A stretch of 64,000 nt of DNA from Cloacibacterium normanense (GTDB lineage: Bacteria > Bacteroidota > Bacteroidia > Flavobacteriales > Weeksellaceae): NCBI RefSeq assembly GCF_002943105.1, contig NZ_PTPZ01000001.1, forward strand, positions 434,001-498,000, in the 5' to 3' direction. This document shows positions 1-64,000 of the stretch, piece after piece. A program made the position numbers and the translations under genes. Below the pieces are notes generated by a model. The model was not told where the DNA came from. It saw only the letters and a program-made list of their open reading frames with translations, and searched no databases. Position 1 is the first letter of the stretch. Every line of letters begins with the position of its first letter.

Positions 1-836
1 GCTTCTTCTTTAGGAAAGCAACTTTCAGAAAGAAAACTGTCATTTTTAGCATTGATAAGGAGTGTAGGAATTTTAATATTCTTTAAAAACTGCTTGGAAC
101 TGCATTTTTCATAATAATCAAAAGCATCTGTAAAACCATTAACTTTCGATGTGTAAACATCATCAAACTCCTTTAAATCTTTGATGTTTTTGATTTCTGC
201 TGCAGACAAAAATTCTGGAAATCTTTTGCACTTGAGTAAGGTTTTCTTTTTTAAGGTTTTCAAGAAATTGTTAGCATACACAAGATTTCTCTTGGAAGTC
301 AATTTGTGCATAGAACCTTTTAAATCTATGGGTGTAGAAATAGCGATGACCGCTTTTACTTTATCAGAAATATTTCTGCTTTCACCAGCGTATTTCAAAC
401 ACAAATTTCCACCAAGACTAAACCCTTTCAGAATGATTTTTTCATAGTTTTTAGAAAGCACCTTTTCTATCACTTCTTGCACATCATCGGTTCTTCCAGA
501 ATGATAAGAATAATGTACTCTATTGCTTTCTCCGGAACAATCTCTGTGGTTTACAGCACAACAATCAAAGCCGTTTTCATTGAAGATTTTTGCTGCTCCC
601 AACATATAATGTCTCTGTGCGCTGCCTTCTAAACCATGAAATAAAATAACGCAACGGTCAGTTTTTTCTTTGGCAAAACTCCAGTCTAAATCCAGAAAAT
701 CGCCATCAGAAAGCTCTAACCTTTCTCTTTGTTGAGTTACACCAGTAACTTTTCTAAACAAAGCACTATAAATCGTAGAAAAATCTCCATTTCTGAAGAT
801 TTTTTTAGGTTGATATTCGGAAGGAAGAATAGGCAT
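1..836 (-). CDS. YheT-like alpha/beta hydrolase (3' end outside window)
   Basis: The minus frame opens with ATG at 836 and stays open to the window edge, giving about 278 residues without the C-terminus. It begins MPILPSEYQPKKIF. The translation has the oxyanion-region motif FHGLEGS and the nucleophile elbow GFSLGGN, with Ser as the expected nucleophile, spaced as in the YheT/EMB8 branch of alpha/beta hydrolases. Known members are predicted esterases of uncertain substrate. The start lies 4 bases after the uvrA stop on the same strand, so the two genes are probably co-transcribed. The family call is good; the substrate cannot be read from the sequence. Confidence 0.85.
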   Translation of the reverse strand, partial: MPILPSEYQPKKIFRNGDFSTIYSALFRKVTGVTQQRERLELSDGDFLDLDWSFAKEKTDRCVILFHGLEGSAQRHYMLGAAKIFNENGFDCCAVNHRDCSGESNRVHYSYHSGRTDDVQEVIEKVLSKNYEKIILKGFSLGGNLCLKYAGESRNISDKVKAVIAISTPIDLKGSMHKLTSKRNLVYANNFLKTLKKKTLLKCKRFPEFLSAAEIKNIKDLKEFDDVYTSKVNGFTDAFDYYEKCSSKQFLKNIKIPTLLINAKNDSFLSESCFPKEE

Positions 837-840
837 TTGA

Positions 841-3624
841 TTATAATTTTTCAGCAACAAACTTCGCTGTTCTAGAGAATTTATCTTGTGCCAAATCTTC
901 TGGAGTTCCTGCAAAAACTACTTCGCCGCCGTGTTTTCCAGCATCTGGACCGATGTCAATGATGTAATCTGCAGATTTGATAATATCTGGTTGATGTTCA
1001 ATGACAATCACAGAATGTCCTAATCCAATTAAAGCCTGAAGTGATTTCAAAAGTTTATTAATATCATGAAAATGCAGTCCAGTACTCGGTTCATCGAAAA
1101 CAAAAAGTGTTTTTTCTGTTGTCGCACCTTTTACCAGAAACGAAGCCAGTTTTACCCTTTGAGCTTCACCACCAGAAAGCGTAGAAGAACTCTGACCGAG
1201 TTGCAAATACCCTAAACCAACATCTTGAAGAGGTTTAAGTTTGGTCACAATTTTTTCTTCGTGGTTTTCAGAGAAAAATTCAAGTGCTTCATCTACCGTC
1301 ATGTGTAAAATATCCGAAATGTTTTTTTCATCATATTTTACTTCCAGAATTTCATCTTTGAAACGGGTTCCATGGCAATGTTCACATTCCAGTTCAATGT
1401 CTGCCATAAACTGCATAGAAACCGTAATTACGCCTTCTCCTTTGCATTCATCACATCTTCCACCATCTACGTTGAAAGAAAAATGCTTTGGTTTCAAACC
1501 TTGAACTTTTGCAGATTTTTGTTTTGCAAAAAGGTCTCTGATGTCGTCATAAGCCTTCAAATACGTGACAGGATTAGAACGAGACGATTTTCCGATTGGG
1601 TTTTGGTCGATGAGTTCTATATTTTGAATCACCTTTTTAGGAAATTCTACCGAATCGTAATCGGCTTTTTTACCGCCCATTCCTAATTCAATTTGAATGG
1701 CATTCGTGAGGATTTCTTTCATTAAAGTAGATTTTCCACTTCCAGAAACTCCCGAAATTACGGTAAGAACTTCCAAAGGAACATCTACATCTATGTTTTT
1801 AAGATTATTTTGTCTTGCTCCTTTTATTTTGATGAATTCTTTCGGTTTTCTTCTGGTTTTTGGGACTTCTATTTCTAATCTTCCCGTTAAATATTTCGAG
1901 GTTAAAGTATCTGCATCTTTCAATTCCTTGAAATTTCCTGCAAAAACCAATTCACCACCTAAAAATCCAGCTTCAGGACCAATATCAATAATGTAATCTG
2001 CCGCTTTCATCACGTCTTCATCATGTTCTACCACAATCACCGTATTTCCTAAATCACGAAGATTTTTAAGAACTTCAATTAAATTTTCGGTATCTCTAGA
2101 ATGCAGACCAATACTTGGTTCATCTAAAATATAAATACTTCCCACCAAAGAACTTCCGAGCGAAGTTGCTAGGTTGATTCTCTGTGATTCACCACCAGAA
2201 AGCGTGTTAGAAGTTCTGTTTAAAGTTAAATAGCCCAATCCAACTTTATTCAAAAATTCTAAACGAGTGTTGATTTCGTAGGTTAATCTTTTGGCGATTT
2301 CCGCATCGTGTTGGTTGAGTTTCAAATTTTTCATCAATGGTAACAATTCATCTAAAGGAATTTCTACCAATGATTGAATGTCATGACCATCAATTTTCAC
2401 ATATTCTGTTTCTGGACGAAGACGTTTTCCTTCGCAAGTTGGGCAAGTAGTTTTTCCACGGTATCTGGAAAGCATGACTCTGTACTGAATTTTGTACAAA
2501 TTTTCTTCCAGCATTTTGAAAAAGTTATCAATGCTCGGGAAGTTTTTGTTTTTATCGCCTCTCCAAAGATAATTTTTCTGTTCTTTTGTGAGTTTATGAT
2601 ACGGTTTATGAATAGGGAAATCTTTTGCTTTTTTAATGAAATCTCTTTTCCATTCGCTCATAGATTCTCCTTTCCAACAAGCAACTGCGTCTTCAAAAAC
2701 GGATAAATTTTTATTCGGTATGACTAAATCTTCATCTATGCCGATAACTTTTCCGTAACCTTCACATTCTGGACAAGCGCCATAAGGATTATTAAAACTG
2801 AAAAAATGAACATTGGGTTCGTTAAACGTAATGCCATCGAGTTCAAATTTATTTGAAAATTCTTTTACGTTTTCGGTTTCAACTTCTTTCAAAGAGCAAG
2901 TTCCGTGACCTTCATAAAACGCCATTTGAACAGAATCTGCCAATCTTTGAAGGAAATGTTCGTCGTTATCATAAGAAAATCTATCAATCACGAGATGAAT
3001 TTCCATCGATTCTTCTGGAACGAAACCAAAACTTTCTAAATCTTCAATATTGGCAAGGTTTCCATTGATTTCTAATCTTGTAAAACCTGCAACTTTTAGT
3101 GTTTTAAGTTGTTCTTTGAATTTTTTGACTTCAAAAAGAAGCGGCGCTCTTAGAAGAAATGTTTTTCCTTCATTTTTTTCGATATAATCTATTACATCTG
3201 TCACTGAATCTTTTTTCACTTCGTCTCCAGAAATAGGAGAGTAGGTTCTGCCAACTCTGGCAAAAAGGAGTTTCAGATAATCATAAATTTCGGTAGAAGT
3301 TCCTACTGTAGATCGAGGATTGCTAGAAATTACCTTCTGTTGAATGGCAATAGAAGGTGCTAAACCTTTGATGTCGTCAATTTTTGGTTTTTCTAATTTA
3401 CCAAGAAACTGTCGCGCATAAGAACTCAAAGATTCTACATAACGTCTCTGTCCTTCTGCGTAAATCGTGTCAAAAGCAAGCGAAGATTTTCCGCTTCCTG
3501 AAACACCAGTAATCACGATGAGTTTGTTTTTCGGAATCAGTACATCTATGTTTTTGAGATTATTAAGATGTGCATTTTTTACGAAAAGATGTTTTTTGAT
3601 ATCGATTTCTTGAGTTGTAGTCAT
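841..3624 (-). CDS. uvrA: Excinuclease ABC subunit A
   Basis: This 927-residue UvrA is the damage-sensing ATPase of nucleotide excision repair and works with UvrB and UvrC in the cytoplasm. There are two ABC modules: Walker [10 protein letters not shown] near residue 40 and GVSGSGKST in the second half, with signatures [12 protein letters not shown] and [12 protein letters not shown] and Walker B segments LDEPSIGLH and FDEPSTGLH. The C-terminal zinc module is intact (CDEC and CEHC 19 residues apart). The N-terminal zinc module keeps only its second pair (C284, C287); where the first CxxC is expected the sequence reads FELDGITF (260-267). It heads a minus-strand pair with the YheT-like hydrolase. 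Confidence 0.97.
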
Positions 3625-3641
3625 AATGAATTGAAGAAGAG

Positions 3642-3649
3642 CAAAATTA
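3642..3649 (-). promoter_or_regulatory. Putative -7 box for uvrA
   Basis: On the minus strand the sequence reads TAATTTTG, matching the Bacteroidota -7 consensus TAnnTTTG. The start codon is 17 bases downstream, implying a very short leader. The -33 element is weak. Confidence 0.5.
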
Positions 3650-3809
3650 CGGAAAAATTACCAAATTTTGAAAGCAGAGTTAAGGATAAAACTTGTAAAC
3701 TTTAACACGAAATAATTTGAAAATTCAAAAAAATACAATTTTTAGAGTTCAAATTGTAATGAACTAAAAACCATTAATTTCTTAATATGAAATTTGATGA
3801 AAATGATAG

Positions 3810-3865
3810 CTAGTGTATTTATCTAGCAACTATTAAGGACACAGATTTTTTTTGTGTCCTTTTTT
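3810..3865 (+). terminator. Tandem hairpins ending in a T-run upstream of a receptor gene
   Basis: A small hairpin (GCTAG/CTAGC, 3810-3828) is followed by an 8-bp stem (AAGGACAC 3835-3842, GTGTCCTT 3854-3861) and a run of T. It looks like an intrinsic terminator on the plus strand, but no plus-strand gene precedes it, because uvrA diverges from here. It may end a short RNA or act as a leader terminator for the receptor gene at 3951. Confidence 0.55.
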
Positions 3866-3916
3866 ATTTGTAAAGAATTTTAAGAATTTTAATTTTTTTA
3901 CTCTAAATTTTTCATA

Positions 3917-3924
3917 TAAATTTG
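3917..3924 (+). promoter_or_regulatory. Putative -7 box for TonB-dependent receptor
   Basis: TAAATTTG fits TAnnTTTG and lies 26 bases before the ATG at 3951, after the upstream terminator-like hairpin. No convincing -33 TTTG is seen. Confidence 0.4.
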
Positions 3925-3950
3925 GCCGATTTTTTATGAAAAATTAAAAT

Positions 3951-5744
3951 ATGAAAAAAACAATTTTAAGCGCCGCTCTGTTGGCACTTTTCTTAAGTGT
4001 TCATGCGCAAGAAAGAACAATTGATGAGGTAGAATTAACTGGTAAACTGGTGAATATGCCTTTCAAAAAATCTAATGTAAATATCACAGTTATTACAAAA
4101 TCTGAAATTCAGAATAGTCCCGCTCAAAGCATTGAAGAAGTAATTGCCTATTATACAGGTGCAGATATCAGAAAACGTGGTGCAAATGGTGTTCAGACCG
4201 ATATTTCTCTCAGAGGAAGTTCTTTTGAACAAGTTTTGGTTTTGGTGAATGGCGTGAGAATGAATGATGCGCAAACTGGTCACAATACCATGAATTTTCC
4301 ATTTGATTTAGCTTCTGTAGAAAAAATTGAAATCTTAAAAGGTCCTGCTGCAAGAAGATACGGACAAGGAGCTTATGCAGGTGTGGTAAATGTTGTAACT
4401 AAAGTTTCTGCAGAAAACAATTTAACGATTAATGGTGAAGTTGGGGATTTTTCTACGCATGGTTTCGGTGTTGCTGCGAATTTCGGGCGCGAAAAATTTA
4501 GAAATTTTATTCAGGTTAATAATACAGAATCAGATGGTTATCGATACAATACCGATTATAAAATTAAAAATATCTGGTATCAAAATCAATTTGATATAGA
4601 AAACGGAAAGGTAAAATTTCAAGCTGGAATTCAAGAGAAAAAGTTCGGAGCCAATGGTTTTTATGCTTCACCAGCTTTCAAAGATCAATATGAAGAAGTG
4701 CAAACTTCTTTAGTAGCGGCTTCTCTAGAGAAAAAAGTGAACGAAAATCTAGGTTTTGCAACGCGTTTGTATTGGAGAAGAGCGCAAGATATGTATTTAT
4801 TCATCAGAAATAATCCTGCAGCATACAGAAATATGCACATCGGGAATAATGTAGGAATTGATGCGAATGTAAATTACAAATCAGAACTCGGAATTACAGG
4901 ATTGGGAGTAGATGTTAGAAAAGAATTTCTAGAAAGTAACCGATTAGGAAGCAGAGAAAGAACCGTTACCAATGCTTTTCTAGAGCATCATCTGTCGTTT
5001 TTTGGTGAAAAATTAAATATTACTCCGGGAATTTCTTTCACGAATTTCAGTAATGATAAAACCTATTTTTATCCAGGAATTGATGCAAGTTTTACCAACG
5101 GAAATTCTAAATTTTTTGGTAATTTTTCTAAAGTGAATAGAATTCCTACTTACACCGATTTGTATTACGTAAGTCCTTCTGAACAAGGAAATGCAAATTT
5201 GGTTGCAGAAGAAGCATTAACAGGAGAGTTTGGTTATATTTTCAAAACCAATAAAACTTTGCTCAAAGCATCTGCATTTTGGAGAAAATCTGATAACGCT
5301 ATCGATTGGCAAAAAGCAACGCCAACTTCACCTTGGACTGCACAAAACATCGGGAAAATTGAAACCAAAGGTGTAGAATTAGAAGCAGATTATCAGTTCG
5401 CTTCATGGATTGGAACTTCTGTAAGTTATACGTACATAGATAATCAAAGATTAGCCAGTAAAATTGTTTCTAGATATTCTTTAGACAATTTAAAGCATCA
5501 GTTGGTAGCCAAATTGAGAAATAAATTCGGAAATTTTTCGAATGAATTGATTTACAGACATAATGATAGGGTTTCTCTAGGAAGCTATAATCTATTAGAC
5601 AATAAATTAAACTACACTGCAAACCAATTAAACATCTACGTTTTGGTGAATAACATTACAAATGTAAAATACACTGAAACTTCTCTGGTAGAAATGCCCG
5701 GAACGTGGTTTCATCTAGGTTTTACTTATCAATTTAAATTGTAA
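3951..5744 (+). CDS. TonB-dependent outer-membrane receptor (BtuB-like size)
   Basis: This 597-residue protein has a Sec signal peptide (MKKTILSAALLALFLSVHAQ), a plug domain at roughly residues 45-155 with IEILKGPAARRYG and GVVNVVTK, and a beta-barrel ending in the aromatic-rich strand GFTYQFKL. These features place it among TonB-dependent receptors, which import scarce nutrients across the outer membrane using energy from TonB-ExbBD. The small size and lack of an N-terminal carboxypeptidase-regulatory domain resemble BtuB/siderophore-type receptors more than SusC. I see no cobalamin riboswitch upstream, so the ligand is unknown. It is monocistronic, with a strong terminator just after the stop. 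Confidence 0.92.
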   Translation: MKKTILSAALLALFLSVHAQERTIDEVELTGKLVNMPFKKSNVNITVITKSEIQNSPAQSIEEVIAYYTGADIRKRGANGVQTDISLRGSSFEQVLVLVNGVRMNDAQTGHNTMNFPFDLASVEKIEILKGPAARRYGQGAYAGVVNVVTKVSAENNLTINGEVGDFSTHGFGVAANFGREKFRNFIQVNNTESDGYRYNTDYKIKNIWYQNQFDIENGKVKFQAGIQEKKFGANGFYASPAFKDQYEEVQTSLVAASLEKKVNENLGFATRLYWRRAQDMYLFIRNNPAAYRNMHIGNNVGIDANVNYKSELGITGLGVDVRKEFLESNRLGSRERTVTNAFLEHHLSFFGEKLNITPGISFTNFSNDKTYFYPGIDASFTNGNSKFFGNFSKVNRIPTYTDLYYVSPSEQGNANLVAEEALTGEFGYIFKTNKTLLKASAFWRKSDNAIDWQKATPTSPWTAQNIGKIETKGVELEADYQFASWIGTSVSYTYIDNQRLASKIVSRYSLDNLKHQLVAKLRNKFGNFSNELIYRHNDRVSLGSYNLLDNKLNYTANQLNIYVLVNNITNVKYTETSLVEMPGTWFHLGFTYQFKL

Positions 5745-5750
5745 TACTTA

Positions 5751-5785
5751 AATCCCGAGAAAAAATCTTTTTTCGGGATTTTTTT
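5751..5785 (+). terminator. Rho-independent terminator after receptor gene
   Basis: A stem of AATCCCGA with TCGGGATT, extended by an A/T-paired inner stem, is followed by seven T. Confidence 0.85.
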
Positions 5786-5853
5786 ATAGAAAATGCCCAT
5801 TAAAAAAGAAAAATTTCGTTACTTTTACCAAAGGATTAATCATTTTAAAAACC

Positions 5854-6486
5854 ATGAAAAAACTTATTATTCTTTTCTTTTCCATCTTTTCATTGTTCTC
5901 TTATTCTCAAGAAGATTTTAAGAAAAAAATAGCGCAAGATGCTTGTAAATGCATTGGAGAAATAAAATTGGAGAAAAAATCTAAAGAAATGATGCAGATG
6001 CAATTAGGCTTGTGCTTTATAAAAGCATCAACTCCTTACAAAGATCAAATCAAAAAAGAATATGGTATTGATTTGTCAAAAGATATTTCGAATGAGTCTA
6101 AAATGGAAGAATTGGGCGAGAAATTAGGTATACTAATGGTTTCAGAATGTGCAGATACTTTTATTAATTTTGTAGACCAGTCTGGTTTTGCTGATGAATA
6201 TGCTCAAGAATCTTCTGCAGAAGTAAATTCAGCGGAATTTATGAATGGTGAAATCACCAAAATAGAAAAAGATACCTTCGTTATTTTTTATTTGAAAGGC
6301 GATAATGGTATTTTAACCAGATTTTATTGGATTTCTAATGTAGATTCTAATATAGAACTCGAAAAGAAATATCAAGATTTAGTGGGTAAAAAAGTAAATA
6401 TCACTTATTACTCTGCTGATATATTTGACCATAAAATAAATGACTACAGAAAAGTCAATATTCTCTCAATGTTGAAAACTGAATAA
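5854..6486 (+). CDS. Secreted protein of unknown function with conserved-looking cysteines
   Basis: This 210-residue protein has a clear signal peptide (MKKLIILFFSIFSLFSYSQ). The mature part starts with a helical, charged region holding Cys in DACKCIGE, GLCF and SECADTF, followed from about residue 120 by a region that looks beta-rich. I do not recognise a named domain. The cysteine spacing in the N-terminal half suggests disulfides in the periplasm. The gene is flanked by the receptor terminator and the dnaN promoter, so it is probably its own unit. Confidence 0.8.
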   Translation: MKKLIILFFSIFSLFSYSQEDFKKKIAQDACKCIGEIKLEKKSKEMMQMQLGLCFIKASTPYKDQIKKEYGIDLSKDISNESKMEELGEKLGILMVSECADTFINFVDQSGFADEYAQESSAEVNSAEFMNGEITKIEKDTFVIFYLKGDNGILTRFYWISNVDSNIELEKKYQDLVGKKVNITYYSADIFDHKINDYRKVNILSMLKTE

Positions 6487-6504
6487 AATTTAATGATTTT
6501 CGAC

Positions 6505-6535
6505 TTTGTCTATTATTATCAAAATTGTATCTTTG
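6505..6535 (+). promoter_or_regulatory. Canonical Bacteroidota promoter for dnaN
   Basis: TTTG at 6505-6508 is followed after 19 bases by TATCTTTG at 6528-6535, an exact match to the TTTG-N19-TAnnTTTG pattern of the primary sigma factor in this phylum. The dnaN ATG is 23 bases further on. Confidence 0.85.
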
Positions 6536-6558
6536 TATACTTAATAATTTTTTAATTT

Positions 6559-7689
6559 ATGAAATTTATAGTTGCAAGTGGCGAATTACAGAAAGCTCTT
6601 AACGTGGTAAGTGGTGTAATTTCTAGTTCGCAGTCAAGACCCATTTTAGAAAATTTTCTTTTTGAATTAGAAAATGAAATTCTAAAAATAACTGCTTCTG
6701 ATGGCGAAACCACACTTATTACTTCTCTTGCTGTAAAATCTGATGATCAAGGCAAAATTGCTGTTCCTGCAAAAATTTTTCAAGATTTAATTAAAACTTT
6801 TGGAGACCAACCGCTTACTTTTTCAGTGAAAGATTCTGAGTCTGGTGAAGGTGGTCTTTTAGAAATTTTAGACGAAAAAGACAATTACGAAGTAGCACTA
6901 GATAATGCAGAAGATTATCCAGAATTACCAGAATTTGACGCATCACAAAAAGTTACGCTAGCTTCTGGAGTTCTTGCAGATGCACTAAGCAATACCTTGT
7001 TTGCAACAAGCAACGATTCTCTCAGACCTGTGATGACGGGAGTTCTTTTCCAATTTACAGAAAAAGAAACCAATTTCGTATCTACAGATTCTCACAGATT
7101 AGTGGTGTACAAAAGAACAGATGTTACCAATAAAGAAGCGGTAGAATTTATCATGCCGAAGAAACCTTTGTCTATTTTCAAAAATATTTTGTCAAATTCT
7201 AATGACGAAGTTACCATCGAGTTTAATGAAAATATGGCGAAATTCACTTTTGGAGAAAATATTTGGATTTGTAGACTAATTGACGGAAAATATCCTAATT
7301 ATTCTGCAGTAATCCCGAAAGAAAATCCGAATGTTTTGACGGTAAACAGAAACTTATTGTTAAGTTCTATCAGAAGAGCAAGTATTTTATCAAACAAATC
7401 TACCAACCAAGTTAGATTTAAGCTTTCTGGCAACGTTCTTCATCTTCATGCAGAAGATACAGAATACGCAAACAAAGCAGATATGAATATTCCTTGTGAT
7501 TATAAAGGTGAAGACATCAACATTGGTTTCAGTTCTAAATTTTTAACAGAAATGTTATCTGTTTTAGGTTCTGAAGATATCACCATGAAAATGTCTCAAC
7601 CAAACCGTCCAGGAATTGTAGAACCAGTAGATGGTCTAGATGAAAACGAACACATCCTTATGCTTTCTATGCCAGTAATTGGAATGTAA
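6559..7689 (+). CDS. dnaN: DNA polymerase III sliding clamp (beta subunit)
   Basis: This 376-residue protein begins MKFIVASGELQKALNVVSG and ends in the clamp C-terminus ILMLSMPVIGM. DnaN forms the ring-shaped homodimer that tethers replicative polymerase to DNA. Length and three-domain layout are normal, with internal landmarks such as NFLFELENE, FVSTDSHRL and ICRLIDGKYPNY. A canonical promoter sits directly upstream and a terminator follows. There is no dnaA or recF beside it, which is common in this phylum. Confidence 0.97.
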   Translation: MKFIVASGELQKALNVVSGVISSSQSRPILENFLFELENEILKITASDGETTLITSLAVKSDDQGKIAVPAKIFQDLIKTFGDQPLTFSVKDSESGEGGLLEILDEKDNYEVALDNAEDYPELPEFDASQKVTLASGVLADALSNTLFATSNDSLRPVMTGVLFQFTEKETNFVSTDSHRLVVYKRTDVTNKEAVEFIMPKKPLSIFKNILSNSNDEVTIEFNENMAKFTFGENIWICRLIDGKYPNYSAVIPKENPNVLTVNRNLLLSSIRRASILSNKSTNQVRFKLSGNVLHLHAEDTEYANKADMNIPCDYKGEDINIGFSSKFLTEMLSVLGSEDITMKMSQPNRPGIVEPVDGLDENEHILMLSMPVIGM

Positions 7690-7697
7690 TTTTGTAG

Positions 7698-7774
7698 TGA
7701 CAAGTCGAGACTTGTCAATATTAAAATTTAAGATATATCCAAAGAGTCGTCCGAAATTTCGAGACGACTTTTTT
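7698..7774 (+). terminator. Hairpin plus terminator after dnaN
   Basis: A first hairpin (TGACAAGT/ACTTGTCA) follows the dnaN stop. The second, AGTCGTC at 7745-7751 with GACGACT at 7763-7769 enclosing a self-complementary loop, ends in six T and is the likely terminator. Confidence 0.75.
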
Positions 7775-7886
7775 ATTGAATTATAATTTGGCTTTATCCA
7801 AACCCTAATTTGCAATTCTAAAATTTCCTTATCTCTCAAAAAATCACGATATTTGCAAACTTATAAAAGTTATTTGTTTTTTGATA

Positions 7887-7917
7887 TCTCAAATCTCAAA
7901 TCTCAAATCTCAAATCT
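7887..7917 (+). repeat. Heptamer tandem repeat before pheT
   Basis: The unit TCTCAAA is repeated 4.4 times without error, ending 9 bases before the pheT start codon. Confidence 0.9.
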
Positions 7918-7926
7918 TTTTAAAAA

Positions 7927-10359
7927 ATGAAAATCTCAAACAATTGGTTAAAAGACTTTATCAAAACAGATTTAGCAACAGATAAAATTGGTGCTTTTCT
8001 TACAGATATTGGTCTTGAAGTAGAAGGAATAGAAAAATTTGAATCTGTAAAAGGCAGTTTAGAAGGAATCGTAGTTGGAAAAGTTTTGACTTGCGAACAA
8101 CATCCTAATGCAGATAAACTCAAGAAAACTACTGTAGATATTGGTGGTGGCCAAATTTTAGAAATTGTTTGTGGCGCTCCTAATGTTGCTGCTGGTCAAA
8201 CCGTTCCTGTTGCTGTAATTGGTACTAAAATTTATGCTAAAGACGGAAGTTCTTTCGAAATTAAAGAAGCAAAAATTCGTGGAGAAAAATCTCAAGGAAT
8301 GATTTGTGCAGAAGATGAGTTAGGACTTTCAGACGATCACGGCGGAATTATGGTTCTAGACGAAGAAATCTACCAAGTAGGAGACCCTTTTGCAAAATAT
8401 TTTAATTTAACCAATGATGAGGTTTACGAAATCGGCTTAACACCAAACAGAACAGACGCAATGTCTCACTATGGTGTAGCAAGAGATTTACATGCTTTTC
8501 TTTCAACCAATGGTTTAAAATCTGAATTCGAAAAAGTTTCCACAGCTTTAGTGAATACAGAAGGAGAACATGGTTTTGAACTAGAAGTAGAAGATGAAGC
8601 ATTATGCCCAAGATATATTGGTGCTGTAATAGAAAATGTAAAAATTTCAGAATCTCCAGAATGGTTGAAAGACAGATTAAAAGCGATTGGACTTTCGCCA
8701 ATTAATAATGTAGTAGATATTACCAATTATATTTTACATGGTTTTGGTCAACCTCTTCACGCTTTTGATGCAGATAAAATTGCAGGCAAAAAAGTAAAAG
8801 TAGGTGTAAATGATGCAGGAACTAAGTTTGTAACTCTTGATGGAGTAGAAAGAACGCTTAATGGTTCAGAAATCATGATTAAAGACGGAAACAATAAGCC
8901 AATGTGTATTGGTGGGGTTTTCGGAGGAAATGACAGTGGCGTTTCTGAATCTACAACTACAATTTTCTTAGAATCTGCATATTTCAATCCAGTAGCGATT
9001 AGAAAAGCGGCTAAAGCTCATGGTTTAAATACAGATGCTTCTTTCCGTTTCGAACGTGGAGTAGACCCTAATAATACCAGAACTACAATTACTCATGCCA
9101 TCAAAATGCTTGAAGAAATTACAGGTGGTAAAAAAGTAGGAAATCTTTTAGAATTTTATCCTAAAAAAATAGAAGACACTAAAGTTATTTTTAGATATTC
9201 TCAACTTGATAAAATTTTAGGAATTAAAATTCACAGAGAAAAAGTAAAAGAAATTTTAAAATCTCTCGAAATTTCTGTTCTTAATGATATTCCAGATGGT
9301 TTAGAATTATCGGTTCCGGCTTACAGAGCAGATGTTATCAGAGAAATAGACGTGATAGAAGAAATTCTTAGAATTTACGGTTATAATAAAGTAGATGCGC
9401 CTCAAAAAATAGCATTTACTCCAGTAAAACTAAGTGTAAATGACCAAGATGAACTAGAAAATTCTTGGGCAAGAACGCTTCAGAGCAATGGTTTCAATGA
9501 AGTGATGAACAATTCATTAACCAGCGTAAAAGACGAAACCAACGCTGTAAAACTCTTGAATCCTTTGAGTGGAGATTTAGCTTTTATGAGAAAATCTTTA
9601 TTAGAAGGGCTTTTAGGAAATGCAGTTTACAATATCAACCGTAAAAATCCAGACATCAAATTCTTCGAATTGGGTAAAATTTATCACAAGTTCGAATCAA
9701 GCGAAGCGTATCTTGACCAAAGGGAAAAAAAGTATGAGGAAAGAAAACAATTGGCATTGCTTACAACTGGTAGAACGTATGCAGAAAACTGGTTGATGCC
9801 AAAATCTGCTTCTGATTTTTACATGCTAAAAGGTTATGTGAAAGTGCTTCTTGATCGATTAAATTTAGTTACAGAAGAGAAATCTTTAGAAGACGAAAGA
9901 TTCGGTGATGCTTTAGAAATTACAACAAACGGAAAAACCATTGCCAGATTAGGAAAAGTATCTCCTAAACTATTGAAAGAGTTTGATATAGACCAAGATT
10001 GCTTCTATGCAGAAATAGAGTTAGAAACTTGTCAAGCGCTTAGAAAAACAGATAATTTCAAATTCGTAGATATTCCGAAATTCAACAAAATCAGAAGAGA
10101 TTTAGCGCTATTGGTAGATAAAGATGTTTCTTATGCAGATTTATATGCTTCGGCGAGAAAAAATAAATCTAAATTCTTGAAAAACATCAATCTATTCGAC
10201 GTTTACGAAGGTAAAAACTTACCAGAAGGCAAGAAATCTTACGCGATGAGTTTCGAGTTGTTAAACGAGGAAAAAACCTTAGAAGACAAAGAAATTACAG
10301 AAGTAATGAACTCGCTGATTAAGAATTTCCAAAAAGAATTTAGCGCAGAATTAAGATAA
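7927..10359 (+). CDS. pheT: Phenylalanine--tRNA ligase beta subunit
   Basis: This 810-residue protein opens MKISNNWLKDFIKTDLATDK. It has the tRNA-binding OB domain at about 40-150 (LTCEQHPNADKLKKTTVD), the B3/B4 editing region (LTPNRTDAMSHYGVARDL), the B5 domain, the catalytic-like core and the C-terminal anticodon-binding domain (FPIFNKIRRDLALLVDK-like, here DIPKFNKIRRDLALLVDK). With PheS it charges tRNA-Phe. pheS is not in this window, so the subunit genes are unlinked, as often in Flavobacteriia. A terminator follows. Confidence 0.97.
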   Translation: MKISNNWLKDFIKTDLATDKIGAFLTDIGLEVEGIEKFESVKGSLEGIVVGKVLTCEQHPNADKLKKTTVDIGGGQILEIVCGAPNVAAGQTVPVAVIGTKIYAKDGSSFEIKEAKIRGEKSQGMICAEDELGLSDDHGGIMVLDEEIYQVGDPFAKYFNLTNDEVYEIGLTPNRTDAMSHYGVARDLHAFLSTNGLKSEFEKVSTALVNTEGEHGFELEVEDEALCPRYIGAVIENVKISESPEWLKDRLKAIGLSPINNVVDITNYILHGFGQPLHAFDADKIAGKKVKVGVNDAGTKFVTLDGVERTLNGSEIMIKDGNNKPMCIGGVFGGNDSGVSESTTTIFLESAYFNPVAIRKAAKAHGLNTDASFRFERGVDPNNTRTTITHAIKMLEEITGGKKVGNLLEFYPKKIEDTKVIFRYSQLDKILGIKIHREKVKEILKSLEISVLNDIPDGLELSVPAYRADVIREIDVIEEILRIYGYNKVDAPQKIAFTPVKLSVNDQDELENSWARTLQSNGFNEVMNNSLTSVKDETNAVKLLNPLSGDLAFMRKSLLEGLLGNAVYNINRKNPDIKFFELGKIYHKFESSEAYLDQREKKYEERKQLALLTTGRTYAENWLMPKSASDFYMLKGYVKVLLDRLNLVTEEKSLEDERFGDALEITTNGKTIARLGKVSPKLLKEFDIDQDCFYAEIELETCQALRKTDNFKFVDIPKFNKIRRDLALLVDKDVSYADLYASARKNKSKFLKNINLFDVYEGKNLPEGKKSYAMSFELLNEEKTLEDKEITEVMNSLIKNFQKEFSAELR

Positions 10360-10373
10360 TTTAGTAAAAATTT

Positions 10374-10408
10374 AAGTCGAGATGAGAATAGAAATCTCGA
10401 CTTTTTTC
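10374..10408 (+). terminator. Terminator after pheT
   Basis: A 10-bp perfect stem (AAGTCGAGAT 10374-10383, ATCTCGACTT 10394-10403) is followed by T-rich sequence. Confidence 0.85.
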
Positions 10409-10435
10409 TTACATTTGAATAATAAATATCTTCAT

Positions 10436-10834
10436 ATGAAAAAAATATTTTGGGCACTTGTGATTTCTACAACTGTGATTTCGTGTGCTACAATTTCTAA
10501 AATTGGTACTAAGCAAGAATCTATAGCCAATACAAAATGGACTTTGGTAGATAATAATTTTTCAGGAGCGAAAGCACCTACTTTAATGATAGAAGGAAAG
10601 AGAATTACAGGAAACGGTGGTTGTAATAACTATTTTTCTGATGTGGTGATTACCGCTTCAACTGGGACTTTTGATGTGGGAAATGTAGGCGCTACTAAAA
10701 TGGCTTGTGATATTATGATGACTGAGCAAAGTTATTTTTCAGTGTTAGAACAAGTGAATAAATATGTTTTAAACGAAGGTTATTTAGAACTTTATAAAGA
10801 TAATTTATTGCTATTGAAATTTAAGAAACAATAA
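10436..10834 (+). CDS. META-domain lipoprotein (HslJ-like)
   Basis: The 132-residue product begins MKKIFWALVISTTVISCATISK, a lipoprotein signal with a lipobox ending at Cys. An upstream in-frame ATG at 10382 lies inside the pheT terminator and would bury the signal, so 10436 is preferred. The mature part contains the META-domain pattern TKWTLVDN, GNGGCNNYFSDV and GATKMACDIMMTEQ. HslJ-type proteins are envelope proteins linked to heat or antibiotic stress; the role here is inferred only from the family. Confidence 0.88.
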   Translation: MKKIFWALVISTTVISCATISKIGTKQESIANTKWTLVDNNFSGAKAPTLMIEGKRITGNGGCNNYFSDVVITASTGTFDVGNVGATKMACDIMMTEQSYFSVLEQVNKYVLNEGYLELYKDNLLLLKFKKQ

Positions 10835-10840
10835 AAAAAG

Positions 10841-10870
10841 AATCCTCGAAATTACTTCGAGGATTTTTTT
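10841..10870. terminator. Bidirectional terminator between convergent genes
   Basis: A perfect 10-bp stem (AATCCTCGAA/TTCGAGGATT) has an A-run before it and a T-run after it, serving the META lipoprotein and the convergent acidic-protein gene. Confidence 0.85.
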
Positions 10871-10875
10871 ATGAT

Positions 10876-11118
10876 TTAGTCTTCATCTTCTTCGTCATCA
10901 TACTTAGCTAACTCTTCGTCGCACCATTTGAATGCTTGTTCTACTACTTGAGTAGCTTCGTTAGCGATGGTTTCTTCGTCGTCACCTTCTAGATCATCTA
11001 ACCATTCTACCTCTTCTTCTTCTACGTTTAGGATGAATCTTGGGTATTCTGTGTGTACTACAAATAAATCTTCTGGAAATTCAGAATTATCTGCCATTAA
11101 AAATTTAGGGAGTTTCAT
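10876..11118 (-). CDS. Small acidic conserved-type protein, unknown function
   Basis: This 80-residue protein begins MKLPKFLMADNSEFPEDLFV and ends in an Asp/Glu-rich tail (KYDDEEDED). It has no signal or membrane segment, so it is likely cytoplasmic. The ordered N-terminal half (TEYPRFILNVEEEEVEWLDD) and the use of the shared terminator argue that it is real. I do not recognise the family. Confidence 0.8.
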   Translation of the reverse strand: MKLPKFLMADNSEFPEDLFVVHTEYPRFILNVEEEEVEWLDDLEGDDEETIANEATQVVEQAFKWCDEELAKYDDEEDED

Positions 11119-11164
11119 ATTTTTAGAATTTTAATTTCTTAAGTACAAAGTTAATGAAATTTAT

Positions 11165-12487
11165 TTATTGAAATTTGTTTTTGTTCATTTTCACTTTAGA
11201 TTCTATCTTAAATTTTGTTAAAACTTCTTTTTTCAAAGAATCTTCAGGCTTTTCGGTGATGTAAACTCTTGGGTTTATCGTGCTGATGATTTCAGAAATT
11301 TTTGAACTTCTGAAATTTTCGTCTTTAATTGGTCGGTAATAGTAAATTTTACTGTCCATAAGCTTTTCTTTAACCAAAAATTCCTTCATTAGTTTTCTGT
11401 TTTCCAAATAATTACCTCTGGAAAGCCAACTGAACACGAAACCTGTCATTAAACTTAAAAAAGCGATGGCAAAAACCAATTTTCCGAAAATTTGATGAAT
11501 TTTTTTGAAATAAACTAGCCAAATTCCGAAAGTAAACGGAGCCAATAAACGATAATCTAAAGGATCTGTTTGATAAAAATACTGAATCAAAAACGAACAA
11601 ATCATCCCGAAAACCGATAAGAAAACCATCATCTTTTCGGTTGCCGAAAGTTTATTTTTGATGAAAATAAAGGTAAAAAATGCAATATTTAAAAAGCCAA
11701 TTCCGAGAATTCCTACATTCAGAATTCCACCATTTGGATTGAGAATATGTATGAAAGGATTAAAACTCGTTCCGATAGCTAAAAAGAACTCTTTTACGAG
11801 CAATGAAGTGGGTTTTAAGCCAATTTCTAGAAATTTATTGACGTAATTTTGGTTAAAAACATCAATAAAGAAGAATTTATAACCTGCAACAAAAGCGAAT
11901 CCGATAATACTCGAAATGATGTAAATTTTCGCAAAACTTTTCTTGTAATTCAACACTCCGAAAGCAAATAATCCGCCCATGAAAAACAAACCGCTATAAC
12001 GAATGTTAAACAGCAAAATAACGGATAGACTCAATAAGAAAACGCTCAGAATTTTAGAATATTTCTCCAATAAAACATTTCTTGCCACATAGAAAAATAC
12101 GAATAAAAAGGGTAGAAATAATGTTTCGCTAAGTGTAGCTGCAAACAAGGAAATCATAGAGAATAACGCCCCAACTAAAAGGCTTTCTCGCCAATAAAAT
12201 TTCTTTTTCCAAGCGAAAAACACCATGAAAAGATAACACAATATTCCCACAATTTTACTTGACCAAAATTCATCTGTGAAAACAGTAAAAATCTTGATGA
12301 ATAAAGGATAAAGCAATGGAGCAGTAGTATTGTCGATTTCTGGAAAAACGTGAGCCTGTCTCATAAAACGGATAGAATCTGGCGTGACTCTTCCTTTTTC
12401 GTTGAGCAAAAAACGTAAAACAATCATCACCAAAGTAATGACGAATAATGAGATTTTTAAATACTGTTCTTGAGTTCGGTTTCGCAT
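11165..12487 (-). CDS. Polytopic membrane protein, possibly a GT-C type glycosyltransferase
   Basis: This 440-residue protein has about ten hydrophobic segments between residues 10 and 375 and a soluble C-terminal tail rich in Lys. The first extracytoplasmic loop (NEKGRVTPDSIRFMRQA) contains acidic residues where GT-C enzymes carry their catalytic Asp/Glu, and the overall shape matches that fold. The glycosyltransferase assignment is inference; it could equally be an uncharacterised membrane protein. It lies downstream of hbd on the same strand, separated by a strong hairpin at 12495-12516. Confidence 0.75.
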   Translation of the reverse strand: MRNRTQEQYLKISLFVITLVMIVLRFLLNEKGRVTPDSIRFMRQAHVFPEIDNTTAPLLYPLFIKIFTVFTDEFWSSKIVGILCYLFMVFFAWKKKFYWRESLLVGALFSMISLFAATLSETLFLPFLFVFFYVARNVLLEKYSKILSVFLLSLSVILLFNIRYSGLFFMGGLFAFGVLNYKKSFAKIYIISSIIGFAFVAGYKFFFIDVFNQNYVNKFLEIGLKPTSLLVKEFFLAIGTSFNPFIHILNPNGGILNVGILGIGFLNIAFFTFIFIKNKLSATEKMMVFLSVFGMICSFLIQYFYQTDPLDYRLLAPFTFGIWLVYFKKIHQIFGKLVFAIAFLSLMTGFVFSWLSRGNYLENRKLMKEFLVKEKLMDSKIYYYRPIKDENFRSSKISEIISTINPRVYITEKPEDSLKKEVLTKFKIESKVKMNKNKFQ

Positions 12488-12494
12488 AATAAAG

Positions 12495-12516
12495 TCCTTC
12501 TCCTTTAGGAGAAGGA
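12495..12516. repeat. Strong hairpin between hbd and the membrane-protein gene
   Basis: TCCTTCTCC pairs perfectly with GGAGAAGGA across a 4-base TTTA loop. It lacks a long T-run, so it may be a dispersed palindromic repeat or an RNA-stability hairpin rather than a terminator. Confidence 0.65.
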
Positions 12517-12529
12517 TTTAAGTTGAGGT

Positions 12530-13420
12530 TTATTTCGCAAACATTTTCGCTACTTTTTCTGCTTTTTTATACTCTGAATAGTCGTAGAAACCTTCCCCAG
12601 ATTTTACGCCTAATTTTCCTGCAGTTACCATATTTACTAATAGTGGATTTGGAGCGTATTTCGGGTTTTTGAAACCATCATACATTACATTCAGAATCGC
12701 TAAACAAACATCAAGTCCTATGAAATCTGCCAACTGAAGCGGTCCCATTGGATGAGCCATTCCCAATTTCATTACGGTATCAATTTCTTCTACACCAGCA
12801 ACTCCGTTGTAAAGGGTTTCAATTGCTTCGTTAATCATTGGCATAAGAATTCTATTCGCCACAAAACCTGGATAATCATTCACTTCTACAGGAACTTTTC
12901 CTAAAGTTTTAGACATTTCAAAAATGGCATCAAAAGTTTCTTTAGAAGTAGAGTAGCCTTTAATGATTTCTACCAATTTCATAATCGGAACTGGATTCAT
13001 AAAGTGCATTCCGATTACTTTTTCAGGACGCTTTGTAGCCGAAGCAATTTTGGTGATAGAAATAGATGAAGTATTGGTAGCGAGAATACAATTTTCTGGC
13101 GCCAATTCATCCATTTGCTTGAAAATTTTCAACTTCAAATCTTGGTTTTCTGTTGCCGCTTCTACGATTAAATCTGCGTTTCCGCAAGCATCAGAAAGCG
13201 CTGTGAAAGTAGTAATATTTCCAAGAGTTTCTGCTTTTTGTTCTTCGGTAAGGTTACCTTTTGCAATAATTCTGTCTAAATTGGTAGTGATGGTTTTAAT
13301 TCCTTTATCTAATGCTTCCTGTGAAACATCTACCAAATTTACTTTAAAACCAGTTTGAGCAAAAGTATGGGCAATTCCGTTTCCCATGGTTCCAGCTCCT
13401 ATTACGACGATATTCTTCAT
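12530..13420 (-). CDS. hbd: 3-hydroxybutyryl/3-hydroxyacyl-CoA dehydrogenase
   Basis: This 296-residue NAD-dependent dehydrogenase oxidises or reduces 3-hydroxyacyl-CoA. The N-terminal Rossmann motif GAGTMGNGIAHTF and the family signature HFMNPVPIMKLVE are present, with the C-terminal domain segments GFVANRILMPMINEA and MGPLQLADFIGLD. A TTG four codons upstream would lengthen the protein; the ATG at 13420, giving MKNIVVIGAG, fits the family start. The gene is single rather than part of a beta-oxidation operon, so whether it serves fatty-acid, phenylacetate or butyrate metabolism is open. Confidence 0.93.
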   Translation of the reverse strand: MKNIVVIGAGTMGNGIAHTFAQTGFKVNLVDVSQEALDKGIKTITTNLDRIIAKGNLTEEQKAETLGNITTFTALSDACGNADLIVEAATENQDLKLKIFKQMDELAPENCILATNTSSISITKIASATKRPEKVIGMHFMNPVPIMKLVEIIKGYSTSKETFDAIFEMSKTLGKVPVEVNDYPGFVANRILMPMINEAIETLYNGVAGVEEIDTVMKLGMAHPMGPLQLADFIGLDVCLAILNVMYDGFKNPKYAPNPLLVNMVTAGKLGVKSGEGFYDYSEYKKAEKVAKMFAK

Positions 13421-13466
13421 ATGTTTATTCAATATTTAAAATTCAAGATTTAATTTTATGCGTTTA

Positions 13467-13493
13467 GTTTGTTATTCCGTAGGAATCTAAATT
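13467..13493. repeat. Left arm of 27-bp inverted repeat
   Basis: This 27-bp arm matches the reverse complement of 13843-13869 at 25 of 27 positions. Its core ATTCCGTAGGAAT is itself a small hairpin. It overlaps the stop codon of the enclosed gene. Confidence 0.85.
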
Positions 13494-13830
13494 AAAAATG
13501 AGGAACTAATTTATAAAATCCTTTGTTATAGGTGTTCCAATCAATCCATTTGTCATTATAATTAAAAACCTCAATTGTTTCATTAATCTTATATTCTTTA
13601 TTCCAACTGTTTGCATTTGACAGTCTATGTATTTCAGTTTCGTTATTTATTGAAATGTATGGATAATAAATTTGTGTATAATCATTTCTCAAACTTTGAA
13701 TTTTTTCTTTTCTAAATTCAATTATTTTAGCACTTCTTTTAGTTGAAGAATTTCTAATTTTCAAAAATCTACTTTTTTCAATAATTTGAAAAATAAAAAT
13801 CAAAAGAATTATTACTATTAAAAAATACAT
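13492..13830 (-). CDS. Small membrane-anchored protein between inverted repeats
   Basis: This 112-residue protein has one N-terminal membrane helix (MYFLIVIILLIFIFQII), a basic segment and then a beta-looking domain (TQIYYPYISINNETEI, ETIEVFNYNDKWIDW). The layout resembles DUF3592-type proteins, but the match is weak. It is flanked by a 27-bp inverted repeat (13467-13493 and 13843-13869), so it may be a mobile or recently inserted cassette. The coding sequence is more AT-rich than hbd next door. Confidence 0.65.
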   Translation of the reverse strand: MYFLIVIILLIFIFQIIEKSRFLKIRNSSTKRSAKIIEFRKEKIQSLRNDYTQIYYPYISINNETEIHRLSNANSWNKEYKINETIEVFNYNDKWIDWNTYNKGFYKLVPHF

Positions 13831-13842
13831 AAATTTTAAATG

Positions 13843-13869
13843 AATTTAGATTCCTTCGGAATGACAAAC
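13843..13869. repeat. Right arm of 27-bp inverted repeat
   Basis: The partner of 13467-13493 in inverted orientation; its core is ATTCCTTCGGAAT. Confidence 0.85.
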
Positions 13870-13919
13870 TTTGTGTTTATTCTATTTGTAAGACTTCCAG
13901 CTTCTAGCTTTTAGCCAAT

Positions 13920-14882
13920 TTAAGAAATCAACTTCATAATCTCCAAAGCCACTTTCAGCGCTTCTGTTCCGTCTTCTAATGAAACTTCTACTTCACGGTT
14001 TTCATTAATCGCATCAGCAAAAGAATTCAGCTCGTCTAAAATAGCATTATTCGGTTGAATGTTTGGATATTCAAATAAAATTTGAGATTTTTCACCATCT
14101 GCATTTTCGATAATCATATCAAAATCGGTAGGATGTTCTGGCGCTTCTTTCATTCTGATAACTTCCGCTTTTTTCTCCAAGAAATCTACAGAAATATAAG
14201 CATCTTGTTGGAAGAAACGAGATTTTCTCATCGCTTTCATCGAAATTCTAGAAGTGGTAAGATTCGCTACGCAACCGTTTTCAAATTCAATTCTCGCATT
14301 ACAAATATCCGGTGTTTTAGAAACCACGCAAACTCCACTTGCGTGAATGTTTTTCACCTTAGATTTTACAATAGAAAGCAAAATGTCCAAGTCGTGAATC
14401 ATCAAATCCAGAACCACCGAAACATCTGTTCCTCTTGGATTAAATTCTGCCAATCGGTGAATTTCGATGAACATAGGATTTTGGATGAAATCTTTGGTCG
14501 CAATAAACGCTGGATTATATCTTTCTACGTGACCTACTTGTGCTTTTATACCGTTTTCTCTGCATTTATAGAGAATTTCTTCCGCTTGTTTCAGCGTTTG
14601 GGTTACAGGTTTTTCTATAAAAAAATGAAGCCCTTTTTCTATGGCTTTCATGGCGTAATCATAATGATAAACTGTAGGCGTAACGATATCTAACATGTCT
14701 ATTTCCGCCAATAAATCATCAAAATTTTCAAAATATTTGTATCCGAACTCTGCTTCTAGTTTTTTTCCGTTTTCTACATCTTTGTCGTGAAAACCTACGA
14801 GTTCATATTTATCTGATTGATTAAGAAGTCTTAAGTGAATTTTTCCAAGGTGACCAGCACCTACTAAACCTGCCTTTAACAT
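13920..14882 (-). CDS. Gfo/Idh/MocA family oxidoreductase
   Basis: This 320-residue NAD(P)-dependent oxidoreductase has an N-terminal Rossmann motif (GLVGAGHLGKIHLRLL), the family EKP motif (HFFIEKPVTQTL) and the conserved HVERYNPAF segment. The open frame reaches 14987, but the extra 35 residues come from the repeat-rich spacer and precede the Rossmann fold, so the ATG at 14882 (MLKAGLVGAG) is chosen. Many members act on sugars or cyclitols; the substrate is not deducible. It diverges from pcm. Confidence 0.88.
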   Translation of the reverse strand: MLKAGLVGAGHLGKIHLRLLNQSDKYELVGFHDKDVENGKKLEAEFGYKYFENFDDLLAEIDMLDIVTPTVYHYDYAMKAIEKGLHFFIEKPVTQTLKQAEEILYKCRENGIKAQVGHVERYNPAFIATKDFIQNPMFIEIHRLAEFNPRGTDVSVVLDLMIHDLDILLSIVKSKVKNIHASGVCVVSKTPDICNARIEFENGCVANLTTSRISMKAMRKSRFFQQDAYISVDFLEKKAEVIRMKEAPEHPTDFDMIIENADGEKSQILFEYPNIQPNNAILDELNSFADAINENREVEVSLEDGTEALKVALEIMKLIS

Positions 14883-14997
14883 AGAAATTTTGTTTTGGTA
14901 AAGATAAGAAATTTGGTTCGAGTTACCAGATTCGAGTGACGAGTTTTTGTAAACTCCAACATTTTGTAGTAGTTTTGTTTTAATCAAAATCTAATCT

Positions 14998-15022
14998 CGA
15001 AACTCGCATCCCGAAACTCGCA
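14998..15022 (+). repeat. Two 11-bp direct repeats just before pcm
   Basis: CGAAACTCGCA occurs at 14998-15008 and 15012-15022, a 14-base period (two heptamers), ending 6 bases before the pcm ATG. Confidence 0.8.
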
Positions 15023-15028
15023 ACTCTT

Positions 15029-15679
15029 ATGCAGGACTCATTTGTACATAAAGGAAAACGTAAAATTTTAGTAGAATACCTCCGCGTAAAAATTGGAATT
15101 TCAGATGAAAATGTGTTAAAAGCCATCAACGAAGTTCCGCGTCATCTTTTTTTAGAAAGTGTTTTTGAGGATTTTGCTTATGAAGACAGGGCATTTCCTA
15201 TTGCGGCTAATCAAACCATTTCTCATCCTTCTACTGTTGCTGAACAAACCGAATTGTTAGAAGTTCAAGAAAAGGAAAAAATTCTGGAAATTGGTACAGG
15301 TTGCGGTTATCAAACTGCGGTTTTGGTCACCATGAATGCTTTTGTTTACACCGTAGAAAGACAAAAAGATTTACACGATTTTGCCCAAAAAAAACTGCGT
15401 GAAATGCATCTTCGTCCGAAATTTCAAAGTTTTGGTGATGGGTTTTTAGGTTTGCCTACTTTTGCGCCTTTTGATAAAATTTTGGTGACTTGCGGTGCAG
15501 AAATTCTTCCCATAGAACTGTTGAAACAACTCAAAATAGGAGGGAAAATGGTGATTCCTATGGGAAAAACAGACGAACAGATTCTCTATAGATTTACCAA
15601 AATTTCTGAAAAAGAATTTGAAAAAGAAGAATTCGGAGCGTATAAATTTGTGCCAATGTTGCAGGATAGAAATAAATAA
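15029..15679 (+). CDS. pcm: Protein-L-isoaspartate O-methyltransferase
   Basis: This 216-residue SAM-dependent enzyme repairs isoaspartyl residues in aged proteins. It has the family segment ISHPSTVAEQTELL, SAM motif I (ILEIGTGCGYQTAVL) and the post-motif region GDGFLGLP. Length is normal. The nitroreductase gene follows 6 bases after the stop, suggesting co-transcription. Confidence 0.94.
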   Translation: MQDSFVHKGKRKILVEYLRVKIGISDENVLKAINEVPRHLFLESVFEDFAYEDRAFPIAANQTISHPSTVAEQTELLEVQEKEKILEIGTGCGYQTAVLVTMNAFVYTVERQKDLHDFAQKKLREMHLRPKFQSFGDGFLGLPTFAPFDKILVTCGAEILPIELLKQLKIGGKMVIPMGKTDEQILYRFTKISEKEFEKEEFGAYKFVPMLQDRNK

Positions 15680-15685
15680 AAAATC

Positions 15686-16411
15686 ATGAAAACTTTTGAA
15701 GAAATCGTTGATTATCGCCGTTCTGTAAGGCATTATCAAAATGTAGAAATAGATACAGAAAAGGTGAAACACTGTATAGAATTGGCTACTTTGTCTCCTA
15801 ATTCTTCTAACATGCAATTGTGGGAATTTTACCATATTACTGAGCCAGAAATTTTAAAAAAATTGGCGGTGGCTTGTTTAAGTCAGGAAGCGGCAACTAC
15901 TGCAAAACAAATGGTGGTTTTTGTGACGAGACAAGATTTGCACAGAAAAAGAGCCAAAAAAATGGCAGAACTGGAAACACAAAACGTCTTGAAAAATACG
16001 CCTCCGGAAAAACAAGAAAAACGAATCAAGCGTTGGCAAATGTATTACGGAAAAGTAATGCCATTTTTGTATTCTAAATTTCTATGAAGTCTGGGCATTT
16101 TTAGAAAAATTTTAGTCAATGTGATTGGCGTTTTCAGACCAATTACCTATCAAGTTTCAGAAAATGATGCGAGAGTAGTAGTGCATAAAACTTGTGCTTT
16201 GGCAGCGCAAACCTTCATGTTAGCGATGAGCAATGAAGGTTATGATACTTGTCCGATGGAAGGTTTTGACAGCAGAAGAGTGAAAAAGATTCTCAATTTA
16301 CCTTTTGGTGCAGAAGTGAACATGATTGTTTCATGCGGAATAAGAGATGAAAAAGGAGTTTGGGGCGATAGAATGAGAGTGCCTTTTGAAGAGGTTTATA
16401 AAAGATTATAA
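15686..16411 (+). pseudogene. Nitroreductase-family gene interrupted by an in-frame TGA
   Basis: A 242-codon reading frame runs from ATG at 15686 to a stop at 16409-16411 and is broken only by TGA at 16085-16087 (codon 134). Both halves belong to one nitroreductase-like flavoprotein. The N-terminal half has the FMN-binding start DYRRSVRHYQN and SPNSSNMQLWEF; the C-terminal half has ACALAAQTFM-like HKTCALAAQTFMLAMS, DTCPMEGFDSRRVKK and GIRDEKGVWGDR. No frameshift or deletion is evident, and codon quality does not drop after the stop. The second half has only a GTG (16121) as a possible restart. This is a recent nonsense mutation, a base-call error, or, less likely, readthrough. Confidence 0.85.
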
Positions 16412-16459
16412 ATTTTGATTTTAAATTGAAATTTTATCGTTGAATATTTTTAAAGTTTT

Positions 16460-16524
16460 GTTCCGTAGGAACAATATCTGTGTAGACAATAATAATGTAT
16501 TTAAGTGGCGTTCCGTAGGGACGC
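16460..16524. repeat. Two TTCCGTAGGAA-type palindromes
   Basis: Hairpin GTTCCGTAGGAAC (16460-16472) and hairpin GCGTTCCGTAGGGACGC (16508-16524) each precede a similar TATCT motif. They share the core found in the 27-bp inverted repeats near 13.5 kb. The rest of the 223-base gap before hutU shows nothing else certain. Confidence 0.8.
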
Positions 16525-16634
16525 TATCTTTTTTATAGAAATTTGGTTTGTATTTTTCAATTTTAATATCTTTAAGAACTTATATTTTTAGAATAATTAC
16601 ATCTAAAATTTATAATTAAAAATCTAAATTAAAA

Positions 16635-18620
16635 ATGACTTTTCAACAACTGATACAACAAGGAATTCCAACAGAACTTCCTCAAACAAAACCATACGAA
16701 CCTCAAATTAATCACGCTCCGAAACGGAAAGAAATTCTGAATGAAGAAGAGAAGAAATTAGCGCTAAAGAATGCTTTACGTTATTTTGAACCGAAGTTTC
16801 ATGCAGAATTGTTGCCAGAATTTCGTGAAGAGTTAGAGAAATATGGCAGGATTTACATGTATCGTTTTCGTCCAGATTACGAAATGTATGCAAGACCAAT
16901 TTCAGAATATCCGGGGAATTCTTTACAGGCGAAATCTATCATGCTCATGATTCAAAATAATTTGAGTTATGCAGTTGCGCAACATCCTCATGAATTGATT
17001 ACTTACGGTGGAAATGGTGCGGTTTTCCAAAATTGGGCGCAATATCTTTTGACTATGAAATATTTGTCAGAAATGACAGATGAGCAAACGTTGGTGATGT
17101 ATTCTGGTCATCCAATGGGATTATTTCCAAGTCATAAAGATGCTCCAAGAGTTGTAGTTACGAATGGAATGGTGATTCCAAATTATTCTAAACCCGATGA
17201 TTGGGAGAAATTTAATGCTTTGGGAGTTTCTCAGTATGGACAAATGACGGCGGGAAGTTATATGTACATTGGTCCGCAAGGAATTGTGCATGGAACTACA
17301 ATTACTGTTCTGAATGCTTTTAGAAAAATTAAAAAATCACCAAAAGGTGGACTTTTTGTGACTTCTGGTTTAGGCGGAATGTCAGGAGCTCAACCAAAAG
17401 CCGGAAACATTGCAGGTTGTATCACGGTTTGTGCCGAAGTAAATCCTAAAATTACCAAAATTCGTCACGAACAAAAATGGGTTGATGAAATTCACGAAAA
17501 TTTAGACGAATTGATTGCTAGAGTGAGAAAAGCACAAGAAAATGAGGAAACTGTTTCTTTGGCTTACCTCGGAAATGTGGTAGAAGTTTGGGAGAAATTT
17601 GACCAAGAAAATCTAAAAATTGATATAGGAAGCGACCAGACATCGCTTCACAATCCTTGGGCTGGAGGTTATTATCCTGTAGGAATTTCTTTTGAAGATT
17701 CCAATAAGATGATGGCGGAAAATCCAGAATTATTCAAAGAAAAAGTTCAGGGAAGTCTAAGAAGGCACGCTGCTGCAATCAACAAACACACTTCAAAAGG
17801 AACGTATTTCTTTGATTATGGAAACGCTTTTCTGCTTGAATGTTCTAGAGCTGGAGCCAATGTTTTGTCGGAAAATCCTACGTTGGGAAGAGAATTTAAA
17901 TTCCCAAGTTATGTTCAAGATATAATGGGACCGATGTGTTTTGATTACGGTTTTGGGCCGTTTCGTTGGGTTTGTGCTTCCGGAAAACCTGAAGATTTAC
18001 AAAAAACCGATGATATCGCTTGTGAAGTTTTAGAAGAATTGATGAAAAATTCTCCAGAAGAAATTCAGCAGCAAATGCAAGACAACATTACTTGGATTAA
18101 AGGAGCGCAAGAAAATAATTTGGTAGTCGGTTCGCAAGCCAGAATTTTGTACGCCGATGCAGAAGGAAGAATGAAAATTGCAGAAAAATTTAATCAAGCC
18201 ATTAAAAATGGAGAAATTGGACCAGTAGTTTTGGGAAGAGATCATCACGATGTTTCTGGAACGGATTCACCTTACAGAGAAACGTCTAATATTTATGACG
18301 GAAGCCGTTTTACAGCAGATATGGCGATTCATAATGTTATTGGCGACAGTTTCCGTGGTGCAACTTGGGTTTCTATTCACAATGGAGGTGGAGTTGGTTG
18401 GGGAGAAGTGATTAATGGCGGTTTCGGAATGTTATTGGATGGTTCTGAAGATGCCGACCGAAGATTAAAATCAATGCTTTTTTGGGATGTAAACAACGGA
18501 ATTTCCCGCAGAAGTTGGGCAAGAAATGAAGGTGCAATCTTTGCCATAAAACGCGCAATGGAAGCAGAGCCGAACTTGAAAGTGACGTTGCCGAATTTTG
18601 TGGATGAGAGTTTATTTTAA
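16635..18620 (+). CDS. hutU: Urocanate hydratase, long form
   Basis: This 661-residue enzyme converts urocanate to imidazolonepropionate in histidine degradation, using tightly bound NAD+. Landmarks include TYGGNGAVFQNWAQY, YSGHPMGLFPSH, GLGGMSGAQPKAG, VGSQARILYAD and the Gly-rich HNGGGVGWGEV. It exceeds the classical bacterial form (about 555 residues) mainly by an N-terminal extension of some 60-100 residues, as in other Bacteroidota. No hutH, hutI or hutG lies beside it. A terminator follows. Confidence 0.95.
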   Translation: MTFQQLIQQGIPTELPQTKPYEPQINHAPKRKEILNEEEKKLALKNALRYFEPKFHAELLPEFREELEKYGRIYMYRFRPDYEMYARPISEYPGNSLQAKSIMLMIQNNLSYAVAQHPHELITYGGNGAVFQNWAQYLLTMKYLSEMTDEQTLVMYSGHPMGLFPSHKDAPRVVVTNGMVIPNYSKPDDWEKFNALGVSQYGQMTAGSYMYIGPQGIVHGTTITVLNAFRKIKKSPKGGLFVTSGLGGMSGAQPKAGNIAGCITVCAEVNPKITKIRHEQKWVDEIHENLDELIARVRKAQENEETVSLAYLGNVVEVWEKFDQENLKIDIGSDQTSLHNPWAGGYYPVGISFEDSNKMMAENPELFKEKVQGSLRRHAAAINKHTSKGTYFFDYGNAFLLECSRAGANVLSENPTLGREFKFPSYVQDIMGPMCFDYGFGPFRWVCASGKPEDLQKTDDIACEVLEELMKNSPEEIQQQMQDNITWIKGAQENNLVVGSQARILYADAEGRMKIAEKFNQAIKNGEIGPVVLGRDHHDVSGTDSPYRETSNIYDGSRFTADMAIHNVIGDSFRGATWVSIHNGGGVGWGEVINGGFGMLLDGSEDADRRLKSMLFWDVNNGISRRSWARNEGAIFAIKRAMEAEPNLKVTLPNFVDESLF

Positions 18621-18671
18621 ACTTAAAATGAAATTGTTTTATAAGATAAATTTCAGATTTTCAATATTTTA

Positions 18672-18700
18672 AACTTCCTTTTTAATAAGGGAGTTTTTTA
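18672..18700 (+). terminator. Terminator after hutU
   Basis: Stem AACTTCCTT with AAGGGAGTT (one G-U pair) is followed by six T. Confidence 0.75.
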
Positions 18701-18759
18701 TAAATAACTATTATAGTAAAATTCTATACTAAAAATAATTAATTAGATAATTGATTTAC

Positions 18760-18945
18760 TAATTTTGAAAAAAGAATTTTAATGCTATTAATGATTAAAT
18801 AAAATTATTTTTCATCCTTAGTACTTAAGTTGTTTTTGCTCTAATGGAATTATTCATGTGATTGACAAGGTCATTCTTCCATAATTTCATAGTTTTTATA
18901 ATGGTTGTTTTTAAGGGGAAATGACGCTTTCTATAAGCGTCATTT
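18760..18945 (+). ncRNA. Candidate small RNA or leader upstream of TonB receptor
   Basis: A -7-like TAATTTTG (18760-18767) is followed by about 150 bases without any reading frame. They end in a perfect 11-bp hairpin (18919-18929 with 18935-18945) before a modest T-rich tract. A separate -7 box for the receptor comes later. The layout suggests a short transcript or an attenuating leader. I do not recognise a known RNA family. Confidence 0.35.
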
Positions 18946-18978
18946 CTATTTCTTATCGTGTTTTCTAAACAAATGTTT

Positions 18979-18986
18979 TATTTTTG
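18979..18986 (+). promoter_or_regulatory. Putative -7 box for second TonB receptor
   Basis: TATTTTTG matches TAnnTTTG, 16 bases before the ATG at 19003. No clear -33 box is seen. Confidence 0.5.
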
Positions 18987-19002
18987 CTAAAAATATTTTT
19001 TG

Positions 19003-21393
19003 ATGTATAAAAAATTATTTACCAGTTTATTTTTATTAGTGACCACCGTAGTTTTGGCACAAGTAGGAAGTGTTACGATCTCGGTTTTTGATGAATTTTC
19101 TAAAAAACCACTTTCGGCTACAGTTTCTATTCAAGGTGGTAAAGATGAAATTTTCATTGGGAACGGAAGTGTTTTAATTCCTGAAATTCCTACAGGAAAC
19201 TATAATTTCAAAATTTCAGCAGAAGGTTATGATGATGGCTTTCTGAATGATATCAACGTAGTTCCTAATCAGAATCTTACTTTCTCTATCGGTTTGAATA
19301 AAGTCGCTACTCAGATTAAAGAAGTAACGATTACCAAAAAAGTATACAAAACCACAGCAGAATCCCCAATTTCCCTTAGAAATATTACAAGTGAAGAAGT
19401 GCAAAAAAATGCAGGTTCTAACCGTGATGTTTCCAAAGCAATTCTAAGTTTCCCAGGAGTGGGAAGTACAGCAACTTTCAGAAATGACCTTTTTATCCGT
19501 GGAGGAAGTTCCGCAGAAAATAAATTTTATATCGATGGAATAGAAGTTCCCGTGATTAATCACTTTCAAACGCAAGGAGCAAGTGGTGGACCAAGAGGAA
19601 TTATCACCGTAGATTTCATTAAAGATGTAGATTTTTATAGCGGTGCTTTTCCTGCAAAGAGAAATGGCGTTTTGTCTTCGCTTTTTGAATTTAATTTAAA
19701 ACAAGCCAGAAAAGATAAACTAGGTTACAAAGCGATTGTTGGTCTTGATGATTTACAATTGATGATGGATGGACCGATGAGCAAAGACCAATCATGGAGC
19801 GGATTATTTTCTGTGAGAAAATCTAATCTTCAGTTGCTTTTTAAAGGAATTGGTTTGCCTTTTTTGCCAAGTTATTATGATGCAACCTTTAAAGTGTCTA
19901 AAAAATATAAATCTGGTGACGAATTGTATTTCATAGGTTTAGGAGCAAAAGACCAATTTGAATATAATTTTGATGCTAAAAAAACACTTAATAATCTTAC
20001 TTTGATAGACAGATTGCCGAATTCGCCACAGTGGAATTATACTTTTGGAGCTGGTTACAGACATTTGGTGGAAAACGGAAACTGGTTATTTACTTTGAGC
20101 CGAAATATGCTCGATAATCAAGCGATTAAATATTACAGAAATATTGAAACTCCAGATAATTTATTGTACAATTATCAGTCTAGAGAAGCCGAAAATAAAT
20201 TGAGAATTGATAGAAATTTCAGTTGGAATGATTATCAATTCAGTGCGGGAACGAATATTAATTTCGCAAAGTATACCAATGATTCTACCGTGAAACAAGT
20301 CAATCAAAATTCGGTAGATTTTGATGTGATAAACTCTGAATTAAACCTTGTTCAGTACGGATTGTATCTACAAACGGCGAAGAAATTTTTCGAAAATAAA
20401 GTGCAAGTTTCTCTTGGTGCGAGATTAGATGCAAGCAATTATTCTGATTTAACCAATAATCCTTTAGAGCAATTTTCTCCAAGATTTTCATTAAATTATA
20501 AATTTGCAGAAAATTGGGCGTTTAATTTCAATACAGGAATTTTCTATCAACTTCCAGCTTACACAAGTTTAGGTCTGAAACTGAATGATGCTTTGGTGAA
20601 TGAAAATTCTTTGAAATACATCAGAAATGCACATTTAGTGGGTGGTTTAGAATTTAATGGAAAAGACAATTTAAGAATTACCGTAGAAGGTTACTATAAA
20701 AAATATAAAAACTATCCTTTCTCACTCAGAAACCAAATTTCTCTAGCGAATTTAGGTGGAGGTTTCGGAGTGGTAGGAAACGAACCTGTGGATTCTAGAG
20801 GTTTCGGAGAAACGTATGGTTTTGAAGTTTTAGCTCAAAAAAGAACTTTGAACAATTTCTACGGAATTGTAGCCTATACTTTTGGGAATTCTAAATTTTC
20901 TAATGCAGCTGGTGATTTATTGCCTTCTAGTTGGGATTCTAGACACATTCTTTCTTTAACTACAGGAAAATATTTCAATAGAAATTGGAATGTAGGCGCA
21001 AGATTTAGATTGCAATCTGGTTTGCCGGAAACGCCTTATGATTTAAACAGAAGTGCTTTGGTTAATATTTGGAACATTGCCAATGGTCCAGTTTCTAATT
21101 TTGCACAATTAAATACTTTGAGAGGAAACGTAGCGCATCAATTAGACATAAGAGCTGAGAAAAAATGGATTTTCAGCAAATGGCAATTCACATTTTATAT
21201 GGATGTAGTGAATGTATATGGTTCTAAAAATGCCAGCAATTTGCCAGTGGTAAATCTGCAAAGAGATGCTTCTGATAACGGAATTATTGCCAATCCTAAT
21301 GCTCCACAAGATCAACAGTATTATTTGTTAGATGTAGGAGAGTCTGACAGAAATATGCCACTTCCTTATTTCGGATTTATATTTGAATTTTAA
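19003..21393 (+). CDS. TonB-dependent receptor with carboxypeptidase-regulatory-like domain
   Basis: This 796-residue protein has a signal peptide ending near VVLAQ, an N-terminal Ig-like CarboxypepD_reg-type domain (about 22-105), a plug (DLFIRGGSSAENKFYIDGIE) and a barrel ending GFIFEF. The start used is ATG 19003; a TTG directly before it is ignored. It resembles receptors for unknown organic ligands in Bacteroidota. No SusD partner gene is adjacent, so it is unlikely to be a SusCD importer. Confidence 0.9.
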   Translation: MYKKLFTSLFLLVTTVVLAQVGSVTISVFDEFSKKPLSATVSIQGGKDEIFIGNGSVLIPEIPTGNYNFKISAEGYDDGFLNDINVVPNQNLTFSIGLNKVATQIKEVTITKKVYKTTAESPISLRNITSEEVQKNAGSNRDVSKAILSFPGVGSTATFRNDLFIRGGSSAENKFYIDGIEVPVINHFQTQGASGGPRGIITVDFIKDVDFYSGAFPAKRNGVLSSLFEFNLKQARKDKLGYKAIVGLDDLQLMMDGPMSKDQSWSGLFSVRKSNLQLLFKGIGLPFLPSYYDATFKVSKKYKSGDELYFIGLGAKDQFEYNFDAKKTLNNLTLIDRLPNSPQWNYTFGAGYRHLVENGNWLFTLSRNMLDNQAIKYYRNIETPDNLLYNYQSREAENKLRIDRNFSWNDYQFSAGTNINFAKYTNDSTVKQVNQNSVDFDVINSELNLVQYGLYLQTAKKFFENKVQVSLGARLDASNYSDLTNNPLEQFSPRFSLNYKFAENWAFNFNTGIFYQLPAYTSLGLKLNDALVNENSLKYIRNAHLVGGLEFNGKDNLRITVEGYYKKYKNYPFSLRNQISLANLGGGFGVVGNEPVDSRGFGETYGFEVLAQKRTLNNFYGIVAYTFGNSKFSNAAGDLLPSSWDSRHILSLTTGKYFNRNWNVGARFRLQSGLPETPYDLNRSALVNIWNIANGPVSNFAQLNTLRGNVAHQLDIRAEKKWIFSKWQFTFYMDVVNVYGSKNASNLPVVNLQRDASDNGIIANPNAPQDQQYYLLDVGESDRNMPLPYFGFIFEF

Positions 21394-21399
21394 AAACTC

Positions 21400-21432
21400 A
21401 AACCTTCAAGGTTTTTAAAACCTTGAAGGTTT
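21400..21432. terminator. Long perfect palindrome between convergent genes
   Basis: AAACCTTCAAGGTTT pairs perfectly with AAACCTTGAAGGTTT around a 3-base centre. It overlaps the stop of the S41 gene and can serve as a terminator for both strands. Confidence 0.75.
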
Positions 21433-22954
21433 ATTTTCCTTTGATTTCTTTTAGAATCCATTCTAATTCTACATCATTTCGTTCCAGAATTTGTTGAAAA
21501 GTAGGTTTTATTTCTACATCTGGAGTTACACCTTTCATGGTATGAGTGAATTCTATATTGGGCTGAACCAAAAACAATCCAATCGGCAATTTTAGTTTGG
21601 AATTTGGCAGTTTTTGAGTGCTATAAATTCCAGCAACTGTTCCATCATTGGCGCCACCCGTTTCTTCTCCAATAATCATGGCGCGCTTGTCGTTTTTTAA
21701 TTTTGCAGAAATTATAGAAGATGCAGAAAAACTGCTTCCGTTGATGAGTACATAAATTTCCCCTTCGAAAGCATCTTTTTTAGGCTTTTTCGGGGTGAAA
21801 ATGTTCTGAGATTTTAAATAATATTTGTCATTTTTATGACGAACTATCAATAAACTGGTTAATTTAGATGGCAAATATCCCACAGCTGCAATCGGTTTCA
21901 GATAATTTGGAAAGTGCGAGAAGTAATCAGCTTGAGTAATGGAAGTTCTATTAGCTAACTCTAAATCATTGATGAATCTGAACTTCTCTTTTGCTAAATA
22001 GCTGTATAAATTCGTAATTTCGGCAAGAGAACCGCCCAAATTATCTCTGATGTCTAAGATGAGGTACTTAGATTTTGCCTTTTTGATTTCTCGAAAAGTT
22101 TCTCTGTAAAATTTTTGAGAATAAGACCCTGAAAATGTTTTGATTTTAATGTACGCTACACTGCTGTCTTTTTCTAAAAATTTCAAATTTCTATTGAAAC
22201 TTTTGGTCACAGGATTGTAGTCTTTGGTTTTCTTTTCTTCTGTTGGTTTTTTATCGGTTTTTTCCTTCTTTTTATCTTCTTTTGATTTTTTTTCTCGGGT
22301 AACGAGTTTTTGGTCAAGGGTATTTTCGGATTTTAAATCTATTTTCACACTATCCATAATTCCATATTCTATAGTGAAAAAACTAGGAAATCTTCTCGCC
22401 ATCGAATATTTTTGATAGGTGGTGTTATAACCATCACTGGTGATAAGTGGTTTGTATTTTTTAAGCAGTTTTTCGGTTTCTAAATTGTTAATGGCAGTAA
22501 TTTCTGAACCGTTTTTGATATTGGCAACTTTTTCAGGGTTGTCTTTTACATAGAGTTTGTCGTTTTCTACATAATAAGATAATCTTCCCAGAAGTCCTTT
22601 TTGTTCTTTGAGTTTTTTAATTTCCTTCTTGGTGAGTTTTTTTTCTGGCGGAACCACTCTTAAATGACCTTGTCTCACTTCTGAGATAACCGGTGCGAGT
22701 TTAAAATAAAATTCTAATGGCTTTAATGGTTGTTGAATCGTGTTTTTAAGACTGTCAAATTTGCCATCTAATTTCTCTTTGGGAATATAAGTATATAGAG
22801 TAGGGTGAAGTTTCTGAAGTTTTAGATAGGCGTAGTCTATATCTTGTTTTAGCTTTTCGCTTGAAATGGGCTTTTCAAGTCTTTCATTGTACTTTTTTAC
22901 TGAAATACAAGAATTTAGAGTGAAAATAAAGAGGATGAATGCAATTTTTTTCAT
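21431..22954 (-). CDS. S41-family peptidase lipoprotein
   Basis: This 507-residue protein has a lipoprotein signal (MKKIAFILFIFTLNSC). A PDZ-like region around 130-185 is followed by the S41 tail-specific protease fold, with LDIRDNLGGS, the Ser nucleophile region LINGSSFSASSIISAKL and GEETGGANDG. A Lys/Glu-rich insert near residues 220-245 (REKKSKEDKKKEKTDKK) separates the PDZ-like part from the catalytic domain. The location is probably the periplasmic face of an envelope membrane. Substrate unknown. Confidence 0.88.
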   Translation of the reverse strand: MKKIAFILFIFTLNSCISVKKYNERLEKPISSEKLKQDIDYAYLKLQKLHPTLYTYIPKEKLDGKFDSLKNTIQQPLKPLEFYFKLAPVISEVRQGHLRVVPPEKKLTKKEIKKLKEQKGLLGRLSYYVENDKLYVKDNPEKVANIKNGSEITAINNLETEKLLKKYKPLITSDGYNTTYQKYSMARRFPSFFTIEYGIMDSVKIDLKSENTLDQKLVTREKKSKEDKKKEKTDKKPTEEKKTKDYNPVTKSFNRNLKFLEKDSSVAYIKIKTFSGSYSQKFYRETFREIKKAKSKYLILDIRDNLGGSLAEITNLYSYLAKEKFRFINDLELANRTSITQADYFSHFPNYLKPIAAVGYLPSKLTSLLIVRHKNDKYYLKSQNIFTPKKPKKDAFEGEIYVLINGSSFSASSIISAKLKNDKRAMIIGEETGGANDGTVAGIYSTQKLPNSKLKLPIGLFLVQPNIEFTHTMKGVTPDVEIKPTFQQILERNDVELEWILKEIKGK

Positions 22955-22967
22955 AAATTTATTTGTT

Positions 22968-23000
22968 CAAAAATAAGATTTTTTAATAGGATTATCAATA
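22968..23000 (-). promoter_or_regulatory. Putative promoter for S41 peptidase
   Basis: On the minus strand TTG is followed after 22 bases by TATTTTTG (22968-22975), 13 bases before the start codon. Confidence 0.5.
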
Positions 23001-23076
23001 GTTATAATTTATTGAAATTTTATTTTTGATTGTCAGAATCTATAACTCGAATTTTTTTAATGAATTGAAATTATAC

Positions 23077-23105
23077 TTTACATGACAAATTAACTTTTAA
23101 TTTTG
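23077..23105 (+). promoter_or_regulatory. Putative promoter for katG
   Basis: TTTA (23077-23080), 17 bases, then TAATTTTG (23098-23105). The ATG is 16 bases downstream. I see no obvious OxyR or PerR operator. Confidence 0.55.
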
Positions 23106-23109
23106 ATAA

Positions 23110-25419
<2,310 letters not shown>

Positions 25420-25444
25420 ATTTTTTTGTTTTTTATTACTATTT

Positions 25445-25473
25445 AAACGGGCAATATTGCCCGTTTTTTTATT
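25445..25473 (+). terminator. Terminator after katG
   Basis: A perfect palindrome (AAACGGGCAAT/ATTGCCCGTTT) is followed by a T-run. Confidence 0.85.
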
Positions 25474-25546
25474 TTAGTACATTGGTAGAAATTTTTTTTG
25501 TAACATTTTTACAACTTCTTTACTAACTCCATAGAAACGCTAATTA

Positions 25547-26047
25547 ATGAAAACTTTAGAATCAGAATTTTTAGAAAAAATAGAAAGTCATAAAGGAATG
25601 ATTTTCAAAATTTCTAAAATGTACGTAGATGGAAAGGAAGATAGAGAAGATTTGTTTCAAGAAATCATTTATCAACTTTGGAAATCTTACCAAAACTTCG
25701 AAGGCAAAAGTCAGTTTTCTACATGGTTATACAGAGTAAGTATCAATACAGCACTTACTTTTCTTAACAAAGAAAAAAAGAAAACCGATAATGCTTCTTT
25801 AACCGAAAACATAGACGTACAAGACGAAAATTCTGACGAAAAAGAAACACAATTAGAATTTTTTTATAAAGCAGTTCATGAACTCAATCCTGTAGAAAAA
25901 GCGCTGATTTTTTTATTTCTCGAAGGCCAAAGTCATAAAGAAATCGCCACCAATCTAGGGATTACAGAAGTTAACGCACGTGTAAAACTCAACCGAACCA
26001 AAGAAAAATTACAACAAATTATTAAAAATTACGGCTATGAATTTTGA
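25547..26047 (+). CDS. ECF-type RNA polymerase sigma factor
   Basis: This 166-residue protein has sigma region 2 (EDLFQEIIYQLWKSY, then FSTWLYRVSINTALTF) and region 4 (ELNPVEKALIFLFLEGQSHKEIATNLGITEVNARVKLNRTK as separate segments of a helix-turn-helix). It overlaps the next gene by 11 bases, so the two are translationally coupled. The downstream membrane protein could be its anti-sigma partner. The sequence TGTAACATTTTTAC near 25499 may be an autoregulatory site; this is inference. Confidence 0.92.
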   Translation: MKTLESEFLEKIESHKGMIFKISKMYVDGKEDREDLFQEIIYQLWKSYQNFEGKSQFSTWLYRVSINTALTFLNKEKKKTDNASLTENIDVQDENSDEKETQLEFFYKAVHELNPVEKALIFLFLEGQSHKEIATNLGITEVNARVKLNRTKEKLQQIIKNYGYEF

Positions 26048-26660
26048 TAAATTACAAGAACAATGGAACCAAGAAAACAACGAAGTTTCGTTACCCCAAA
26101 ATCTAGATAAAATAAAAGAAGCACATAATCCTATTGACAAAGTGCGAAGAAATATGAAATTCGACCTTATTTCTCAGGCGGTTTTAACGGTATTAATTGG
26201 TTTTGTACCTTATGCGAAAAGAAACGAATGGGATTTTCAGAGTATTTCTATTTTTGCGTTGTTTTACGTGTTGATGTTAGGTTTCATGCTTTATTACACC
26301 TTGAAATTTTACAGATTTTACAAGCAAAGCTACAATTTGTCTTATGATAGCAGAAAAAATCTGATGTGGTTTGCTTATGAATTAAGACTTTTCATAGAAC
26401 TCTACAGAGCGCTTACTTTTATCATGATGTTTCTGGGTATGGCTTTAGGATTGTATTTTGGGATGCATTTCAACACTACTGGTCAAGATATTTTCCATTT
26501 GAAAGATGCAGATTTTCTGAAATTATTTGGAGTTTTATTCTTCATGGTAGCTTTCTTGCTTGCATTGGTGGTTCTTTTTATGGAATTTGTCATCAATCAT
26601 TATTACGGAAAATATTACAAGAAAATTAAAAATATTCTTAACCAATTAGACGAAGAATAG
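26037..26660 (+). CDS. Membrane protein coupled to ECF sigma factor, possible anti-sigma factor
   Basis: This 207-residue protein has a soluble N-terminus of about 45 residues (MNFDKLQEQWNQENNEVSLP) and four likely membrane helices between 48 and 190. The start overlaps the sigma gene. The EQWN/LP-type cytosolic head followed by membrane helices is what Bacteroidota anti-sigma factors often look like, but no zinc anti-sigma motif (HxxxCxxC) is present. The anti-sigma role is inferred from position. Confidence 0.75.
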   Translation: MNFDKLQEQWNQENNEVSLPQNLDKIKEAHNPIDKVRRNMKFDLISQAVLTVLIGFVPYAKRNEWDFQSISIFALFYVLMLGFMLYYTLKFYRFYKQSYNLSYDSRKNLMWFAYELRLFIELYRALTFIMMFLGMALGLYFGMHFNTTGQDIFHLKDADFLKLFGVLFFMVAFLLALVVLFMEFVINHYYGKYYKKIKNILNQLDEE

Positions 26661-26661
26661 C

Positions 26662-27162
26662 ATGAAAACCTACACCGCAACATCACAAAATTCTAGAAAT
26701 TTTATTCTAGAAAACCAAAATCAAGAAATTTTAGGTGAATTAATCTATCCAAAATGGTATTCTACCAAAGCAGAAATTCATATAGGTTCAAAAATTTTTA
26801 AAACTGATACTAAAGGTTTTTGGACAACTTCTGTAGAAGTTGCCGAATATGAAAGGGTTTTACTGAAATTTAAAATGGATTGGAAAGGAAATATTATCAT
26901 GACCAGTTTACAGGATGGCGAAAAACATTTCATCATCAAAAAAGAAAAATGGTACAGCAATATTTTGGTAATGAAAGATGAAAACGAAAAAGTGTACTTT
27001 CATCTGAAAAGAAATTTTAAATGGAAAGATTTTAAATTCCACTATGAAATTGCTTTAGAAGAAGACTTAGATGCCATTACTTTGCTCAGTATTATTCATG
27101 TAGTCAATTATTTTAGTTCAGATGATGATGGAAGCGCAGCAACTACAGCGGCAACTGTATAA
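26662..27162 (+). CDS. Hypothetical protein at the end of the ECF operon
   Basis: This 166-residue protein starts 1 base after the preceding stop. It has no signal or transmembrane segment and a strongly beta-type pattern (KIFKTDTKGFWTTSVEVAEYERVLL). A long hydrophobic/aromatic core ends in a Ser/Asp/Ala-rich tail (SSDDDGSAATTAATV). The general look recalls LURP/tubby-like beta-barrels, without a firm match. A strong terminator follows, closing the three-gene unit. Confidence 0.75.
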   Translation: MKTYTATSQNSRNFILENQNQEILGELIYPKWYSTKAEIHIGSKIFKTDTKGFWTTSVEVAEYERVLLKFKMDWKGNIIMTSLQDGEKHFIIKKEKWYSNILVMKDENEKVYFHLKRNFKWKDFKFHYEIALEEDLDAITLLSIIHVVNYFSSDDDGSAATTAATV

Positions 27163-27167
27163 AATAA

Positions 27168-27199
27168 AAACCTCCCAAAAATTTCGGGAGGTTTTTTTA
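27168..27199. terminator. Terminator after ECF operon
   Basis: Stem AAACCTCCC/GGGAGGTTT is followed by seven T; the A-run on the other side allows use by the convergent icd gene. Confidence 0.85.
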
Positions 27200-27225
27200 T
27201 GGATTAAAATCTAAATTTTAGAATT

Positions 27226-29460
<2,235 letters not shown>

Positions 29461-29486
29461 TTAATTGTTTAAAATTAAGAAGTTAG

Positions 29487-29494
29487 CAAATTTA
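29487..29494 (-). promoter_or_regulatory. Putative -7 box for icd
   Basis: The minus strand reads TAAATTTG, 41 bases before the start codon. Confidence 0.5.
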
Positions 29495-29562
29495 GTGATT
29501 TTTATAGAAAATATGAAATACATGTATTTATAATTCCTTTTATTTATTATGGGTAAAAACTA

Positions 29563-29570
29563 TATCTTTG
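29563..29570 (+). promoter_or_regulatory. Putative -7 box for tpx
   Basis: TATCTTTG, 22 bases before the ATG at 29593. The -33 region is only T-rich. Confidence 0.6.
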
Positions 29571-29592
29571 ACAAAGTATAAAAAATAAAAAA

Positions 29593-30090
29593 ATGGCAAA
29601 TATTACATTACAAGGAAACGAAATTCACACTTCAGGAAATTTACCAGAACTAGGAACTGTAGCACAAGATTTTACATTGGTTGCAGAAGATTTATCAGAA
29701 AAAACATTGTCTGATTTTGCTGGTAAAAAAGTAGTACTTAATATTTTCCCGAGTATCGATACAGGAGTTTGCGCAGCTTCTGCTAGAAAATTTAACGAAG
29801 AAGCATCTGCTTTAGATAATACAGTTGTGGTAAATGTTTCTAAAGATTTACCATTCGCTTTAGGTAGATTTTGTGCTTCAGAAGGACTTGAAAATGTAAT
29901 GAATCTTTCTGACTACAGAGGAAACTTTGGCGAGACTTATGGTTTAACGATTGCTGACTCTCCGCTTAAAGGTTTGTTAAGTAGAGCAGTGGTAGTTTTA
30001 GACGAAAACGGAACTGTAAAATATACTGAGCAAGTTCCAGAAATAGCTCAAGAGCCTAATTATGCAGCAGCTTTAGAAGCTGTAAAATGA
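29593..30090 (+). CDS. tpx: Thiol peroxidase (atypical 2-Cys peroxiredoxin)
   Basis: This 165-residue protein reduces peroxides, especially organic ones, with thioredoxin as reductant. Peroxidatic Cys60 lies in IDTGVCAASARKFN and resolving Cys94 in GRFCASEGLENV, at the spacing seen in Tpx. No signal peptide. It diverges from icd and has its own promoter and terminator. Confidence 0.95.
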   Translation: MANITLQGNEIHTSGNLPELGTVAQDFTLVAEDLSEKTLSDFAGKKVVLNIFPSIDTGVCAASARKFNEEASALDNTVVVNVSKDLPFALGRFCASEGLENVMNLSDYRGNFGETYGLTIADSPLKGLLSRAVVVLDENGTVKYTEQVPEIAQEPNYAAALEAVK

Positions 30091-30107
30091 ATTTAAATTT
30101 TTTGTGT

Positions 30108-30134
30108 AAGCGCACTTTTTAGTGCGCTTTTTTA
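30108..30134 (+). terminator. Terminator after tpx
   Basis: A 9-bp stem AAGCGCACT/AGTGCGCTT is followed by six T. Confidence 0.88.
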
Positions 30135-30151
30135 ATTTAAATGAATAAAAT

Positions 30152-30568
30152 ATGGAACCACTTATTGTAAATGTCACCATCAATGCGCCAATAGAAAAGG
30201 TTTGGGCGTTTTTTACCGAAGCAGAACATATTGTAAATTGGAATTTTGCACACGAAAGTTGGCACTGTCCGAAAGCCGAAAACAACTTAGAAATTGGTGG
30301 CGAATTTTTCTATACCATGGCTGCTAAAGACAAGTCGGCAAGTTTTGTTTTTCATGGAACGTATACGGAAATCATTCCGCTTCATAAAATTGAATATCAT
30401 ATAGAAGATGGTAGAAAAGTAGAGGTGTTTTTTCATAAAATAGATGAAAATACTACTGAAGTTTTCGAACGCTTCGAGCCAGAAATGATTAATGCTTTGG
30501 AAATGCAAGAACAAGGATGGCAAAGCATTCTCAATCAATTTAAAAATTATACAGAAGGAAACTCTTAG
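30152..30568 (+). CDS. SRPBCC / AHSA1-like domain protein
   Basis: This 138-residue protein starts [21 protein letters not shown], the usual opening of START/SRPBCC hydrophobic-pocket proteins. It continues with [15 protein letters not shown] and the [12 protein letters not shown] strand, and ends in the long helix [15 protein letters not shown]. These are the landmarks of the AHSA1/YndB class. The ligand is unknown. It is cytoplasmic and followed by a terminator. Confidence 0.88.
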
Positions 30569-30581
30569 CGGTTTCCTTTTT
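30555..30581 (+). terminator. Terminator after SRPBCC gene
   Basis: AAGGAAAC pairs with GTTTCCTT across 8 bases, followed by T. It overlaps the stop region and the -33 box of the next gene. Confidence 0.7.
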
Positions 30582-30607
30582 CATAAAAACTTATTTTTCT
30601 ATTTTTG
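30577..30607 (+). promoter_or_regulatory. Promoter for J-domain gene
   Basis: TTTT at 30577-30580, 19 bases, then TATTTTTG at 30600-30607. It lies 19 bases before the TTG at 30627 and rules out longer starts. Confidence 0.6.
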
Positions 30608-30626
30608 CTCCTCAATCATCAATCCA

Positions 30627-31268
30627 TTGAAAGACTACTACTATTTTCTAGGAATAAAACCGAATGCTTCTTCTGAAGACATTAAAAAAGCGTATCGTAA
30701 ACTTTCGTTGAAATATCACCCTGATAAAAACGAAAATGATGAGTTTTTTACAGAGCGTTTCAGAGAAATAAAAGAAGCGTATGAAACTTTGATGGATGAA
30801 GAATCTAGAAAAGTTTACGACCAGCGATTTGGGAGTTTTCAAAGAAGTCAAAAATCAATGCTTCCTCCAAAAATTAAAAACTTTCACGCCGATAAAATCC
30901 GAGCACAAAAAGGCGACGAAATTACCATTCATTGGCAAACTTATGATGCAGATCTGGTAAAAATCACACCTTTTGGTTTAGAAAAGTCTCAAGGCGATAG
31001 AAAATTTAGAATCAAGGAGTTTGATAAAGAAGGTAAGTTTCAGATTATTTTGCATGCTACCAATACTTTATTGCATAAAACAGTAGTTCAGGGAATTACC
31101 ATCATCGAAGTTTCTGGGGAAATAAAAACTTCTATAAAAGAGGATGTTCCTGCTCAAAATTCTACAACTGCACCGCAAAACAAGGAAGAGGTTAACGCTC
31201 GTTTTTATTATAAGTTATTGGCTATTATTCTTTTAGCAATAGCTCTGTACTTGGTTTTTCGTCAATAG
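30627..31268 (+). CDS. J-domain co-chaperone-like protein with C-terminal membrane anchor
   Basis: This 213-residue protein starts at a TTG codon, giving (M)[18 protein letters not shown]. The J-domain (residues 1-65) contains the HPD motif ([11 protein letters not shown]), needed to stimulate DnaK ATPase. A middle beta domain (about 80-160, [21 protein letters not shown]) follows, then a C-terminal hydrophobic segment ([15 protein letters not shown]) that probably anchors it with the J-domain in the cytoplasm. The open frame extends upstream to 30492 but without a plausible start, and through the promoter. It lacks the G/F and zinc regions of true DnaJ. Confidence 0.85.
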
Positions 31269-31358
31269 TTTTTATAGACAAATAGAATTTTACCATTCAT
31301 AAAAAAATCCTTATTTTTACGAAACTTACAAAAAGTAAAAATAATACCTAAAATTTTT

Positions 31359-34217
31359 ATGAACACACAGCAATTTGTGAACCGTCACATCAACTTCAAT
31401 GAAGCTGATAAGAACGCTATGTTACAAAAAATTGGCGTTTCTTCTGTAGAAGAATTAATTTCTCAAACTATTCCAGATGCAATCCGATTAGAAAATGAAT
31501 TAGATATTTCTGCTCCTTTATCTGAGTACGAAATGCTTCAGCATTCTAAAGAGTTGGCTGCTAAAAATCTAGATTATGATACTTACATTGGTTTTGGTTA
31601 TCATAACAGTATTTTGCCAAGTGTTATCCAGAGAAATATTTTAGAAAATCCTAGTTGGTACACCGCTTATACACCTTATCAAGCAGAAATTGCACAAGGT
31701 AGATTAGAAGCGTTATTGAATTACCAAACATTAATTACCAATCTTACTGGTTTTCATTTAGCGAATGCTTCTCTATTAGATGAGGGAACTGCAGCTTCTG
31801 AAGCCATGAGTATGTTCTTTTCAAACAGAACGAAAGACCAGAAAAAAGCAGAAGCCAATAAGTTTTTTGTTTCTGATTTGGTTTTACCTCAAACTATTGC
31901 AGTTCTTAAAACCAAAGCTGATGGTTTAGGAATAGAAATCGTATTAGGAAATCATGAAAATTTTGAGCTTAATGCAGAATTTTTCGGAGCTATTTTACAA
32001 TATCCAGGTAAAAACGGAGTTGTGATTGATTATACTCAGTTAATTTCAAATTATAAGGCGTTAAATCTTCAAGTAGTAGTGGCTTGTGATCCGCTTGCTT
32101 TAGTGAAATTAAAATCGCCGGCAGAAATGGGGGCTGATTGTGCAGTGGGAACTACGCAGAGATTTGGTATTCCATTAGGTTATGGTGGTCCTCACGCTGC
32201 GTTTTTTGCTTGTAAAGAAGAATATAAACGTGATATTCCGGGAAGAATAATTGGGGTAACTCAAGATGCTTACGGAAAACGTGCTTTGAGAATGGCTTTG
32301 CAGACAAGAGAGCAACATATTAAACGTGAAAAAGCGACTTCTAATATTTGTACAGCTCAAGTTTTATTGGCGGTAATGGCTTCTATGTATGCTGTTTATC
32401 ACGGTAAAGCTGGTTTAGAATATATTGCAGACCAAATTCATTTTAAAACTAATGCTTTGAGAGATGCGCTTTCGGTTTTAGGATATGATACGGTGAAAGA
32501 GCCAGTTTTTGATACGGTTAAAATCAGCATGTCTGAAGAGGAAAAAGATAAGTTAAAGAGATTAATGCTAGATCATAAAATCAATTTAAATTATTTTACT
32601 GAAGGTTTTGTAAGTATTTCTATCAATGAAACTACAACTACCGAAAAGATTGATAAAGTAGTGGCTGCTTTTGCACAATTCAAGCAAAAACAAGGTTTCA
32701 AATTAGAACCAAAAGCCGTTTCTACACTTCCAGAAAATTTATTGAGAAAAGACGAAATCTTAAAAGAAGAAGTTTTTAATAAATATCATACAGAGACAGA
32801 ATTGATGCGTTACATTAAGCGTCTCGAAAGAAAAGATTTATCACTCACGCATTCTATGATTTCTCTAGGTTCTTGTACCATGAAACTGAATGCAGCTACA
32901 GAAATGATTCCACTTTCTTGGGAACATTGGGGCGCAATTCATCCTTTTGTACCAGTTAATCAAGCAGAAGGTTATCAGAAATTAATCAAAACTTTAGAAA
33001 AAGATTTGGCTACGATTACTGGTTTTGCGGCAACTTCACTTCAACCAAATTCTGGAGCTCAAGGTGAATATGCTGGTTTAATGGTGATTAGAGCATATCA
33101 AAAATCTATCGGTCAAGGTCATAGAAATATTTGTTTAATTCCCCAATCTGCTCACGGAACCAATCCTGCTTCTGCGGTGATTGCTGGTCTTAAAGTAGTG
33201 GTGGTGAAAAATCTAGAAGACGGACAAATAGATTTCGAAGATTTAAAAGCTAAAGTGGAAGAGTATAAAGATAATTTATCTGCTTTCATGATTACGTATC
33301 CATCTACTTATGGTTTCTTTGATGATAACGTAAAAGAAATTACAGACTTAATCCACGAAAATGGTGGTCAAGTTTACATGGATGGTGCAAACATGAATGC
33401 TCAAGTTGGCTTCACTTCGCCAGGAAATATCGGTGCAGATGTTTGTCACTTAAATCTTCACAAAACTTTTGCAATTCCTCATGGTGGAGGTGGGCCAGGA
33501 GTTGGGCCAATTTGTGTGGCAAAACATTTAGTACCTTTCTTGCCTCAAAATCCTAATATTCCAACAGGTGGAAGTCAAGGAATAGATGCTATTTCTTCTG
33601 CACCTTATGGTTCTTCGTTGGTTCTTAATATTTCTTATGCATATATTAAAATGCTTGGAGCGGTTGGATTGAGAAATTCTACAGAATTTGCAATCATTAA
33701 TGCAAATTATTTAAAAGAAGTTTTAGGAGAGCATTTCCCAATTTTATATGCAAATAAAAAAGGTAGAGTAGCTCACGAATGTATTGTGGATTTCCGTCAA
33801 TTTAAACCACTAGGAATTGAGGTGGCAGATGTTGCAAAACGTTTGATGGATTATGGTTTCCATGCTCCTACCGTTTCTTTTCCAGTTGCTGGTACGTTAA
33901 TGATTGAGCCTACAGAATCTGAATCTAAAGCTGAATTAGACAGATTTGCTGAAGCTTTAATTGCTATCAAAGCAGAAATTGAAGAAATTGCAGAAGGAAA
34001 AGCTGATGCTCATAATAATGTATTGAAAAATGCTCCGCATACAGAACAAGTAGTGATTTCGGATGCTTGGGACAAGCCCTATTCTCGTGAAAAAGCAGCT
34101 TATCCGCTAGAATGGGTGAGAGAACATAAGTTCTTCGCTTCTGTGTCTAGAGTAGATGAAGCTTTCGGAGATAGAAATTTGGTTTGTACGTGTGAGCCAA
34201 TAGAAAGCTACATGTAA
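31359..34217 (+). CDS. gcvP: Glycine dehydrogenase (decarboxylating), P-protein
   Basis: This 952-residue PLP enzyme is the decarboxylating component of the glycine cleavage system and hands aminomethyl to GcvH. The PLP lysine is in CHLNLHKTFAIPHGGGGPG, followed by the glycine-rich loop. The N-terminal half has GFGYHNSILPSVIQRN. Size is that of the fused single-chain type. gcvT and gcvH are elsewhere. The 90-base upstream gap is too short for a glycine riboswitch. Confidence 0.97.
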   Translation: MNTQQFVNRHINFNEADKNAMLQKIGVSSVEELISQTIPDAIRLENELDISAPLSEYEMLQHSKELAAKNLDYDTYIGFGYHNSILPSVIQRNILENPSWYTAYTPYQAEIAQGRLEALLNYQTLITNLTGFHLANASLLDEGTAASEAMSMFFSNRTKDQKKAEANKFFVSDLVLPQTIAVLKTKADGLGIEIVLGNHENFELNAEFFGAILQYPGKNGVVIDYTQLISNYKALNLQVVVACDPLALVKLKSPAEMGADCAVGTTQRFGIPLGYGGPHAAFFACKEEYKRDIPGRIIGVTQDAYGKRALRMALQTREQHIKREKATSNICTAQVLLAVMASMYAVYHGKAGLEYIADQIHFKTNALRDALSVLGYDTVKEPVFDTVKISMSEEEKDKLKRLMLDHKINLNYFTEGFVSISINETTTTEKIDKVVAAFAQFKQKQGFKLEPKAVSTLPENLLRKDEILKEEVFNKYHTETELMRYIKRLERKDLSLTHSMISLGSCTMKLNAATEMIPLSWEHWGAIHPFVPVNQAEGYQKLIKTLEKDLATITGFAATSLQPNSGAQGEYAGLMVIRAYQKSIGQGHRNICLIPQSAHGTNPASAVIAGLKVVVVKNLEDGQIDFEDLKAKVEEYKDNLSAFMITYPSTYGFFDDNVKEITDLIHENGGQVYMDGANMNAQVGFTSPGNIGADVCHLNLHKTFAIPHGGGGPGVGPICVAKHLVPFLPQNPNIPTGGSQGIDAISSAPYGSSLVLNISYAYIKMLGAVGLRNSTEFAIINANYLKEVLGEHFPILYANKKGRVAHECIVDFRQFKPLGIEVADVAKRLMDYGFHAPTVSFPVAGTLMIEPTESESKAELDRFAEALIAIKAEIEEIAEGKADAHNNVLKNAPHTEQVVISDAWDKPYSREKAAYPLEWVREHKFFASVSRVDEAFGDRNLVCTCEPIESYM

Positions 34218-34244
34218 GATAAACGTAAATTTTACAGAAATTTT

Positions 34245-34278
34245 AAATCGCTAAATTCATTTTTAGCGATTTTTTTTG
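34245..34278 (+). terminator. Terminator after gcvP
   Basis: An 11-bp perfect stem (AAATCGCTAAA/TTTAGCGATTT) is followed by T. Confidence 0.85.
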
Positions 34279-34443
34279 TTTCTAGATGGTCTTGTTTTGT
34301 AAAATCTTAATAATCAATGGTTTTATATTAAAGTGTTAACGCTTAAACAAATAAAAAATGTCAAATAATATTAATTTAACAATAAATTATCTTTTTATTA
34401 ACTAAAAATAAAGATAAAAAATCTTTTAATTGAACTTTATTTG

Positions 34444-34451
34444 TATATTTG
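34444..34451 (+). promoter_or_regulatory. Putative -7 box for the arginine operon
   Basis: TATATTTG fits TAnnTTTG, 22 bases before the first operon gene. The long AT-rich stretch upstream (34310-34440) could hold regulator sites, but I see no clear ARG box. Confidence 0.55.
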
Positions 34452-34473
34452 CACTCTAAAACTATTTATTTAA

Positions 34474-35049
34474 ATGGAATTTATCATTAGAAAAACAACC
34501 ACTGATGATTTTTGTTTTGCAGACGAGATTGTAAAAGAAATGGAAGAGTCTGCCAAAATTAGAGGAACGGGTATCGCCAAAAGATCTCCAGAATATATTA
34601 AGGAGAAGATGGAAAAATGCGATGCTGTTATCGCAATCACGCACAATGGAATTTGGGCAGGATTCTGCTATATCGAAACATGGACCAATGGTGACTATGC
34701 TTCTAATTCGGGATTGATTGTTTCGCCAAGGTATAGAAATATTGGTTTAGCAAGTAGAATTAAAGAATCTGTGTTTAATGTGACCAGAGAAAAATATCCA
34801 AACGCTAAATTATTCGGGATTACCACAGGTTTAGCGGTAATGAAAATTAATTCAAGGTTGGGTTATCATCCAGTTCCTTTTTCGGAACTTACTCAAGATG
34901 ATCAGTTTTGGGATGGTTGCCAAAGTTGTGTCAATTATTCTATTTTACAAAGCAAAGGCAGAAAAAATTGTCTCTGCACAGGAATGTTATTCGTTCCACC
35001 AAAAGAAAAAAATAAAAGAGATTTAAGTTACTATATGCAAAATTATTAA
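34474..35049 (+). CDS. GNAT-family N-acyltransferase heading the arginine operon
   Basis: This 191-residue protein has the GNAT acetyl-CoA-binding region (SGLIVSPRYRNIGLASRIKE) and the beta-strand/loop FGITTGLAVMKINSRLGYHPV. Cys residues cluster near the end (GCQSCVNYS, NCLCTG). Its place as first gene of an arginine operon that lacks argA/argJ suggests it acylates glutamate to start the pathway. That role is inference from context; the acyl donor could be acetyl- or succinyl-CoA. argG starts 5 bases after its stop. Confidence 0.85.
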   Translation: MEFIIRKTTTDDFCFADEIVKEMEESAKIRGTGIAKRSPEYIKEKMEKCDAVIAITHNGIWAGFCYIETWTNGDYASNSGLIVSPRYRNIGLASRIKESVFNVTREKYPNAKLFGITTGLAVMKINSRLGYHPVPFSELTQDDQFWDGCQSCVNYSILQSKGRKNCLCTGMLFVPPKEKNKRDLSYYMQNY

Positions 35050-35054
35050 TAGAG

Positions 35055-36251
35055 ATGAAAAAAGTTGTTTTAGCATTTAGCGGAGGTTTAGATACATCTT
35101 TTTGCTCAGTTTATTTGCAGCAAGATTTAGGCTACGAAGTTCATGCAGTTACGGTAAATACAGGTGGTTTTAATGAAGAGGAAGTCAAAAAATTAGAGCA
35201 AAAAGCAATTTTGCTAGGTGCTAAAACTTTTGCGTGTCTAGATGTAGTGAAAGAATATTATGATTCTTGCATTCAGTATCTGGTCTTTGGAAATGTTCTC
35301 AAAAATAATACCTATCCGCTTTCTGTAAGTGCAGAACGTACCATTCAGGCAAAATCTTTGGCAGAATATGCGCTAAAAATCGGTGCAACAGCAATCGCTC
35401 ACGGAAGTACAGGTGCTGGAAATGATCAGGTTCGTTTTGATGGAATTTTCAATATCGTTTGTCCACAGATGGAAATCATCACGCCAATTCGTGATTTGAA
35501 ACTTTCTCGCGAGGCGGAAATAGAGTATTTGACGAACAAAGGATTTTCAGGAGATTATACTAAGTCAGTGTATTCTATCAATCAAGGACTTTGGGGAACT
35601 TCGGTTGGCGGAAAAGAAACGCTTACTTCTCATAGCAATTTGCCAGAAGAAGCCTATCCTTCTCAATTAAAGAAGCAAAATCCTGAAAAATTGACTTTGG
35701 AGTTTGAAAAAGGACATTTAATTAAAATTAATGACCAAAAATTTTCTCATCCTTCCGAAGCGATTGTAAAACTCAACGAAATTGCTTCAGAATTTGCCAT
35801 CGGTAGAGATACTCACGTTGGTGATACGATTATTGGGATAAAAGGCAGAGTAGGTTTCGAAGCTGCGGGTGCAATTTTAACTTTAAAGGCTCATCATTTG
35901 CTGGAAAAACACGTGCTTTCTAAATATCAATTGATGATTAAATCTCAAATGGCAGATTGGTACGGAACGTGGCTTCACGAAGCTCTTTTCTTAGACCCTG
36001 TGATGAGAGATATTGAAAAATTAATGGAAAATTCTCAGCAAAAAGTTACAGGTAAAGTGTTTGTCACGCTTCTTCCTTATCGTTTTGAACTGAACGGAAT
36101 TGAGTCTAAATATGATTTAATGACTTCTAAATTCGGAAGTTATGGTGAAATGAATAAATCTTGGAGCGGCGAAGACGTGAAAGGTTTTTCTAAAATTTAC
36201 ACCAATTATCTATCGATTTATCATCAAGTAAACGCTGAAAATAATGATTAA
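35055..36251 (+). CDS. argG: Argininosuccinate synthase
   Basis: This 398-residue enzyme joins citrulline and aspartate using ATP. The PP-loop is LAFSGGLDTSFCSVYL. AHGSTGAGNDQVRF and TPIRDL(K)LSREAEIEYL are typical segments. It overlaps argC by 8 bases, so the two are translationally coupled. Confidence 0.95.
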   Translation: MKKVVLAFSGGLDTSFCSVYLQQDLGYEVHAVTVNTGGFNEEEVKKLEQKAILLGAKTFACLDVVKEYYDSCIQYLVFGNVLKNNTYPLSVSAERTIQAKSLAEYALKIGATAIAHGSTGAGNDQVRFDGIFNIVCPQMEIITPIRDLKLSREAEIEYLTNKGFSGDYTKSVYSINQGLWGTSVGGKETLTSHSNLPEEAYPSQLKKQNPEKLTLEFEKGHLIKINDQKFSHPSEAIVKLNEIASEFAIGRDTHVGDTIIGIKGRVGFEAAGAILTLKAHHLLEKHVLSKYQLMIKSQMADWYGTWLHEALFLDPVMRDIEKLMENSQQKVTGKVFVTLLPYRFELNGIESKYDLMTSKFGSYGEMNKSWSGEDVKGFSKIYTNYLSIYHQVNAENND

Positions 36252-37203
36252 AGCAGGAATTATTGGTGGAACAGGTTACACAGGTGGCGAACTGATTCGT
36301 TTGTTGCTTAATCACCCAAATGCAGAACTTTCGTTTGTGACGAGCTATTCTAATGTGGGCAAAAAAGTAACCGATTTACACCAAGATTTAATCGGAGAAA
36401 TCGATTTAGAATTTATTGATAATTCTACCGATGCAGATGTTCTTTTTCTGGCTTTACCTCATAAAGAAAGTAAAATTTGGCTCGAAAATAATAACGTAGG
36501 AAAAGCTGTTGTCATCGATTTAGGGAATGATTTTAGGGTTGGAGAAACCTATCAAGGAAATTCTTTCGTTTATGGACTTCCAGAATTGAATTCGGCTCAA
36601 TTGAAAGGCGCAAAACTCATTGCCAATCCTGGCTGTTTCGCTACTGCAATTCAGTTGGGCATTATCCCGATTCTTCAAGCTCAGGAAGTTTCAGAAATTT
36701 ATACTACAGGAATTACTGGCGCAACTGGCGCTGGAAAATCACTTTCTGAAACCACGCATTTCAGTTGGAGACAAAATAATATTTCTGCGTATAAAACTTT
36801 AACGCATCAACATTTAGGCGAAATTAATTTTCAACTAAAAGAGTTGAGCAAAGTGCCATTTTCGGTACACTTTGTTCCTTGGAGAGGCGATTTTGCAAGA
36901 GGAATTTTTGTGAGTTCTACATTTAAAACTTCACTTTCTTTAGAAGAATTATTTGAACTCTATGAAAATTTCTACGAAGGACAAATGTTCACTACGGTTT
37001 CCAGAAAAGAAATCAATCTGAAACAAGTAGTCAATACCAATAGGTGCTTGATTAATATTGAAAAAAATGGAGATTTTGCAGTAGTACATTCTGCAATTGA
37101 TAATCTCTTGAAAGGCGCTTCAGGACAAGCTATTCACAATATGAATATATCATTCGGGTTTCCCGAAAACGCAGGTTTGAAACTCAAATCTATCGCTTTT
37201 TAG
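36244..37203 (+). CDS. argC: N-acyl-gamma-glutamyl-phosphate reductase
   Basis: This 319-residue protein has the NADP-binding GIIGGTGYTGGELIRLL and the active-site Cys in NPGCFATAIQLG. It reduces N-acylglutamyl-phosphate to the semialdehyde. His of the HFVPWRGDFARG loop is the likely second catalytic residue. A 111-base gap with a strong hairpin separates it from argD. Confidence 0.95.
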   Translation: MIKAGIIGGTGYTGGELIRLLLNHPNAELSFVTSYSNVGKKVTDLHQDLIGEIDLEFIDNSTDADVLFLALPHKESKIWLENNNVGKAVVIDLGNDFRVGETYQGNSFVYGLPELNSAQLKGAKLIANPGCFATAIQLGIIPILQAQEVSEIYTTGITGATGAGKSLSETTHFSWRQNNISAYKTLTHQHLGEINFQLKELSKVPFSVHFVPWRGDFARGIFVSSTFKTSLSLEELFELYENFYEGQMFTTVSRKEINLKQVVNTNRCLINIEKNGDFAVVHSAIDNLLKGASGQAIHNMNISFGFPENAGLKLKSIAF

Positions 37204-37227
37204 CAATAAAAAGTAAAAATGAAAGGT

Positions 37228-37277
37228 ACTTTGTCAAAGCTCTTATAATTTAAAATTAATCTTTGACAAAGTTTTTG
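37228..37277 (+). terminator. Terminator-like hairpin inside the arginine operon
   Basis: ACTTTGTCAAAG (37228-37239) pairs perfectly with CTTTGACAAAGT (37261-37272), followed by TTTTT. Each arm is itself palindromic. It could attenuate argD-H expression or define separate transcripts. Confidence 0.6.
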
Positions 37278-37280
37278 AAA

Positions 37281-37304
37281 ATCGTAAATCAAACATCGTA
37301 AATC
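37281..37304 (+). repeat. Direct repeats before argD
   Basis: ATCGTAAATC occurs at 37281-37290 and 37295-37304 (14-base period), ending 10 bases before the argD ATG. Confidence 0.75.
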
Positions 37305-37314
37305 ATAAATAAAA

Positions 37315-38451
37315 ATGAAACTTTTTGATGTATATCCTTTAATAGACGTAACTCCAGCAAAAGCCGAGGGAAGCTATTTTTGGGACGAAAACGGAACAGA
37401 GTATCTAGATTTATATGGCGGTCACGCCGTGATTTCAATAGGACATTCTCACCCAACTTATGTAAAATACATTACGGAACAACTCAATAATATCGGTTTT
37501 TATTCCAATTATGTGAAAATTCCGATTCAAAATCAAGTCGCTGAACAACTGACCAAGTTGTCTGGTTATGACGATTATACACTTTTCCTTTGCAATTCTG
37601 GTGCTGAAGCCAATGAAAATGCCATAAAATTGGCTTCTTTCCACACCGGAAAAAAGAAAATTATTTATTTTTCTGGTGCTTTCCACGGAAGAACTGCGGC
37701 AGCTGTTGCTTGTACAGACAATCCGAAAATTGTAGCACCAGTCAATCAATCCGAAAATTTTATCAAGCTTCCCTTCAATGATTTGGAAGCTTTAGAAAAT
37801 GAATTCAAAACCAATTCAGATATTGCTGGAGTGATTGTAGAAGGAATTCAAGGAGTTGGTGGTGTTCAAATTCCAACTACCGAATTTTTACAGAAAATTC
37901 AACAGTTGTGTAATGAAAATAATGCAGTTTTCATCGCAGACGAAATTCAATCTGGTTTCGGAAGAAGCGGTAAATTTTTCGCTCATCAACACGCTGGTGT
38001 AACTCCTGATATTATTTCGATGGCAAAAGGAATGGGAAATGGTTTTCCTGTTGCGGGAATTTTAATTTCGCCTAAATTCCATGCTTCTTACGGTTTGCTT
38101 GGAACTACTTTTGGAGGCAATTTCTTGGCTTGCGCTGCTACAAAAGCGGTTTTAGATGTTATTGAAGAAGAAAATCTATTGCAAAATGCTCAAGAAGTGG
38201 GAGATTACTTGGTTTCTTTGCTTCAAAATCAAAAAAAAATTAAAGAAATTCGTTATCAAGGTTTGATGATTGGGATAGATTTGGCTTTTCCTTGCAACGA
38301 AGTAAGAAATAGATTGGTTAAAGAATACAAAATGTTGACAGGTAATGCTTCTACACCAAATACTTTGAGAGTTTTACCTGCTCTGAATGTGAAAAAAGAA
38401 GACGTGAAAAAAATCGCAGATGCTTTAATCCAAATTTTAAACGAATATTAA
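37315..38451 (+). CDS. argD: N-acylornithine aminotransferase
   Basis: This 378-residue class-III PLP aminotransferase has GAEANENAIKLA, FHGRTAAAVACTD, ADEIQSGFGRSGKFFA and the PLP lysine in SMAKGMGNGFPVAG. In this operon it should make N-acylornithine from the semialdehyde with glutamate as amino donor. argF' starts 3 bases after its stop. Confidence 0.94.
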   Translation: MKLFDVYPLIDVTPAKAEGSYFWDENGTEYLDLYGGHAVISIGHSHPTYVKYITEQLNNIGFYSNYVKIPIQNQVAEQLTKLSGYDDYTLFLCNSGAEANENAIKLASFHTGKKKIIYFSGAFHGRTAAAVACTDNPKIVAPVNQSENFIKLPFNDLEALENEFKTNSDIAGVIVEGIQGVGGVQIPTTEFLQKIQQLCNENNAVFIADEIQSGFGRSGKFFAHQHAGVTPDIISMAKGMGNGFPVAGILISPKFHASYGLLGTTFGGNFLACAATKAVLDVIEEENLLQNAQEVGDYLVSLLQNQKKIKEIRYQGLMIGIDLAFPCNEVRNRLVKEYKMLTGNASTPNTLRVLPALNVKKEDVKKIADALIQILNEY

Positions 38452-38454
38452 AAA

Positions 38455-39396
38455 ATGAAACAGTTTTTATCCATCTCAGACGTAGAAAATCTTGAAAATC
38501 TCGTTCAAGATGCTTTAGAATACAAGAAAAATCCTTTGAAGGACGAGAATTTAGCTAAAGGGAAAACTTTGGGCTTAATTTTTATGAATTCTAGCCTCAG
38601 AACAAGGATGAGTACTCAAAAAGCGGCTGAAAATCTAGGTTTTAAAGTGATGACTTTCAATGCTGGACAAGATTTTTGGGCTTGGGAAACTGAAGATGGA
38701 GCAGTGATGAATGGCACTACTGTAGAACATATTAAAGATGCGGCTACGGTTATCGGACAGTATTGCGATGTAGTGGCAATCAGATGTTTTGCAGATTTAA
38801 AAAATAAAAAATCAGACACCGAAGAAAAGATTTTAACGCTTTTCCAAAAGTATCTCAATAAACCATTGATTTCTATGGAAGCGGCTACCAGGCATCCTTT
38901 GCAAAGTTTGGCAGACACCATTACCATTAAAGAACAATGGAAGGAAACCAGAAAACCTAAAGTAGTTTTAACGTGGGGACCTCACATTAAGCCAATTCCA
39001 CACGCTGTTGCCAATTCTTTTGCGGAATGGATGAATGCACAAGATGTAGAATTTGTGATTACGCATCCTGAAGGTTTAGATTTAGACCCAGCATTTGTTG
39101 GCGATGCTCAAGTGACTAATAATCAAGAAGAAGCGTTGAAAGATGCTGATTTTGTGTATATTAAAAATTGGAGTTCATTTAATGATTACGGAAAAGTTGC
39201 AGAAGGTTATGATGATTGGATGCTGACTGAAGAAAAAATGAAAATTACGAATAACGGAAGACCGATGCATTGTTTACCAGTTCGTAGAAATGTTGAGGTT
39301 AGTGATGAGGTTTTGGATTCTGAACAATCATTGATTTTTGAACAATCATACAACAGATTGTTCGCTGCACAAGCAGTTTTGAAAAATATACTTTAA
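38455..39396 (+). CDS. argF': N-acylornithine carbamoyltransferase (succinyl- or acetyl-ornithine type)
   Basis: This 313-residue transcarbamylase carries the carbamoyl-phosphate motif (FMNSSLRTRMST) and MEAATRHPLQSLAD, MHCLPVRRN and FAEWMNAQD segments typical of the Bacteroidota branch. This enzyme carbamoylates N-acylornithine rather than free ornithine. Residue 90 lies in NGTTVEH. The published discriminator is Pro90 in the Bacteroides fragilis succinylornithine enzyme and Glu92 in the Xanthomonas acetylornithine enzyme. Val here favours succinylornithine. The product would be N-acylcitrulline, which ArgE would deacylate. Confidence 0.92.
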   Translation: MKQFLSISDVENLENLVQDALEYKKNPLKDENLAKGKTLGLIFMNSSLRTRMSTQKAAENLGFKVMTFNAGQDFWAWETEDGAVMNGTTVEHIKDAATVIGQYCDVVAIRCFADLKNKKSDTEEKILTLFQKYLNKPLISMEAATRHPLQSLADTITIKEQWKETRKPKVVLTWGPHIKPIPHAVANSFAEWMNAQDVEFVITHPEGLDLDPAFVGDAQVTNNQEEALKDADFVYIKNWSSFNDYGKVAEGYDDWMLTEEKMKITNNGRPMHCLPVRRNVEVSDEVLDSEQSLIFEQSYNRLFAAQAVLKNIL

Positions 39397-39428
39397 AATT
39401 TAAGCACTCAACCGCAAAAAATTTATTG

Positions 39429-40229
39429 ATGAAACAAGAACTATACATCATCAAAATTGGTGGAAACGTGATAGATCATCCAGAAAAGTTAGAAGCTTTT
39501 TTGAAGGATTTTTCTGAAATTCAAAAACCTAAAATTTTGGTTCACGGTGGTGGGAAATTAGCCACCAAACTAGCCGAAAAATTAGAAATTCCACAGGAGT
39601 TTTTTGAAGGCAGAAGAATCACTAATCAGGAGACCAGAGATGTTGCAGTGATGGTTTATGCAGGTTTAATCAATAAAAATATTGTGGCTACTTTGCAAAA
39701 AAATGGTTTGAATTCCATCGGTTTTTCTGGAGCTGATGCCAATATAATTCCAGCGCACAAAAGACCTGTGAAAAAGGTAGATTTTGGTTGGGTAGGAGAT
39801 GTAGAAACTGATAAAATAAATGCCATTTTTTTAGAAAAAGTAATTTCTGAAAATATTTGTCCGGTTTTTTGTGCCATTACACATGATGGAAACGGTAATT
39901 TGCTTAATACCAATGCAGATACCATTGCCTCGAGTTTAGCAGTAGCTTTATCAGCACATTTTGAAGTAAATTTGGCTTATTGTTTTGAGAAAAATGGAGT
40001 TTTAGAGAATGTAGAAGATGAAAATTCAGTCATTCCTAAAATAACACCCGAAACTTATATTCAACTCAAAGAAAAAAATATTGTGAATGACGGAATGATT
40101 CCGAAAATCGATAATGCTTTTGAAGCGATAGAAAAAGGAGTAAAATCAGTATTTATTGTAAAAGAAACTTTTTTGAAGAAACTAATTAACGAAAACGATA
40201 GAACGAGTGGAACAGAAATCACCCAATAA
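39429..40229 (+). CDS. argB: N-acylglutamate kinase
   Basis: This 266-residue amino-acid kinase has KIGGNVIDHP, ILVHGGGK and GFSGADANII motifs and the C-terminal NDGMIPKIDNAFEAI. It phosphorylates N-acylglutamate. The ATG at 39429 is preferred over the TTG directly before it. Its end overlaps the argE start by 23 bases. If ArgF' is succinyl-specific, this kinase should accept N-succinylglutamate. Confidence 0.94.
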   Translation: MKQELYIIKIGGNVIDHPEKLEAFLKDFSEIQKPKILVHGGGKLATKLAEKLEIPQEFFEGRRITNQETRDVAVMVYAGLINKNIVATLQKNGLNSIGFSGADANIIPAHKRPVKKVDFGWVGDVETDKINAIFLEKVISENICPVFCAITHDGNGNLLNTNADTIASSLAVALSAHFEVNLAYCFEKNGVLENVEDENSVIPKITPETYIQLKEKNIVNDGMIPKIDNAFEAIEKGVKSVFIVKETFLKKLINENDRTSGTEITQ

Positions 40230-41289
40230 TTTTTTAGAACTTGGCGATAATGCTGTAGAATTGCTCAAAAAGCTAATCTCTATCCCTTCTTTCAGTAAAG
40301 AAGAAGATAAAACGGCTGATTTAATCGAGGAATATCTTCAGGGAAAAGGGGTGAAAACTCATCGTCAAGAAAACAATGTTTGGGCTTTCAATCAAAATTT
40401 TTCTCCTGAAAAACCAACCATTCTTCTCAATTCTCATCACGATACGGTAAAACCTAATTCTGGCTACACTTTAGATCCTTTTACGCCAGTCGTTAAAGAC
40501 GGTAAATTATATGGTTTGGGTAGTAATGATGCTGGTGGAGCATTGGTTTCATTGATGGCAACTTTTCTTTATTTTTATAATGCAGATGATTTAAAATACA
40601 ATATCGTTTACGCAGCAACTGCAGAAGAAGAAAACTCTGGTTTAGATGGAGTTGAATCGGTACTTCCACATTTTGGAAACTTAGAATTTGCGATTGTGGG
40701 TGAGCCTACAGAAATGCAGATGGCGATTGCTGAAAAAGGCTTAATGGTGGTAGATTGCGAAGCTTCGGGAACTTCTTCTCACGCAGCGCATCCTAATGAT
40801 GATAACGCCATTTACAACGCAATTAAGGATATAGAATGGATAAAAAATTATCAGTTTCCCAAAAAATCTGATGCTTTGGGTGACGTGAAAATGACGGTAA
40901 GTGTTATCAATGCGGGAAAATTGCACAATATGGTTCCCAATACTTGCAGTTTTACCATAGATGTAAGGACTACAGACCAATACACCAATCGTGAAGTTTT
41001 AGAAATTATTCAACAAAATATAAAAAGTAAGGCTGTAGCAAGAGGATTTAGATTGAATTCTTCCTCTATTTCTGTGGAGCATCCTATTGTGAAAGCAGGT
41101 TTAGAATTGGGCAGGACTACTTATGGTTCGCCTACCACTTCAGATCAAGCTGTAATTCCTTATCCATCACTTAAAATGGGACCAGGTTTGTCGGCGCGTT
41201 CGCACAGCAGTGACGAGTTTATTTATGTAGATGAAATTTATGAAGGCATAAAAATTTACATTCAATTATTATCAAAAATTGTATTTTAA
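40207..41289 (+). CDS. argE: M20 deacylase for N-acylcitrulline (ArgE-like)
   Basis: This 360-residue metallopeptidase has SHHDTVKP (first metal ligand and catalytic Asp), GLGSNDAGGA (bridging Asp) and ATAEEENSGLDG (general base Glu). The start is GTG at 40207, overlapping the end of argB; no ATG fits upstream of the first conserved segment. In operons with an acylornithine carbamoyltransferase this family removes the acyl group from N-acylcitrulline. Confidence 0.9.
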   Translation: MEQKSPNNFLELGDNAVELLKKLISIPSFSKEEDKTADLIEEYLQGKGVKTHRQENNVWAFNQNFSPEKPTILLNSHHDTVKPNSGYTLDPFTPVVKDGKLYGLGSNDAGGALVSLMATFLYFYNADDLKYNIVYAATAEEENSGLDGVESVLPHFGNLEFAIVGEPTEMQMAIAEKGLMVVDCEASGTSSHAAHPNDDNAIYNAIKDIEWIKNYQFPKKSDALGDVKMTVSVINAGKLHNMVPNTCSFTIDVRTTDQYTNREVLEIIQQNIKSKAVARGFRLNSSSISVEHPIVKAGLELGRTTYGSPTTSDQAVIPYPSLKMGPGLSARSHSSDEFIYVDEIYEGIKIYIQLLSKIVF

Positions 41290-41297
41290 AATAATTT

Positions 41298-41390
41298 GGG
41301 CAGCTTTTTCCGCCTTCCGCTCCCGCTTTTTTTAGTAACTTTCACAAGCTCAGTTACCAAAAAAGAGCTCCGCTCAAGTCGGGCTGCACT
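41298..41390. repeat. Palindromic repeat inserted between argE and argH
   Basis: A long hairpin: GCAGC (41300-41304) pairs with GCTGC (41383-41387), and CTTTTTTT plus GTAACT (41326-41340) with AGTTAC and AAAAAAG (41352-41365). The inner sequence on the minus strand, GTAACTGAGCTTG, recurs exactly at 62170-62182. It reads through in frame with argH but is not part of that protein. Confidence 0.75.
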
Positions 41391-41508
41391 TTTCAACAAG
41401 GTTAAAATGAGAGATAGTATTTTTAACGAAGTTAAAAATCATTGCGCCTTAACAACATATAAAAATTTAATTAAACAATTTGCGCCTTTGCGTTTAAAAC
41501 ATACAAAA

Positions 41509-42819
41509 ATGAGCAAAAAACTTTGGCAAAAAAATAATTTATCTGAAAATCAGCATGCTGCTTTGGTAGAAAAATTTACCATTGGTAGAGATGCTGAATT
41601 TGATTTGCAACTCGCAAAATACGATGTTTTGGGAAACAAGGCGCATGTGAAAATGTTGGCAACCATTGGTCTGATTGAAGAATCTGAATTGCCAAAAATT
41701 TTAGAAGAATTAGATAATATTGCACTTCAAATAGAAGAAGGAAAGTTTGTCATCGAAGAAGGAATAGAAGATGTGCATTCACAAATCGAATTTCAATTAA
41801 CTCAGAAATTAGGAGATATTGGTAAGAAAATTCACTCTGCGCGTTCTAGAAATGATCAAGTTTTGGTGGATATTAAACTCTTCCTCAAAAATGAAATTCT
41901 AGAAATTAAAGATTTGGTGAAAAATCTTTTCCAGACTTTACAAAAATTAAGCAATCAGCATCAAGATAAGCTCATTCCCGGTTATACGCATTTTCAAATT
42001 GCGATGCCTTCCTCTTTTGGACTGTGGTTTGGAGCATATGCAGAAGCGTTGATAGATGATTTAGAAATGCTTTTGGCTGCGTATAAAATCACCAATAAAA
42101 ATCCTTTAGGTTCTGGTGCTGGTTATGGTTCTTCGTTTCCGATTAATCGTACTTTAACAACAGAATTACTGGAGTTTGAAACACTAAACTACAATGTAGT
42201 TTATGCACAAATGACACGCGGAAAGTCTGAAAAAACTTTGGCAACTGCCATTTCAGCTATTGCGCATACTTTGAGCAAATTAGCCTATGATGTGTGTCTA
42301 TACATGAATCAGAATTTCGGATTTATCACATTTCCAGATACTTTCACTACGGGAAGCAGCATTATGCCACACAAAAAAAATCCAGATATTTTTGAGTTAA
42401 TTCGTGGTAAATGTAATATTTTGCAAGGTGTTCCTACGGAATTAACATTGCTCACCAATAATTTACCTTCTGGTTATCACCGAGAAATGCAATTGACCAA
42501 AGAAGTGCTTTTTCCTGCAATTAATACCATCAAAGATTGTCTTTACATCACAGAATATACCTTGAATCACATTCAGGTAAAAGATAATATTTTGGAAGAC
42601 GAAAAGTATCAATACCTTTTCAGTGTGGAGAATGTAAATGATTTGGTTTTAAATGGAGTTTCGTTCCGAGATGCTTATGTTCAGGTTGGTCAAAGTATTG
42701 AAAATCAATATTTTGAACCGAATAAAAACTTAAATCATACCCACGAAGGTAGCATAGGGAATCTTTGCAACGAAGAAATTAAAGAAGAATTCTCAAAAGT
42801 TTTTGAGAAATTTAAATAG
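41509..42819 (+). CDS. argH: Argininosuccinate lyase
   Basis: This 436-residue enzyme cleaves argininosuccinate to arginine and fumarate. The fumarase-superfamily signature GSSIMPHKKNPDIFE is present, with HSARSRNDQVLVD and GYTHFQIAMPSSFG. The open frame begins at 41296, but the first 71 codons are repeat sequence; ATG 41509 (MSKKLWQKNNL) matches the family start. It closes the operon and is followed by a strong terminator. Confidence 0.94.
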   Translation: MSKKLWQKNNLSENQHAALVEKFTIGRDAEFDLQLAKYDVLGNKAHVKMLATIGLIEESELPKILEELDNIALQIEEGKFVIEEGIEDVHSQIEFQLTQKLGDIGKKIHSARSRNDQVLVDIKLFLKNEILEIKDLVKNLFQTLQKLSNQHQDKLIPGYTHFQIAMPSSFGLWFGAYAEALIDDLEMLLAAYKITNKNPLGSGAGYGSSFPINRTLTTELLEFETLNYNVVYAQMTRGKSEKTLATAISAIAHTLSKLAYDVCLYMNQNFGFITFPDTFTTGSSIMPHKKNPDIFELIRGKCNILQGVPTELTLLTNNLPSGYHREMQLTKEVLFPAINTIKDCLYITEYTLNHIQVKDNILEDEKYQYLFSVENVNDLVLNGVSFRDAYVQVGQSIENQYFEPNKNLNHTHEGSIGNLCNEEIKEEFSKVFEKFK

Positions 42820-42845
42820 GATGGAGTGGAATAATTGAATTAAAA

Positions 42846-42882
42846 AAGCTTTAAACAGAATGGTTTAAAGCTTATTTTTTTT
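42846..42882. terminator. Terminator between argH and the Lrp-type gene
   Basis: A perfect 11-bp stem (AAGCTTTAAAC/GTTTAAAGCTT) with an A-run before and T-run after serves both convergent genes. Confidence 0.85.
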
Positions 42883-43392
42883 AGACGAATTTTTCTCATT
42901 TTCCATATCCAATTGGTATTCTTTTTCTATGAGTTTATAAGTGTTTTCTCTTTTGATTTCGTTCAGAACAATACTGCTGTGATATTGATAAATATTTGGA
43001 GTGTTAGCTAAAACATTGGTAATGAAATTGTTGTAGGTGTCAATGTTATTGGTGGCGATTTTCAACATATAATCATAAGTACCAGACAAACTAAGCACTT
43101 CTTGTACTTCATCATACTGTTTAATTTCTTGCTCAAATTCATCTAGCGATTGTTTCGATTGATTTCTGATTGTCACGTTACAATAAGCCACTAAATCAAT
43201 GCCTATTTTCTTACGATTGAGAATAGCAGCATATTTTTCTATAAAACCATTTTTTTCTAAATACTTAATTCTGTCGTAAGTTGGGGTAAAAGATAAGCCA
43301 ATTTTCTCTCCGATTTCTTTTACCGAATAGTTAGAATTTCTTTGAAGCAAATCTAATATTTGTAAATCTTTTTGATCTAAATTTTGACTCAT
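42865..43392 (-). CDS. Lrp/AsnC-family transcriptional regulator
   Basis: This 175-residue protein has an N-terminal winged helix (LDQKDLQILDLLQRNSNYSV, then IGLSFTPTYDRIKYLEKNG) and a C-terminal RAM domain (EVQEVLSLSGTYDYMLKI). Such regulators sense amino acids and bind DNA as octamers. Convergence with argH makes control of arginine genes possible, but not shown. A Lys/Asn-rich tail is present. Confidence 0.9.
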   Translation of the reverse strand: MSQNLDQKDLQILDLLQRNSNYSVKEIGEKIGLSFTPTYDRIKYLEKNGFIEKYAAILNRKKIGIDLVAYCNVTIRNQSKQSLDEFEQEIKQYDEVQEVLSLSGTYDYMLKIATNNIDTYNNFITNVLANTPNIYQYHSSIVLNEIKRENTYKLIEKEYQLDMENEKNSSKKNKL

Positions 43393-43509
43393 TAGCTTTA
43401 TTTATAGTGGTTCAGAAACAAATATACACTAATTTTTTTAATTTTTTTAACAGAATTCTTCCTCATTGAAGTAAAACTTTAGCTTAAAAACATTTTCAGA
43501 AATTTTATT

Positions 43510-44205
43510 TTACTCTTTCTTTACATTATGTAAAATATTTTCTAATAAGTCAATTTGGGTTTTCTGAATTTCGAGTAAATCCTGTTGATAGTGAATGATT
43601 AAATGGTCTATTTTTTCGTGTAATTCTCTGATTTCTAGTTCACTTTTTAGATTGATTTTGTAATCTTTTTTGGCGCGTTCTCTATCTTTTTCTTCTTGTC
43701 GGTTTTGGCTCATCATAATCACAGGAGCCTGAATTGCCGCAATACAAGATAAAATTAAGTTCAATAAAATGAATGGATAAGGGTCAAATCCATGATTAGA
43801 AAGCCAAAAAACATTCAGCAAAATCCAAACGATTAAAAAACTCATGAAAAAGATGATGAAACCCCAACTTCCCCCAAATTCTGCTACTTTATCTGCCAAT
43901 TTTTGACCGAAAGTAATTTCTTTTTCATCTTCTTCCACTTCTGTAGAAATCATGGTGTTTTTAGAAACAGATTGAATGACTTGTTTTTCTACTTTGGTTA
44001 GGTTTCCTAATTTTTTGTTGAGAAATTCAGAGATATATTTTTCTCGATAATCATTCATTTCTTCAATGCTCAAAAAACAACTTTTAGAAAAATTTGGATG
44101 CGTTTTATTGATAAAATGAAGCAAAGATTGTCTGATATTTTTAGCGGAAATTTTTTCGTTTTCGGGAAATTCTTTCCCAGATAAATCACTTCTGAAAGTA
44201 TTCAT
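43510..44205 (-). CDS. DUF1003 membrane protein
   Basis: This 231-residue protein has a soluble N-terminus, then the DUF1003 core: TFGQKLADKVAEFGGSWGFI, two close membrane helices and the loop WLSNHGFDPYPFILLNLILS, followed by APVIMMSQNRQEEKDR. A C-terminal coiled coil (about 180-231) follows. The function is unknown in the family. It lies 33 bases downstream of the lipoprotein gene on the same strand. Confidence 0.9.
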   Translation of the reverse strand: MNTFRSDLSGKEFPENEKISAKNIRQSLLHFINKTHPNFSKSCFLSIEEMNDYREKYISEFLNKKLGNLTKVEKQVIQSVSKNTMISTEVEEDEKEITFGQKLADKVAEFGGSWGFIIFFMSFLIVWILLNVFWLSNHGFDPYPFILLNLILSCIAAIQAPVIMMSQNRQEEKDRERAKKDYKINLKSELEIRELHEKIDHLIIHYQQDLLEIQKTQIDLLENILHNVKKE

Positions 44206-44237
44206 ATTGATTAAATTTTATGAAGTTTTTACGGTGC

Positions 44238-45332
44238 TTAAACACCAAAATAGAGATTGGTTTTTTTAGAAATTTTCCATTTTTCATTGATAAATTCTGC
44301 GCTAATGTTTCCTGAACCTTTTTGATCAGCATAATCTATATCATAAGTATTAGGATAGAATTTATTTTCAGAAATTTTGCTGTATTTTACACTGAAAAAA
44401 TGGTCTAAAACATCTTCTTTAATAGGAATTTGTTCTTCGGTGTTATAAAAAAGAAATTTTCTGTTTTTGGGATTGATTTGATTGAAATAATCACAGTCGG
44501 TCAAGACTTCTGTGAAACTGTAATGTGTTTTTGGCGAAGTTTCATCTACGATGGCTTCGTACATTGCAGAGAATTTAGAAGAAACAGATGCGTATCTAGG
44601 ATTGGCATCTTCGAAATCATTGAGTCCATCATCATCACTATCTTTTTGGGTTGGATTTAAACCAATGAATTGTTCAAACAAGTCATTGTAACCATCTTGG
44701 TCGCTGTCTTTTTTAATTTCATCAAGTGGAATAGAAAATTCTACATCATCTTTTATCACTTCATATTTTGGCAAAATAGGAAAAGACGAAAGTCGAGTAA
44801 CTTTTACGATGCTTCCGCTTAAATGAACAGCATTCTCACTCAAAAATGTGAAATTGGGTGCATTAAAATCATAATTCACAAAAGCATTTTGGGTAAGTCC
44901 GAGAAAATAAGGTTTCGCTTTTTGATTTCCAGATTTTTCAATGAGCCAAAGTCCGTATTTATTTTTGGCGAGAGCAAATTCTCTATTTCTTGCTAAATAT
45001 TCAAATTCAGGAAGTTCTTCATAAAACTTTTTGAAATAGATTTTATATTCATTGGTTTTTAAATACTCTTGTTGTTTTTTTATTTCAATTTCATTGTGTT
45101 TTAGAACATTTTCAAAGCTGTTTTTGTGTTCATTGGTTACAAAATGAATATGTTTCGGGAAATTCTTTATAATATCTTCTTTTGATGGTTCTAGATATTG
45201 CTTTTTAGGCGTTTCTTTACCCACTTTTACAATTTGGAAACAATTTTCTTCAATAGATTTCTGATTGAAAGTTTCTGGTTTTTTGTCGCAAGAAATAAGC
45301 GCTGCCAAGAATAAAAAATTTAAAAATTTCAT
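44238..45332 (-). CDS. Lipoprotein with thrombospondin type-3-like calcium repeats
   Basis: This 364-residue protein has a lipoprotein signal (MKFLNFLFLAALISC). A central pair of acidic calcium-binding repeats (DSDQDGYNDLFEQFIG and DSDDDGLNDFEDANP, about 205-245) resembles TSP type-3 repeats. The remainder shows no recognised domain. Likely exposed at the envelope. Function unknown. Confidence 0.8.
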   Translation of the reverse strand: MKFLNFLFLAALISCDKKPETFNQKSIEENCFQIVKVGKETPKKQYLEPSKEDIIKNFPKHIHFVTNEHKNSFENVLKHNEIEIKKQQEYLKTNEYKIYFKKFYEELPEFEYLARNREFALAKNKYGLWLIEKSGNQKAKPYFLGLTQNAFVNYDFNAPNFTFLSENAVHLSGSIVKVTRLSSFPILPKYEVIKDDVEFSIPLDEIKKDSDQDGYNDLFEQFIGLNPTQKDSDDDGLNDFEDANPRYASVSSKFSAMYEAIVDETSPKTHYSFTEVLTDCDYFNQINPKNRKFLFYNTEEQIPIKEDVLDHFFSVKYSKISENKFYPNTYDIDYADQKGSGNISAEFINEKWKISKKTNLYFGV

Positions 45333-45340
45333 AGCTAAAT

Positions 45341-45371
45341 TTTTAGATATTAAATTTAAGACTTATTTTTG
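45341..45371 (+). promoter_or_regulatory. Promoter for dgt
   Basis: TTTT, 19 bases, then TATTTTTG (45364-45371), only 9 bases before the ATG at 45381, implying an almost leaderless mRNA. Confidence 0.55.
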
Positions 45372-45380
45372 AATTAGATT

Positions 45381-46739
45381 ATGATTCTAAACACAATTTT
45401 TACCAATCAGAGAACCGGAAACCACGTTCAGAACATTGTTTCACGTACAGATTTCCAGAGAGATTTTGACCGAATTATCTTTTCTTCGGCATTCAGAAGA
45501 TTACAAAACAAAACTCAGGTTTTCCCGCTTCCAGGAAGTGTTTTCGTGCACAATCGTCTCACGCATTCGCTAGAAGTTTCTTCTGTGGGAAGAAGTTTGG
45601 GGAGTCTTGCTGGCGAATTTATCGTTCAAAATTTTGAAAACGAACTCACCGAAGTTTCTAAAAATTTCTATCTCTATAATCTCAATAATGTGATTGCAGC
45701 GGCTTGTCTTTGTCATGACATTGGCAATCCTGCATTCGGACATTCTGGTGAAGATGCAATTGCTAGTTTTTTTGAAAAAAATGAATCAGAATTAAAGCCA
45801 AAATTCACTGAAAAAGAATGGGCAGATTTGGTAAATTTCGAAGGAAATGCTAATGCCATCAGAATTCTTACGCACAAACAAACTGGTAAAGACGAAGGCG
45901 GAACTCAACTTACCTATACTACTTTGGCAAGTATTGCCAAATATCCTTGCGAAGCAATTGCTAAGAAAAAAGGTCACGTTAATCGTAAGAAATTTGGGTT
46001 TTTCCAAAGTGAAAAACAGACGTTTCTGAATATTGCGAATGCTACCAAAATGATAGTAGAAAGTGAAGAACCTGCGATTTTTAAACGTCATCCTTTCGTT
46101 TGGCTGGTAGAAGCTGCAGACGATATTTGTTATAACATTATCGACATGGAAGATGCGCACAGATTGGGAATTATTTCTACTGCTGACTGCGAAAATCTTT
46201 TCATGGATTTGATACAGTCTGTCAACGAAAAAGACGCCAAAAGAAGTGCAGAGAAATTGCTTTTATTTTCGAATAAAAATGAGAGAATTTCTTATCTGAG
46301 AGCCAAAGTGATTAATGCACTCATCAATAAATCTACAGAATTATATCAACAACATTTCTCTGAAATTATAGACGGAACTTTAAATAAAGCTTTGCTAGAT
46401 ATTTTTAAATCTGTGAGTGAATCTTTTCAAGAAGTGGAACGTTTTTCTATCGAAAAAATATATGGTCACAGAAGTGTGGTAGAAATAGAAAATGCTGGTT
46501 ACAACGTAATGTATGAGCTTTTGAACCATTTTATTCCGCCGATTATTAAAGAAAAATCAGAGCGAAAAGGTTTTGAGAAAAAAGCATTACAATTGATTCC
46601 TTCACAATTTATTTATGAAGATGGAACGGTTTATGAGAAAGTTCTCGGAGTCCTGGATTTCGTTTCTGGAATGACGGATAATTTCGCAACTGATTTGTAT
46701 AGAAAAATTAAAGGAATAGATATTGGAATGACGATGTAA
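45381..46739 (+). CDS. dgt: Deoxyguanosinetriphosphate triphosphohydrolase-like protein
   Basis: This 452-residue HD-domain protein has the metal-binding motif ACLCHDIGNPAFGHSGE and the N-terminal FRRLQNKTQVFPLP and HNRLTHSLEVSSVGR, as in Dgt. It hydrolyses dGTP (or dNTPs) to nucleoside and triphosphate, trimming nucleotide pools. Length fits the short dGTPase class. There is no partner gene nearby, so a phage-defence role is possible but unsupported. Confidence 0.93.
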   Translation: MILNTIFTNQRTGNHVQNIVSRTDFQRDFDRIIFSSAFRRLQNKTQVFPLPGSVFVHNRLTHSLEVSSVGRSLGSLAGEFIVQNFENELTEVSKNFYLYNLNNVIAAACLCHDIGNPAFGHSGEDAIASFFEKNESELKPKFTEKEWADLVNFEGNANAIRILTHKQTGKDEGGTQLTYTTLASIAKYPCEAIAKKKGHVNRKKFGFFQSEKQTFLNIANATKMIVESEEPAIFKRHPFVWLVEAADDICYNIIDMEDAHRLGIISTADCENLFMDLIQSVNEKDAKRSAEKLLLFSNKNERISYLRAKVINALINKSTELYQQHFSEIIDGTLNKALLDIFKSVSESFQEVERFSIEKIYGHRSVVEIENAGYNVMYELLNHFIPPIIKEKSERKGFEKKALQLIPSQFIYEDGTVYEKVLGVLDFVSGMTDNFATDLYRKIKGIDIGMTM

Positions 46740-46849
46740 TTTTCATGTAAAGTTGATGAATCGTTGAGTCGTAAATTTGATTATTGAAAATGGATTTTAA
46801 ATAAATGAAAAGGGAAAAATTCTAATAGTTTTTACAAATCAGCAAATTC

Positions 46850-46929
46850 ACGATTTCACGACTTTACAACTTTACAACTTTACAACTTCACGACTTTACA
46901 ACTTCACGACTTTACAATTTCACGAGTTT
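46850..46929 (+). repeat. Ten-unit octamer tandem repeat
   Basis: Ten contiguous 8-base units vary between ACAACTTT, ACGACTTT, ACAACTTC, ACGATTTC, ACAATTTC and ACGAGTTT, a perfect phase with point changes. It lies 66 bases upstream of the SPFH gene in a 256-base gap otherwise without features apart from a possible -7 box (TAACTTTA near 46939). Confidence 0.9.
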
Positions 46930-46995
46930 AGAAATATTTCGTAACTTTAAAGAACATTTCAAGACTCATTAATAAATATTTAAAAACAATAAACT

Positions 46996-47928
46996 ATGGA
47001 AGTATTAGGCGTTTTAGTCTTTTTGGGACTCGTTATTTTATTCGCTTCTTTTTTCACTGTAAAACAAGAAACAGCGGCAATTGTAGAGCGTTTTGGTAAA
47101 TTTCAATCGGTAAGACAATCTGGTCTTCATCTTAAAATTCCTTTTGTAGATCAAATTGCAAAAAGAATGAATCTTAGAATTCAGCAGTTAGACGTGATGA
47201 TTGATACCAAAACTTTGGATAATGTTTTCCTTAAAATGAAAGTTTCTGTACAGTATCAAGTGATTAGAAATCAAGTTGGTGATGCGTATTATCGTTTAGA
47301 AAATCCTCAAGATCAAATTACATCTTATGTTTTTGACGTAGTAAGAGCGGAAGTTCCTAAACTGAAATTAGACGATGTTTTCGTGAAAAAAGATGACATT
47401 GCAATTGCGGTAAAAGGTGAGTTACAAGAAGCGATGCAATCTTATGGTTATGATATCATTAAAGCATTGGTGACAGATATTGACCCGGATGAACAAGTGA
47501 AACATGCCATGAACAGAATTAATGCTGCTGAACGTGAAAAAACAGCTGCAGAATATGAATCTGAAGCGCAAAGAATTAGAATTGTAGCCGTAGCAAAAGC
47601 AGAAGCTGAATCTAAAAAATTACAAGGTCAAGGTATTGCAGACCAACGTAGAGAAATTGCAAAAGGTTTGGAGGAATCAGTAAGAATGCTGAATAACGTG
47701 AATATCGGTTCTCAAGAAGCATCTGCATTAATAGTAGTGACACAGCATTATGATACGCTTCATTCTGTAGGTGCAAACAATAGAAGTAACTTGGTTCTAT
47801 TGCCTAATTCTCCTACTGCTGCAAGCAATATGCTTAACGATATGATGGTAGCCATGACTGCGGCTAATAAATTAGAACAAGCAGATCAAGGTAAAATGCC
47901 ACCTCCACCAAAACAACATAATCATTAA
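46996..47928 (+). CDS. SPFH/band-7 membrane protein
   Basis: This 310-residue protein has one N-terminal membrane helix (VLGVLVFLGLVILFASFF) and a band-7/PHB domain at about 25-190 (ETAAIVERFGKFQSVRQSGLH). A helical stretch follows (NAAEREKTAAEYESEAQRI), and the tail is Pro/His-rich (PPPPKQHNH). Such proteins form large oligomeric membrane platforms. It is of the HflK/stomatin-like YbbK/QmcA sort. No NfeD partner is adjacent. Confidence 0.9.
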   Translation: MEVLGVLVFLGLVILFASFFTVKQETAAIVERFGKFQSVRQSGLHLKIPFVDQIAKRMNLRIQQLDVMIDTKTLDNVFLKMKVSVQYQVIRNQVGDAYYRLENPQDQITSYVFDVVRAEVPKLKLDDVFVKKDDIAIAVKGELQEAMQSYGYDIIKALVTDIDPDEQVKHAMNRINAAEREKTAAEYESEAQRIRIVAVAKAEAESKKLQGQGIADQRREIAKGLEESVRMLNNVNIGSQEASALIVVTQHYDTLHSVGANNRSNLVLLPNSPTAASNMLNDMMVAMTAANKLEQADQGKMPPPPKQHNH

Positions 47929-47959
47929 TTTTATTTACTGAAATTCAGTTAATTATATA

Positions 47960-47990
47960 AAAACCTTCAAAAATCATTTGAAGGTTTTTT
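47960..47990 (+). terminator. Terminator after SPFH gene
   Basis: AACCTTCAAA pairs with TTTGAAGGTT, followed by T. The T-run overlaps the -33 box of the next gene. Confidence 0.8.
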
Positions 47991-48018
47991 GCATAATAAA
48001 GAGATATTTTTATCTTTG
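47988..48018 (+). promoter_or_regulatory. Canonical promoter for small lipoprotein gene
   Basis: TTTG (47988-47991), 19 bases, TATCTTTG (48011-48018): an exact consensus match. It fixes the following start at 48034 rather than 47989. Confidence 0.8.
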
Positions 48019-48033
48019 GAAAAACTAATATTC

Positions 48034-48423
48034 ATGAGGAAACTCTATTTTCTATCTTTTTTATTTTCATTATTTCTTAGTTCTTGTGGTGCAGTTATCA
48101 ATGAAAGCATTTCAAAAAACTATTCTTACTTACCAATAGATGCTAAAATCGCTATTTTAGAAGTAAAACATAATGTTCCTGTAAATGCAGAGAAATTAGG
48201 ATTTATTTCCTTTGGAGATAGTGGTTTTTCTACCGACTGTGATTACTATTCTAATCTTTCCAAAGCGAGAAAAAGAGCCAGAGAAATAGGAGCGAATATT
48301 GTAAAAATAAATCAGGTAACTGAACCTTCTATTGTTTCATCATGCTATAGAATGAATATCTCTTTTTATAAATATGATGGAGATGTTTCTCAACTTCCAC
48401 AAATCAGTCTTCAACAAAACTAA
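48034..48423 (+). CDS. Small lipoprotein, unknown function
   Basis: This 129-residue protein starts MRKLYFLSFLFSLFLSSCGA, a lipobox signal with Cys at about 18. The mature part has DAKIAILEVKHNVPVNAEKLG and ARKRAREIGANIVKINQ, a pattern seen in small envelope proteins with a YdgH/BhsA- or Rcs-like compact fold; this resemblance is weak. It is probably co-transcribed with the PEGA gene 26 bases downstream. Confidence 0.8.
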   Translation: MRKLYFLSFLFSLFLSSCGAVINESISKNYSYLPIDAKIAILEVKHNVPVNAEKLGFISFGDSGFSTDCDYYSNLSKARKRAREIGANIVKINQVTEPSIVSSCYRMNISFYKYDGDVSQLPQISLQQN

Positions 48424-48449
48424 ATAATAAATTTTTAAATCAAAAACCT

Positions 48450-48917
48450 ATGAAAAAAACGATTCTTGCTTTATCAATGGCTTCTGCTTTGATGATGACA
48501 AGCTGTGCAACGATTGTATCAGGAACTACTCAAAAAGTGAGCTTTAATTCTACTCCTGCTAATGCGTCTATTTTTATTAATGAAGTAGAAGTAGGAAAAA
48601 CACCTTTCCAAACTAAATTAGAGAGAAATAAAGATCACAATGTTGTAATTAAATTAGAAGGTTTTAAACCTTACGAAACCAAATTAACAAGAAAATTTAA
48701 TGCTTGGTATCTTGGAAATATTATTTTCGGTGGATTAATCGGAGTTATTATTGACCCAATTACTGGAGCAATCTATCAATTATCACCAAGTGAAGTTAAT
48801 GCACAATTAGAGCAAGGAACTGCTTTTAATAAAAGCAAAGGTGGGGAGGTATACATCGCTGTATCATTAGAAAAAGATGCTAATTGGAAAAAAGTTGGTC
48901 AATTAGAAAAACTATAA
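48450..48917 (+). CDS. PEGA-domain lipoprotein
   Basis: This 155-residue protein has a lipoprotein signal (LALSMASALMMTSCATIVSG). A PEGA-like domain (NSTPANASIFINEVEVGKTP) spans about 25-75, and a hydrophobic, Gly-rich segment (YLGNIIFGGLIGVIIDPITG) is typical of the family. Likely an envelope protein. A strong terminator follows. Confidence 0.85.
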   Translation: MKKTILALSMASALMMTSCATIVSGTTQKVSFNSTPANASIFINEVEVGKTPFQTKLERNKDHNVVIKLEGFKPYETKLTRKFNAWYLGNIIFGGLIGVIIDPITGAIYQLSPSEVNAQLEQGTAFNKSKGGEVYIAVSLEKDANWKKVGQLEKL

Positions 48918-48932
48918 AATCTTATTCGAAAA

Positions 48933-48965
48933 AAAGCGGCTCAAATTTTTGAGCCGCTTTTTTTA
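48933..48965. terminator. Bidirectional terminator
   Basis: AAAGCGGCTCAAA pairs with TTTGAGCCGCTTT and runs into T; the permease gene converges here. Confidence 0.88.
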
Positions 48966-50639
48966 TTCTATATTCTCAGGATTCAACTTACTATTTTTCT
49001 TTCCGTAGAAGAAATAGATTCCTAATCCTATAATAAACCATAATCCGAACCAAAACCAGTTATTATGTGTCATTCCTGTTAATAAATAAAGACAAGAAGT
49101 TAAACCTAATAATGGTATTAGAGAAAGGTTTTTGAGATAAGACAATACTACTAAAGCTAAATTAATAATTAAGAAAATGATGATAGAAAGCCTAAATTCA
49201 CCTTCATGCTCATCTGTAATGTTCCATAAATTATGGAAAAATTCTGGCTGCCAAAAATAGAAGCCTACTAATCCACCGATAAATAATACAGGGAAAATAT
49301 ATTTAGCATTGATGTAAGGCAAATGAAATCTGCCTTTTAATTTTTCCTTTTGCGGCATCAATAAAATTCCTCCATTCACCAATACAAATGCGAAAATTGT
49401 CCCAATACTGGTAAAATCTAAAATAAAGGTTTTATCAGTAAATAAAATCGGTAAACCAACAGCAACTCCCGTGATAATGGTAGCAAAACTTGGTGTTTTA
49501 TATTTCGGGTGAATTTCTGCAAATTTTTTCGGCATTAATCCATCTCTACTCATACTCATCCAAATTCTTGGCTGTCCCATTTGGAAAACCAACAAAACCG
49601 TAGTAATCGCAACAATAGCGGTTACAGAAACCACAAATTCCATCCAAGGAATATTGGCATTTTGAGGAGCGAAAATAAAAGATAATGGATCGCCGATTCC
49701 TTCAAATTTTCTATAATCTACAATTCCTGTTAATACTAATGTCAAAACAATATAAATTGCAGTACTCAAAACCAAAGAAATAATCATTCCTTTTGGTAAA
49801 GTTTTTTCAGGATTTTTGGTTTCTTCAGAAAGCACGCTCAATGCGTCAAAACCAATGTAAGCAAAGAAAACACCAGCTACAGCACTCATGACTCCTGTGA
49901 AACCATTGGGCATAAAAGATTTTACACCTTCATTGTTCGTAGGAACCCAATTTTCTGCATTGAGATAAAAAACACCTACAGCAATAATTAAAAATATTAC
50001 GGCTAACTTTAAGATAACCAATAAGTTATTGAAATTTCTACTTTCTTTAATCCCGATATAAACCAACCAAGTGATTAAAGCATTGATAATCAGAGCAGGA
50101 ATATCTACGATAAATTTAATTCCAGCAATGATGGGAGCAGATTTCCATGCGTTTACCAATTCTTGATTTTGAGAACCTGCCATAAATGCTTTTTTGGCTT
50201 CGGTATAACTGGTCGTCAAATAATCTGGAATTCCAAAGCCTAATCTTTCTACAAAAGACGTAAAATAATCACTCCAAGAAAAAGCGACATAAATATTCCC
50301 GAAGGAATATTCCATAATCAGCGCCCAACCAATAATCCAAGCGATTAACTCGCCGAAACTGGCATAAGCATAAGTATAGGCACTTCCTGCAGTAGGAATT
50401 CTACTGGCAAATTCTGCATAAGACATCGCAGTAAAAGCACATGCAACAGCACAAATAATATAGAGGGAAATTACACCAGGTCCGCCTCGGAAAATAGCCT
50501 CGCCTAAACTACTGAAACTCCCAGCTCCAATAATGGCAGCTAAACCAAAAAATACAATGTCCCAAGTACCGAGAGCTCTAATCAATTCAGATTTATGCTC
50601 TTTTCCAGTGTAATGTTTTCTTCTGAAAAGTTGATTCAT
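48963..50639 (-). CDS. Amino-acid permease (APC superfamily, CAT-like)
   Basis: This 558-residue protein has 12 or more membrane helices. The APC signature lies near residue 30-60 (DIVFFGLAAIIGAGSFSSLG), with PTAGSAYTYAYASFGELIAW and FFAYIGFDALSVLSEETKNP further on. These match the cationic-amino-acid-transporter-like group. It imports amino acids by proton or substrate coupling; specificity is not visible. It diverges from the TPR gene. Confidence 0.92.
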   Translation of the reverse strand: MNQLFRRKHYTGKEHKSELIRALGTWDIVFFGLAAIIGAGSFSSLGEAIFRGGPGVISLYIICAVACAFTAMSYAEFASRIPTAGSAYTYAYASFGELIAWIIGWALIMEYSFGNIYVAFSWSDYFTSFVERLGFGIPDYLTTSYTEAKKAFMAGSQNQELVNAWKSAPIIAGIKFIVDIPALIINALITWLVYIGIKESRNFNNLLVILKLAVIFLIIAVGVFYLNAENWVPTNNEGVKSFMPNGFTGVMSAVAGVFFAYIGFDALSVLSEETKNPEKTLPKGMIISLVLSTAIYIVLTLVLTGIVDYRKFEGIGDPLSFIFAPQNANIPWMEFVVSVTAIVAITTVLLVFQMGQPRIWMSMSRDGLMPKKFAEIHPKYKTPSFATIITGVAVGLPILFTDKTFILDFTSIGTIFAFVLVNGGILLMPQKEKLKGRFHLPYINAKYIFPVLFIGGLVGFYFWQPEFFHNLWNITDEHEGEFRLSIIIFLIINLALVVLSYLKNLSLIPLLGLTSCLYLLTGMTHNNWFWFGLWFIIGLGIYFFYGKKNSKLNPENIE

Positions 50640-50665
50640 TATTAATTTTTAAAATTACAAAGTAA

Positions 50666-50673
50666 CAAATGTA
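50666..50673 (-). promoter_or_regulatory. Putative -7 box for permease
   Basis: The minus strand reads TACATTTG, 26 bases before the start codon. Confidence 0.5.
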
Positions 50674-50757
50674 ATTAAAAATCTGAAAAATGTAGATTTA
50701 TTTGTCTTTTTATCTCTCTTTTTAGATAAAAAATTTGAATCTTCATCCTTAAAAAAC

Positions 50758-50788
50758 TTGCTTCTACAATAAGTTTTCTGTATTTTCG
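50758..50788 (+). promoter_or_regulatory. Putative promoter for TPR gene
   Basis: TTG at 50758-50760 and TATTTTCG at 50781-50788 (one mismatch to TAnnTTTG), 35 bases before the ATG. Confidence 0.45.
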
Positions 50789-50823
50789 TTCTAATTATTA
50801 CAATTCTAATTCATCAAAAAATA

Positions 50824-53778
50824 ATGAATCAAAGAAATAAAATTTTATTGCTATCGGCCATTTCATTATCTGGTCTTTCGATGGCTCAACAATCACAATT
50901 TTTCGCAGCTAAAGAACAATATCGTTTTAACCTTGCCGAAAATCTTTACCAAAATAAAATCTACGCTGCTTCACAATACGAATTTTCTAGACAGTATTTT
51001 TTTAACCAAAATTTTGAAAATTCTAAGAAAGAAACTGCCCGTTTTTTTAGCAATGTTATTGGAGTAATCTTAGCTCAGAATCATGCAGAAGATGGTTTAG
51101 ATGCATTTATCAAAGATTATCCTAAATCTGCACTTTTTGCTCAGGCGAATTTGCCTTTAGCGGATTATTATTTGGCTAAAAAGGATTTTCCTAAGGCTTT
51201 GGAAACGCTTCAAAAAGTCAATCAATATCAATTAGATAAACAGGAAAATACACAGTATATCTTGAAATTAGGATATGCCAAATTCATGACGGGCGATTCT
51301 AATGGTGCGATTGATGCATTGGAAGAAGCGTATAAAAATGCCGAAGAAAAAGGTGATATTGCGTATATGCTCGGACATTTATATTACGCCAACCAACAAA
51401 ACGAAAAGGCTTTTCAGTTTTTTGATGAAATCAAAAATAATGAAAAGTACGCCAAGTTGGTAAAACCGTATTATGTACAGTTGTATTTTAATGAAAAGGA
51501 CTACGAGAAAGCCATTGTAGAAGGAAATGATTTGCTCCAAGAAGATATTTCTTCAGCTTATAAAGCAGAAGTTCATAAAATTATTGGCGAAAGTTATTTC
51601 ATGCAAAAGCAATATGCAGAAGCGTATCCTCATTTAAAAGCATATTTGCAAACCCAACAAAACCCTTCGGAAAGTGATTTGTACGAAATGGGTTTTGTAG
51701 CGGCAAATCTTCAAAAATTTGACGAAGCGATTTCATATTACAATCAGTTGGTCAATTCTAATTCTGCCTTTTCTCAAAATGCTTATTATCAGCTAGGAAA
51801 TGCATATTTAGAAGTAGGGAAGAAGCAAGAAGCTTTGTCGGCGTTTCGTTCGGCAAAAGACATGACTTACGATAAAAACGTCTCGAAGTTAGCTCACGAA
51901 CAATACGCAAAACTGAGTTACGATATTGGAAATCCGTTTGAAAGTCCGCAAATTGCTATTAAGTCTTACCTCGAAAAATATGGTTATTCTAAAGAATTAG
52001 AACAACTTTTGGTAAAATCTTACTTGTATTCTGGCGATTACAAAGGTACGATAAAAGCCATCGAAGAATTGACTGGAGTTGATACTCAAACCGAAAAAAT
52101 CTATCAAGAAGTTTTGTTTCTCTATGGAACTGAACTCTTTAATAAAGGTGAATTAGACGCTGCAGAACAGAATTTCAAGAAAAGTTTAAAATATAACTTC
52201 AATAAAACATTCAATTTAAGAGCACAATATTGGTTGGCGCAAACTTATTATCAAAAAGAAGATTACGCCACTGCAATTTATGGTTTTGAAAAACTCGACA
52301 GAAATGTAGAAGAGTTTCCTGAAAAGCAACAATTGAGCTATGATTTGGGTTATGCTTACTTCAAATCTAAAAATTTCACAAAAGCTAAAGAATATTTCAA
52401 AGAATATCTTAAAAATCCCAAACCAGAGTTTAAATCTGATGCAGAATTGCGTTTAGCAGATACTTATTACGCAGGAAATGAACTGAATGAAGCGATTGCA
52501 ATTTACAATAAAACAGAAGGTGCCAATGATTACACGCAGTTCCAAAAAGCAATGGCAATTGGTTTTAAAGGTGATACAGAAGCCAAAATTGTTGAGCTCA
52601 AAAAATTGATTTCCAATTATAAAAACTCTGAATATCAAGATGATGCGTATTACGAATTGGGAACTTCTTATGCTTCGATTGATCAGTTTCAAAATTCTAG
52701 CGATGCGTTTTCTCAAGTGATAAAAATTGGAGCTGATAAAGATTTGGTTGCGAATGCAGAAATTTACAGAGCACAGAATTTCGAAGACTTAAATCAACCG
52801 GAAAAAGCTTTAGCAGAACTTAAAGCTCTCGGAAATAAATATAAAAATACAGCTTATGCAGAAAAAATAGTAGCGGCAGCTAAACCAATTTATTTGAAAA
52901 ACGGAGACGCTTCTGGTTACGAATATTTTGCAAAAAACATGGGCGTAAATATTGCTCAAACGGATTTAGACGAAATCAACCTTTCTTTGGCACAATCTCA
53001 GTTTGCGAAGAAAGAATACGCAAAAGCCATCCCGAATTACGAGAAGTTTTTAACCCAAAATCCAACGGGCGAAAAGTTCTATCAAGCACAATATGAATTG
53101 GGCGAAAGTTATTATCAAACCAAGAATTTTACAAAAGCCAAATTGGTTTTAGGGGAAATTGCCAATGCCCAAAATGATTATCAGGAAGATGCTCAAGTAA
53201 GAATTGCTCAAATTTTATTGAGTGAAAACAACAGTTCTGAAGCGAAAATTTATTTGGAAAATCTCGCCAACTCATCGAATGTGACCATTAAAAACTTCGC
53301 GAGTATAGAATTGATGAAGATTTATGCAGAGGAAAAGAATTTTTCACAGGCAGAAAAATATGCGAATGAAGTCTTGAAATATTCTAAAAACTCAGCAGCA
53401 GTTTTAGAACAGGCGAAGGTTATTAAAGCCAGAAGTTTGATGAATCAAGGCAAAGATAAAGACGCACAAACTGCTTATGCAGCGTTAGAAAAATCTGCAA
53501 ATACCGAAGTGGCAGCAGAAGCTTTATACGCAAAAGCGTTTTATCAAAACAAAGGAAAAGCCTTCAAATCTTCCAATGAAACCATTTTTAAACTAGCGAA
53601 TAATTATGCTTCAGAAGAATTTTGGGGCGCAAAAGCTTTGGTGTTGATGGCGAGAAATTATTTGGCTTTGAAAGACAACTATCAAGCAAGTTATACTTGT
53701 GATCAAATCATAGAAAACTATCAGGATTTCCCAGAAATCGTTTCAGAAGCAAGGGAAGTGAAATCGATGATTAAGTAA
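50824..53778 (+). CDS. Large periplasmic TPR-repeat protein
   Basis: This 984-residue protein has a signal peptide (ILLLSAISLSGLSMAQ) and is built almost entirely of tetratricopeptide repeats (such as AYYQLGNAYLEVGKKQEAL and ELGESYYQTKNFTKAK). It is probably a periplasmic or outer-membrane-associated scaffold. The barrel protein gene follows a few bases downstream, so the two likely act together. This pairing is conserved-looking in Flavobacteriia, but I do not know a function. Confidence 0.9.
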   Translation: MNQRNKILLLSAISLSGLSMAQQSQFFAAKEQYRFNLAENLYQNKIYAASQYEFSRQYFFNQNFENSKKETARFFSNVIGVILAQNHAEDGLDAFIKDYPKSALFAQANLPLADYYLAKKDFPKALETLQKVNQYQLDKQENTQYILKLGYAKFMTGDSNGAIDALEEAYKNAEEKGDIAYMLGHLYYANQQNEKAFQFFDEIKNNEKYAKLVKPYYVQLYFNEKDYEKAIVEGNDLLQEDISSAYKAEVHKIIGESYFMQKQYAEAYPHLKAYLQTQQNPSESDLYEMGFVAANLQKFDEAISYYNQLVNSNSAFSQNAYYQLGNAYLEVGKKQEALSAFRSAKDMTYDKNVSKLAHEQYAKLSYDIGNPFESPQIAIKSYLEKYGYSKELEQLLVKSYLYSGDYKGTIKAIEELTGVDTQTEKIYQEVLFLYGTELFNKGELDAAEQNFKKSLKYNFNKTFNLRAQYWLAQTYYQKEDYATAIYGFEKLDRNVEEFPEKQQLSYDLGYAYFKSKNFTKAKEYFKEYLKNPKPEFKSDAELRLADTYYAGNELNEAIAIYNKTEGANDYTQFQKAMAIGFKGDTEAKIVELKKLISNYKNSEYQDDAYYELGTSYASIDQFQNSSDAFSQVIKIGADKDLVANAEIYRAQNFEDLNQPEKALAELKALGNKYKNTAYAEKIVAAAKPIYLKNGDASGYEYFAKNMGVNIAQTDLDEINLSLAQSQFAKKEYAKAIPNYEKFLTQNPTGEKFYQAQYELGESYYQTKNFTKAKLVLGEIANAQNDYQEDAQVRIAQILLSENNSSEAKIYLENLANSSNVTIKNFASIELMKIYAEEKNFSQAEKYANEVLKYSKNSAAVLEQAKVIKARSLMNQGKDKDAQTAYAALEKSANTEVAAEALYAKAFYQNKGKAFKSSNETIFKLANNYASEEFWGAKALVLMARNYLALKDNYQASYTCDQIIENYQDFPEIVSEAREVKSMIK

Positions 53779-53806
53779 TTTGATAATGAATTTAACTTTA
53801 AAGAAA

Positions 53807-55576
53807 ATGAACAAAAACATAAAAATATTATCTCTTGTTTTAGTAGGGATTTCTCAGTTTTCTTTGGCTCAAATCAAAGAAGAAAGACTGATTCTCGACA
53901 GAAAACGTGAACCAGAAGTCAAGAAAATCGAAAAGAAAAAAACTTCAGTAAAAACAGAGAAAAATTATCCTCCAAAAGAAAAAGAGCAGGAATCTGTGGA
54001 ATATAAAATCACGAATGTTCCCATGGTTTCAGAATTTAAAACGTCTACGATTGAAGGAGAAGATATTTCACCGAAATTCAATACAGACAGCCAGAGAAAC
54101 TATTTTCAGGTTGGTTATGGCAATTATTCTAAATTTCTGGCAGACGGAAATATTTCTCATCAATTAGACAAAAATACAGAAGTGGGAATAGACATTCACG
54201 GAATCACTACGAACGGTTTAGAAAAAGAATACGACTGGAGTTCTAAGCAAAGTGATTTTAATGTGGCAGCGTTCATTACTTCGAATACAGAAAAGGGAAA
54301 AGCCAATATTACCGCAGATTTTGGAAACCATAACTACAATTATTATGGAATTTACGCCTTGAAACCAGCTGCTAATGTTGATTTAAAACAAAGTTACAAT
54401 GAATTGAAAATCAATGGTTATTATGATTTTTTCAAAAACAATTGGATAAATGACATCAGATTTAAATCGTCTATGTTGGCAGACCATTTCGATGCGAAAG
54501 AAACTTCTGGTGAAGCTCAAATCAACTTTTCGAAATATGATTTGCCACTTTTTTCGGCGCAAGACATGAAAATTAATGCAGATTTGGGTGTAAAATTATC
54601 CACTCAAACATCAACTTTTGAATTGCTGAACAAAAATGAATCCCAATATTTGCTTTTTGCCATGACTCCGAAAGTGTCTTTCTACAAAGGAAATTCTTAT
54701 TTGGCGATTGGTTCAGACTTTTCTTTCATCAACGGAAAAAATGCAGATAAAAACACACCAGAAGCGAAAACCAACAATTTCAGATGGTTTCCTTTTGCAG
54801 AAGTGTTGTATGAAGCTACAGAACAGTATAAATTCTATGCAGGAATAGATGGTGGCGTAAAAATGAATTCTTATTCGAGTTTATTGCAAGAAAATCCGTT
54901 TTTGGTATCAGATGTTGTGCTGAAACCTACAGAAACCAAATACCATTTCTATCTTGGTTTAAAAGGAGATGTAGACCAAACCTTTAAATATGATGTAAAT
55001 GCAGGTTTCAGCGAGCTTAGAAATGCGCAATTTTTTAAAGCGAATGATTTGTTTGACTATGTGAATACGCTTAATCGTTCTGCTTATAATTTTGCGAATA
55101 ATTTCTCGGCTGTTTATGATGACGGAACCTTGAGCGAAGTGAAAGGAAGTGTACAATATTTCCCGTTGCAGAATTTGGTTTTAGATGCAGAACTTCACTT
55201 CATGAACTTTAAATTAGACCATCTCAATGAGGTATATTATAAACCAGTGGTTCAAACCACGATTGGTGCGAAATATTCTTTGTTGGACAGAAAGTTAAAT
55301 CTCGGTTTCAAAGGGATTTTTGTGTCAGAAAGAGCCACCAATTCTTATGATATAACGGTGAATACTGCTGTGCCAAGTCAATTGACTTCTACGGAAAGAA
55401 CCAAAGAATCTTTACCTTCTTACTTAGATGTAAACCTGAATGCTGATTATAAAATCAATAAAAACTTCACCGTTTTTGTAATGGGAAATAACTTATTGAA
55501 CAAAAAATACGAGCATTATTTAGGTTACAAAGTTCTTGGAGCACAAGTTTTGGGCGGTTTAAGGATTGCTTTTTAA
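53807..55576 (+). CDS. Outer-membrane beta-barrel protein (TonB-receptor-like, no plug)
   Basis: The start MNKNIKILSLVLVGISQFSLAQ gives a clean signal peptide; in-frame ATG 53786 would add seven residues and remains possible. This 589-residue product has a Lys/Glu-rich linker (about 25-70) and then about 500 residues of alternating beta-strands ending GGLRIAF. It ends like a TonB-dependent receptor (FTVFVMGNNLLNKKYEHY), but I see no plug domain. It follows the TPR gene within about 30 bases. Confidence 0.85.
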   Translation: MNKNIKILSLVLVGISQFSLAQIKEERLILDRKREPEVKKIEKKKTSVKTEKNYPPKEKEQESVEYKITNVPMVSEFKTSTIEGEDISPKFNTDSQRNYFQVGYGNYSKFLADGNISHQLDKNTEVGIDIHGITTNGLEKEYDWSSKQSDFNVAAFITSNTEKGKANITADFGNHNYNYYGIYALKPAANVDLKQSYNELKINGYYDFFKNNWINDIRFKSSMLADHFDAKETSGEAQINFSKYDLPLFSAQDMKINADLGVKLSTQTSTFELLNKNESQYLLFAMTPKVSFYKGNSYLAIGSDFSFINGKNADKNTPEAKTNNFRWFPFAEVLYEATEQYKFYAGIDGGVKMNSYSSLLQENPFLVSDVVLKPTETKYHFYLGLKGDVDQTFKYDVNAGFSELRNAQFFKANDLFDYVNTLNRSAYNFANNFSAVYDDGTLSEVKGSVQYFPLQNLVLDAELHFMNFKLDHLNEVYYKPVVQTTIGAKYSLLDRKLNLGFKGIFVSERATNSYDITVNTAVPSQLTSTERTKESLPSYLDVNLNADYKINKNFTVFVMGNNLLNKKYEHYLGYKVLGAQVLGGLRIAF

Positions 55577-55595
55577 AGGGAAACCATTATTTTTG
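55565..55595 (+). promoter_or_regulatory. Promoter for tRNA-Arg
   Basis: ATTG (55565-55568), 19 bases, TATTTTTG (55588-55595). The -33 box lies within the last codons of the barrel gene. Confidence 0.65.
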
Positions 55596-55596
55596 C

Positions 55597-55624
55597 AATC
55601 TATAATCTAAAATCTAAAATCTAA
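55597..55624 (+). repeat. Heptamer tandem repeat before tRNA-Arg
   Basis: Four units of AATCTAA (the first ends in T), stopping 3 bases before the tRNA. It would be in the 5' leader of the precursor. Confidence 0.85.
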
Positions 55625-55627
55625 ATT

Positions 55628-55699
55628 GGCCGCATAGTTTAATGGATAGAACTACGGATTTCGGCTCCGTCAGTGAGGGTTCGAATCCTTCTGTGGTCA
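55628..55699 (+). tRNA. tRNA-Arg (anticodon TCG)
   Basis: A 72-base cloverleaf: acceptor GGCCGCA with TGTGGTC, D-stem GTTT/GAAC, anticodon stem ACGGA/TCCGT around loop TTTCGGC (anticodon TCG), and T-arm GAGGG-TTCGAAT-CCTTC. The discriminator is A, and CCA is not encoded. It reads CGN arginine codons. Confidence 0.93.
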
Positions 55700-55737
55700 C
55701 TAAAATTTTAAAAATCAGCTGTAAAGCTTAAATAAAT

Positions 55738-55770
55738 GACAATTTTCATATGGAGAGTTGTCTTTTTTTT
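55738..55770 (+). terminator. Terminator after tRNA-Arg
   Basis: Stem GACAA/TTGTC with a large loop is followed by eight T. Confidence 0.55.
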
Positions 55771-55820
55771 GTGTAACTTTAATGTATTAAAAAAATGTTC
55801 AACCATTTAATCTTAACAAT

Positions 55821-56057
55821 ATGGAAAATCATACATTAACCCACGAATTCCCAGAATATGTTCAAAAAATCGCAGAGCTGAAAGCTTCAGATGAAAAATT
55901 CTTAAAAATGTATGTGAACTACGAAGAAGTGAATGCGCTGATTTCTCACTACGAAGAAGGCGAACAAAATCACACCACTGATGAGCATCTTACAGATTTA
56001 AGAAAGAAAAGAGTTCATCTGAAAGACGATATTTATAATTATTTACATCAGAATTAA
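55821..56057 (+). CDS. DUF465 / YdcH-like small protein
   Basis: This 78-residue helical protein matches the DUF465 pattern (HEFPEYVQKIAELKASDEKF, then YEEVNALISHYEEG and LRKKRVHLKDDIYNYL). It is cytoplasmic, of unknown function, and probably a short helical hairpin. A terminator follows. Confidence 0.9.
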   Translation: MENHTLTHEFPEYVQKIAELKASDEKFLKMYVNYEEVNALISHYEEGEQNHTTDEHLTDLRKKRVHLKDDIYNYLHQN

Positions 56058-56087
56058 TTTCTGAAACTTTTACGAAAAAATATAATT

Positions 56088-56116
56088 AAAGCGACTCAAA
56101 AGGTCGCTTTTTTATT
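56088..56116 (+). terminator. Terminator after DUF465 gene
   Basis: AAAGCGAC/GTCGCTTT with six T. Confidence 0.85.
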
Positions 56117-56132
56117 AGTATAAAAATCCAGT

Positions 56133-56160
56133 CTTGAACTTTTGTTACTTTTAGTTCAAG
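56133..56160. repeat. Palindrome before the tex 3' end
   Basis: CTTGAACT (56133-56140) pairs with AGTTCAAG (56153-56160); flanking AAAAGTAA complements the TTACTTTT loop. It resembles a dispersed repeat or a terminator for tex on the minus strand. Confidence 0.5.
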
Positions 56161-56234
56161 CCAAAAGTAAATTTGAAAAAGAAATAACTATAATTAGTTG
56201 CTAATTTGGCTATTTTTACTTTTTAATTGGCTCT

Positions 56235-58358
56235 TTACAAAATCATCGTCAACTGTATCCTCTTTCTCGCTTCATCAATTTCCAGAACTTTTACCTGAAC
56301 ATGCTGATGCAGTTTTACCACTTCATTTACATCAGAGACAAAACCATCTTTCAGTTGAGAAATGTGGACCAAACCACTTTCTTTAATGCCAACATCTACA
56401 AAACAACCAAAAGCGGTAATATTGTTCACAATTCCGGGTAAAATCATTCCTACATGCAAGTCTTTGATGGTTTTTACATTTCGGTCAAACTCGAAGACTT
56501 TAGCAGATTTTCTAGGGTCGAGTCCGGGTTTCAAAAGCTCTTTCAGAATATCTTTAATTCCCAGAATTCCGATGTCTTCGGTAATATATTTTTCTGGATT
56601 AATTTGGTCAATTTTCTCTTTATTGGCAATCAATTCTTTGGTTTTTAAACCCAAATCTTTCGCCATTTGTTCTACAATTTTGTAAGCTTCAGGATGAACT
56701 GCCGAATTATCCAACGGATTTTTAGCATTTTTAATCCTTACGAAAGCTGCCGCTTGTTGATACGCTTTTTCCCCTAATCTTGGTACTTTTTTCAAATCTT
56801 TTCTGGACGTGAAAGCGCCATTTTCTGCTCTGTAATTCACAATGTTTTCTGCCATTTTTTCGCCAATTCCAGAAACGTAGGAGAGGAGTGATTTACTTGC
56901 GGTATTCAGGTTGATTCCCACAGAGTTTACACAAGAAATCACGGTATTGTCTAGTTTTTCCTTGAGTTTAGTCTGGTCAACATCGTGCTGATATTGCCCA
57001 ACTCCAATGGATTTTGGGTCTATTTTTACGAGTTCAGCCAATGGATCAGAAAGTCTTCTGCCAATAGAAACTGCACCACGAACCGTCACATCATAATTCG
57101 GGAATTCTTCTCTTGCAATTTTACTCGCAGAATACACAGAAGCGCCCGCTTCGGAAATCACAAAAACCTGCAAATCTCTGTCAAAACCAATTTTTTTGAT
57201 GAACTGCTCCGTTTCTCTACTTGCCGTTCCGTTTCCTATGGAAATCGCTTCTATGTGGCAAGAATTTACGAGAGATTTTATCTTTTTCATTGCCATTCCC
57301 GTTTCGTTTTGTGGAGCATGTGGAAAAATGGTTTCGTTGTGTAAAATATCGCCTTTTTCGTCCAAACAAACTACTTTACAGCCTGTTCTATAACCTGGAT
57401 CAATCGCTAAAATTCGCTTTTCACCGAGTGGAGCAGCCAATAATAATTGTTGAAGATTTTCTGCAAAAACGTCAATCGCTTTTTGGTCGGCTTTTTCTTT
57501 GGCTTCCTGCAAAGTTTCGTTAGAAATGGCAGGTTCCAACAATCTTTTGTAAGCATCTGCAATGGCTAATGCTATGTGTTGGGCGCAATCGTTTTGGCTT
57601 TTAATCACGGCATTTTCCATGATTTCTAAAGCTTCTTCTTTTTCTACTGAAACCGAAACCTTTACAAAACTCTCGTTTTCTGCTCTCAACATAGCGAGAA
57701 GTCTGTGAGAAGGTGTTCTGTTCAATGGTTCTTGCCAATCAAAATATTGGGAGAATTTCTGTGCTTCTTCTTCGTCTTTTTTGGTTTTTACCACTTTTGT
57801 AGTAATCACCGCTTTTCTTTGGAATAATCTTCTCAGATTTTTACGGATGTAGAGATTTTCATTGAGCCATTCTGCGATAATATCTCTTGCACCTTGCAAG
57901 GCTTCGTCTTCATTAGCAACATCTTTGTTCAAATATTTGGAAGCGAGATATTCTACATCATCCGATTTTTGAGACATAATGATTTTTGCCAAAGGTTCTA
58001 AACCTTTTTCACGCGCAGTATCTGCTTTGGTTTTCTTGCGTTTTTTGTACGGAAGATAAAGGTCTTTCAGTTCTTGTAAATCAAAACTTTGAGTAATTTT
58101 CTGTTGAAGTTCAGGCGTGAGCGCATTCTGTTCTTCTATCGATTTTAAAATGCTTTCTTTACGTTTTACAATTTCATCAAAACTTTTATTGAGTTTAAAA
58201 ATGTTTTCGATGGCAACTTCATCAAGATTGCCAGTTTTATCCTTTCTATAACGCGCTATGAAAGGAATAGTGCAGTCTTCAGCAAGCAACTGAAGCGTGT
58301 TTTCTATGCTTTTGGTGGGGATTTGTAAACGTTCTTGGATGTATTGTTCTACGGTCAT
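56235..58358 (-). CDS. tex: Tex-family RNA-binding transcription accessory protein
   Basis: This 707-residue protein has the Tex N-terminal helical region (QYIQERLQIPTKSIENTLQL, DCTIPFIARYRKD). A YqgF-like fold (ILAIDPGYRTGCKVVCLDEKG) and helix-hairpin-helix domains (GINLNTASKSLLSYVSGIGE) come next, with a C-terminal S1 RNA-binding domain (GMILPGIVNNITAFGCFVDVG). Open frame extends to 58580, but the extra 74 residues are repeat-encoded and low quality. ATG 58358 (MTVEQYIQERL) is the family start. S1 and HhH domains bind nucleic acid and affect transcription. Confidence 0.94.
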   Translation of the reverse strand: MTVEQYIQERLQIPTKSIENTLQLLAEDCTIPFIARYRKDKTGNLDEVAIENIFKLNKSFDEIVKRKESILKSIEEQNALTPELQQKITQSFDLQELKDLYLPYKKRKKTKADTAREKGLEPLAKIIMSQKSDDVEYLASKYLNKDVANEDEALQGARDIIAEWLNENLYIRKNLRRLFQRKAVITTKVVKTKKDEEEAQKFSQYFDWQEPLNRTPSHRLLAMLRAENESFVKVSVSVEKEEALEIMENAVIKSQNDCAQHIALAIADAYKRLLEPAISNETLQEAKEKADQKAIDVFAENLQQLLLAAPLGEKRILAIDPGYRTGCKVVCLDEKGDILHNETIFPHAPQNETGMAMKKIKSLVNSCHIEAISIGNGTASRETEQFIKKIGFDRDLQVFVISEAGASVYSASKIAREEFPNYDVTVRGAVSIGRRLSDPLAELVKIDPKSIGVGQYQHDVDQTKLKEKLDNTVISCVNSVGINLNTASKSLLSYVSGIGEKMAENIVNYRAENGAFTSRKDLKKVPRLGEKAYQQAAAFVRIKNAKNPLDNSAVHPEAYKIVEQMAKDLGLKTKELIANKEKIDQINPEKYITEDIGILGIKDILKELLKPGLDPRKSAKVFEFDRNVKTIKDLHVGMILPGIVNNITAFGCFVDVGIKESGLVHISQLKDGFVSDVNEVVKLHQHVQVKVLEIDEARKRIQLTMIL

Positions 58359-58422
58359 TTTCTCAATTTTCGAAGTGCTAAAATACGAGGGATTTATGGA
58401 ATAATCAATTTTTGGGTGTCCT

Positions 58423-58453
58423 GTTTTGTCCACTTTTGACCAGTTTTGTCCAC
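58423..58453. repeat. Two 11-bp direct repeats upstream of tex
   Basis: GTTTTGTCCAC occurs at 58423-58433 and 58443-58453, exactly 20 bases apart. Such spaced repeats resemble the ends of some insertion sequences; no transposase is adjoining. Confidence 0.6.
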
Positions 58454-58467
58454 AATGCTTTTTTTTC

Positions 58468-58554
58468 CTTCGAGACTTCTTCGATAGAAGTGTTGGTATT
58501 CTTCGGAAAAAGGGGGTAGTTTTCCGAAGGTGACTCGAACAAGACTCGAAGAAG
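58468..58554. repeat. Long imperfect palindrome upstream of tex
   Basis: The central hairpin is perfect: CTTCGGAAAA (58501-58510) with TTTTCCGAAG (58520-58529). Outside it, CTTCTTCGA (58476-58484) pairs with TCGAAGAAG (58546-58554). Confidence 0.75.
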
Positions 58555-58691
58555 AGTAAGAGAATTATTTTTTTAGACAAAAAAATCTCTAGTTATAAAA
58601 ATCATCCAACAATCAACTTTGGGTGGCTGTTTTTTATTAATTTTACTCAAAACTAATAAGGTCTAAGAAATACCAACTGATTTTTAACGAA

Positions 58692-58762
58692 TAGTACAAT
58701 TTTTGCTGTGGATTGTAAATCTGAGTAAGCTGTCTCAAAGTCAGGAGACTTTGCGCAGCGGG
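58692..58762. repeat. REP-type unit 1 with 62-base flank
   Basis: It starts with a segment shared with 61816-61877 (TAGTACAATTTTTGCT, GGATTGTAAATCT). It ends in the hairpin CAAAGTC-AGGA-GACTTTG (58736-58753), then CGCAGCGGG. Confidence 0.8.
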
Positions 58763-58893
58763 TGGAAGGAAAATATTCCCCCAAATTTTCAAGAGATCAT
58801 TCCAAGAATTTATGTCTCACAAAACCCAACACAATCTTAAATAAAAAATAGCCTTGTGTCAGATTAAATCGTAGCTAATACATGTAAAATCTA

Positions 58894-59310
58894 CTATTTT
58901 TTTAATATCCAATGATTGGTTAAATTAAGATTCCAATTTTTAATCTTACCTATTTTTGCTGAATCTTCTTTTGAAAAAACATAACAATTAAAATACATAA
59001 TACTATCTCCTTTTATTATAAAGCACTTATTTGTGTTTGGAATTTTTTTTAAATAAGTTCCATTTTTAATATTTTTGAAAATCATATCAGAATTCCTAAT
59101 GCTAATCCCATCATCTTTTGAATTAGAATGTATATCTATTGATAAAACACCTCCTTTTATTGGTGTGGCATCATAGATTGTTCCACTAATTTCTTTAGGA
59201 AAGTAATCTGTTTTCATATTATTAATGAAAAAATTTGAATTCAAATAATTATATAAAATTATTCCAATTAATAACAAAGTAAAAGTTATGTATATTCTTG
59301 TTTGTTTCAT
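58894..59310 (-). CDS. Small membrane-anchored orphan protein
   Basis: This 138-residue protein starts at ATG 59310 (MKQTRIYITFTLLLIGIIL), giving one N-terminal membrane helix or signal anchor; the open frame extends to 59373 but with a weaker start. The rest (SGTIYDATPIKGGVLSIDI, NTNKCFIIKGDSIMYFNCY) looks like an extracytoplasmic beta domain. The base composition is more AT-rich than its neighbours. It lies inside the repeat-rich region and may be recently acquired. No family recognised. Confidence 0.65.
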   Translation of the reverse strand: MKQTRIYITFTLLLIGIILYNYLNSNFFINNMKTDYFPKEISGTIYDATPIKGGVLSIDIHSNSKDDGISIRNSDMIFKNIKNGTYLKKIPNTNKCFIIKGDSIMYFNCYVFSKEDSAKIGKIKNWNLNLTNHWILKK

Positions 59311-59460
59311 ATTAATTAACGTACTACGCTTCAAAGAAATTTTGACATTTTGGAATAAATCCTTAATGAGCATTTCAGATTATAAACTTAGTAATTTTTG
59401 TTGAAAATACAACGGTCTTCTTTTTGATATTGAACCACATATAGTGGCTTATCAACTTCA

Positions 59461-59490
59461 CTTTGCAAGCTTTACAACTTTGAGCAATGA
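59461..59490. repeat. Degenerate REP-type unit 2
   Basis: CTTTGCAAGCTTTACAACTT and the following TTGAGCAATGATAAAA match the structure of unit 3 (61031-61070) with changes in the stem. Confidence 0.55.
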
Positions 59491-59622
59491 TAAAAAGCAA
59501 CAAATGAATTTCGGAAATGGAGAAATAAACCAAATACATTATACCCTTTAATTTTAAAATAATACTGTCAAAAATCATTAGAATATCTTCATAAAAACAA
59601 ATTATAAACAAAAATATAATGG

Positions 59623-59630
59623 TAAATTTG
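59623..59630 (+). promoter_or_regulatory. Putative -7 box for pfkA
   Basis: TAAATTTG, 65 bases before the ATG. The -33 region is not convincing. Confidence 0.4.
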
Positions 59631-59695
59631 AAAAATATTTAAAAACAATGATTTCAACAGAAGTGTTGATGAAATAGATAAGAAATTATATTAAA

Positions 59696-60790
59696 ATGAA
59701 AAGAGTATTAGTAGCAACAGGAGGTGGAGATTGCCCAGGATTAAATGCGGTAATGAGAGGGGTGGTAAAAAGAGCATCCCAAGAAAAAGATTGGGAAGTG
59801 GTAGGTAGCATCAATGCGTATGACGGAATTTTAAAAGAACCCACAGAAATTATGGTTTTAGATGATAAAACCGTAGCAGGAATTCATAAAGATGGTGGAA
59901 CAATTATAGGAACTACCAACAAAGGTGGGCCTTTTGCTTGGCCTTACAAAAATAAAGATGGAGTTTGGGAAGCGGTAGACAGATCAGATGAAATGATTCG
60001 CAAACTGCAATATTTAGGCGTAGATGCCGTAATCAGTATTGGTGGTGATGGCTCGCAAAGAATTTCTCAACAATTATACGAAAAAGGACTCAACATTATT
60101 GGTGTTCCAAAAACCATTGATAACGATTTGTCTGCTACAGATTTTACTTTTGGTTTCCAGACTGCTGTACAAATTGCAACAGAAGCGGTAGACAGATTGG
60201 TCACTACTGCTGCAAGCCACAACAGAGTTTTGGTACTGGAAGTAATGGGAAGATATGCCGGTTGGATTGCTCTTCACGCTGCTATTGCAGGTGGTGCAGA
60301 AGTTTGTCTGATTCCAGAAATTCCTTATGACATCGAAAAAGTAGTGAAAAAACTCAACAGCAGATTCAATAAAGGAAAAGGAAATGCCATTGTAGTAATA
60401 GCAGAAGGGGCAATTCCGAAAGGTGGAAGCCTGCTTTCTGAAGTAAGTGATGAGGTAGGATACGAAAATGTAAGATTAGGAGGGGTGGCTCATAAATTGG
60501 TTCACGATTTGAAATCTATTGGTTTTGAGGCAGATATGCGCGAAACGGTTTTAGGACACTTACAAAGAGGAGGAACGCCAACTGCTTATGATAGAATTTT
60601 GGCAACGCAATTTGGGGTAAAAGCATTCGAAATGGTGCTCAACGAAGAATACGGAAAAATGGTAGCTTATCGCCATCCAAATATTATTGCGGTACCATTC
60701 AAAGAAGCGATAGACCGTCCAAATTTTGTAGACCCTAATTGCGATATGGTAAAAACCGCAAAAGGTGTAGGAATTAGCTTTGGGGATTAA
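59696..60790 (+). CDS. pfkA: 6-phosphofructokinase
   Basis: This 364-residue glycolytic enzyme phosphorylates fructose-6-phosphate. It opens MKRVLVATGGGDCPGLNAVM (the first Gly-rich phosphate loop). The donor-site residues are GGDGS (116-120) and PKTIDNDL (138-145), and the sugar-phosphate site is LEVMGRYAGWIA. Gly at the first position is the ATP-type residue. Lys139 replaces the Gly of classical ATP enzymes and is usual in PPi-dependent ones. The mixed signature fits ATP-using 'group III' types, but the donor should be tested. A terminator follows. Confidence 0.94.
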   Translation: MKRVLVATGGGDCPGLNAVMRGVVKRASQEKDWEVVGSINAYDGILKEPTEIMVLDDKTVAGIHKDGGTIIGTTNKGGPFAWPYKNKDGVWEAVDRSDEMIRKLQYLGVDAVISIGGDGSQRISQQLYEKGLNIIGVPKTIDNDLSATDFTFGFQTAVQIATEAVDRLVTTAASHNRVLVLEVMGRYAGWIALHAAIAGGAEVCLIPEIPYDIEKVVKKLNSRFNKGKGNAIVVIAEGAIPKGGSLLSEVSDEVGYENVRLGGVAHKLVHDLKSIGFEADMRETVLGHLQRGGTPTAYDRILATQFGVKAFEMVLNEEYGKMVAYRHPNIIAVPFKEAIDRPNFVDPNCDMVKTAKGVGISFGD

Positions 60791-60817
60791 TTAAGATTTT
60801 ATTTTATTAACTGAAAT

Positions 60818-60862
60818 AAAAGCCAACTTCAAGAAAATGAAGCTGGCTTTAGTTTTTTTAGA
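60818..60862 (+). terminator. Terminator after pfkA
   Basis: AAAGCCAACTTCA with TGAAGCTGGCTTT (one mismatch) is followed by seven T. Confidence 0.8.
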
Positions 60863-60920
60863 GACTATCAAGTAAAGGCATTCTATGGCAAAAACCAAAT
60901 AAAAATATAAAAATTTTAAG

Positions 60921-60994
60921 ATGCAAATTTGTAAGTATTGACAAAAGGAGATTCTCTGCTAATAACAGCAAAAGCTCTGCTTACAATTTTGCAT
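60921..60994. repeat. Imperfect inverted repeat upstream of RAYT gene
   Basis: ATGCAAATTTGTAAG (60921-60935) pairs with CTTACAATTTTGCAT (60980-60994) at 14 of 15 positions; the loop holds an AGGAGA motif. Confidence 0.65.
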
Positions 60995-61030
60995 TTTATA
61001 TTATTTAATACCAAGAGCGTATGTTTGCCT

Positions 61031-61070
61031 TCATCCCCCGCTGCGCAAAGTTTGCAACTTTGAGCAATGC
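61031..61070. repeat. REP-type unit 3 (opposite orientation)
   Basis: CCCCCGCTGCG is followed by the perfect stem CAAAGTT-TGC-AACTTTG (61046-61062) and GAGCAATGC. It is the inverse orientation of units 1 and 4. A shortened TTGAGCAATAATAAAA copy directly precedes the transposase start. Confidence 0.8.
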
Positions 61071-61164
61071 TAAAATATAAAAACTAATAACCAAGAAAAC
61101 TTAAGTAAAAACAATCACACATAGTAGAAGTCAGTTATATTGAGCAATAATAAAAAATAAAAAA

Positions 61165-61740
61165 ATGAAAGAAGGCTATACCATAAAAGACCAAGAAAAA
61201 CCCCACTTTATTACGTGTACAGTAGTAGATTGGGTAGATGTTTTCACAAGAAAGGTTTATAGAGATATAGTAATTTCATCATTAGAATATTGCATAAAAG
61301 AAAAGGGAATGATATTATATGGTTACGTAATAATGAGTAACCATATCCATTTAATTGTTCAATCTAAAGAAGGTAAACTATCAGATTTGATTAGAGATTT
61401 TAAAAAGTTTACCGCAAAAAATATTTTAGAAGCCATACAAACAGAACCTGAAAGTAGAAGAGAATGGACGCTAGATTTATTCAGAAAAGCAACAGAAAGC
61501 CATTTAAGAAATAAGAATTACCAGTTTTGGCAATATGGCAATCATGCTGAAGAAATTTATACATTACGTTTTATGTGGGATAAGTTAAATTACATACACC
61601 TAAATCCTATAAGAGCAGGTATTGTAGAAAAAGCCCAACATTATGTTTATTCATCTGCGAGTAATTATGTAACAGGCAAAGGGTTATTAGATGTTGAATT
61701 GGCGGATAACCCAGTAATTGATACAAGCAAAACAAATTAA
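61165..61740 (+). CDS. REP-associated tyrosine transposase (RAYT, Y1/HUH family)
   Basis: This 191-residue protein belongs to the Y1 transposase superfamily. The HUH metal-binding motif is MSNHIHLIVQ (His60, His62), followed by LSDLIRDFKKFTAKNI and by the family C-terminal pattern FWQYGNHAEEIYTLRFMWDK, KLNYIHLNPIRAG and YSSASNYVTG. RAYTs are single-copy domesticated relatives of IS200/IS605 transposases that bind and move REP palindromes. The expected catalytic Tyr is not evident in the helix after the HUH motif, where Phe82 stands. REP-type hairpins lie on both sides. There is no accessory TnpB. Confidence 0.92.
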   Translation: MKEGYTIKDQEKPHFITCTVVDWVDVFTRKVYRDIVISSLEYCIKEKGMILYGYVIMSNHIHLIVQSKEGKLSDLIRDFKKFTAKNILEAIQTEPESRREWTLDLFRKATESHLRNKNYQFWQYGNHAEEIYTLRFMWDKLNYIHLNPIRAGIVEKAQHYVYSSASNYVTGKGLLDVELADNPVIDTSKTN

Positions 61741-61777
61741 TTTTGTAAATAAAGAATTGATGATGAATAGACTGGCA

Positions 61778-61810
61778 CAAAGTCAGGAGACTTTGCGCAG
61801 CGGGGGCAAC
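61778..61810. repeat. REP-type unit 4
   Basis: Hairpin CAAAGTC-AGGA-GACTTTG (61778-61795) is followed by CGCAGCGGGGG; same orientation as unit 1. Confidence 0.8.
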
Positions 61811-61815
61811 GGGGG

Positions 61816-61878
61816 TAGTATAATTTTTGCTTGGATTGTAAATCTAAATCAGCTGGCACAAAGTCAGTAGATTTTCGC
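61816..61878. repeat. REP-type unit 5 with shared flank
   Basis: It repeats the 58692-58753 flank (TAGTATAATTTTTGCT, GGATTGTAAATCT, AGCTG). The hairpin CAAAGTC-AGTA-GATTTT is degenerate, with GTAG instead of GGAG. Confidence 0.7.
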
Positions 61879-61885
61879 TTATCGT

Positions 61886-62142
61886 GTCACGGATTAGAAA
61901 TCCGCCTTTACTTTGTATTCTATAAAAAGAACTAAATTTATTCAAAGAAAAGCAGAGGTGAACTATGAAATCCGCAAAGCTCATAGGCTTATATGACGCA
62001 TTAGTCCTCTGCATTCTCTTTGATAACCGTTGAATGACTTTAGATAGAATGATAGATTTTCAGATCTAATAAAGGCTTTAGAGACATTCAACACTTTTTG
62101 TTTCACTAAATACAAAGTAAAGGCGGATTTCTAATCCGTGAC
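61886..62142. repeat. 257-base element with perfect 34-bp terminal inverted repeats
   Basis: Left end 61886-61919 and right end 62109-62142 are exact reverse complements over 34 bases (GTCACGGATTAGAAATCCGC and on). Inside are two arms: 61943-61958 with 62006-62022, containing a smaller CTATGA/TCATAG hairpin, and GTTGAATG (62029-62036) with CATTCAAC (62085-62092), containing TAGAT/ATCTA. No reading frame of note. It could be a miniature mobile element or a structured RNA. Confidence 0.8.
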
Positions 62143-62151
62143 TTTAAGTAC

Positions 62152-62214
62152 AACAATTTTCCTCCCATGGTAACTGAGCTTGCCGAAGTCAGGGTCGGGG
62201 AAAAGAAAATTGTT
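62152..62214. repeat. Hairpin carrying the GTAACTGAGCTTG core
   Basis: AACAATTTTC (62152-62161) pairs perfectly with GAAAATTGTT (62205-62214). The inner part, with GTAACTGAGCTTG at 62170-62182, is the same core as the repeat in the arginine operon. The rest of the stretch to 62600 holds a degenerate GGTTTCTAATCC copy at about 62256, a 52-codon fragment (see findings) and a GGGGTA/TACCCC hairpin near 62486. Confidence 0.7.
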
Positions 62215-62601
62215 TATGTTGAAGCTATAGATGAGCATAAAAATCCGATGTCATAGGTTTCTAATCCATTACCTTTAAAAACACTAAATTGTACAGTTCT
62301 TAATAACCTCGTCAAGACTCCAAAATCACCACTGTCCGGGGCTAGTTTTATAATCGAAATTATTCACACTGCCAAAGAGAGAGGTCTTCGTATTCCAAAA
62401 CGTATTATTTAATGGGTTACGTCTCAGTATTCCTTATTTTCTATATTTGAATATAAGGTAAGATGCATTCCTTGCAAAGGGGTACAGCTTTATGCGTTAC
62501 CCCATTATAGTAATAGAATACAGTTAGTAAACACTCTCATTAAACACACTCTCAGTTTAGTAATTAAAACCTAGAAATAATGAGCACAATACTAAATACA
62601 A

Positions 62602-62627
62602 AACCCTACATCAAGTAGGGTTCTATT
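62602..62627 (-). terminator. Terminator after katE
   Basis: AACCCTAC/GTAGGGTT hairpin, 18 bases beyond the katE stop; on the minus strand it is followed by a T-rich tract. Confidence 0.65.
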
Positions 62628-62640
62628 TAGATATTTTAAT

Positions 62641-64000
62641 TTATGCAGGAACTTTTGGATCTTCCTCTCGTTCCCAAAATCGATGCTTTTGGATAGCACT
62701 TACAAAACCATCAAGATTCCCATCCGTTACTACTCCGTTGGTCGGTAATTCTATCTGTGGAATCGCTTTAAGTAATAATTCTGCAGCATCCACATCTGCA
62801 CCAATCGGCTTACAGTGTTTGAAGGCTTCCGCTACAAAATGCAGGGCATCCGCATTCGAAGAAAGTGAAGCAACACTCTCTCCGCCTGCAATATAAACTG
62901 CATCGAAAACTACGGACGCTGCCGTTAGGAGGCTTTCACAAACGGGATACATATCACCACTTTTTGTAGTGACAAATCCATGTTTTGGGGCAATGATATT
63001 CACTACGGCGTCCATATCGCAAAGTTGTTTTTTAATTTCTGTAAAAGCGGTGTCATTTACGCCATCTGCAGTCAGAAGGGCAATTCTTCTTGCTTTGATG
63101 TTGGTAGGTAATTTATCAGCTTGGCTTACAGCTGGAGATTTATCTATAGGGAGTTTATTACTAAATGAATAAAATTCTTCCAGATTTCCGTCCGCAGGAA
63201 TACTTCCTGTAATAGGCTGCGGAAGTTTTTGTGGAGTCAGGCCAAGATGATTTCCAACGATGGTGGCCAATTCTACACTCACTTCCAAAAGCATGTTGAC
63301 GACTCTTTGGCGAATCGGAACCCATTTTACTTTTCCGAGTTCAAAGGAAAACGCATTTTGAATATGTCGCTTCTCATGAGGGGTCATACTATTATAAAAT
63401 AGAGCAGGTTGACTGAAATGGTCAAAGAAACTCTGGCTTCTTTTCCTAATTTTTGACGAATCCACACGTTCATTGAAAGAATGAAATCCACCTTCCTTCA
63501 TCATCGCTTGGAAAGGACAGCCTCCGCCAATCGAATTGGGATGGTAATGTGCTTTACCTTTGTTAACCTGCATTCTGTGCATGCCGTCACGCTGATTATT
63601 GGTAATTTCGTGGATGGATTTGTTGATGGGGATTTCGTGGAAATTAGGGCCTCCAAGCCTTGAAATCTGTGTATCGGTGTAGGAAAAAAGTCTACCTTGA
63701 AGCAAAGGATCATTGCTGAAATCAATTCCCGGAACAATATGCCCAGGATGGAAGGCCACTTGCTCTGTCTCAGCAAAGAAATTATCAGGATTTCGGTTAA
63801 GGGTCATTTTTCCAATAATTTCTACGGGAACCATTTCTTCAGGAACGATTTTAGTGGGATCCAATAAATCAAATGGGTATTTATGTTCATCTTCCTCTGG
63901 AATAATTTGTACGCCAAGTTCCCATTCAGGATAATGACCTGCTTCTATGGCTTCCCAAAGATCGCGACGGTGAAAATCGGTGTCTTTTCCCGCAATTCGC
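62641..64000 (-). CDS. katE: Large-subunit catalase (HPII type), N-terminus outside window
   Basis: The minus frame enters at the right edge (AGKDTDFHRRDLWEAIEAG) and ends at 62641; 453 codons are visible, so the first 250 or so residues, with the distal His and Asn, lie outside. Visible are LNRNPDNFFAETEQVAFHPG, the proximal haem Tyr region (GRLFSYTDTQISRLGGPN) and NQRDGMHRM. A C-terminal flavodoxin/GATase-like domain (IALLTADGVN, VYIAGGESVASL) marks the large clade-II catalases. It removes hydrogen peroxide in the cytoplasm. An ATG/TTG-type start near 63864 is internal, not the real start. Confidence 0.95.
   Translation of the reverse strand, partial: RIAGKDTDFHRRDLWEAIEAGHYPEWELGVQIIPEEDEHKYPFDLLDPTKIVPEEMVPVEIIGKMTLNRNPDNFFAETEQVAFHPGHIVPGIDFSNDPLLQGRLFSYTDTQISRLGGPNFHEIPINKSIHEITNNQRDGMHRMQVNKGKAHYHPNSIGGGCPFQAMMKEGGFHSFNERVDSSKIRKRSQSFFDHFSQPALFYNSMTPHEKRHIQNAFSFELGKVKWVPIRQRVVNMLLEVSVELATIVGNHLGLTPQKLPQPITGSIPADGNLEEFYSFSNKLPIDKSPAVSQADKLPTNIKARRIALLTADGVNDTAFTEIKKQLCDMDAVVNIIAPKHGFVTTKSGDMYPVCESLLTAASVVFDAVYIAGGESVASLSSNADALHFVAEAFKHCKPIGADVDAAELLLKAIPQIELPTNGVVTDGNLDGFVSAIQKHRFWEREEDPKVPA

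Follow-up and report, generated by a model that had tools for sequence, protein, structure and literature searches.

A RAYT gene framed by outward-pointing hairpins in Cloacibacterium normanense belongs to an apparently mobile, insertion-sequence-like unit

We analyzed a 64,000-nucleotide stretch of the Cloacibacterium normanense genome (hereafter the window), in which an original prediction had placed a Y1/HUH transposase of the REP-associated type among hairpin repeats. The features identified at this locus are listed in Table 1. The transposase part of that prediction holds: the ORF is present and scores 95.9 bits with NCBIfam NF047646 (cut-off 80), while the IS200 model NF033573 gives 23.5 bits, below its cut-off of 55. 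The HUH motif and the single tyrosine in a Y-x-x-x-NP context (Y143-I-H-L-N-P) place the protein in class 2 of RAYT / TnpA-REP, and its best fold match is the E. coli enzyme, 4er8 (E 1.4e-4). The window gene is therefore a genuine REP-associated tyrosine transposase (RAYT). Its C-terminus is 10 residues shorter than that of a second, 201-aa copy on contig C3 of the same genome.

Table 1. Features of the RAYT locus, in window coordinates (fold z-scores were computed with hairpins treated as single-stranded DNA)
Feature	Position	Strand	Details
Solo hairpin, same kind as the ends	58730..58763	-	covariance model E 1.1e-7; fold z -4.7
Decayed left-end-like copy	59465..59495	+	87% to left end; no fold (z +1.3)
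IS110-family stump, truncated at the RAYT element's left tip	60878..61035	-	99.4% to L149 2799-2956
Complete IS-like element: left hairpin, RAYT, right hairpin	61036..61805	+	tips CCCCGCT...AGCGGG
Left-end hairpin	61036..61068	+	CCCCGCT tag at 5' foot; covariance model E 1.9e-8 (this hairpin is among the model's 39 training sequences); fold z -2.7
RAYT / TnpA-REP gene	61165..61740	+	191 aa; NHIH (H60, H62), Y143 in YIHLNP
Right-end hairpin, inverted copy of left end	61772..61805	-	covariance model E 6.8e-11; fold z -5.6
Decayed right-end-like copy	61832..61875	+	84% to 58709-58752; no fold (z +0.8)
Other end of IS110 element, inverted	61886..62142	.	perfect 34-bp inverted repeat at boundary

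Five hairpins had been proposed around the gene. Those at 58736, 61046 and 61778 are intact and fold, but those at 59461 and 61858 are decayed relics with no fold. As predicted, the window copies are found on either side of the gene and in either orientation. The sequence CGCAGCGGG is found three times (58754, 61037 on the minus strand, and 61796) versus 0.03 expected in shuffles. The solo hairpin flanks a hypervariable segment on its tex side, and the tex-flank homology to two relatives stops at 58762 and 58765, respectively. The ortholog of the decayed left-end-like copy in another genome (G070) retains the CCCGCT tail.

The left tip of the RAYT unit lies inside an IS110 transposase gene with an intact twin elsewhere in the genome, where L149 2799-2956 extends into the complete gene for a 334-aa transposase (PF01548, PF02371). 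The junction reads CATC/CCCCGCT, compared to CATC/TCTTTT in the intact copy (slash at the junction). On the right flank in the window, the IS110 gene does not resume. A simple C/T target rule was considered, which fits the IS110 junction (CATC/TCTT) but fails at a junction in G070 (GATG/TAAA); hence, no target is claimed.

To describe the hairpins across loci, 162 of 178 hairpins were kept (155 with GCT) and reduced to 123 unique ones from named loci, a set from which the window's own locus, whose entry had caught IS110 sequence, is absent. GCT stands at the stem foot in 116 of these 123 unique hairpins against a background of 8.8%, and lies 10 or 11 nt from the loop in 111 of the 116. The left-hairpin set comprised 57 sequences (4 of 59 were excluded as oppositely oriented or unusual, and 2 were added), and removal of 18 with a bulge or odd fold left 39 for covariation analysis. 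In these 39, the stem has 10 bp, 93.8% of cells are paired, and both sides change in 7 of the 10 pairs; stem covariation is 0.362 versus 0.169 in shuffles (0/500). The GGAG/GTAG tetranucleotide originally proposed as the central tag was rejected, as GGAG consists of the loop and the base that opens the stem, whereas GTAG occurs solely in the decayed 61858 copy. The 5' foot carries neither GTAG nor GTGG, by which the GTAG REP superfamily is recognized. The suggested likeness to proteobacterial REPs also fails, since GCT occupies the position of the classical GTAG and, in the alignment, the window RAYT has substitutions at 3 of the 5 residues to which GTAG contact is assigned in the E. coli protein.

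Orientation follows a strict rule close to the gene. Of the 43 hairpins that lie no more than 500 bp from one of 17 RAYT genes, every one points outward, upstream hairpins facing one side and downstream hairpins the other; the 58736 hairpin, 2.4 kb upstream of the RAYT, faces the opposite way to near-gene upstream hairpins. In the paired-end survey of 99 loci (some of which are one locus entered twice), six had no clear paired ends and four were dropped for short flanks, both of which count against a mobile unit. Among 66 loci, left and right hairpins of one locus share an identity of 0.874, compared to a between-locus permuted maximum of 0.703. For some loci, the reference hairpin was the first identical one in the locus, which is not always the nearest to the gene. 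Distances between hairpins correlate with those between RAYTs (r 0.25 and 0.28, 0/2000 permutations), host ancestry being still included in these values. The gene thus lies between inverted palindromes that evolve together with it, and the view that this RAYT comes with cognate hairpins is supported.

Within the whole genome, ACTTTGCGCAGCGGG is found six times without mismatch, at two loci that both carry a copy of this RAYT. The covariance model adds a weaker hairpin on contig C4, with E 1.7e-4, and a doubtful hit on C11, with E 0.014; by this model seven hairpins reach E <0.001. The assembly consists of 19 contigs, and some copies are perhaps unassembled. A genome-wide REP field was therefore rejected, and the "repeat field" of the original prediction is an overstatement: the hairpin is not abundant and dispersed in its host as in a classical REPtron. 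The exact motif occurs in 15 of the 17 genomes that carry this RAYT branch, versus 33 of the 180 that lack it (p 9e-9). When copies within 5 kb of the RAYT are discounted, the comparison becomes 7/17 versus 33/180 (p 0.051; rank test p 0.006). Only exact matches were counted and the genomes are related, so these p-values are optimistic. The association arises mostly because the copies adjoin the gene. Thus, the expectation that copy number tracks the RAYT is borne out overall but only weakly for hairpins away from the gene. Confinement to this locus, or equal frequency in genomes lacking the branch, had been named as outcomes that would speak against the prediction. The motif is also present at the second RAYT locus of its own genome, and it is commoner in genomes with the RAYT, the difference shrinking away from the gene.

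Comparison of complete copies suggests that window positions 61036-61805 form an insertion-sequence-like unit in which the RAYT and its hairpins appear to move together, an apparent mobility that the original prediction missed. Homology with a copy that another species of the genus carries at an unrelated site begins and ends at 61036-61809 (93.7%). Among 25 pairs of full copies with internal identities of 84-99.9% (filter 0.84; two bases beside each tip skipped), drawn from loci that included ones chosen for exact motif or RAYT content, identity of the 60-bp flanks was 0.40-0.67, with means of ~0.56 (left) and ~0.54 (right). Five hundred random flank pairs scored in the same way gave 0.516 +/- 0.049, with a maximum of 0.68. 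In the 300-bp flanks of 10 of 23 elements, shared stretches were just 31-49 bp, nearly all of them additional hairpin copies. One genome (G056) carries two 690-bp copies with one mismatch at different sites; their left flanks are not wholly unrelated because each is preceded by another left-end hairpin, the two being 85% alike over 47 bp. In two genomes of different genera (G129 and G122), the copies differ by one mismatch in 666 bp, to the contig end. Unit lengths are 685-869 bp, and a recognisable left end is absent in 2 of 25 RAYT genes at the mismatch limit used. Moreover, G129 contains six deletion derivatives of ~270 bp that retain the initial 10 codons of the RAYT gene as well as its last ones, five of them being 93.8-97.0% like the sixth. 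No excision or insertion of the unit was observed. Searches with the G190 and G129 copies revealed no clean empty site in 173 genomes, only element copies, fragments and repeated flanks, and in six same-genus genomes compared with the window site, homology breaks off where pfkA ends or shortly beyond.

Among described systems, the closest is subclass 2.6 of Quentin et al. (2018), whose authors equate it with group 5 in the RAYT scheme of Bertels et al. (2017) and list it with NH[LIV]H, WQ and YIH[QN]NP motifs, a length of about 179 aa, occurrence in Bacteroidetes and 'atypical' hairpins. The present system shares with that description the host phylum, NH[LIV]H, WQ, Y-x-x-x-NP, and hairpins that lack GT[AG]G, adjoin the gene and recur elsewhere, but has YIHLNP and 191-201 aa. 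For Bacteroidota, where the original prediction saw a useful addition, a subclass with atypical hairpins had been reported earlier; no tag or consensus hairpin was found for it. The E. coli REPtron (subclass 2.2) is similar in that the RAYT lies between inverted hairpins with an imperfect stem and that 4er8 is the best structural match. It differs in having GTAG rather than GCT at the foot and over 100 hairpins per genome, compared to tens at most here (among up to 150 candidates scored); the present unit, unlike it, seems mobile. With IS200/IS605, the unit shares an HUH-Y1 transposase, a hairpin at each end and occurrence at different sites. In contrast to these elements, its ends are inverted copies of one hairpin, its size leaves no room for tnpB, and the tyrosine motif is Y-x-x-x-NP instead of Y-x-x-x-Q, in line with the model scores. 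TIRYT elements (Di Nocera et al. 2013) also have a RAYT-like gene between inverted repeats, some self-complementary; however, many share GGGGWSAS, and most fall in subclass 2.1, with longer proteins bearing a C-terminal extension.

Our preferred interpretation, which we regard as probable, is that the window holds one copy of a small IS-like element of Flavobacteriales with two outward hairpins and (CC)CGCT at the 5' foot. It is suggested by structure-conserved hairpins, paired ends, tip-bounded homology and near-identical copies with unlike flanks, and further by the left tip within the IS110 gene and the internally deleted, repeated derivatives. The published layout of a REPtron, a RAYT between inverted hairpins, would fit another explanation, in which an immobile, host-kept RAYT spreads REPs in trans and the gene is inherited or passively carried. 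The association of the motif with RAYT presence agrees with this, as does its occurrence in the 33 genomes without a full gene of this branch. Nevertheless, we consider it unlikely, given the hairpin-bounded full units, 84-99.9% identical, that occupy different sites, a left tip inside the IS110 gene, the low number of hairpins (1-35 in each of 33 other RAYT-bearing genomes, among up to 150 candidates scored per genome) and the restriction of the exact motif to RAYT loci in its own genome. The genomes examined hold one or two full RAYT genes. This low copy number counts against a mobile unit, as do the right flank on which the IS110 gene does not resume, the absence of a clean empty site and of any observed movement, and the RAYT genes without a recognisable left end. 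So does the published view of Quentin et al. (2018), who see no evidence of mobility for class 2 genes and hold that units of this kind seemingly do not transpose.

Homologous recombination or other mobile elements could also have shuffled a relic within variable islands, leaving the RAYT idle and the hairpins as scars. In favour of this, the window copy has IS110 fragments and two decayed hairpins around it and a shortened gene; many hairpin loci lie within Rhs islands, and the extra upstream left hairpin of both G056 copies could serve recombination. However, homology halts at hairpin tips, flanks are near the random level, and conservation across genera extends to both the catalytic residues and the pairing of the stem; we regard this explanation as very improbable. 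Under the mobile-element interpretation, the window holds a probably old copy, perhaps no longer active, because 10 C-terminal residues are missing and both flanks are rearranged.

If the element is mobile, we infer that the RAYT itself is the mover. It would bind the folded single strand at both ends, cut beside the GCT tag via the HUH/tyrosine site (H60, H62 and Y143) and join the ends to a new site, like IS200/IS605 transposases. Solo hairpins and deletion derivatives may have been moved in trans or left behind, and one-end cuts could yield tandem end copies and rearrangements halting at a hairpin. Movement of the whole unit would matter since genes of the RAYT class are described as not moving themselves; one account calls RAYTs the first domesticated transposases of bacteria and places them near housekeeping genes (PMC8266576). 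A branch that seemingly moves whole, with another foot tag and deletion derivatives, would offer a natural system for studying the origin of REP sequences and a direct test of the change from insertion sequence to resident gene. In addition, the covarying stems and the GCT tag define a substrate set for biochemistry outside Proteobacteria.

A more far-reaching reading, which we put forward as doubtful, is that of a living IS between IS200/IS605 and domesticated RAYTs, producing REP-like hairpins via internal deletion and with tips serving as cut points in toxin-island exchange. Pfam gave no family for 6 of 10 proteins scanned, including small genes neighbouring RAYT copies in G000 (contig C3), G056 and G089; to label these immunity genes would be guesswork. 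Rhs-type ORFs were found in 18 of 66 hairpin loci versus ~0.75 expected, a value somewhat too low because some genomes have more candidates than were scored. In several locus pairs, homology edges coincide with hairpin tips.

We examined the gene at 61165-61740, which had been called a REP-associated tyrosine transposase (RAYT). The call holds, as the ORF passed the NCBIfam model for this family (95.9 bits, cut-off 80) and did not reach the IS200 model (23.5 bits, cut-off 55). The AlphaFold model of the protein is of moderate quality (mean pLDDT 66.8), and its best structural match, the sole one below 0.001, was the E. coli RAYT-REP complex 4er8 (E 1.4e-4). A profile of 11 sequences searched against PDB sequences also found the 4er8 chain alone (E 0.003). 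According to the residue list in Quentin et al. 2018, residues of the E. coli protein contact the GTAG tag. In the ungapped aligned stretch between profile and PDB sequence, W94 and Q95 are retained as W122 and Q123, and E100, H101 and R104 correspond in our reading to A128, E129 and Y132, replacements that would fit a different tag in the window RAYT. The window protein comprises 191 aa, and a second copy on contig C3 of the same genome, which is the fuller of the two, runs 10 residues further (EFWKYSNYDE). A C-terminal tail of this kind was found in 27 of 95 ORFs examined, and 62 of the remaining 68 have at least 198 aa. Three more genes matching the RAYT model are present in this genome (L020, L021 and L022, on contigs C13, C7 and C11); one is broken by a stop and two are under the cut-off of the model, and no hairpin of the window class was detected beside them by the covariance model.

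The original prediction placed this gene amid at least five hairpins, the better copies having a central GGAG or GTAG. Three of the five named fold well, and those at 59461 and 61858 do not. GGAG turned out to be loop sequence, the constant feature being GCT at the 5' foot, and the loop at the left end of the window element is different (TGC). The window contains three copies of the tail CGCAGCGGG, versus 0.03 expected. We then collected the best 80 of at least 531 confirmed RAYT relatives (66-94% identical), whose hosts include Chryseobacterium, Epilithonimonas, Kaistella, Flavobacterium, Myroides, Arenibacter, Aquimarina, Gillisia, and others. Together with earlier loci (99 in total, some being duplicates), the RAYT gene is enclosed by mutually inverted end sequences at 89, and 88 of these have a detectable hairpin on both sides. 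Among 39 left hairpins, stem sequences vary yet pair (93.8% of cells), with two-sided changes at 7 of 10 stem pairs and a covariation score of 0.362 versus 0.169 for shuffled and at most 0.160 for slid versions; the measure of further pair types was not above shuffles (10 vs 12.3). The 5'-foot GCT is present in 116 of 123 unique hairpins (background 8.8%), lies 10 or 11 nt from the loop in 111 of these 116, and is preceded by CCC in 25. In addition, four loci of Flavobacterium and its kin (L181, L207, L194 and L218) have composite ends: on both sides, a second short palindrome lies close to the main hairpin, in the same order.

Around 17 RAYT genes (16 loci), all 22 hairpins up to 500 bp upstream point in one direction and all 21 up to 500 bp downstream in the opposite one. 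Therefore, the unit consists of a hairpin, the RAYT gene and an inverted hairpin, a layout published for RAYTs (PMC2817692). An exception to this orientation rule is the hairpin at 58736 in the window, 2.4 kb from the gene. Across 66 loci, hairpins paired at one locus resemble each other much more closely than hairpins from different loci do, and hairpin distances correlate with RAYT distances, a correlation that may partly reflect host ancestry.

Homology between the window and its relatives begins and ends at the element tips (61036 to 61805/61809). A total of 25 RAYT genes with flanks were gathered, and both ends were located for 23. For the 25 copy pairs that are at least 84% identical internally, the 60-bp flanks scored 0.40-0.67, and random 60-mers under the same scoring gave 0.516 +/- 0.049 (maximum 0.68). 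BLAST of the 300-bp flanks of 10 of these 23 elements revealed only shared stretches of 31-49 bp, nearly all of them extra hairpin copies. One relative (G056) contains two 690-bp copies differing at one position; their right 300-bp flanks have nothing in common by BLAST, and their left flanks share one additional left-end hairpin, 85% alike. The contig C3 copy is 98% like these two. Copies in Chryseobacterium piscicola (G129) and Epilithonimonas tenax (G122) differ at 1 of 666 positions, up to a contig end.

Shortened and rearranged forms were also observed. G129 has six derivatives of ~270 bp (five are 93.8-97.0% like the sixth) that keep both hairpins, the first 10 RAYT codons and the last codons. 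Tandem right ends retain the last ~50 RAYT codons in one locus (L095), and tandem left ends retain the first codons in another (L096). Two relatives (G070 and G080) show a 455-bp difference, one boundary of which coincides with a hairpin tip; G080 has the entire RAYT gene there, and G070 a cut version. Such derivatives are forms to be expected from single-end cuts or loss of inner sequence. The gap between tex and pfkA (window 58580-59696) is hypervariable within the genus: the distance from the same hairpin to a relic on the pfkA side is about 702, 2650 and 3095 bp in three genomes, and a fourth has two RAYT units in this gap.

The left tip of the window element lies inside an IS110 transposase gene, which reads ...CTTCATC followed by TCTTTTTC in the intact copy and ...CTTCATC followed by CCCCGCTG in the window. 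IS110 pieces flank the element on both sides; since the gene is not resumed on the right, the site has been rearranged since. In the view of Quentin et al. 2018, RAYT units of this layout seem not to transpose, and mobility is not evident for class 2 genes.

IS110-family features around the window element and elsewhere in the same genome
Feature	Position	Orientation	Remark
End of broken IS110-family element	60878-61035		
Other end of broken IS110-family element	61886-62142	inverted	bounded by perfect 34-bp inverted repeat
Intact IS110-family copy	contig C14, L149 2840-3841		own genome

Of 197 genomes of the family, 48 contain the exact pattern ACTTTGCGCAGCGGG, at 119 sites in all; the reversed pattern occurs in none of the 197. 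The RAYT branch (relatives of the window RAYT with identity of 73% or more across 184 or more residues) is present in 17 genomes, 15 of which contain the exact motif, versus 33 of 180 without the branch (p 9e-9). When sites within 5 kb of the RAYT were excluded, the motif remained in 7 of 17 versus 33 of 180 genomes (p 0.051), with mean copies of 1.35 versus 0.32 (rank test p 0.006). Thus, the association of the motif with the RAYT holds overall and is weak beyond 5 kb; the hairpin accompanies the RAYT chiefly as a component of one unit. The hairpin is also present in many genomes without a full RAYT gene of this branch. The covariance model detected 1-35 hairpins per genome (median 9) across 33 named genomes that carry a RAYT, reached via 33 of the 80 loci; this is well short of the >100 that PMC2817692 describes as usual for REPs.

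A Bacteroidetes RAYT subclass (2.6) with atypical hairpins lacking GT[AG]G, and with copies elsewhere, is already known from Quentin et al. 2018. Most motifs of that subclass are also present in the window RAYT, which differs in having YIHLNP. Judged by titles or opening lines, there was no account of this hairpin class or of a mobile Bacteroidota RAYT unit among the matches listed.

Finally, ORFs of an Rhs cluster occur in 18 of 66 hairpin loci (L083-L148), versus ~0.75 expected from Rhs counts, and 27 of 31 scanned ORFs (29 of this cluster and two others) matched the Rhs core model. One locus (L093) has an EndoU-nuclease ORF (PF14436, 6434-6832) two genes past a RAYT unit, and the ORF between them resembles the one following the contig C3 RAYT.
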